Below, in pieces: positions 1-35,161 of a stretch of DNA of 35,161 nt. The notes under the pieces are model-generated. The model saw only the letters and a program-made list of their open reading frames with translations. It was not told the DNA's origin and searched no databases. Both the position numbers and the translations under genes were made by a program. Every line of letters begins with the position of its first letter. Position 1 is the stretch's first letter. Source of the stretch: Acidobacteria bacterium RIFCSPLOWO2_12_FULL_67_14b (GTDB lineage Bacteria; Acidobacteriota; Vicinamibacteria; Vicinamibacterales; UBA2999); assembly GCA_001768615.1 (NCBI GenBank), contig MELE01000110.1, forward strand, positions 1 to 35,161, given 5' to 3'.

Positions 1-183
1 GCACGCGCGGATCGCGATCGCCGTGCTGGATCAGCAGCGGCGTCGTGACGTTCTTCGCGTGCGTCAGCGGCGAATGGGCGGCGTAGCCCTCGGCACGCGC
101 GGATCGCGATCGCCGTGCTGGATCAGCAGCGGCGTCGTGACGTTCTTCGCGTGCGTCAGCGGCGAATGGGCGGCGTAGCCCTC
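1..183. repeat. 92-bp exact direct tandem duplication at window edge (copy 1: 1-92; copy 2 starts at 93)
   Basis: gcacgcgcggatcgcgatcgccgtgctgg...gcgtagccctcg at 1-92 is repeated verbatim from 93; 92 is not a multiple of 3, so it frameshifts the overlapping S9 peptidase. Confidence 0.95.
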
Positions 184-1941
184 GGGGTTTTCCCACGGCA
201 GCTTGAAGTACTCCACCATCAGGTCGCCGCCATCCGTGAGGTAGTAGAGATCGCTCAGGTCGGCGATGCTGGCGCCGGCGGTGGCCGCCTTGAAGCGCGA
301 GGTCTGCGTCACGATCCAGTTCGTCATGAAGCCGCCGTACGACGCGCCCATGACGCCGAGGCGATCGGCATCCGCCACGCCCTGCGCGACCAGCTGGTCG
401 ACGCCGGCCATGATGTCCTGGTAGTCGGGCCCGCCCCAGTCGTTGATGATCATGCGGTGGCCGGCCTCGCCGTAGCCCGACCCGCCCCGCGGCATCGGGA
501 ACAGCACGGCATAGCCGGCGCTGGCAAAGGCCTCGGTCGGGTACGGATCGATCTGTCCCGGCACGTGCATGAACTGCGGAAAGAGGCCCAACGTGACGCC
601 GCCGATGGGGCCGCCGTGGCAATAGACGAGCAGCGGCAGGCGCCGCGTGCCGTCGTACCCCGGTGGAGTCAGCAGCAGCCCCCAGATTTCCATGCCGTCG
701 AACGACTTCCACGAAACCGGTTTCAGATCTCCGAGCGCGAGCTGTTTGAGCTCCGGGTTGATCGTCGTGATCCGCGTGCCGCGGCCGCTCGCGACATCGA
801 GCACGGCGATGTCGCCCATCGAGCGGGCCTGGACTTCGCGGTAGGCCATCGTGCGGCCGTCGCGGCTGAGGCTCATCGAGTATTCCACCGTGGCGCTGTT
901 GGTCAACCGCTGCGTGTTCCCGTCTTCGAGGTTCACGCGGACCATCGGCATCTCGAACATCCGCGCGCCCGTGGCGAACGTGCCCTCGTTCATGGTGACG
1001 AAGAGCGACTGGCCGTCGCGGGCCCACACCACTTCCGCGATCCACGCGCCGTTCATGGGATAGGCGCGAATCGCCGGGCCCGCCCCGCCGGCCGAGGGCG
1101 CCACCGCCAGGCCACGCGGCGCGATGATTCCAGTCTGACCGTTGGTCGTGACGAACGACACCCGCTGCCCGTCCGGAGAAAACTGGGGCGAGACATTCAT
1201 GCCGCCGCGATCGACGATCGGGCGGGCCGTACCACCGGCTGCGGGCACCGCGAAGATCCGCGTCGAGTAGGGCGCCAGGAACCCCGTGGTCGGCGCGAAG
1301 GCATAGGCGATCTCGCGGCTGTCGGGCGACCACGAGAAGCTGTCCACGTATTGACCCGGCGGGGTCACCACCTTCGCCGCTGCAGCCGGCTCGATCGGCT
1401 GCACCCACAAACGTGTCGCCGGCGGGAGCGCGCCCGCCGCATTGGCCACCGGCGGCGCCGGCGAGGGATCGCGCGACACGAAGGCGAGGTTCCTGCCGTC
1501 GGGCGACCACTCGTAGGCGCTGACGCCCTCCGGCGCGGCCGTCAGGTTCGTCGTCGGGCCGCCGGACGGCCGCACGACCTGCACCTGCGGGCGGCCATCG
1601 ACCAGCGCGAGAAACGACACGCGCTCGCCGTCCGGCGACCAGCGCAGACGCGGGGCCGGCAGCGCCGGCGAGAAGATCCGCGACTGCGGCGAGACGCGGA
1701 TCGCCGTGCCGCCGTCCGACGGCATCACGTAAAGCTCGGGCTCGTGCGCGTTCCGGGCCACCGACGGCGCCGACACCACGTAGGCCACCCGATCGCCGGC
1801 GGGTGAGATCTTGACGTCGTTGATCGTCCGCAGCGCCATCAGGTCATCGATGGTGACGGGACGCGGCGATTGCGCCGCGATCGATCCGGCCAACGGGAGG
1901 CCGCACACGGCCGCCACGGCGAAACATCGGAACAGGTTCAT
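64..1941 (-). CDS. S9 family (prolyl oligopeptidase-like) peptidase, C-terminus truncated/frameshifted at window edge
   Basis: MNLFRCFAVAAVCGLPLAGSIAAQ signal peptide; WSPDG beta-propeller repeats; GASYGGFM nucleophile motif; HGDRDPRVP Asp motif, followed by frameshifted RATPPIRR*. Confidence 0.9.
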   Translation of the reverse strand: MNLFRCFAVAAVCGLPLAGSIAAQSPRPVTIDDLMALRTINDVKISPAGDRVAYVVSAPSVARNAHEPELYVMPSDGGTAIRVSPQSRIFSPALPAPRLRWSPDGERVSFLALVDGRPQVQVVRPSGGPTTNLTAAPEGVSAYEWSPDGRNLAFVSRDPSPAPPVANAAGALPPATRLWVQPIEPAAAAKVVTPPGQYVDSFSWSPDSREIAYAFAPTTGFLAPYSTRIFAVPAAGGTARPIVDRGGMNVSPQFSPDGQRVSFVTTNGQTGIIAPRGLAVAPSAGGAGPAIRAYPMNGAWIAEVVWARDGQSLFVTMNEGTFATGARMFEMPMVRVNLEDGNTQRLTNSATVEYSMSLSRDGRTMAYREVQARSMGDIAVLDVASGRGTRITTINPELKQLALGDLKPVSWKSFDGMEIWGLLLTPPGYDGTRRLPLLVYCHGGPIGGVTLGLFPQFMHVPGQIDPYPTEAFASAGYAVLFPMPRGGSGYGEAGHRMIINDWGGPDYQDIMAGVDQLVAQGVADADRLGVMGASYGGFMTNWIVTQTSRFKAATAGASIADLSDLYYLTDGGDLMVEYFKLPWENPEGYAAHSPLTHAKNVTTPLLIQHGDRDPRVPRATPPIRR

Positions 1942-1943
1942 CG

Positions 1944-2960
1944 TCAGGGCCCAGGGGTGCGGTACACGGATGCCGATCCCAGGTCGGTCGGCCGCGGCGC
2001 GCCCGGGCTGCCGAGCGCGAGCCGCATGCGATCGCCGACGATGTCGTAGATGCCGAGGCGGGGGCCCGTGGGCGTCACCAGGTCGATCGTCGGAAACGGC
2101 CGCGCGAGCAGGCGAAGTCTGACCGCGCCGGATTCGACGGCCGTGCCCGACTGCGCGAGCACGAAATAGGTGTGATCCGCGCCGGCGCCGCTGAGACGGG
2201 TGAACGACACGCCGGCGGGGCCGTCGCCGCTTTCGATCCGCCAGGTCCGGGTCCGCGGGATCGCATCGCGCGACACCGCGACGAACGGCTCGGTCAGTTC
2301 GTGCGCGAACGCCGCCAGCGCCCACACGCGATCGAAGACACCGCGGCCCTCGCCGTTCAGGAAGGGCTCGGGGCTCACCGCCTTCGGATCCGGGCCCTCG
2401 CGGTGGACCTCGAAGTCGTCCACCTGGAAATGCGCCATCGCATAGGTCGCCGTATCGGCGCCGAAGCTCGCCGTCACGCCGCCGGCGGTACCGATGGCCT
2501 GCCGTTGCGCCACGCTCGCCTTGAGGACGATGCCGGGGTTCGTGGACGCGAGGTTGGCATAGACCGTTCGGTAAATGTGCGCGCCGATCAGGTGCTCGAG
2601 GGTCACCCGGATGCGGCCCGCGCCGATCGTGTCCGGTTCGATCGCGTAGACGACGCCGGCGGCGGCGGCCCGGACCAGCGTGCCCGGCCGATACTCGATG
2701 TCCCAGCCGGAGTGGCCGTCGGTGGCGTGATCGGCGCCGTGATAGCCGAACGGCAGCAGGCCGAAGGCGCTGCCGGCGATATCCGACACGTCGATCGGCA
2801 TCACGATGGACAGCAGGGGCCCGGCGGCCGGCACGATGGGTGTCGGCGTGGTGTTCTGGGGCGGCGGCGTGGTCGTCACGACCACCGATGGCGCGGTCGG
2901 GGTGCCGCCGCTGTTGCAGGCCGCGGTGAGGACGGCGATCAGGAGGACAACGAGCGGCAC
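1944..2960 (-). CDS. Secreted lipoprotein with M23/LytM-like (peptidoglycan DD-metallopeptidase-type) domain
   Basis: GTG start; lipobox-like VLTAACNSGG; HSGWDIEYRPGTLVRAAAAGVVYAIE resembles the M23 core; stop lies 2 bp from the S9 gene start. Confidence 0.6.
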   Translation of the reverse strand: MPLVVLLIAVLTAACNSGGTPTAPSVVVTTTPPPQNTTPTPIVPAAGPLLSIVMPIDVSDIAGSAFGLLPFGYHGADHATDGHSGWDIEYRPGTLVRAAAAGVVYAIEPDTIGAGRIRVTLEHLIGAHIYRTVYANLASTNPGIVLKASVAQRQAIGTAGGVTASFGADTATYAMAHFQVDDFEVHREGPDPKAVSPEPFLNGEGRGVFDRVWALAAFAHELTEPFVAVSRDAIPRTRTWRIESGDGPAGVSFTRLSGAGADHTYFVLAQSGTAVESGAVRLRLLARPFPTIDLVTPTGPRLGIYDIVGDRMRLALGSPGAPRPTDLGSASVYRTPGP

Positions 2961-3122
2961 GCGACACAGATTAGCACCGGCGGCGCGGCCACCACGGGCG
3001 AGGGCGACACGGGCGCAGACATCTTGCGACACGCGGCCACCCGCCGCCAAAGCCAACGCCAACACGCCGCCGGTCGCTCGTCTCACACGGGCCGATGCCT
3101 ATGCTAATCTGGGTTGGTCCCC

Positions 3123-3560
3123 ATGAAGCGGTTCCGATCGCTCGCTCGCGGTATCGCCGCGGTCTGGCTCGTATGCCAGGCGGCGTCGGTCGCGGCGTTC
3201 GTGCCCGGTCCGTGTTGCCTCGCGCACGCGGAGGAAGCCGCCGCGAAGAAGGCGGAACCACCGTGTCATGGCGAGCAGCCTGCGCCGGAACCGGAACCCG
3301 GCGAGGCCTGCCCGATGCATGACGCCGGGGGTGCCGCCTGCCCGATGCACGACTCGTCGCGGAACGCGAACTGCTGCGCGATGACCAACGCGTGCCAGGG
3401 GCCAGGCACCCAGCTGGCCAACCTGTTTGCGTTCGTCGGCGTGCTCGACGCGCCCGCGTCGTCGGTCACACCTCCTGCGTTATCGGCGGTCCCTGTCGAG
3501 CCAGCCGCTCGGCTGTTCTGCCGCCTCGTCCGCCCGGACGCGCCACCTCCCAAAGCCTTA
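3123..3560 (+). other. Cys/His-rich putative metal-binding leader domain (ancestrally probably a separate small protein)
   Basis: GPCCLAHAEE, PPCHGEQ, duplicated ACPMHDAGG/ACPMHDSS, NCCAMTNAC; ends PDAPPPKA, after which TAG occurs one base out of frame (3559-3561). Confidence 0.6.
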
Positions 3561-6470
3561 GAAACCGTCCGTCTTGAGCCGTTCACGGCGGGCGCATGCC
3601 CGGCCGCCGGCTTCACTCTTGGTTTCTCTCGGTTGGAGGTTTCAATGTTTTCGGATGCGCGATTCTCGATCGCCCTGGGCTGCGTCCTGGCGTTTGCCTG
3701 TCCCCTCGTCGCCCAGCAAACCGTCGATGTGGCGAGCGTCAGCGGCCGCGTCGTCGATACCAGCGGTGCCACGGTGCCGGGAGCCCAGGTCACGGCGGTC
3801 CAGCTCGACACGAACCTGGTCGCCACCGCGGTGACCGATCAGGACGGCCGTTTTCGATTTCCGTACTTGCGCATCGGGCCGTATGAGATCACGGTCGGTC
3901 TGTCGGGCTTCGAGGACGTGAAGCGCCGGTTGACGCTGAGCGTCGGCGCGGCGTACGAGTTGCCCATCCGCCTCGCCGTGAGCGGCGTCACGTCGACCGT
4001 GACGGTCACGGCCGAAGCCGCCGTGCTCGAAGCCGCGCGCAGCCAGATCGCCGCGACGGTTTCGGAATCGGAGGTCCGGGCGCTGCCGATGAACGGCCGG
4101 AACTTTCTCGAACTCGCGCTGCTGGTGCCCGGCGTCTCGCCCACCAACATCGCGAGCACGCAGCTGTTTCCGGAAACGTCCGCCGTTCCCGGTATCAGCA
4201 TTTCCGTCGGCAGCCAGCGCAACCTGTCGAACAACTTCGTCGTCGACGGCTTGTCGGCCAATGACGATGCGGCCGGGCTGAGCGGCATCACCTACGGCGT
4301 GGACGCCATCGAACAGTTCCAAGTCATCACATCCGGCGCGCAAGCGGAGCTCGGACGCGCGCTCGGCGGCTACATCAACGTGGTCACCAAGAGCGGCACC
4401 AACACGTTCCGTGGAACGGTGTACGACTTCATCCGGGACGATCGTTTCAACGCGACCAACGCGCTGTCCGGGACGAAGCTGCCCATGAGCCAGTCACAGT
4501 TCGGCGGGAGCCTTGGCGGGCCGATCGTGCCGAACCGCACATTCTATTTCACCAATGTCGAGCAGCGCGCGCTCGACCAGACCGGGCTGGCGACCATTAC
4601 GGCCGCCAACGTCAGCGTCGTGAATGCGCGGCTGGATGCCGCGGGCTACCAGGGGCCACGGATTGCGACGGGCATCTATCCGAACCCCGTGGACTCCACC
4701 AATGTGCTGGCCAAGATCGATCAACAACTGAGCGGCCGCGATCAGGTAAGCATCCGCTACAGCCGTTACAGCGTCGGCGCCGACAATTCGCGCGGCGCCG
4801 GCGGCCTGAGCGCCCCGTCTGCGTCATCAGGGCTCGATAACGCCGATCAGGCCTTCGCCATCGGCAACACGCTGATCCTGTCGCCGCGGACGGTGCTCGA
4901 AACCCGCGCCCAGTTCGCGCACGGTGACCTCAAGGCCGAGCCGTCGGACCCGATCGGCCCCGCCGTCAGCATCGCCGGCGTCGCCTCCTTCGGCACCAGT
5001 TCGAGCAGCCCAACGGGCCGCCGCAACACGATGTTCCAGGTGGTCAACAACCTGTCGCACCAGGCCGGCGCCCATGCGGTTCGGGCGGGGATCGACGTGC
5101 TCTACAACGACGATCTGATTACTTTCCCGCGCGCCGTCCGCGGCAGCTACACCTTCTCGTCGCTGGCCAACTTCCGGTCCGGCGTCTACAACAACGCGGG
5201 TTTTTCCCAGACCTTCGGCATCACGGCGCTCGCCCAGACCAATCCCAACCTCGGCGTTTACGTTCAGGACGAATGGAAAGTCACGCCGAGTGTCACGCTG
5301 AATGCCGGCGTGCGATACGACCTCCAGCGGCTGGAGACCATCAACACCGACACCAATAACGTGTCGCCGCGCGTCGGCGCGGCGTGGTCGCCCTTCGAGT
5401 CACGGCGGACGATCGTCCGCGCCAGCGCCGGCCTCTTCTACGATCGCGTGCCGCTGCGCGCGCTCGCCAATGCGCTGATGTCGGCCGGCAACACCACGGA
5501 CGTCGACGCCCTTCGACAGTTTGCCGTCAGCCTGTCGCCCACTCAGGCCGGTGCGCCGGCGTTTCCGAACGTCCTGGCTGCCGCAGTGCCGGCGGTGACC
5601 CTGCCCAACCTGACGACGATGGACCGCAACCTGCAGAACGGGTCGTCGCGGCAAGTGAGCGCGGAGGTCGAGCAGCAGCTGGGCTCCCGTACGACGCTGG
5701 GTGTCGGCTATCAGTTCCTGGAAGGACGCAACCTGCTGATGTCGGTGAATCAGAACGTCCCGACGTGCGTCGCCGCGGGCACCAACAACGGCTGCCGGCC
5801 CAACTCGAGCTACGCCAACAACAGCCAGTACTCGTCCGCGGGAGAGTCGACGTATCACGGGCTGCATGTCTCGCTGTCGCAGCACACCGTCCGATGGGGG
5901 CAGTACCGCCTCTCGTACACGCTGTCGAAGGCGATGAACAACCTGGGAGAGTTCTTCTTCAGCTCGCCGATCGATCCGACGGACTTGTCGAAGGACTGGG
6001 GGCGCGCCGACAACGATCAGCGCCACCGCCTGGCCATGAACGCAGCGATTCGCACGTCGATGGAGCCGGCAGACGACGCGTGGGAGCACCTCACGCACGG
6101 GTTCCAGATCAGCGGGATGCTGCAAGCCTACTCGGCGCCGCCGTTCAACATCATGTCCGGGGTCACGACCATTCAGGGCACGGCCGGGCGCCCGATCGTG
6201 AACGGCGAGTTCATCGACCGGAATGCCGGTGACGGAACCGCGTTCTTCAGTCTCAGCGCCCGGATCAGCCGGGCGTTCCGGCTGGCCGGTCGCGTGCAAC
6301 TCGAGGTCCTGGTCGAGGGCTTCAACCTGACCGATCGCGCGAATGTGGTCACGCGGAACACCACCTTCGGCTCGGGAACCTACCCTGCCAACCCGTCCGC
6401 GACATTCGGCCGGATCACCGCCGTCGGCGAGCCCAGGTCGTTGCAGCTCGGCGGGCGCCTGCGCTTCTGA
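3123..6470 (+). CDS. Single ORF: N-terminal Cys/His-rich secreted leader fused to an Oar-like TonB-dependent receptor (internal start at 3645)
   Basis: No stop between MKRFRSLARGIAAVWLVCQ... and the internal start MFSDARFSIALGCVLAFACPLVAQQ (ATG 3645, GGAGG upstream); carboxypeptidase-regulatory-like domain SGRVVDTSGATVPGAQVTA; plug and barrel; terminal F. Confidence 0.85.
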   Translation: MKRFRSLARGIAAVWLVCQAASVAAFVPGPCCLAHAEEAAAKKAEPPCHGEQPAPEPEPGEACPMHDAGGAACPMHDSSRNANCCAMTNACQGPGTQLANLFAFVGVLDAPASSVTPPALSAVPVEPAARLFCRLVRPDAPPPKALETVRLEPFTAGACPAAGFTLGFSRLEVSMFSDARFSIALGCVLAFACPLVAQQTVDVASVSGRVVDTSGATVPGAQVTAVQLDTNLVATAVTDQDGRFRFPYLRIGPYEITVGLSGFEDVKRRLTLSVGAAYELPIRLAVSGVTSTVTVTAEAAVLEAARSQIAATVSESEVRALPMNGRNFLELALLVPGVSPTNIASTQLFPETSAVPGISISVGSQRNLSNNFVVDGLSANDDAAGLSGITYGVDAIEQFQVITSGAQAELGRALGGYINVVTKSGTNTFRGTVYDFIRDDRFNATNALSGTKLPMSQSQFGGSLGGPIVPNRTFYFTNVEQRALDQTGLATITAANVSVVNARLDAAGYQGPRIATGIYPNPVDSTNVLAKIDQQLSGRDQVSIRYSRYSVGADNSRGAGGLSAPSASSGLDNADQAFAIGNTLILSPRTVLETRAQFAHGDLKAEPSDPIGPAVSIAGVASFGTSSSSPTGRRNTMFQVVNNLSHQAGAHAVRAGIDVLYNDDLITFPRAVRGSYTFSSLANFRSGVYNNAGFSQTFGITALAQTNPNLGVYVQDEWKVTPSVTLNAGVRYDLQRLETINTDTNNVSPRVGAAWSPFESRRTIVRASAGLFYDRVPLRALANALMSAGNTTDVDALRQFAVSLSPTQAGAPAFPNVLAAAVPAVTLPNLTTMDRNLQNGSSRQVSAEVEQQLGSRTTLGVGYQFLEGRNLLMSVNQNVPTCVAAGTNNGCRPNSSYANNSQYSSAGESTYHGLHVSLSQHTVRWGQYRLSYTLSKAMNNLGEFFFSSPIDPTDLSKDWGRADNDQRHRLAMNAAIRTSMEPADDAWEHLTHGFQISGMLQAYSAPPFNIMSGVTTIQGTAGRPIVNGEFIDRNAGDGTAFFSLSARISRAFRLAGRVQLEVLVEGFNLTDRANVVTRNTTFGSGTYPANPSATFGRITAVGEPRSLQLGGRLRF

Positions 6471-6479
6471 GCAGGACAC

Positions 6480-6890
6480 CTAAATCAAGCGGGATCGTAT
6501 CTCGGGCGGCGGGATCTCGCACGCGTTCGACCGGCCGGCCAGCCGATGCCGGACCGAGGCGACCACGCGGTAGACCGCGTCACGGACCGGCACGGGTACC
6601 CACAGCAGAACGGCCGCCATCCTCCACGGGAAACGCAGATGCCGGGCGATGCGCAGGGTTGCCGTGGAGCGCAGATGGACCTGCCCGCCCTCGATGAAGA
6701 TGATGCTGCGCGCCGCCTGGCGGTCGACGCCGTGGCGCGCGAGCAGCTCGATGGCTGGCGGTGATTGCGACGCGCCGAAGCGAAGGGCACCGGCACGATC
6801 GTGCGTCGCCATGAAGCGCACGGAGCGCTCGCAGAAGGCGCAGGTGCCATCGAAGAGCACGATGCCGCCGGACGCGGCCGCTTCGCCCAC
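6480..6890 (-). CDS. DCC (DUF393) family thiol-disulfide oxidoreductase-like protein
   Basis: GTG start; IVLFDGTCAFCERSVRFM contains the DGxCxxC motif; starts immediately after the DoxX stop codon. Confidence 0.85.
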   Translation of the reverse strand: MGEAAASGGIVLFDGTCAFCERSVRFMATHDRAGALRFGASQSPPAIELLARHGVDRQAARSIIFIEGGQVHLRSTATLRIARHLRFPWRMAAVLLWVPVPVRDAVYRVVASVRHRLAGRSNACEIPPPEIRSRLI

Positions 6891-7328
6891 CTATTTCCTC
6901 AGGCTGAACGGCAGCGCCGCGCCGCCGATGGAGAGCGCCACCAGGCCGCCGAGCACGGGCAGGCCGTAGCCGTTGCTGAGGAACGAGTACTTGAAGATGG
7001 CGCCGCTGGCGACGTGGAAGTTCAGCACCATGAGCATCGCCAGGACCGCCGCAAGGCGGGTGTAGACGCCGAGCACCAGCGCGGTCCCTGCCGCAGCCTC
7101 GCCCAGCAACACCACGCGCGCGAACACCGCGGCGCCCGGGATGCAGACCGATTCCAGGTACCACCGGTTGAGCGGCGTCGCGTTCTGCGCCCAGCCCGTC
7201 AGTTGCTTGAGGAGCGGCCCGGTGTCCATCAGCCAGGACGTCTTCCCGGCCGCTTCGAAGATGAAGAAGATACCGAGGAGAATGCGCAGGGCGACGAGCC
7301 CGCGTGCCTGTTGGTTGCCTGACGCCAT
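6891..7328 (-). CDS. DoxX family membrane protein
   Basis: ARGLVALRILLGIFFIFEAAGKTSWLMD..., four predicted TM segments, ...GEAAAGTALVLGVYTRLAAVLAMLMVLNFHVA. Confidence 0.82.
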   Translation of the reverse strand: MASGNQQARGLVALRILLGIFFIFEAAGKTSWLMDTGPLLKQLTGWAQNATPLNRWYLESVCIPGAAVFARVVLLGEAAAGTALVLGVYTRLAAVLAMLMVLNFHVASGAIFKYSFLSNGYGLPVLGGLVALSIGGAALPFSLRK

Positions 7329-7349
7329 TAAAACGATATTCTCATATCC

Positions 7350-9143
7350 ATGCGCACAGCCCTTCGTCTTATCGCGGCATTGACTGCACTGATGGCCTCG
7401 GCCGTCGCTCCGCTGTCCTCGCAAGTGGCGGCCGTGCCGCCGCCGGCCGCCCCGGCGAGCGAGCTGGCGGCGATGGTCGACCGCTACAACCTCGATCGCG
7501 GCGCGCTGTTTCGCCGCTACGACGTCGAGTTCTCGCCCGAGCGCTACGCCCGGTTGACGAAGTTCTACAAGGACTGGCAGCAGGACCTGTCGAAGGTCGC
7601 CTTCGACAGGCTCGCCGTGGAAGGGCGCATCGACCACACGTTGCTGCGGGCGCGCCTCGAGTACGAGCTGCGCCTGCTCGCCCGTGAACAGCAGTGGGTC
7701 TCGGAGGCCGCGTCGCTGGCGCCCTTCTCATCGACGATCACGGCGCTACTCGAGCAGCGCGGCCGGCTGGAGACCATCGACCCGCCGAAGGTGGCCACGA
7801 CGCTCGCCACGCTCACGCGCGACATCGAGGCGGCCACCAAGGCGATCGACGCGACGCCCAAGCCGCCGGCGATCGCAACGGTGTCGGATCCGGCCCGCGC
7901 GCGCCAGATCAACGCCTTCCGGGCCGCCGGAGTCCTCAGCAGCCTCCGCGACGACCTCACCGCCTGGAACCGGTATTACAGCGGCTACGACCCGATGTAC
8001 ACCTGGTGGGCCGCCCGGCCCTACGCGCAGGCCGACAAGGCGCTGGCGGCCTACATCAAGGCGCTGCGTGAGAACATCGTCGGCTACCGTGACGGCGAAG
8101 ACGAGCCGATCATCGGCAACCCGATCGGCAAGGCGGCCCTGGTCGAGGACCTCGCGTCGGAGTTCATTCCGTATTCCCCTGAGGACCTGCTGGCCATCGC
8201 CGAACGCGAGTTCGCCTGGTGCGACCGCGAGATGCTGAAGGCGTCCCGCGAGATGGGGTTTGGCGACGACTGGCGCGCGGCCCTCGAGAAGGTGAAGACG
8301 CTGCACGCCGAGCCCGGCAAGCAGACCGACCTGGTGCGCGACCAGGCGCGCGAGGCCGTCGCCTACGTCACCACCCGCGACCTCGTCACCGTGCCGCCGC
8401 TCGCCGACGAGACGTGGCGGATGACGATGATGTCGCCCGAGCGGCAGAAGGTGAACCCGTTCTTCCTCGGCGGCGAGGTGATCCAGGTGTCGTTCCCCAC
8501 CGACGCGATGGATCAGGCCGACAAGATGATGAGCATGCGCGGCAACAACATCCACTTCTCGCGCTCGACCGTGTTCCACGAGTTGATTCCGGGCCATGGC
8601 CTGCAGCAGTTCATGACCGCGCGCTACAACCCCCACCGCCGCGCCTTCGCCACGCCGTTCTGGACCGAGGGCTGGTCGCTCTACTGGGAGATGTTCCTCT
8701 GGGATGATGGCTTTCCCAAGACGCCCGAGAACCGCGTCGGCATGCTGTTCTGGCGCATGCACCGTCAGGCGCGCATCATCTTCTCGCTGCGCTTCCACCT
8801 GGGCACGATGACGCCGCAGGAATGCATCGACTTCCTGGTGAACCGCGTTGGCCACGAGCGCGCCAACGCCGAAGCCGAGGTCCGCCGATCGTTCAACGGC
8901 ACCTATCCCCCGCTCTATCAGCTCGCCTACATGATCGGCGGGTTGCAGTTCAGGGCGATGCAGGCCGAACTGGTGGGATCCAACCCTTCGACTTCGCTCA
9001 GGGCAGGACGGATGACCAACCGGCAGTACCACGATGCGGTCCTGCAGGCTGGCAGCATGCCGGTGGAGCTGGTGCGCGCGTCGCTGACGAAGCAGTTGGT
9101 GCCCGCGGGTTTCCGGACGACGTGGACGTTCGACCGCAGATGA
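7350..9143 (+). CDS. DUF885 family protein (putative HExxxH-type metallopeptidase)
   Basis: Signal peptide; STVFHELIPGHGLQQFM; WTEGWSLYWEMFLWD; carries in-frame insertion NPSTSLRAG from a palindromic repeat. Confidence 0.85.
   Translation: MRTALRLIAALTALMASAVAPLSSQVAAVPPPAAPASELAAMVDRYNLDRGALFRRYDVEFSPERYARLTKFYKDWQQDLSKVAFDRLAVEGRIDHTLLRARLEYELRLLAREQQWVSEAASLAPFSSTITALLEQRGRLETIDPPKVATTLATLTRDIEAATKAIDATPKPPAIATVSDPARARQINAFRAAGVLSSLRDDLTAWNRYYSGYDPMYTWWAARPYAQADKALAAYIKALRENIVGYRDGEDEPIIGNPIGKAALVEDLASEFIPYSPEDLLAIAEREFAWCDREMLKASREMGFGDDWRAALEKVKTLHAEPGKQTDLVRDQAREAVAYVTTRDLVTVPPLADETWRMTMMSPERQKVNPFFLGGEVIQVSFPTDAMDQADKMMSMRGNNIHFSRSTVFHELIPGHGLQQFMTARYNPHRRAFATPFWTEGWSLYWEMFLWDDGFPKTPENRVGMLFWRMHRQARIIFSLRFHLGTMTPQECIDFLVNRVGHERANAEAEVRRSFNGTYPPLYQLAYMIGGLQFRAMQAELVGSNPSTSLRAGRMTNRQYHDAVLQAGSMPVELVRASLTKQLVPAGFRTTWTFDRR
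8984..9007 (+). repeat. Short palindromic dispersed repeat, inserted in frame in the DUF885 CDS
   Basis: CCCTTCGACTTCGCTCAGGGCAGG; related to the inverted copy at 9172-9203. Confidence 0.75.
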
Positions 9144-9171
9144 CGCGGAACAGATCAAACCAGGGCCGCAG

Positions 9172-9203
9172 CCTGCCCTGAGCGAGCGAAGCGAGTCGAA
9201 GGG
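9172..9203 (-). repeat. Second (inverted, longer) copy of the palindromic repeat
   Basis: CCTGCCCTGAGCGAGCGAAGCGAGTCGAAGGG; reverse complement CCCTTCGACTCGCTTCGCTCGCTCAGGGCAGG. Confidence 0.75.
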
Positions 9204-9300
9204 ATGACACAGATGACGCAGATCTAATACTGCTTGCGACCGCCGAGCCGCGTGCAAGACGCGGCCCTTAATCTGCGCAATCCGCGTAATTTGCGGCTGC
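9204..9300. repeat. GACGCAGAT-type ~9-bp degenerate repeat tracts plus a 7-bp-stem hairpin (9247-9265)
   Basis: gatgacacagatgacgcagatc; ttaatctgcgcaatccgcgtaatttgcgg; GCCGCGT-gcaag-ACGCGGC. Confidence 0.5.
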
Positions 9301-9302
9301 GA

Positions 9303-9773
9303 CTACGGCAACACGGCGGTCGCTTCGATCTCGACCTTGTATTCGAGACTGGCGAGCCGGGCGACGCCGACGAGCGTGCTCGCCGGACGGTTGGCGCCGA
9401 AGTACTTCGCGCGAATGGCGGCGGCGTCGGGAGCCCGGAACGCGTCGACGTCCGTGGTGTAGATTGTGATGCGCGTGATGTGCGAGTAGTCGGCGCCCTG
9501 CGACTTGAGCGCCACCTGCAGGTTCTTCAGCACCTGCTCCAACTGCTCCACCATCCCGGGGCCGACGACCTTGCCCTGCGCATCCGAACCCACCTGCCCG
9601 GCGATGTACAGCGTCTTCCCCGCGCGGACGATGTGCGAGTAGGTGGCCGGCGTGCTCAGACCCGGCGGGTTGATTCGCTGGATCGCCTGTCCGCCTTCTC
9701 GGCCGGAGGCCGCGACCTGCACGAGTGAGCCAGCCAAGCCGATCGCCACCAGATACACGAGTTTGTGACTCAT
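9303..9773 (-). CDS. RidA family protein (secreted form)
   Basis: ATYSHIVRAGKTLYIAGQVGSDAQGKVVGPGMVEQLEQVLKNLQ...SHITRITIYTTD; N-terminal signal peptide. Confidence 0.88.
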   Translation of the reverse strand: MSHKLVYLVAIGLAGSLVQVAASGREGGQAIQRINPPGLSTPATYSHIVRAGKTLYIAGQVGSDAQGKVVGPGMVEQLEQVLKNLQVALKSQGADYSHITRITIYTTDVDAFRAPDAAAIRAKYFGANRPASTLVGVARLASLEYKVEIEATAVLP

Positions 9774-9788
9774 GACTTCTCCACGTCC

Positions 9789-9858
9789 GGAGTTCGGAGC
9801 CCGGGGCCCGGAGCCCGGGGCCCGGAGCCCGGAGCCCGGAGCCCGGAGCCCGGAGCCC
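9789..9858. repeat. Heptanucleotide tandem repeat (GGAGCCC)n, 10 units including variants
   Basis: GGAGTTC GGAGCCC GGGGCCC GGAGCCC GGGGCCC GGAGCCC x5; lies in the gap between the second TonB receptor stop and the RidA start. Confidence 0.95.
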
Positions 9859-9866
9859 GGAAGACG

Positions 9867-12125
9867 TTACTGCCAACTGATCCGGGCGCCGACCCGCAGC
9901 GTCCGCGGCCAGCCGATCTGCCGCAGCGGCGTACGCGCCGTGTCGTACTCGGCGTCGGTGATGTTCTCGACCGCCAGGAACGCGTTCACGCCGCGCCTGA
10001 TCGCCCGGCTCACGTTGGCGTCCCACACGGCGTAGGCGCCGAGCACGAACGACAGCGTGTTGAGGTCGTCGTCGAACTGCTTGCCGCTGAACCGGACCTG
10101 CGTGGCGGCGGTGAACCAGCGCGGCTCGGCCCACGTCAGGCCGAAGCCGCCCTGCCACACCGGCACCTGCGGCACGTCGTTGTCCCTGATGGCCGGCGCC
10201 GCCACCGAGCCGCGGAAATGGCTCGAGGTGAGGACCACCTGCCCGTTGAAGCTGAGCGTGTTGGTCAACCGCGTGTCGAACTCCATCTCGAGGCCGGTCG
10301 CGCGGATGGTATCGGAGTTCTGCCGCTGACGGATGGTCTGGGTCGGCGTTTGCGTGAGCGTGATGTTGGCGATGGCGCCGTCGAGGTTGTTCATGAACGT
10401 CGTGGCGCGGACCGAGGCGCGCGAAAACGACACGAGCACGCCGCCCTCGGCGCCCGTCATGGTTTCCGGCTCGAGCAGCGGGTTGGCGTTGGTGATCGCC
10501 GTGCCGGCGGCGAAACGGCGATGGAGCTCGTTCAGGGTGGGCGTGCGATTGGCGTGATACCCCGACACCTGGACCTGATAGCGTCCGCGGCGCCACGCGA
10601 TGGCGCCGCGGGGGCTGACAAAGTTCACCGACTTGGTCGGCTGCGTGGTGTCGGCGGGCTCCGACGTCCAGGCGTCCCCGCGCACGCCGACCTCGAGGGT
10701 CAGGGCATCGGTGGCATTGACGCTGGCCCGCGCGTAGATGGCGCCGACGCGCTCGGTGCCGCCCGAGGCGAAGGGGCCGCTCGGCCGGTTGACGCCCGCG
10801 ACCAGCGCGTAGCGCAATTCGTCCTGGTTCGACTTGGTGTAGCGGTAGTCGGCGCCGGTGATCATCGTGACGCGGCCCATCGGGCGCGTCCACTGCCCGT
10901 GCGCCATCCGGTGCGAGGTGTCGATGAACTGTTCGAACGTCAGGCGCTCGGTGGCCCGGCCCGCCGCCACGAACGAGAAGGTCTGGTAATAGTCCTGGTT
11001 GCTGCCGACGGCCTGGAATTCAAACACACCGCCTCCCAGCAGTCCGCCGGCCTCCGCGGACAGCTGCTTCCAGTCGGTCGAATTCACCTGCACCACGGTG
11101 CCGTTGCCGCGCTCTTCCGTGTAGCCCGCACCGCGCATCGTCAGATGCCAGTTGTCCCGGCGGCGCCCGACCGTGAAGAACCCGGTCTGATAGTCGCTGT
11201 CAGCCCTCTGGTCGGCCCGGCCGCGCACCTCGGACGCGACAATGAACGCGCCATCGGTGCGCACGCCTTCATAGGCCCCCGACGCCATCCAGCCATCCCG
11301 TTCGGCGGACGCGAACAGCGACCCGCGCAACGTGTCGTGAGAGCCGCCATCAATCGTCGCCCTGGCGCGCGTGCGGCTCGGTTGCACGGTGATCAGCTGC
11401 ACGACGCCGCCGAGCGCCCCGGCGCCGTAGAGATCGCCCGTGGCGCCGCGGACCACTTCCACGCGATCGACGGCGGCCTGCGGGATGCGGTTCCAGTAGA
11501 CCCAGCTCCCGAACGGATCGTTCAACGGGACACCATCGGCGAGCACGAGGGTGCGGCTGGAGCCCGATCCCGACACGCCCCGCAGCGTCACGCCCTGCGT
11601 CGTCGGGTTCGCGACGCGGGACGAGGAGCGGCGGAACAGCGTGAATCCGGGCGTCGACCTCAGCGCGTCATCCAGCGCGCCAGCGGCCATGTTGCTCAAC
11701 TCGGCCGCGGTGATCACCGTCGAACTGGCGGCGCTCGGCAGGCGTTCGGCGCCACGCGTGGCCGTGACCACGATCGAGTCCGCGAAATTCACCGGACGGA
11801 GCACCACCCTGACGGGGCCGGGGCCCGTAATCTGTACCTCGGCGGTCTCGAAGCCTTCCGAGGCCACGCGCACGCGGGCGGCCTGCACGCCCGCGTCGAA
11901 GTTGCCGTCGCCGTCGCTCTGAACGGTCACGGTGCGGCCGTCCTTGGTTCGCGCCTCCACCGACGCGCCGGGGATCACCGCGCCGGAAACGTCGAGCACC
12001 GTGCCCGTCGTCGTCTGGGACGCGGGCGGCGTGGGGGATGAAGCAACCTGCGCATCCGCGGCGGGAACCGCGAGCAGCGCGACAACGACGCCAAGTGTGG
12101 CAACAAGTCTCGCCTGTCCAATCAT
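9867..12125 (-). CDS. TonB-dependent receptor with N-terminal carboxypeptidase-regulatory-like domain
   Basis: TGTVLDVSGAVIPGASVEA; plug DSIVVTATRGAERLPSAAS...RGVSGSGSSRTLVLADGVPLNDPFG; C-terminal ENITDAEYDTARTPLRQIGWPRTLRVGARISWQ. Confidence 0.9.
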   Translation of the reverse strand: MIGQARLVATLGVVVALLAVPAADAQVASSPTPPASQTTTGTVLDVSGAVIPGASVEARTKDGRTVTVQSDGDGNFDAGVQAARVRVASEGFETAEVQITGPGPVRVVLRPVNFADSIVVTATRGAERLPSAASSTVITAAELSNMAAGALDDALRSTPGFTLFRRSSSRVANPTTQGVTLRGVSGSGSSRTLVLADGVPLNDPFGSWVYWNRIPQAAVDRVEVVRGATGDLYGAGALGGVVQLITVQPSRTRARATIDGGSHDTLRGSLFASAERDGWMASGAYEGVRTDGAFIVASEVRGRADQRADSDYQTGFFTVGRRRDNWHLTMRGAGYTEERGNGTVVQVNSTDWKQLSAEAGGLLGGGVFEFQAVGSNQDYYQTFSFVAAGRATERLTFEQFIDTSHRMAHGQWTRPMGRVTMITGADYRYTKSNQDELRYALVAGVNRPSGPFASGGTERVGAIYARASVNATDALTLEVGVRGDAWTSEPADTTQPTKSVNFVSPRGAIAWRRGRYQVQVSGYHANRTPTLNELHRRFAAGTAITNANPLLEPETMTGAEGGVLVSFSRASVRATTFMNNLDGAIANITLTQTPTQTIRQRQNSDTIRATGLEMEFDTRLTNTLSFNGQVVLTSSHFRGSVAAPAIRDNDVPQVPVWQGGFGLTWAEPRWFTAATQVRFSGKQFDDDLNTLSFVLGAYAVWDANVSRAIRRGVNAFLAVENITDAEYDTARTPLRQIGWPRTLRVGARISWQ

Positions 12126-12152
12126 AGAAGGTAGACTCTACACCATTCCCCT

Positions 12153-12878
12153 ATGTCAGAACCCGATCGCGTCCTCCTCGAAGGACCCCAGTCGCGCCTC
12201 CGGGAACTCGGCATCCTGCTTCGCGCGGGACGGGATCTGATCCGGGGATTCCGGGCGCTCCATTTTGTTGGACCGTGCGTGACCGTGTTCGGATCGGCCC
12301 GCTTCGACGAGCACCATCGCTACTACGCCATGGCCCGTGAAGTGGGTGGGGGGTTGGTGGGCCTGGGCTTCACGGTAATGACCGGTGGCGGCCCCGGCGT
12401 GATGGAAGGGGCCAATCGCGGGGCGCGCGAGGCCGGGGGGCGTTCGGTAGGCTGCAACGTGGAGCTGCCGCTCGAGCAAGTGCCGAATCCTTATCTCGAC
12501 CGCTGGGTCACCTGCCGCTACTTCTTCGTCCGCAAGGTGTTGCTCGTCAAGTACTCGTATGCGTTCATCGTGATGCCGGGCGGCTTCGGCACCCTCGACG
12601 AGCTGACCGAGGCGCTGACGCTGATCCAGACGCGCAAGATCCTGCAGTTCCCGATCGTCCTGATGGGCCGCGATTACTGGGCGCCGTTCCTGGCCATGGT
12701 CCGGACGATGGTCGAGGCCGGGACGATTTCGGCGACGGACCTGGATCTGATGCTGGTCACCGATTCGGTGCCCGACGCCATGGCTCATCTCCAGCAGCAC
12801 GCGGTCGATCGATTCGGGCTGAAGCGACGGCGGTTCCCGCGCGCGTCACGGGTGCTCGGCGAGCGTCCGCTGACGTAG
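12153..12878 (+). CDS. LOG/TIGR00730 family Rossmann-fold protein (lysine decarboxylase-like)
   Basis: VMTGGGPGVMEGANRGAREAGG and MPGGFGTLDELTEALTLIQTRK motifs. Confidence 0.92.
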   Translation: MSEPDRVLLEGPQSRLRELGILLRAGRDLIRGFRALHFVGPCVTVFGSARFDEHHRYYAMAREVGGGLVGLGFTVMTGGGPGVMEGANRGAREAGGRSVGCNVELPLEQVPNPYLDRWVTCRYFFVRKVLLVKYSYAFIVMPGGFGTLDELTEALTLIQTRKILQFPIVLMGRDYWAPFLAMVRTMVEAGTISATDLDLMLVTDSVPDAMAHLQQHAVDRFGLKRRRFPRASRVLGERPLT

Positions 12879-12908
12879 CGGGTTCGAACCTGCTAAGCTG
12901 GCTCAGAT

Positions 12909-14843
12909 ATGCGCCTCGCCAAGCTGGCGGTCGCGAGCGTCAGCCCGACGGTGGGAGCCGTGGCTTCCAACGTCTCGCAGCTGATCACCGTGGCCCGCGA
13001 AATGGCCGCCGCGGACGTCACCATCGGCGCGTTCCCCGAACAGGTCATCGGCGGCTACCCTCCGGAAGACCTCGTGCAGTGGCGCGGGTTCATCGACGGC
13101 CAGCGCCGCGAGCTCGAACGGTTCGCCGCCGAGACGGCGGAGACGCCGACGGTGTTCGTGCTGGGTCTGGCGGCGGCGGTCGGGGCCCAGTTGTTCAACT
13201 CCGCGGCCGTCGTGCACCGCGGCCGAGTACTCGCCCTCGTCCCGAAAGAAAAGCTGCCCACCTACAACGTGTTCTACGAAGGCCGCACGTTCTCGCGCGG
13301 CGGTCCGGGGCTCGACCTCGACGCGGCGGGCGTGCCGCTCGGCGACTATCTCTTCGCGTTCGACTTCGGCGCGATCGCGGTCGAAGTCTGTGAGGACGCG
13401 TGGTCGCCCGACGGCCCGATGCGGCGCCGCTGCTATTCGGGGGCCGAGATTGTGGTCAACGTCTCGAGCTCGCCGTACCGCATGGGCATCGACTCGACGC
13501 GGCGCGAGATGCTGGCGACGCGGGCCGCCGACAACCAGGCCGTGCTGCTGTACGCCAACGCGGTCGGCGGCCAGGACGGGCTGATCTTCGACGGCGGCGG
13601 CTACATCTTCCAGAACGGGCGACTCGTGCTCGACGCCCCGCGCTTCGTGGCTGGCTGGTGGTCGGCGATCGTCGACCTCGACCGCACCATGCGGCTGCGG
13701 ATGGAGAACTCCACGTGGCGGAGCGACTGCGAGGCGTTCCGCTTGCAGCGCGAGACCGTCCCCACGGTGAGGGTGGCCGGCGGGACGGCGAACCGATCGG
13801 CGCTCGCCTACCCCGCGCCCGAGGGCGGCAGCTTCTTCCTGCCGGCCGCGCGCGGGCCCGCCCAGGATCCCCGCGATCGGGCGCTCGACGATCTGTTCGA
13901 GGCGCTGGCGATCGGCATCAAGAGTTACTACGAGAAGACGGGCGCGTTCCGCTCGCTCGGCATCGCGCTCTCGGGCGGACGCGACTCGATGCTGACGCTG
14001 CTCGTCGCCTGGCACGCCTCGCGGCTGATCGACGGCGGCACCACCATCTCGGCGTTCTACATGCCGAGCCGCCACTCGCAGGCCGACACCAAGAACGCCG
14101 CGCACGTGCTCGCCGCCGAGCTCGGCGTGACGCTGCAGACCGTGCCCATCGACGAGGCGACCGACCGCGAGCTCGAGGCGACGCGCCAGATGCTCGGCCG
14201 GGAGGCGCCGACCGAGGCGACGCGCCAGAACATCCAAGCGCGGCTGCGCGGGCAGCGCATGTGGAACTGGGCCAACTCGTCGGGGGCGCTGTTCCTGCAA
14301 ACCGGCGACATGAGCGAGAAAGCCGTCGGCTACACGACGATCGGCGGCGACCTCGAGGGCGCGCTGTCGGTGATCGCCAACGTGCCGAAGACCGTCGTGG
14401 TTGCGTTGCTCGAGCGGCTCGGCAAGCGGTTCGCCTTGAAGGGCATCGCCGCCACGCTCCAGACCGATCCGGGACCGGAACTGGCGGATGCGCAGGTCGC
14501 CGAACACGAGCTGATGCCCTTCCCGATTCTCGACGCCTGCCTGCACCTGTACGCCGGGGAAAAGATGTCGCCGCACGAGGTGGCCGCGGCGTTGAAGGGC
14601 CTGTTTCCCGAGGTGCCCGCCGGCAACCTCGACCGCTGGGCCTCGCGCTTCACGGCGCTCTTCTCCCAGTCGATCTACAAGTGGGTGCAGTCGCCGCTCT
14701 CGCTGCACGTCGGCTCGCTCGACCTCGATCGCGAACGCGCGCTGCAAATGCCGGTCGTGCAGAGGAACCAGTGGCAGGACGCCCAGGAACCACCATCACA
14801 CACGAAGGACACGAAGACCACGACCACACCTGAAAAGAGATGA
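12909..14843 (+). CDS. nadE: Glutamine-dependent NAD(+) synthetase
   Basis: N-terminal nitrilase-like glutaminase domain (AIAVEVCEDAW) and PP-loop ALSGGRDSMLTLL; C-terminal tail PPSHTKDTKTTTTPEKR derives from a low-complexity repeat. Confidence 0.92.
   Translation: MRLAKLAVASVSPTVGAVASNVSQLITVAREMAAADVTIGAFPEQVIGGYPPEDLVQWRGFIDGQRRELERFAAETAETPTVFVLGLAAAVGAQLFNSAAVVHRGRVLALVPKEKLPTYNVFYEGRTFSRGGPGLDLDAAGVPLGDYLFAFDFGAIAVEVCEDAWSPDGPMRRRCYSGAEIVVNVSSSPYRMGIDSTRREMLATRAADNQAVLLYANAVGGQDGLIFDGGGYIFQNGRLVLDAPRFVAGWWSAIVDLDRTMRLRMENSTWRSDCEAFRLQRETVPTVRVAGGTANRSALAYPAPEGGSFFLPAARGPAQDPRDRALDDLFEALAIGIKSYYEKTGAFRSLGIALSGGRDSMLTLLVAWHASRLIDGGTTISAFYMPSRHSQADTKNAAHVLAAELGVTLQTVPIDEATDRELEATRQMLGREAPTEATRQNIQARLRGQRMWNWANSSGALFLQTGDMSEKAVGYTTIGGDLEGALSVIANVPKTVVVALLERLGKRFALKGIAATLQTDPGPELADAQVAEHELMPFPILDACLHLYAGEKMSPHEVAAALKGLFPEVPAGNLDRWASRFTALFSQSIYKWVQSPLSLHVGSLDLDRERALQMPVVQRNQWQDAQEPPSHTKDTKTTTTPEKR
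14800..14832. repeat. Low-complexity ACGAAGGACACGAAGACCACGACC tract forming the last codons of nadE
   Basis: cacacacgaaggacacgaagaccacgaccacacc. Confidence 0.6.
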
Positions 14844-14850
14844 GTTCGTC

Positions 14851-15639
14851 GTGATTCCCGTCGACGGGTTCGATGATCCGCGCGTCGCGGATTACCGGCA
14901 CATCGCCGACCTGCCGCACCTTCAGGCCCGCTCGATCTTCGTCGCTGAAGGCCGGCTGGTCGTCCAACGCCTGCTGGCGCTTCCCCAGTGGCACACCGAG
15001 TCCATCCTGGTGACGAAGGCCGCGGCCGACAGCCTCGGCGCCGCCCTCGACGCGGCGAGGGCGCCGATCTACGTCGCCGATCAGTCGTTGATGAACGCCA
15101 TTGCCGGCTTCAACATCCACCGCGGGTGTCTCGCGCTCGTGTCGCGCGTGCCGGCGCGCGTGATCGATCGGTCCGTGATCGCCCGCGCTCGACGGATCCT
15201 GATCCTCGAAGGCGTCAACAACCCCGATAACGTCGGGGGGCTCTTCCGCAGCGCCGACGCGTTCGGCGTCGACCTGGTCGTGCTCGGCCCCGACTGCGGC
15301 GATCCGCTGTACCGCAAGGCGATCCGCACGTCGATGGCGTCCGCGCTCTCGGTGCCATTTGCCGCCGCCGGGTCGTGGCCCGCGGCAATCGGCGAGCTGC
15401 GCGACGCCGGGTTCCAGGTCGTGGCGCTCACGCCGGCCGAAAGCGCCACGCCGCTGCCGCACGCGAACGTGCCGCCGGGGAAGATCGCGGTCATGGTCGG
15501 CGCCGAAGGCGCGGGCCTGTCAGCAGCCGCGCTGGCCGCCGCCGACTTTCGCGTGCGCGTGCCGATGCGGGGCGCCATCGATTCGCTCAACGTCACCACC
15601 GCCGCCTCGATCGCGCTCTATCATTTTTCACTACACTGA
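14851..15639 (+). CDS. TrmH/SpoU family RNA 2'-O-methyltransferase
   Basis: GTG start; LEGVNNPDNVGGLFRSADAFGVD; AVMVGAEGAGLSAAAL; SLNVTTAASIALYH. Confidence 0.92.
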   Translation: MIPVDGFDDPRVADYRHIADLPHLQARSIFVAEGRLVVQRLLALPQWHTESILVTKAAADSLGAALDAARAPIYVADQSLMNAIAGFNIHRGCLALVSRVPARVIDRSVIARARRILILEGVNNPDNVGGLFRSADAFGVDLVVLGPDCGDPLYRKAIRTSMASALSVPFAAAGSWPAAIGELRDAGFQVVALTPAESATPLPHANVPPGKIAVMVGAEGAGLSAAALAAADFRVRVPMRGAIDSLNVTTAASIALYHFSLH

Positions 15640-15644
15640 GAGGA

Positions 15645-16583
15645 ATGGCGCTCGTCGACGATGTCCTGACCTTCCTCACCCAGCGCATGCAGTTCGAGGC
15701 GGAGTGGGCGGTGCAGAGGGCCGATGGGTTCACCTGGTGGCCCTCCGCTCTCGCGCAGCGCGTCTGGGCCGCGCCCGCGCGCGACTTGCAGGGCGTCGCG
15801 CTGACGACCCTCCACATCGAAACGGACCTGCTGGAGAACGTCGCGGCCGGATCGTCGACGTGGGCCCGGCTCGCGGGCATCAACCGTTTCGCCACGTTGA
15901 GCGCGTACGTGGCGAACACCTCGGCCCGCACGATCCGGCTCCACGCCTCGGTGTCGCTGACCGCCGACAACTATCTCCTGGCGCAGGCCATCGCCCTGCA
16001 TGCGATGGCGCTGCAGCTGGCGGACGCGCACGCCGAAGCCGCGGAGCTGGCGGAGGCGTTCGAGGCCACGGTGGCGGCGTCCACGCACCCGTCGAGCGGG
16101 CCGCGCACCACCCCTGACGAGATGGTCAACGTCACCGAGGTCTATCTGGAGCGCGGCCAACACGATTCGCCTTTTGGATCCGAAGAGCTGGCGCAACTGG
16201 TCCACCTGGAGCCGCGTCCGTGGGTGCTGGCCGCCAACGAGCTGCACCGGGTCGATGCGGATCTCGAATTCGCGCCGAACCTGCCCGCGCGTCTCGAGCT
16301 CGATGCCGGCGAGCATCATCCGGCGCTGGGCAGCGGCCTGCAGATGCGGCTGCTGCTGCCGGTCGAGCCCGATCCGATGGTGGCGCAGCGGCTCAATGCC
16401 AGCGAGTGCCTCGAGCCCGACGCGCATCAACTGGGGGCGTGGTGCGTGGACGACGAGAAGGGGTTGCACTTTGCGGGCTTCGTCCCCGCGGCCGCCTACA
16501 TGCCCGGCCTGCTGCGCGCGCTGGCGTATCACCTGTCGGCAAGAAACGATTGGGCGCGCGCACTGCTCTTCCCCGCTGGATAA
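15645..16583 (+). CDS. Hypothetical protein, 313 aa
   Basis: Intact ORF with start 5 bp after the TrmH-like stop; no family recognised. Confidence 0.7.
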   Translation: MALVDDVLTFLTQRMQFEAEWAVQRADGFTWWPSALAQRVWAAPARDLQGVALTTLHIETDLLENVAAGSSTWARLAGINRFATLSAYVANTSARTIRLHASVSLTADNYLLAQAIALHAMALQLADAHAEAAELAEAFEATVAASTHPSSGPRTTPDEMVNVTEVYLERGQHDSPFGSEELAQLVHLEPRPWVLAANELHRVDADLEFAPNLPARLELDAGEHHPALGSGLQMRLLLPVEPDPMVAQRLNASECLEPDAHQLGAWCVDDEKGLHFAGFVPAAAYMPGLLRALAYHLSARNDWARALLFPAG

Positions 16584-16590
16584 GCCACAG

Positions 16591-16683
16591 GAGATCAAGA
16601 GATCAGGAGTCACCTTTTTTCTCGGGCATTTGAGAGCGAATTGCCTCCTGACCTTCTGAACTCCTGTAGTACCTCTTGATCTC
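16591..16683. repeat. Inverted-repeat element (GAGATCAAGAG ... CTCTTGATCTC) in convergent intergenic gap
   Basis: Arms 16591-16601 and 16673-16683 are perfect 11-bp inverted repeats; inner GATCAGGAG/CTCCTGA motifs recur. Confidence 0.8.
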
Positions 16684-16688
16684 GGGTC

Positions 16689-18179
16689 TCAGCTCTCCCA
16701 GTCGAGCGAACGCCCCACCGCTTTCTTCCAACCCGCGTACAAGCGCTCGCGCGCGGCCGGCTCCATGGCTGGACGGAATTCGCGATCGAGCGCCCAATTG
16801 CCGGCGACGTCGTCAAGGCCCTTCCAGTAACCCACCGCGAGGCCGGCCAGGTAGGCGGCGCCGAGCGCGGTGGTTTCGGCCACGACGGGGCGCCGCACGG
16901 TGACGTTCAGCAGGTCGGCCTGGAACTGCAACAGCATCGCGTTGGCCGCGGCGCCGCCGTCGACCTTCAGCGTCGTCAGCGGCAACTTCGACTCGACCTG
17001 CATGATTTCGAGCACATCCCGGGTCTGGTACGCCATCGCCTCGACGGCCGCGCGGGCGATGTGCGCGATCGTGGTGTTGCGGGTCAGGCCGACGATGGCC
17101 CCCCGTGCGCGCGGATCCCAGTACGGGGCGCCGAGCCCCACGAACGCGGGCACCAGGTACACGCCATCGGTGTCTTTCACCTCCGACGTCAACCGCTCGA
17201 CGTCGGCCGAGGCCGCAATCGCCTTGAGGCCGTCGCGCAGCCACTGCACCGCCGCGCCGGCCACGAAGACGGAGCCTTCAAGCGCGTACGTGGTCGTGCC
17301 GCCAATCTTCCAGGCCACGGTCGTGAGCAGGCCCTTCTCCGAGGGCACCGGCTTGTCGCCGGTATTGAGCAGCATGAAACACCCGGTGCCGTAGGTGTTC
17401 TTCGCGGAGCCCGGCTCGAAACACGCTTGCCCGAAGAGGGCGGCCTGCTGGTCGCCAGCGTCTCCGGCGACCGGCACCGCGCCGCCAAGCAGCGCGGGAT
17501 CCGTGTGGCCGTAGACCTCGCTCGACGATCGCACCTCCGGCAGCATCGCCCGCGGCACGTCGAGCAGCGTCAACAGCTCGTCATCCCATTGCAGCGTGTG
17601 GATGTTGAACAACAACGTCCGGCTCGCATTGCTCACGTCGGTGACGTGGCAGCGGCCGCCGGTGAGGCGCCAAATCAGGAAGGTGTCGATGGTGCCGAAC
17701 AGGATTTCGCCGCGGGCGGCGCGCGCGCGCATGCCGTCGTGCGAATCCAGCAGGTGCTTGATCTTGGTGCCCGAAAAATAGGCGTCGACCACCAGCCCGG
17801 TCTTGCGTCGGAAGGTCGGCTCGAGGCCGGCGGCCTTCAAGCGATCGCAGATGGACGCGGTCACGCGGCTCTGCCAGACGATGGCGTTGGCGATCGGCTT
17901 GCCGCTGGCCTTTTCCCACAGCACCGTCGTCTCACGCTGATTGGTCACGCCGATGGCGGCGAGGTCGGCCGCGGTGATGCCGGCGCGGGCCATCGCGTCT
18001 TTCGCGGTCTGCAGCTGCGTGGCCCAGATCGCCTCCGGATCGTGCTCCACGTGCCCGGGCCCCGGGAAGATCTGCGGAAATTCCTGCTGGGCCGCCGACA
18101 CGGCCTTGCCCGATCGATCGAAGACGATCGCGCGGCTCGACGTGGTGCCCTGGTCGAGGGCGAGCACGAAGCGGCTCAT
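16689..18179 (-). CDS. glpK: Glycerol kinase
   Basis: [68 protein letters not shown]. Confidence 0.96.
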
Positions 18180-18955
18180 GGCAGGACCCTGGCCGGGTGA
18201 TGGTTGGCGATGAACACGTCGTAGAGCCAGGCGCCGAGCACCGCCCCGACGCACGGCGCCGCTACCGGTACCCACCACCAACCGCCGCCCGCGGTGAAGA
18301 CGCCCGGGCCCCAGCCGGCCACCGCGGTGAACAGCCGCGGCCCCAGGTCGCGGGCGGGGTTGATCGCATAGCCGGCGTTGAAGCCGAAGGCTACGCCGAT
18401 GGCCACGACCAGCAGGCCCACGACCGGCGCGACGAGATAGCCGGGAGGCGCCGCGTTCTTCTGATCGGTGACGGCCAGCACGCCGGCCATCAGCAACAGG
18501 GTGCCGACGACCTGATCGACGAACCCGCCGGCGATCGACAGATACGGCTGCGGGTAGGTGGCGAAGACGCCGGCCGTGGCGGTGGCGCCCTCGACCATGC
18601 GGGTGCCGCCGTCGAACGCGGACCAGGCCTCGCGGTAGGTCGCAAACACCAGCGCCGACCCCGCAAACGCGCCCGCCGTTTGCGCCAGCGCGTACGGCAG
18701 CACCTTGCTCCACGGGAACCCGCGATGCACGGCGAGCGCCAGCGTGACCGCCGGATTGAGGTGCGCCCCAGACACGCCCGCCGCGGTGTAGATGCCGAAG
18801 GTGACCCCCAGGCCCCAGCCGATGTTGATCGCGAGGTAGGAACCGTTCACGTCTTTGCTCAGTACGGTCTGCGCCACCACGCCGGCGCCGAACGCGATCA
18901 GGACGAACGTCCCCAGGAATTCAGCCGCGGCCTCGCGCATCGTGTTCTGCTGCAT
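18176..18955 (-). CDS. glpF: MIP family glycerol uptake facilitator / aquaglyceroporin
   Basis: [15 protein letters not shown] and [16 protein letters not shown] boxes; stop overlaps the glpK start (ATGA). Confidence 0.93.
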
Positions 18956-19043
18956 CTCACGCCCCTTTGGGTGGTCCCCGAATGTCGAGCGATTATACTG
19001 GCGGCAGATGTCACGCCCGGGCCGCTGCGGCTGTCTAACAGAC

Positions 19044-19994
19044 ATGCGACCCGCCCTCGTCGCCCTGGTTTGTGCAGTGCTGCTGCCGTCAGGCGCACAG
19101 GCCCAACCGGCGCTGTGCGACGCCCTTCGCGCCAACGCCGCCGGGCTTGCCTGGGACCTCACCTTCGTGGCGGATCCCGGCGTGCGCATCGAGGGCGCCG
19201 CGCTGCCCAAGCCGTTGGTCGACGACGCGGGACGCGTGCACCTGTTTTACGAAACGGCGCCCGGCCCACCCACGCGCCAGATGTATACGGTCTCGGCCGA
19301 CGGCCTGACCTTCGACGCCGGCCGGGCCGAGCAACCAGGCGACCTCCGCTATCACCCGTACCGGGTGCGCATGGCCAACGGTGTCTGGCGGCGGTTCCAG
19401 TGGGATCCGCAGGCCCTCGAAATGCGCACCGACAGCAGCGGCGACGGCGTCACGTTCTCGCGCGACCCGGGCGTGCGCTACACCCTCCAGGCCGACGATC
19501 GTGGATGGATGGGCATCCACGACGAGTTCGTCGATGGCCTCGGACGCGTCGTGATGATCTACCTGGCCGATCGGGACGGGCTGAACAACGCGCGGCGCGC
19601 CGTGTCGGCCGATCACGGCTGGACCTTCACGTTCGATCGCGGCAATGTGTTCGGGGATGCAGCCGACATCGCGCGCGCCGGCGGCAGCAGCGCCTACGTC
19701 GATCAGAAGTCCACGCACCTCGACGGCGCCGCGCGGCGGATGTTCGCGATGAAGCAGGGCTGCGCCATCTACAGCTTTCTCACCACTGACGGCGACGGGT
19801 TCGTGCTCGAGCCCGGCTGGCGGGTGAGCGTGAAGAGCTGGACCGACGTGGTCGTACGTTCCCTGCACGACCCGGTGGTCGTGCGCCTGGCCGATGGGCG
19901 CTTCCGGATGTACGTGGCGGCCGCGCTCACGGTGCCGCCGGGCTCGCCGGGCCGGTTCGTGATCCTTACCGCGACGACACCTTCAGCACGATGA
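19044..19994 (+). CDS. Secreted hypothetical protein, beta-propeller/sialidase-like sequence pattern
   Basis: Signal peptide MRPALVALVCAVLLPSGAQAQ; repeated SADGLTFD/SGDGVTFSRDPGV/SADHGWTFTFD blade-like motifs. Confidence 0.65.
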   Translation: MRPALVALVCAVLLPSGAQAQPALCDALRANAAGLAWDLTFVADPGVRIEGAALPKPLVDDAGRVHLFYETAPGPPTRQMYTVSADGLTFDAGRAEQPGDLRYHPYRVRMANGVWRRFQWDPQALEMRTDSSGDGVTFSRDPGVRYTLQADDRGWMGIHDEFVDGLGRVVMIYLADRDGLNNARRAVSADHGWTFTFDRGNVFGDAADIARAGGSSAYVDQKSTHLDGAARRMFAMKQGCAIYSFLTTDGDGFVLEPGWRVSVKSWTDVVVRSLHDPVVVRLADGRFRMYVAAALTVPPGSPGRFVILTATTPSAR

Positions 19995-20643
19995 TGTGCT
20001 GCCACGGCAGCACGTCGATCACCGTGTCGAGCACGTAGCCCTCGGCTTCGAGCTCCATCCTCACCTCGGCCACGCTCATCTTGTGCACCTCGAGGATGGG
20101 CACCTTCGGATCCTCCTTGCGGAACTCCACCAGCACGAGCCGGCCGTCGGGCTTGAAGGTGTCGCGCAACCGCTGCAGGAACGCCTGCGGCGCCTGCAGC
20201 TCGTGGTAGACGTCGACCATGATCGCCAGGTCGATCGCCTTGGGCGGGAGCTTCGGATCGTCCATGCCGCCGAGCACCGGGGTGACGTTGCCGAGGCCCT
20301 CCGTGGCCACGCGGCGGTTGATCAGTGCGATCATCCCCGGCTGGATGTCGGTGGCATACACACGGCCGGTGGGGCCGACGGCCTTCGCCATCCGCGACGT
20401 GTAGTACCCCGAACCGGCGCCGATGTCGGCGACCACCATGCCGGGCCTCAGGTCGAGCGCCGCGATCGCCCGGGCCGGCGCTTCTTCCTGTTCGCGTTCC
20501 GGGCGCTCGAGCCAGCCCGCGCCACCCACACCCATCACCGGCGCAAACACGCGGCCGCTCACCGGATGGCGGCGCTGGGCCTCGACCAGTCCGATCCCCG
20601 CGACGACGAACACCACGACGAGGGACGCGATACGCTGTAACAT
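19966..20643 (-). CDS. Class I SAM-dependent methyltransferase (membrane-anchored or secreted)
   Basis: VVADIGAGSGYYTSRMAKAVGPTGRVYATDIQPGM; IMVDVYHEL; N-terminal hydrophobic segment. Confidence 0.9.
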   Translation of the reverse strand: MLQRIASLVVVFVVAGIGLVEAQRRHPVSGRVFAPVMGVGGAGWLERPEREQEEAPARAIAALDLRPGMVVADIGAGSGYYTSRMAKAVGPTGRVYATDIQPGMIALINRRVATEGLGNVTPVLGGMDDPKLPPKAIDLAIMVDVYHELQAPQAFLQRLRDTFKPDGRLVLVEFRKEDPKVPILEVHKMSVAEVRMELEAEGYVLDTVIDVLPWQHIIVLKVSSR

Positions 20644-20665
20644 TAGCCATTCACTCTTTTTGCTC

Positions 20666-21163
20666 ATGACGCTGACAGCCCGAGCTGCGTCGACTGACGA
20701 CGCCCCGATCCTTGCCCAAATCTATAACGAAGGCATCGAAGATCGCGTGGGAACCTTCGAGACGCGCCCGCGGACCGTGGACGAGGTGCGCGCCTGGTTC
20801 GACGGGCATCCCCTCGTCGTGGTCGAAGCCGAGGGCCGGGGCGTGATCGCCTTCGCGTCCACCTCCACCTACCGCGCGCGCGAGTGTTACGCGGGCATCG
20901 CCGAGTTTTCGGTGTACGTGGCTCGATCGCAGCGCGGCAAGGGCGCCGGCCGCGTCGCCATGCAGGCGCTCATCGCCGCGGCGGCCAGGGCCGGCATCTG
21001 GAAGCTGGTGTCGCGCATCTTCGTGGAAAACGCCGCCAGCCGCGCGCTGATGGCGGCGATGGGGTTTCGCGAGGTGGGTGTGTACGAGAGCCACGCCAAG
21101 CTGGACGGCCGCTGGCGTGACGTCGTGATTGTCGAGCGCCTCATCAGGGAAAACCGTCACTAA
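20666..21163 (+). CDS. GNAT family N-acetyltransferase (phosphinothricin/ArsN1-like)
   Basis: TDDAPILAQIYNEGIEDRVGTFET; VYVARSQRGKGAGRVAMQALI; VGVYESHAKLDGRWRDVVIVERLI. Confidence 0.88.
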   Translation: MTLTARAASTDDAPILAQIYNEGIEDRVGTFETRPRTVDEVRAWFDGHPLVVVEAEGRGVIAFASTSTYRARECYAGIAEFSVYVARSQRGKGAGRVAMQALIAAAARAGIWKLVSRIFVENAASRALMAAMGFREVGVYESHAKLDGRWRDVVIVERLIRENRH

Positions 21164-22174
21164 ATGAAACGGACGGTCCCCCAACTCGTCTCGCTCGTCG
21201 CGGTGGTGGCGGGCGTCGTGCTGTTCATCACCACGATGCTGGGGATCGATCGAGAGGAGACGATCCGCGAAGCGCGCATCCTCGGGCTGGCGTTGCCGCT
21301 GGTGATGCTGCCGAGCCTCGGCTGGCACCTGCTGCGAGCCGCAGGATGGTACGTGTGCTTCCCTCACGATCAGCGGCCCTCGTACTGGACGGTGTTCCGC
21401 GTGCGCCTCGCGGCCGACGGCGTGGGCTACTTCACCATTCGCGGGGTCGCCAGTGAGCCGCTCCGCGTCGTCCTGTTGATCGGCAAGGTGCCGCCGGTCG
21501 TGTCGGCGGCGGCGTCGGTGCTCGAGCGGACGGCCATGGGCATCATGAGCGTGGTGGGCGTGGGCCTGTTTGCCGCCGTGGCGGTGTCGTCCAATATGCT
21601 GCCGCCGGGATGGCAGGCCGTGTTTCGCGGCATCGCCGTCACCGCGGCTGTGGTCCTCTTCCTGTCGCTGCTGTTCCTGATGCGAACGGGCCGGTACTTC
21701 GGGCCGCTCGTGGAGCTGCTCCACGCGCGCACGGGATGGCGCTGGGCCGGCGGGCGCACGGTGCGGGCGATCAGCGCCGTCGAGGATCTGTTCCTGAAGC
21801 TGGCGCGCACGAGCCCCCGGCGCCTTCGGCTGCTCGTGGGGTTGAGCGTGGCGTGTTACGCGCTGATGGCCCTCGAGGTCTGCCTCGTGTTCTGGGCGAT
21901 CGGCCAGCCCATCTCGATCTGGGTCGGGACGATCGTCGAGACCTTCACGCGATCGGCCAGCGTGGCGGGCGGGGCCATTCCCGGCAACCTCGGCGCGCTC
22001 GAGGCCTCGAACGTCGCGGTCGTCAAGGCCCTCGGCCTCATGGGCGGCGGCACGCTGGCGCTGTTCCGCCGGGTCCGCAGCCTGGTCTTCGCGACGATGG
22101 GCCTGGCGTTGTACCCCCGCGACACCATTGCCCCGCCGGCCGGTGCCACGCCGCAGGTGCCCGATGCTCGCTGA
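21164..22174 (+). CDS. Lysylphosphatidylglycerol synthase TM-region/UPF0104-like flippase domain protein
   Basis: Polytopic membrane protein; FTRSASVAGGAIPGNLGALEASNVAVVKALGL motif. Confidence 0.7.
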   Translation: MKRTVPQLVSLVAVVAGVVLFITTMLGIDREETIREARILGLALPLVMLPSLGWHLLRAAGWYVCFPHDQRPSYWTVFRVRLAADGVGYFTIRGVASEPLRVVLLIGKVPPVVSAAASVLERTAMGIMSVVGVGLFAAVAVSSNMLPPGWQAVFRGIAVTAAVVLFLSLLFLMRTGRYFGPLVELLHARTGWRWAGGRTVRAISAVEDLFLKLARTSPRRLRLLVGLSVACYALMALEVCLVFWAIGQPISIWVGTIVETFTRSASVAGGAIPGNLGALEASNVAVVKALGLMGGGTLALFRRVRSLVFATMGLALYPRDTIAPPAGATPQVPDAR

Positions 22175-22757
22175 GTTCGGAGCCACGATTCAGGCGTGGG
22201 CGGCCGGCATGGGCGGGGTCGGCCTGTTCATCCTGGCCCTGCTCGATTCGTCCTTCCTGTCGTTTCCGCAGGTCAACGACATCCTGATCATCGTGCTCAG
22301 CACGAAGTACCCGGAACGCATGCCGTACTACGCGACCATGACGACGGCGGGGTCGCTGGTGGGGTGCTTCATGCTGTACGGCGTCGCGCGGCGAGGCGGC
22401 GAAGCCGTGCTGCGCCGGCGGCTCAAGGGGCGCCATGTCGACCGCGCGCTCAGGCTGTACCAACGCTACGGGCTGCTGGCGGTGTTGGTGCCGGCGCTGC
22501 TGCCGCCGCCGGTCCCCTTCAAGGTCTTCGTGCTGCTCGCGGGCGCCGCGGCGGTGACGCCGTGGCGATTTGGCGTGGCGGTGGCGATCGGCCGGGGCAT
22601 CCGCTACTTCGGGCAGGGCTACCTCGCCGTGATCTACGGCGAAAGCGCGGCAGACTTCATGAAGACCCACGGGGTGGAAATCGGCATCGGCCTCGCGATC
22701 GCCGCCGTCGGCGCGGGCCTTGCCTTCGCCCTGGCCCGCCGCCGCAGAATGGGCTGA
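22164..22757 (+). CDS. VTT/DedA-like membrane protein
   Basis: LDSSFLSFPQVNDILIIVL; LPPPVPFKVFVLLAGAAAVTPWRFGVAVAIGRGIRYFGQGYLAV. Confidence 0.78.
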   Translation: MLAEFGATIQAWAAGMGGVGLFILALLDSSFLSFPQVNDILIIVLSTKYPERMPYYATMTTAGSLVGCFMLYGVARRGGEAVLRRRLKGRHVDRALRLYQRYGLLAVLVPALLPPPVPFKVFVLLAGAAAVTPWRFGVAVAIGRGIRYFGQGYLAVIYGESAADFMKTHGVEIGIGLAIAAVGAGLAFALARRRRMG

Positions 22758-23482
22758 TGCTCGAGCTGCTTCCGCTCCACGCCGTGCACGTCGACCTCGT
22801 GGCGAACGACAACGCCGCTGCGCTGGCGCGGCGCGAGCGCTACCTGTCGTTGATGTCGCCCGACGAACACGAGCGGATGGCGCGCCTGGTGTTCGAACGC
22901 GACCGCCGCCGGTTCCTGCTGACGCGGGCGCTGGTTCGGACCATGCTGTCGAAGTACGCCGCCGTCGCGCCTCAAGACTGGAAGTTCGTTGCGAACGTGC
23001 ACGGGCGGCCGGAGCTGCTCGATCGGCCGGACGGCGTGCCCGATCTGCGCTTCAACCTCTCCCACACCGACGGCCTCATCGCCTGCGCCGTCACGATCGG
23101 CCGCGAGGTAGGGGTGGATGTGGAACACGTCGGGCGGCGCATTACCCGCGACGTGCCGGCGCGGTTCTTCGCGCCGCGGGAGGTGGCCGCGCTGCTCGCG
23201 GTGCCCGAACCGGAACGGCACAAGGTGTTCTTCGATTACTGGACGCTGAAGGAGGCCTACATCAAGGCCCGCGGGTTCGGCCTGGCGCTGCCGCTCGCCG
23301 ATTTTGCGTTCCGGCTGTCGCCGGTGTCGCCGCCTGAGATCAGCTTCGAACCGGCCCTGCCCGACGATCCCGAATCGTGGCAGTTCGCCCAGGACTGGCC
23401 CACGCCGGTGCATCGCCTCGGGCTCGCGGTGCGGAGAACAGGCGCCGACCTGCCGATCCGCATCCGTGAAGTGGTGCCGTAG
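22757..23482 (+). CDS. 4'-phosphopantetheinyl transferase superfamily protein
   Basis: RFNLSHTDGLIACAV; VGVDVEHVGRR; FFDYWTLKEAYIKARGFGLALPL. Confidence 0.93.
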   Translation: MLELLPLHAVHVDLVANDNAAALARRERYLSLMSPDEHERMARLVFERDRRRFLLTRALVRTMLSKYAAVAPQDWKFVANVHGRPELLDRPDGVPDLRFNLSHTDGLIACAVTIGREVGVDVEHVGRRITRDVPARFFAPREVAALLAVPEPERHKVFFDYWTLKEAYIKARGFGLALPLADFAFRLSPVSPPEISFEPALPDDPESWQFAQDWPTPVHRLGLAVRRTGADLPIRIREVVP

Positions 23483-23491
23483 GGGCTCCCG

Positions 23492-24301
23492 GTGAAGCTC
23501 TGGGCCACGAGCGACCTGCACGTCGGCTACGACGAGAACCGCCGCGCCGTCGAGGCCCTGCCCGCCCATCCGGACGATTGGCTGATCGTCGCCGGCGACA
23601 CCGGCGAGACGCCGGCGCACCTGGAGTTCGTGCTCCGCACGCTTGGCCCCCGATTCAGGCAACTGATGTGGACGCCGGGCAACCACGATCTGTGGACGCC
23701 GGCCGGCGTGCCGCCAGACCAGCGGGGCGTCGCGCACTACGAGCGGCTGGTCGCGATCTGCCGCCGGCACCACGTGCTGACGCCGGAGGATCCGTACCCG
23801 CGCTGGCCGGGCGATGGTCCCGCGCGCGCGATTGTGCCGACGTTCCTGCTGTTCGATTACTCGTTCCGTCCCGCTCACGTCGCGCGCGCCGACGCGGTCG
23901 CCTGGGCCGCCGAATCCGGTGTGCGATCGAAGGACGAGGACCTGTTGTGGCCGGCGCCGTTCGAGACCTGCGACGACTGGTGCGCGGCCCGCATCGAGGC
24001 CACCGAACCGCGGCTGGATGCGCTCCCTCGCGATCTGCGGTTGATTCTCGTGAACCACTTCCCGCTTCGCCGCGACCTGGCGGTCCTGCCCCGTATTCCG
24101 CGGTTCTCGATCTGGTGCGGGACGACGCACACGGAAGACTGGCACCAGCGCTACAACCTCGAAACCGTCGTCTCGGGCCACCTGCACCTGCGCTCGACGC
24201 GGGAACTCGATGGCGTGAGGTTTGAGGAGGTCTCGCTGGGATATCCGAGGCAGTGGTCGCAGAGCCGCGGATTGGAGCATTACCTGCGGCGGATCCTTTG
24301 A
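23492..24301 (+). CDS. Metallophosphoesterase
   Basis: GTG start; TSDLHVGYDENRR; VAGDTGE; TPGNHDLW; NHFPL; VSGHLHLR. Confidence 0.93.
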   Translation: MKLWATSDLHVGYDENRRAVEALPAHPDDWLIVAGDTGETPAHLEFVLRTLGPRFRQLMWTPGNHDLWTPAGVPPDQRGVAHYERLVAICRRHHVLTPEDPYPRWPGDGPARAIVPTFLLFDYSFRPAHVARADAVAWAAESGVRSKDEDLLWPAPFETCDDWCAARIEATEPRLDALPRDLRLILVNHFPLRRDLAVLPRIPRFSIWCGTTHTEDWHQRYNLETVVSGHLHLRSTRELDGVRFEEVSLGYPRQWSQSRGLEHYLRRIL

Positions 24302-24386
24302 CGAATAACTAGTAACGAATAACGAATAACAAAGGCTCCGAATCCTTGGTTATTCTCAATTCGTTATTCGTTATTCGTTATTCATT
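24301..24386. repeat. AT-rich inverted-repeat element built of ACGAATA/TATTCGT units
   Basis: ACGAATAACTAGTAACGAATAACGAATAACAAAGGctccgaatCCTTGGTTATTCTCAATTCGTTATTCGTTATTCGTTATTC; inner stem GAATAACAAAGG/CCTTGGTTATTC has one mismatch. Confidence 0.92.
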
Positions 24387-24392
24387 GCAGAC

Positions 24393-25547
24393 TCAGGCGT
24401 TCTGCAGCCGCTCCGCCGCCGCTCGCAACGTCTCTTCCTTCTTCGCGAAACAGAATCGCAAGACCGGGCCGCCGGTGTCCTTGTACAAGAACGCCGACAC
24501 CGGAATCGAGGCGACCCCGTGCTCGACGATCAACCGGTGCGCGATGGCCTTGTCGGTCTCCTTCGAGATGTCCGAGTAATCCATCAGCTGGAAGTAGGTG
24601 CCGCCGCAGGCGAGCGGCTTGAGGCGTGATCCCGTCGTCAGCTTCAAAAACAGGTCGCGCTTCTGTTGATAGAACTCCGGCAGGCCCTTCGCCTCCGGAT
24701 CCCGCTTCACAAACTCCGCGAACGCCATCTGCGACGGCGTGTGGACGGTGAAGGTGATGAACTGGTGCACGCGCGTGACCTCGGCGATGAGCGCCTGCGG
24801 CCCCACGCAGTAACCGACCTTCCAGCCGGTCGTGTGAAACGTCTTGCCGAACGAGCTGATCACCACGGCCCGCGATCGCAGCTCGGGGTAGCGCAGCAGG
24901 CTCTCGTGCCGGCGCCCGTCGAAGATAATGTGCTCGTAAACCTCGTCGCCAATCACGAGGATGTCCGTGCTGTCGACGAGCGCGGCCAGTTGTCGCAGGT
25001 CGTCGGCGGTCCAGATGCTCCCGGTCGGGTTGTGCGGCGTGTTGACCAGGATCGCGCGCGTCCGCGGCGTGATCGCGCGGCGGACCTCATCCCAGTTGAC
25101 TGAATAGTCCGGATACCGCAGGCTGACGAAGACCGGCGTGCCGCCGCTCAGGCGGATCACGGGGACGTACGAGTCGTAGCACGGCTCGAACAGGATCACT
25201 TCGTCGCCCGGCTGCACGAACGTGGTCAGGGTCGCATACAGGCCCGCGGTGGCGCCCGACGTGACCAGGACCTCGGTGGCCGGATCGAAACGGGGCCCGT
25301 ACAGCCGCTCCACCTTGGCGGCGATCCCCTCCCGCAGCGCCAGCACGCCCGGCATCGGCGCGTACTGGTTGTGCCCGTCGCGCATGGCCTTCGCCACGGC
25401 CTCGACCAGCGCGGGATCGCAGTCGAAGTCCGGAAAGCCCTGCGACAGGTTGATGGCCTTGTGCTCGTTGGCGAGCCTGGTCATCACGGAGAAGATGCTC
25501 ACCCCGATATCCGGGAGCTTGGAGATAACCTGAACTGTGCCCGGCAT
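24393..25547 (-). CDS. PLP-dependent class I/II aminotransferase (methionine/kynurenine aminotransferase-like)
   Basis: NLSQGFPDFDCDPALVEAV; NTPHNPTGSIW; SSFGKTFHTTGWKVGYCVGP. Confidence 0.93.
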   Translation of the reverse strand: MPGTVQVISKLPDIGVSIFSVMTRLANEHKAINLSQGFPDFDCDPALVEAVAKAMRDGHNQYAPMPGVLALREGIAAKVERLYGPRFDPATEVLVTSGATAGLYATLTTFVQPGDEVILFEPCYDSYVPVIRLSGGTPVFVSLRYPDYSVNWDEVRRAITPRTRAILVNTPHNPTGSIWTADDLRQLAALVDSTDILVIGDEVYEHIIFDGRRHESLLRYPELRSRAVVISSFGKTFHTTGWKVGYCVGPQALIAEVTRVHQFITFTVHTPSQMAFAEFVKRDPEAKGLPEFYQQKRDLFLKLTTGSRLKPLACGGTYFQLMDYSDISKETDKAIAHRLIVEHGVASIPVSAFLYKDTGGPVLRFCFAKKEETLRAAAERLQNA

Positions 25548-25574
25548 GACTCTGGCCACTATACAATCAACCCC

Positions 25575-26444
25575 ATGATGCTCGCCCTCGCGTTCGCTAT
25601 TGCGGCCCAGACCTCCGGCGGATACGCCCGGCCGGACCTGCTCGTCGACACGGCCTGGCTCGCGCAACATCTCAGCGATGCCACTGTGCGCGTCGTGGAC
25701 ATGCGCGCGCGCGGCTACGGCGACGGGCACATTCCCGAGGCCGTCTTCCTCGACAATAACTGGATCCGTAATCCGAAAGCGCCACCGACGTTCCTGCCGA
25801 CACCACTGGAGTTCGAGGCGCTGATGGCGCGGCTCGGCATCTCGAACACGACCAAGGTCGTCGCCTACGACGACCGCGGCGGAATCTATGCGGCACGCCT
25901 GTGGTGGATCCTGAACTACTACGGCCACAGCAACGTGGCCCTGCTCGATGGCGGCTGGGGAAAGTGGATCGCTGAGAAACGCGCGACCGGCACCGCGACG
26001 CCCGCGCCCGCGGCGGCCGTGTTCACGGTCAAGCCGGGAACGGTCAAGGTGGCGACGGCAGACGAGGTGAAGGCGGCGATCAACAAGCCCGGCGTAAAGC
26101 TCGTGGACGCCCGGAGCCAGGGCGAGATCGACGGCAAGGAATTACGGGGGATCAAGCGCGGCGGCTACATCGAATCATCCATCCCGGTGTACTGGGAAGA
26201 CACGTTCGACCCCGTGAGCAAGGTATTCAAGTCAGCGGCCGAGATCACGAAGCTCTATCGCGACAAGGGCATCGTGCCGTCGGACGAGGTGACGGTGTAT
26301 TGCCAAGTGGGCATGCGGGCGTCCCACGACCTCTTCACGCTGGCGCTGATTGGCCACGACCTGGCGAAGTTGCGGAACTACTACGGCTCGTGGGAAGAGT
26401 GGGGCAACCGCGACGACACCCCGATCAAGACCCGCACGCCTTAG
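25575..26444 (+). CDS. Sulfurtransferase with two rhodanese domains
   Basis: VVDMRARGYGDGHIPEA; VAYDDRGGIYAARLWW; LLDGGWGKW; active-site loop YCQVGMRAS. Confidence 0.92.
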   Translation: MMLALAFAIAAQTSGGYARPDLLVDTAWLAQHLSDATVRVVDMRARGYGDGHIPEAVFLDNNWIRNPKAPPTFLPTPLEFEALMARLGISNTTKVVAYDDRGGIYAARLWWILNYYGHSNVALLDGGWGKWIAEKRATGTATPAPAAAVFTVKPGTVKVATADEVKAAINKPGVKLVDARSQGEIDGKELRGIKRGGYIESSIPVYWEDTFDPVSKVFKSAAEITKLYRDKGIVPSDEVTVYCQVGMRASHDLFTLALIGHDLAKLRNYYGSWEEWGNRDDTPIKTRTP

Positions 26445-26876
26445 CCTTCACCAGAATGGCGCGCAGCGCTCGAGGTTCTGGGGCATCGCCCCGCAGCCCT
26501 TCAGGAGCAGGCGTTTCGCGCCGGCGGTGACTCGCGCAGGCACGTTCGTAGATGAAACGCGCGGTGCCGCCATCATGCCACTGTCCCGCCAATTCGGATA
26601 GTGCGCGTGCGCCTCGTAGGTCGTGATACGGCCCTATGCGTCCGGCGGGCCCGGCATGCACATGTGCCGTGCCACGCCGACGTCGATGCTGTTGTTCCGG
26701 CCCTTGAACCTGAACTCCTCCTAATAACCAGAGCATCCCCTGGCAAGTTCAAACATCATTCCGTGCTGCGTCTCTCTGTGTGGCCAATTCCTTGACTGCC
26801 GATCCGCCTTGGTGCAAGAGTGCGCTGAGCGGCGAAGCAGCGAAGGGCCCCCCAGGGAGAACGTGCGCGATGGCCC

Positions 26877-27341
26877 ATGGCTGTGCACAGGGCATTCGGG
26901 AAGCGGCGTGGCGTTCAGTCGAGGTCCATCCAGCCAAGCGATGGGGTTGCCCTCGTTGGGCTGGCGCTCAGCTGTGCCTATGACCTGACGACCGTCGGCG
27001 CCTGGGCAAGGGAGGCTGGGATGTGCGAAACGCAACTGCGTCTGCGGTGTCGCATTGCTGGCGTTCCTGCCAAAGTGTCGCTTGACTTCGTGCGGGTGCT
27101 GCGGGCGGGTCTCTGCCGAGAAGTCCGCGGGGGTGCCCTTACGGATTACTTGGATGTTGGGGACCCTCGAACGATGAGACGGTTGCTTGCGAGGGTTGGG
27201 CGAAGCGGTCCCGACAACCCTACGGTACTGGAGTACGTCAGCGCCCAGCGCGTCATTCGGGATGTAGCGTTGATTGAAGAGCTCAAGAAGGTGCTCACGC
27301 CGATGGCTACGTTTCGTCACCATGACGGGCCTCATCACTGA
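26877..27341 (+). CDS. Small putative AraC-like HTH-type regulator upstream of an ADOP permease
   Basis: DLTTVGAWAREAGMCETQLRLRCRIAGVPAKVSLDFVRVLRAG...YLDVGDPRTMRRLLARVG; overlaps the permease start by 20 bp. Confidence 0.5.
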   Translation: MAVHRAFGKRRGVQSRSIQPSDGVALVGLALSCAYDLTTVGAWAREAGMCETQLRLRCRIAGVPAKVSLDFVRVLRAGLCREVRGGALTDYLDVGDPRTMRRLLARVGRSGPDNPTVLEYVSAQRVIRDVALIEELKKVLTPMATFRHHDGPHH

Positions 27342-29727
27342 TCTGCGATCGGCCTTCAGGCAGTTCTTGCGCAACCGGGGGCTGACTGTCGTTGCGCTGA
27401 CCTCGCTCGCGGTGGGCATTGGTGTGAGCGTGGCGATCACGAGCGTGTCGACCGCCGTGCTCGTCAGGCCGCTGCCGTATGACAGACCTCAAGACCTCGT
27501 CATGATCTGGCGGCAGGGCACCGGTCCCGATCCTCTGGCTGGCTTCTGGGGGCGGCGGCGGACGGCCCGATACGTCTCGACGCCTGCGATGGTGCTGCAC
27601 TGGCGGGAACAGGCCCTTCCGTTTGTGGATTTTGCGGTCTTCGAGAGTTGGGAAACGGGGGTGTCGCCACGTGTCGACCTGATTGATGGGGCCGGTGTGG
27701 AGCGGTTGCGCGGCACACTCGCCACGGCGAACCTGTTCAGTGTGCTCGGCGTGCGTGCCAGACTCGGGCGCACCTTTGGAGAAGACGAGACCGGTGTGGC
27801 CGTCATCAGCGATCGCCTCTGGCGACGGCGGTTTGGTGCCGATCCAGGCGTGCTTGGCAAGACCATCACCCTCGGAACGGGTAGATTTCGTGACCGGAAC
27901 CTGGTCGAGATCATCGGCGTGCTTCCGGACCGTTTCCGCTTCGACTATCCCGACGAGACGGAGATTTGGCTGCCCCTGTCATGGTCGGCGATCGCGAGCG
28001 AGTTCCAGATCGGCTTGATGTACCGCGCCGTGGCGCGCCTTAGCGGCGACACGCCGATCCAGGCCGCGGAGGCGGCGATGCAGGGGCTCCACGACCCAGC
28101 CGATCGAAAGCGAGGAACCCGCATCTGGCTCGAGCCGGTGCACGACTATGCGGTCGGCGCGTCGCGGGGGGCACTGCTCCTTGTGTCTGCGCTTACGCTA
28201 CTCGTCTTGCTCAGCGGCGCGATCAACGCGGCGACCGTCTTTGCCGCGTCAACCGTCTCCCGCCTGCGTGAAATGCGGGTGCGTCGAGCGCTCGGCGCCT
28301 CGCAGGGACGCCTGGTCCGCCAGGTCTTCACAGAGGCGGCGGCCGTGGCCGTTCTGGCTGGGGCGGTGGGGTCGGCGACGGTATCCCTGGCGTTGCCAGG
28401 GCTGCGAGCCATGCTGCCGGCCGGTTTGCCACGCGTCGATGAGATTGGCCTCGACTGGTGGACGCTGGCCGGCGTGTGCGGGGCGGTCGTCCTCAGCACG
28501 CTGCTCGCCGGATTCATCCCCGCCTGGCTGAGCGTGCGCGACCGCGAGCACCGACACCTCGAGGACACGCACACCGCCACGATGTCGCTTGCTGGGCTGC
28601 GACTCAGGATGGGGTTGCTGGGCGTGCAGTTCACGCTGGTGACCGCCCTGCTCATCGCCGGCGGCATGCTGGTCCGCAGCTTCGGGAACATCATGCACGT
28701 GGACAAGGGCTTCGAAGCAGACGCGAACGTCTACGTGGCCGAGATCCGGCTGATACACCCTACCTACCGCGATCAAGGCAGCCGGTTGCAGAGCGAACTG
28801 CTGAGGCACGTCCGCGAGCTGAGGTACGTCGACGCTGCCAGCTTGACGTCGGCCATTCCTTTGCGCGGCACGGATTTCGTTGGCAGGCTTCGGCGATTTG
28901 ACGGGCAGCCGATTTCGGCGAACAGGCGAATCGTGGACCCGGGGTACTTTGACGTCATGCGCATCCCGCTGCTCAGCGGCCGCTGGCTTACAGATGCCGA
29001 GGGCGAACCCGTCGTACTCGTCTCTCAGTCACTTGCCATGGCGGCGTACCCCGGTGAGAATCCCCTCGGCAAGCCTCTCTGGGGTTCGGGCGCGCGGATT
29101 GTCGGTGTGGTGGCGGACGTCCGTGCACGCTCGCTGTTGGAGCGCCCAATGCCAGCGTTTTACGTACCAATGGCCCAGGAAACATCGTCTCTGGTCTGTT
29201 TGCTTGTACGTACCGGGATGGGGGCACCGCAAGTCGCAGCGGACTTGAGACAGGTCGTTGGAGACGTCTACCCTGAGCAGCCGATACCACGCCTCGCGAC
29301 GTTGGACCAAGTGCTCAACGACTCCGTTGCGGATCGCCGCGCCTATGCCGTCATCTCCAGTGCGTTTGCCGTCGCGATGTTGCTGCTGTCCGGCCTGGGC
29401 TTGTGCGGTCACCTGTCGCACGTCGTGGCGGAGCGTGCCCGTGATCTGGCAATCCGCTCGGCGCTTGGAGCATCCTCGCGGCAGCAGCTGCAACTCTTGG
29501 TTCGGCACATCGTGCCGGCTCTGTTCGGCGGGGTCAGCATCGCGATGGGAACTGTGTACTTATTGTTCCCGCTCGTCGCGCCATTCTTGTTCGAGATTGA
29601 CCGATTCGATGTGATCTCGTGTGCCGTGAGCGCTCTGCTGGTCACGGGCTTCACCGCTGCGGCCGTCGTCTTGCCGGCCCACCGCGTGTCGAGGTTGGAC
29701 GCGGCCACCATGCTCCGAGCGACTTAG
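27322..29727 (+). CDS. ADOP-type ABC transporter permease (duplicated MacB_PCD/FtsX domains), apparently intact
   Basis: LRSAFRQFLRNRGLTVVALTSLAVGIGVSVAITS; RLREMRVRRALGASQGRLVRQ; second half VQFTLVTALLIAGGMLVRSFGNIMHVDKGF; C-terminal RARDLAIRSALGASSRQQL. Confidence 0.92.
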   Translation: MTGLITDLRSAFRQFLRNRGLTVVALTSLAVGIGVSVAITSVSTAVLVRPLPYDRPQDLVMIWRQGTGPDPLAGFWGRRRTARYVSTPAMVLHWREQALPFVDFAVFESWETGVSPRVDLIDGAGVERLRGTLATANLFSVLGVRARLGRTFGEDETGVAVISDRLWRRRFGADPGVLGKTITLGTGRFRDRNLVEIIGVLPDRFRFDYPDETEIWLPLSWSAIASEFQIGLMYRAVARLSGDTPIQAAEAAMQGLHDPADRKRGTRIWLEPVHDYAVGASRGALLLVSALTLLVLLSGAINAATVFAASTVSRLREMRVRRALGASQGRLVRQVFTEAAAVAVLAGAVGSATVSLALPGLRAMLPAGLPRVDEIGLDWWTLAGVCGAVVLSTLLAGFIPAWLSVRDREHRHLEDTHTATMSLAGLRLRMGLLGVQFTLVTALLIAGGMLVRSFGNIMHVDKGFEADANVYVAEIRLIHPTYRDQGSRLQSELLRHVRELRYVDAASLTSAIPLRGTDFVGRLRRFDGQPISANRRIVDPGYFDVMRIPLLSGRWLTDAEGEPVVLVSQSLAMAAYPGENPLGKPLWGSGARIVGVVADVRARSLLERPMPAFYVPMAQETSSLVCLLVRTGMGAPQVAADLRQVVGDVYPEQPIPRLATLDQVLNDSVADRRAYAVISSAFAVAMLLLSGLGLCGHLSHVVAERARDLAIRSALGASSRQQLQLLVRHIVPALFGGVSIAMGTVYLLFPLVAPFLFEIDRFDVISCAVSALLVTGFTAAAVVLPAHRVSRLDAATMLRAT

Positions 29728-30021
29728 CCCCAGGAACGTCGACGCGCCGTCGATCTTGCCGCCGGGAATTGCATCGGATCTTCCGCCGGCCGTTGCCTTG
29801 ACCGCAGCCGACCTCGGGTGGATCCTCTCGCCGGATGGGTAGCGCTGAGAGATTCAGGAAGGTCTCGCTGGCCTTGGCCATTGGCTCCACAGTCCTGTAC
29901 TGGTCCGTTGATGTCGACAACCGGCATGTGACAGCAGAACGGCGAGCCGCGCTGGCGGCCACCACGATGCCCATCGCGTTGAATGGCTGCAGACCGAGCT
30001 TGCGGGGTGTCTCGCTCGCTA

Positions 30022-31154
30022 CGAGATCCGCTGGTCTCGGTGCAGGTCGCGCTGGCCGTCGTCCTCGGCATCGGCGCGACACTGATGCTGCGATCGTTGT
30101 GGAACCTGCAGCACGTGGACCCCGGATTCACCCCTGCCAACGTGCTGACCTTCCGCCTGCAGACCACCTCGAAGTACCGCGCCCTGACGAATGGACTGCC
30201 CTACCTCGAGCGGATGCGCGAGCGGGTCGCGGCGATTCCGAGTGTCGTCGAGGTCGGGTTTGCCGGCCACCTGCTGATGAGCGGCTACTCGTGGACGACC
30301 TCGGCACACCGGGCCGATCGTCCGCTGGCGCCGGGGACGCAGGCGCCCACCGTCGGGTGGCGGTTCGTCCACGGCGACTACTTCCGGACGCTGCGGATCC
30401 CGCTCGAGTCCGGCCGGCCCTTCTCGAATGCCGACGTCTCGAAGTCGGCGCAGGTCGCCATCGTCAATGAAACCCTCGCGCCGCAGTACTTCGATGATCC
30501 GTCTGCGGCGGTGCGCCAGCGTTTGATCGTCACCAGCGGGAGAAGCGGCGCGGACGAACCGCTGGAGATCGTCGGCGTGGTCGGGGACGTTCGGCATCGA
30601 AGCCTCGATCAACCGCCGATGCCGGAACTGTTCCGGCCACTGACGCAGACTTTCATGTTCCCGATGGCGATGGTCGCGCGGACGCTGGGGCCGCCCGAAC
30701 AGATCGCGGCGGCGGTCCGCCAGGCGGCGTTTGAGATCGACCCGTGCCGGCCACGAGCGTGGTGAAGGGCTGCAGCTCGGCGACGGGCACCACCGCCGCC
30801 GCGGGCCTGCTCCTCGGGCTGATCGGGGTCTACGGCGTGGTGGCGTATCGCGTGCGACAGCGCGAGCGCGAGATCGGCATCCGGCTCGCGCTCGGCGCGC
30901 GGCCCGGCGACATGGCCCGGCACGTGGTTGCGCAGGGCGCATGGCACGCCGCCGCCGGCGTGGCCCTCGGCGTCCCAGCGGCGTTCATCCTGTCGCGCGT
31001 CATGGCGAGCATGCTGTTCGGCGTCACGACGCGCGACCCGCTGACGTTCACTACGCTCCCGCTGGCCATTGTCGCGGTGACCACGCTGGCCTGCTACCTG
31101 CCCGCCCGCCGGGCCTCCCGGGTCGATCCAGTCGTCGCGATCCGTACCGACTGA
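30022..31154 (+). pseudogene. Decayed ADOP permease remnant (5'-truncated, frameshifted near 30740)
   Basis: Begins in the second half of an ADOP protein (DPLVSVQVALAVVLGIGATLMLRSLWNLQHVDPGF); frame lost at EIDPCRPRAW*; resumes in another frame VPATSVVKG...GLIGVYGVVAYRVRQREREIGIRLALGARPGDM...ARRASRVDPVVAIRTD. Confidence 0.85.
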
Positions 31155-31157
31155 CCA

Positions 31158-31163
31158 TATAAT
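31158..31163 (+). promoter_or_regulatory. Possible -10 element TATAAT upstream of the gamma-glutamyltransferase gene
   Basis: gaccaTATAATtcgcggctGGAGGctttcATG; no clear -35. Confidence 0.3.
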
Positions 31164-31181
31164 TCGCGGCTGGAGGCTTTC

Positions 31182-32870
31182 ATGATCCGCCGCACCGTAC
31201 TCGTCCTCGTTGCCGCACTGGCCGTCACCTCGCTGACCGTCCAGGCCGGCTCGACCCCGCATCGCGCCAAGCTGGGGATGGTGATCACGCAGAGTGACAT
31301 CGCGTCCCAGATCGGCTTCCAGGTGATCAAGAACGGCGGCAACGCCATCGATGCCGTGGTGGCCACCGGCTTTGCCCTGGCCGTCACGCACCCCACCGCC
31401 GGCAACATCGGCGGCGGCGGCTTCATCGTCTATCGGCCCGCGAAGGGCGAACCCGTGTCCTACGACTTCCGCGAGGTCGGGCCGTCGCGCTCGTCGCCGG
31501 AGATGTGGCTGAAGGACGGCAAGTACGACTTCGAGACGCATCACAACAGCCATCTCTCGGTGGGCGTGCCCGGCACGGTGGCCGGCCTGCACATGGCCTG
31601 GAAAGAAGCCGGCTCGAAACCCTGGAAGGAATTGGTCCAACCCGCCATCGGGCTCGCACGCGACGGCTTCGAGATCTCGCACGGTCTCGCGCGCTCGCTG
31701 GCCGGCACGCTCGACGAATTCAAGAAGTACCCGGCCTCGCTCGCGCAGTTTTCGAAGAACGGCACGCCGTACCAGGCTGGCGAGATCCTCAAGCAGCCCG
31801 ACCTCGCGCGCACGCTGACCCGCATCGCCGACCAGGGGCCGGCCGGGTTCTACGAGGGCGAAACCGCCGCGCTCATCGAGAAAGAGATGAAGGCCAACGG
31901 CGGCCTGATCACCATGGGCGACCTCAAGGCCTACCAGGCCAAGAAGCGCGGCGTCGTGAACGGCACTTACCGCGGCTACGACGTGTACGGTATGCCGCCG
32001 CCCAGTTCCGGCGGCATGGCGGTCGTGCAGATGCTCAACGTGCTCGAGGGCTTTGACCTCAAGGCCAACGGCTACGGCTCGGCGCAGAACATCCACCTGA
32101 CGGCCGAGGCCATGCGCCGCGCGTTCGCCGACCGCGCGCGCTACCTCGGCGATCCGGATTTCGAGAAGGACATCCCGCTGCCGATGCTGATCTCGAAGGA
32201 CTACGCCACCGGCCTGCGCAAGACGATCAACCCGAACAAGGCGTCGAAGTCGGTCGTCAACAAGTTCGAGTGGACCAGCGAATCGCCCGAGACCACGCAC
32301 CTGTCGATCGTCGACGCCAACCGCAACGCGGTGGCCATGACCTACACCCTCGAATACGGCTACGGCTCACGCATTGTCGTGCCCGGCGCCGGCTTCCTGC
32401 TGAACAACGAGATGGGCGACTTCAACGCCGGCCCCGGCCTCACGGATGAACGCGGCCTCGTCGGCACCAACCCCAACCTCGCGCGGCCGGGCAAGCGCAT
32501 GCTGTCGAGCATGGCGCCGACGATCATCGCGAAGGACGGGCAGCTGTTCATGGTCACCGGCACGCCCGGCGGCCGGACGATCATCAACACCGTGTTGACG
32601 ACGATCCTGAACGTGATCGACTACGGCATGAACGCGCAGGAAGCGGTGGACGCCGGCCGCATGCACCACCAGTGGCTGCCGGACCGCATCAACCTCGAGC
32701 GCTACGGGTTCTCGGCCGACACCATCAAGATGTTGCAGTCGATGGGTCACACCGTCAACGAAGGCGGCGGCCAGGGCGCGGCGCAAGTGATCGTGTTCAA
32801 CCAGAAGGACAACATGCTCGAGGGCGGCGTCGATCGCCGGCCCGCCGACGGCGGCGCAGCCGGGAAATAA
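31182..32870 (+). CDS. ggt: Gamma-glutamyltransferase
   Basis: GGNAIDAVVATGFALAVTHPTAGNIGGGGFIVYR; ETTHLSIVDANRNAVAMTYTLE; MLSSMAPTII; GTPGGRTIINTV. Confidence 0.95.
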   Translation: MIRRTVLVLVAALAVTSLTVQAGSTPHRAKLGMVITQSDIASQIGFQVIKNGGNAIDAVVATGFALAVTHPTAGNIGGGGFIVYRPAKGEPVSYDFREVGPSRSSPEMWLKDGKYDFETHHNSHLSVGVPGTVAGLHMAWKEAGSKPWKELVQPAIGLARDGFEISHGLARSLAGTLDEFKKYPASLAQFSKNGTPYQAGEILKQPDLARTLTRIADQGPAGFYEGETAALIEKEMKANGGLITMGDLKAYQAKKRGVVNGTYRGYDVYGMPPPSSGGMAVVQMLNVLEGFDLKANGYGSAQNIHLTAEAMRRAFADRARYLGDPDFEKDIPLPMLISKDYATGLRKTINPNKASKSVVNKFEWTSESPETTHLSIVDANRNAVAMTYTLEYGYGSRIVVPGAGFLLNNEMGDFNAGPGLTDERGLVGTNPNLARPGKRMLSSMAPTIIAKDGQLFMVTGTPGGRTIINTVLTTILNVIDYGMNAQEAVDAGRMHHQWLPDRINLERYGFSADTIKMLQSMGHTVNEGGGQGAAQVIVFNQKDNMLEGGVDRRPADGGAAGK

Positions 32871-32871
32871 A

Positions 32872-32937
32872 GTGCGTACGGTGCGTACAAGTGCCTAAGG
32901 TGCCTAGGGATTGGTGCCGAATGCGACGGGTTTGCCT
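32872..32937. repeat. GTGCCTA-family dispersed repeat, half element
   Basis: gtgcgtacggtgcgtacaagtgcctaaggtgcctagggattggtgccgaatgcgacgggtttgccta; same motif order as 33651-33713. Confidence 0.8.
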
Positions 32938-32950
32938 AGAGGAGAGCGAT

Positions 32951-33649
32951 ATGAAGACGATGCGTTTGATGTTTGTGGCACTGACCATTACGGTGGTGCC
33001 TGGATCGTACCTGTTGTTCGCACAGCAACCGGCCGCTCCCGCGGGAGGCCAGCCCGCCGCAGCGCGGCAGCCGATGTCGTTCTTCGTCACCAGCGTCGGC
33101 AAGGGTGACGGCGCCAATCTCGGAGGGCTGGCGGGCGCGGACGCGCATTGCCAGGCGCTCGCCAAAGCCGCGGGACAGCCCGACGCCGTGTGGCGCGCCT
33201 ACCTCAGCACGCAGGGACCCGGCGCGGTCAACGCACGCGACCGCATCGGCAACGGCCCGTGGCACAACTTCCGGGGCCAGGTCATCTCGGCCAACAGCGG
33301 CGTGCTGCACGGCGACACCATCGAACAGGCACGCATCGGCAACCCGCTGGGCAAGCAGCTCGCGCTGACCGAGAAGGGTGAGCTGGTCAACGGCGTCGGT
33401 GACAAACCAAACCAGCACGACATTCTCACCGGTTCAACCGCTGACGGGCGGGCCTACACCGATAGCGCCGACCACACCTGCAACAACTGGACGAGCAACA
33501 GCGCCGGGTCGGCACAGCTCGGACACAGCGACAAGCAGGGGGGCGGCAACAGTTCATGGAACTCGACGCACGCCAGCAAGGGCTGCAGCCAGGACAACCT
33601 GATCGGGACGGGCGGGGCGGGGCTCTTCTACTGCTTCGCGGTCAAATAA
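32951..33649 (+). CDS. Secreted lectin/endostatin-like-fold hypothetical protein
   Basis: Signal peptide; MSFFVTSVGKGDGANLGGLAGADAHCQALAKAAG...WRAYLST...ARDRIGNGPWHNFRGQVI...CNNWTSNSAGSAQLGHSD. Confidence 0.75.
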   Translation: MKTMRLMFVALTITVVPGSYLLFAQQPAAPAGGQPAAARQPMSFFVTSVGKGDGANLGGLAGADAHCQALAKAAGQPDAVWRAYLSTQGPGAVNARDRIGNGPWHNFRGQVISANSGVLHGDTIEQARIGNPLGKQLALTEKGELVNGVGDKPNQHDILTGSTADGRAYTDSADHTCNNWTSNSAGSAQLGHSDKQGGGNSSWNSTHASKGCSQDNLIGTGGAGLFYCFAVK

Positions 33650-33650
33650 A

Positions 33651-33766
33651 GGTGCGTACAGTGCCTACTGTGCCTGATGGTGCCAAGGGGTTTAGTGCCG
33701 AGTGCGACGGGCGTACCGGCACCGACCCTTAGGCACGATTAGGCACCATTAGGCACCGTACGCACC
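33651..33766. repeat. GTGCCTA-family long imperfect inverted repeat, full element
   Basis: Left arm GGTGCGTACAGTGCCTACTGTGCCTGATGGTGCC; reverse complement of right arm GGTGCGTACGGTGCCTAATGGTGCCTAATCGTGCC; arms of about 50 bp around a ~20-nt loop. Confidence 0.9.
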
Positions 33767-33772
33767 GGATGA

Positions 33773-34564
33773 TCAGTACAGGACCCTGGCTTCGCCGAGC
33801 TTCTGGACCAGTTGCCGGTAATGGGAGACGAGGAGGTCGCGGCGCTTCATCACCGCGTTAACCTCGCCGGCGGTCAGGTAGCCCTTCGTCGCGATCGTCA
33901 CGTCGTCGATCGCGAGTCCCTCCAGCTTCGCCAGCAGGGCCCGGTCGCCGCGCGCCAGTTCGGCGGGCCGAATCGTCTCGGCCAGCCGGAAGGCGCGCGT
34001 GAAATCGATCATGATGACGCGCCACTCGGGCGAGATCAGGACGTTGGTGAGGTTGCGGTCGGCGTCCCGTACCAGTTCCATGAACACGCGCTGCCGGAAC
34101 ATGTCGTTGTTCCAAGCCGTCGGGTCGGGCGGCGCGATCTTCTTCTTCAGCCGCTCGCCCTCGTTCATCAGCGAGTCCCTCCACCAGGCGAGCGCGCCGG
34201 TCTTGCCGGCGTGGCGATACTCGATCGTCACGGGCATCATGTCGGCCAGTCCGACCAGGCCGGCGAGCCGGGCGGCGGCGACGTTGTACTTCCACGAGTC
34301 GACGAAGTTCATCTCCACCTTGCCGTGGTCGGGCTGGAACAGGTGCTTGCGCTCGTCGATCGGCTGAAACACCGCGTCATGCTTGAAGGTGCCGTCCGAC
34401 AGCGTCAGTCGCTGCGGCCGCGTGACGCCGCTCGGGGTGTCGCGCTGGCCCACGACCTTGGCCGTGCGCATGAACGCCTCGATCTGTTCTCGCGTGACGG
34501 GTGTGTCGGCGGCCAGCGGCGTAACGGCGCAGACCAGGGTGAGGACGGAGAGGCATATGCGCAT
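33773..34564 (-). CDS. Secreted hypothetical protein with kinase-like (PI3/4K/HipA-type) catalytic motifs
   Basis: Signal peptide MRICLSVLTLVCAVTPLAA; RDADRNLTNVLISPEWRVIMIDFTRAFR. Confidence 0.6.
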   Translation of the reverse strand: MRICLSVLTLVCAVTPLAADTPVTREQIEAFMRTAKVVGQRDTPSGVTRPQRLTLSDGTFKHDAVFQPIDERKHLFQPDHGKVEMNFVDSWKYNVAAARLAGLVGLADMMPVTIEYRHAGKTGALAWWRDSLMNEGERLKKKIAPPDPTAWNNDMFRQRVFMELVRDADRNLTNVLISPEWRVIMIDFTRAFRLAETIRPAELARGDRALLAKLEGLAIDDVTIATKGYLTAGEVNAVMKRRDLLVSHYRQLVQKLGEARVLY

Positions 34565-34650
34565 GGATCCTCCTGCTGCCATGGACGAAGGGACTCGCCA
34601 GGCGGTGATTCTACCGGACCGCGGGGCCTGGAACGAGGCCGTTCGATGGC

Positions 34651-35161
34651 TTACTCCGCGCGGAGCGCGGACACGGGATCGATGCGCATGGCTCGGAGCG
34701 CGGGGACAGCCACGGCTGCAACCGCGACTCCGAGCAGCGTGGCCGCCACACCGGCGAGCGTGAGCGGATCGGTAGGCGCGACGCCGAACAGGATCGTGCT
34801 CAGGCCCTTCATTACCGCCAGCGACGCGCCGAGGCCGATGATCAGGCCGATGGCCGCCTGCGCCAGTCCCTCCCCCAGCACCTGCTGCATCACGCGCCAG
34901 GGGCCGGCGCCGAGCGTCAGGCGGATGCCGATCTCCGGCGTCCGCAGCGACACCAGGTGCGCCATCACGCCGTAGATGCCGGCAGCGGCCAGAACGAGCG
35001 CGATCGGCACGAGCGCCAGGGCATCGCCGTTCGCATGGAGCACGAACGTCAACGCAAACGTTGGGAATTGCGTGGTGGGGATGTACATCTCCGGATTCAC
35101 CGGGGCATCCAGTCCCCAGTGCTTGACGTCGCCGACAATGCCGATCACTTCGCGCGAGGAA
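34651..35161 (-). CDS. ADOP-type permease, C-terminal part (runs off window), with apparent in-frame internal deletion
   Basis: VIGIVGDVKHWGLDAPVNPEMYIPTTQFP...NGDALALVPIALVLAAAGIYGVMAHLVSLRTPEIGIRLTLGAGPWRVMQQ...ALRAMRIDPVSALRAE. Confidence 0.85.
   Translation of the reverse strand, partial: SSREVIGIVGDVKHWGLDAPVNPEMYIPTTQFPTFALTFVLHANGDALALVPIALVLAAAGIYGVMAHLVSLRTPEIGIRLTLGAGPWRVMQQVLGEGLAQAAIGLIIGLGASLAVMKGLSTILFGVAPTDPLTLAGVAATLLGVAVAAVAVPALRAMRIDPVSALRAE

Follow-up and report, generated by a model that had tools for sequence, protein, structure and literature searches.

A Cys/His-rich leader with CCT-biased polyproline codons as a probable regulatory upstream ORF of Oar-like TonB-dependent receptors in an acidobacterial order

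We uncovered, upstream of an Oar-like TonB-dependent receptor in the acidobacterial order Vicinamibacterales, a small Cys/His-rich leader that is probably a cis-acting regulatory upstream ORF: it would sense copper, arrest the ribosome at a C-terminal PPP motif and unmask the Shine-Dalgarno (SD) sequence of the receptor, the two being separate genes. What is new here, as far as the sequences and their predicted folds go, is that the CCT-biased PPP codons of the leader would form an anti-SD pairing with the ribosome-binding site (RBS) of the receptor. The system was first encountered in a 35,161-nucleotide stretch of DNA from Acidobacteria bacterium RIFCSPLOWO2_12_FULL_67_14b (contig MELE01000110.1; henceforth the window), wherein leader and receptor lie in a single open frame on the + strand that runs from 3114/3123 to a stop at 6468-6470. 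Its features are:

3123-3557, + strand: leader of 145 codons, a Cys/His-rich, Sec-signal-like small protein and probable regulatory upstream ORF (homologs in 38/162 order genomes and 59/193 class genomes; conserved R5, C73, M75, H76 and P141-143)
3540-3557, + strand: A-P-P-P-K-A codons of the leader C-terminus, the proposed arrest motif (conserved prolines at a fixed distance to the stop)
3545-3550, + strand: anti-SD ACCUCC within the proline codons, which pairs with 3635-3640 in the MFE and centroid folds
3558-3560, + strand: TTA codon at the stop position of the relatives' leaders, a lost stop (TAA in the relative L002 by ungapped alignment; TGA in the relative L003)
3558-3644, + strand: former intergenic spacer of 87 nt, now open and in frame (length inside the relatives' 55-253 nt range; GC3 0.62)
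3635-3639, + strand: receptor SD GGAGG, 5 nt 5' of ATG 3645, as read from the sequence
3645-6470, + strand: Oar-like TonB-dependent receptor with its own start and a signal-peptide-like N-terminus (PF13620 and PF25183 above cut-off; orthologs begin at the corresponding Met)

A first reading, made from the letters of the window alone (the sequence-only reading), had noted the unbroken frame from 3123 to 6470, a series of Cys/His motifs in its first part and a second signal peptide from ATG 3645 with its own GGAGG. The frame is indeed open, the motifs CCLAH, PCHGE, two ACPMHD units and NCCAMTNAC are every one present, and a signal-peptide-like N-terminus does follow the GGAGG at 3635-3639; the signal peptide of the leader was assessed by eye. 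The assignment of the second part to the Oar-like TonB-dependent receptors is likewise borne out by a CarboxypepD_reg N-terminal domain and an OMP_b-brl_4 barrel, with PF25183 (358.7 bits) and PF13620 (71 bits) both exceeding their cut-offs, and going by these Pfam matches its fold class is clear. A search of the receptor for diagnostic copper-binding residues found none; it has two conserved Cys (708 and 717) and a few conserved His/Met, which are not diagnostic of copper binding. The leader, in turn, matches no Pfam model and gave only a sub-threshold hint of CopL in the profile search. It looks poorly ordered, and a search of its own genome for a second copy found none. Neither an Rfam match in the window nor a sigma-70-type promoter near 3123 was found.

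The homolog search called for by the sequence-only reading recovered the leader from across the order, so it is not a chance ORF. The order survey found it in 38 of 162 genomes; within the class, 59 of 193 genomes and 40 of 104 genera have it, and when 396 genomes were sampled across the phylum, the 19 positives all came from the window's own order. An alignment of 28 leaders shows near-invariant columns at R5, C73, M75, H76 and P141 and invariant ones at P142 and P143. The family combines a Sec-type signal and a near-invariant CPMH with a C-terminus that typically reads P-[DE]-x-PPP-[RK]-x, the stop falling two codons past the last Pro. Between the last core Cys and PP, most members have a spacing of 49-53 residues (51 in the window), and 24 further, mostly more distant leaders keep the Pro motif within ~7 residues of the end. 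The leader body is poorly conserved, with a mean column identity of 28%.

The leader is also strongly associated with TonB-type receptors, and with this and the conserved Cys/His positions it passes the refuting check that the sequence-only reading had set for its metal proposal. In 27 of the 40 loci read in the order survey such a receptor begins 55-253 nt past the leader stop, most of these being 60-80% identical to the window receptor and five 45-50%; that of locus L073 is only a distant TonB receptor. For 10 of the 24 further leaders, a TonB-type N-terminal domain lies no more than 270 nt away. As judged from these comparisons, the leader is a conserved Cys/His protein that is probably exported, bears metal-type motifs and is tied to a TonB receptor subfamily. 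Receptor orthologs that lack a recognizable leader exist as well, including one from the same genus (G003); hence, the leader would be an optional control module. The operons often run on with a BNR-like secreted protein after the receptor. In L051, L053, L054, L057 and L066 the leader precedes a BNR-like secreted protein in place of the receptor, and MbnH-type di-heme enzymes come next in L051 and L066.

The gene neighborhoods of other leaders further point to copper: a multicopper oxidase follows the receptor in L058, CopD is found near the leader in L075 and L085, MbnH in L051 and L066, CusA/CzcA in L072 and tyrosinase in L075, while the receptor of L080 comes closest to the TonB-copper model, below its cut-off. 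Some of these copper-type neighbors are on the other strand or at least one gene away and support copper as context only, and the leader of the window itself has no copper gene next to it. The receptor substrate is, going by the genes near other leaders only, likely copper or a copper complex; among the papers listed on Oar-like receptors with copper in Acidobacteria, none was to the point. The DoxX and DCC genes beside the window locus, which had been taken to make a thiol/metal-handling locus plausible, drop out as parts of the system: both are on the opposite strand and are not conserved, as no other leader was seen with DoxX nearby and a single one has DCC. Elsewhere in the window, the - strand at 9867-12125 encodes another TonB-dependent receptor, comprising CarboxypepD_reg and Plug domains, for which no NCBIfam model scored above cut-off. 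Near the end of its gene, at the start of a RidA-like ORF on the - strand, is a tandem array of ~10.7 copies of the 7-base unit CCGGAGC (9787-9861). A short TTCGACTTCGCTCAGGG-like element at 8987-9003, inside a DUF885 gene, reads as an in-frame insertion (STSLRAGR).

There is experimental precedent, in CutF (PMC9973294) and CruR (PMC9426467), for copper-responsive control of a downstream gene by the proline-containing end of a Cys-bearing leader as it is being synthesized. Like the leader described here, CutF of Rhodobacter capsulatus (from cutFOG) is a small Sec-exported protein with a Cys motif in its mature part, a proline-rich C-terminus and a short spacer containing a stem-loop that hides the SD of the next gene (PMC9973294). 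The counterparts in our family are a signal peptide judged by eye, a metal-type Cys/His motif and a proline-rich C-terminal motif evident from the alignment, and a predicted SD-masking stem-loop, which reaches a pairing of 0.98 in the window and exceeds its recodings over the whole set, though not at every locus. In contrast, CutF is turned on by copper and controls a multicopper oxidase, whereas the main target here is an Oar-like TonB receptor; moreover, the anti-SD of CutF is described as lying within the intergenic stem-loop (CTTC), and here it is inside the proline codons. CruR of Bordetella pertussis (DUF2946, PF11162; PMC9426467, PMC12992588) is likewise an upstream ORF that bears Cys and has a Pro motif at its C-terminus; its Cys-to-Pro spacing is fixed (CXXC-RAPP), and it precedes a TonB-dependent transporter (PMC9426467), just as the present leader heads an operon with such a transporter in 27 of the 40 loci. 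Its arrest at RAPP has been demonstrated in vitro (PMC12992588). However, CruR has CXXC and RAPP, a 162-nt spacer and Rho-dependent termination, as against the CPMH and PPP-[RK]-x-stop of our leader, in which the CXXC and C-terminal RAPP are wanting. Neither the window leader nor 11 leaders searched at E up to 1 matched PF11162, and a profile search of 40 genomes with this model gave no match in the window's own genome.

CopL (NF033807), which is found upstream of copAB in Xanthomonas, is another small Cys/His-rich protein before a copper gene, but its downstream gene is different; it has been described as acting only in cis (PMC9973294). The window leader scores 14.9 bits against the CopL cut-off of 40, and the genome search with this profile again gave no match in its own genome. 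Since both profile tests fail, the leader is filed outside the DUF2946 and CopL families, although by its anatomy it would belong with the copper-sensing upstream ORFs CutF, CruR and CopL. SecM and the RAPP-type arrest peptides share with it an export signal, a C-terminal Pro-containing motif and an SD-masking stem-loop that is opened by the stalled ribosome (PMC10987492); unlike the proposed function of the leader, they monitor the Sec/YidC machinery rather than a metal, and their motifs are RAPP/RAGP-like as opposed to PPP-[RK]-x-stop.

The codons of the C-terminal prolines show a constraint of their own. CCT accounts for 47 of the 118 C-terminal Pro codons (40%) as against 6.0% in the receptors and 9.5% in the leader bodies, and for 36% in the leader PPP versus 14% in PPP elsewhere in the same loci (p = 2e-4). 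The bias recurs in the second set of 24 leaders (20/67 versus 26/238, p = 3e-4), and CCTCC occurs in or beside PPP in 26 of 37 leaders. In the window, ACCUCC (3545-3550) pairs with GGAGGU (3635-3640), and the SD pairs with the last leader codons at 0.98 versus 0.23 for synonymous recodings; a ribosome over the leader end is predicted to raise the unpaired probability of the SD region from 0.02 to 0.48. Over 23 loci, with receptor starts picked by a simple rule, this pairing is 0.44 versus 0.24 for synonymous recodings drawn with background codon usage (Wilcoxon p = 6e-4), and the RBS of each locus pairs better with its own leader than do the swapped RBSs of other loci (permutation p = 0.003); these pairing and codon p-values are somewhat optimistic because of close relatives in the set. 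Little SD pairing is predicted for about a third of the loci, and the window region, taken as a whole, has an unexceptional fold (z = -1.41).

These observations suggest, with somewhat less than even confidence on our part, that arrest motif and RNA switch coincide in a few nucleotides, the CCU polyproline codons both holding the ribosome and masking the receptor SD. It is also conceivable, though rather unlikely in our estimate, that CCT in PPP only slows the ribosome as a rare codon, with the SD pairing a by-product and control exerted by arrest together with, for example, Rho-dependent termination. Such an explanation would account for CCT being enriched also in the last of the three Pro codons (35%), a position in which CCT alone creates no CCTCC, and CruR does work through Rho (PMC9426467). 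Against it, the enrichment is highest at the middle codon (49%), the pairing exceeds that of synonymous recodings drawn with background codon usage, and it is better with the RBS of the same locus.

We propose a regulatory upstream ORF in which the Cys/His segment probably samples copper as the leader is translated and exported, and translation is stalled or slowed over the final codons by the C-terminal PPP-[RK]. Within the mRNA, the same proline codons would pair with the receptor RBS and keep the receptor shut; a ribosome held on PPP would cover the proline-codon strand and open the receptor start, and upon its release the hairpin would re-form. On the model of CruR, whose target is an uptake receptor, the arrest would be released once metal binds, and the receptor thereby turned off. 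It counts against this model that the Pro motif is PPP-[RK], unlike the RAPP known to arrest CruR; further, the proline motif of CutF alone gave no stall in a LepB fusion (PMC9973294).

An alternative interpretation of the leader would be a secreted copper- or metal-binding protein, such as a periplasmic chaperone or scavenger, that shares the operon and acts in trans, as hinted by the signal-peptide-like N-terminus, the many Cys and His in most members and the metal-type neighbors. We consider this improbable, given that the strictest conservation is in the last codons and their distance to the stop, for which a chaperone has no need, that the body is so poorly conserved and that the codon-level constraint in PPP points to RNA.

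The sequence-only reading had treated the leader as fused in frame to the receptor; as a feature of the system this does not hold, since, among the 37 leaders whose C-terminus is complete in the order survey, 36 have their own stop, placed exactly two codons past the last Pro, and the window is the sole exception. In the same-genus relatives L002 and L003 the leader ends in PDAPPPKA followed by a stop (TAA and TGA, respectively), and a receptor with its own start follows 92 nt and 90 nt, respectively, after the first base of the leader stop codon. A gapless alignment around this stop reads GCC TTA GAA ACC GTC in the window and GCG TAA GTA ACC GTC in L002. Because the 36 other leaders stop there and a same-genus relative has TAA, we read the leader and receptor as two genes, with the fusion private to this assembly through a lost stop. 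Indeed, in L003 the two genes share a frame with a single TGA between them, so that a single base change can join two such genes. GC3 in the 29-codon spacer (3558-3644) is 0.62 versus 0.81 in the leader and 0.87 in the receptor, as might be expected of formerly non-coding sequence, though the stretch is short. The stops in the relatives rule out fusion as an architecture. Selected readthrough is likewise set aside, the two genes being in the same frame in 12 of 27 leader-receptor loci, near the 9 expected by chance.

The lost stop would be either a recent mutation or a consensus error. At the contig start (1-185) are two exact 92-base tandem copies, possibly an assembly-end artefact, which bear on the trust to be placed in single bases of this assembly. 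A divergent Cys-rich leader before a receptor ortholog (L101, genome G086), in which APPPK is followed by ~20 extra residues before the stop, is another possible loss of the usual leader stop. With the stop lost in the window, either the assembled base would be wrong or the receptor would also be made as a fusion, with some control lost. That the loss is both real and functional, giving a leader-receptor fusion with a Cys/His metal-capturing domain at the outer membrane, is very improbable: the frame is open throughout and the leader motifs are intact, but no other fused case is seen among 36 complete leaders, the receptor's start inside the frame, its SD and the second signal-peptide-like segment have all been kept, the PPP codons can still form their hairpin with the SD (which is to be expected of a very recent loss or an error), and the spacer GC3 is low. 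As to the earlier idea that the leader senses or captures metal, sensing is the better guess; capture by a fused leader is unlikely because in the relatives the leader is a short protein of its own.

Our analysis shows how a striking "fusion" can reduce to one lost stop codon, and points to a metal-type regulatory leader family that lacks a Pfam model and is found across one little-studied bacterial order. Its link to the associated Oar-like receptor subfamily gives these receptors a likely ligand class, namely copper or a copper complex. If the proposed mechanism is true, it would give an outer-membrane receptor a minimal metal switch that acts co-translationally, a directly testable design whose codons serve peptide arrest and RNA masking at once.
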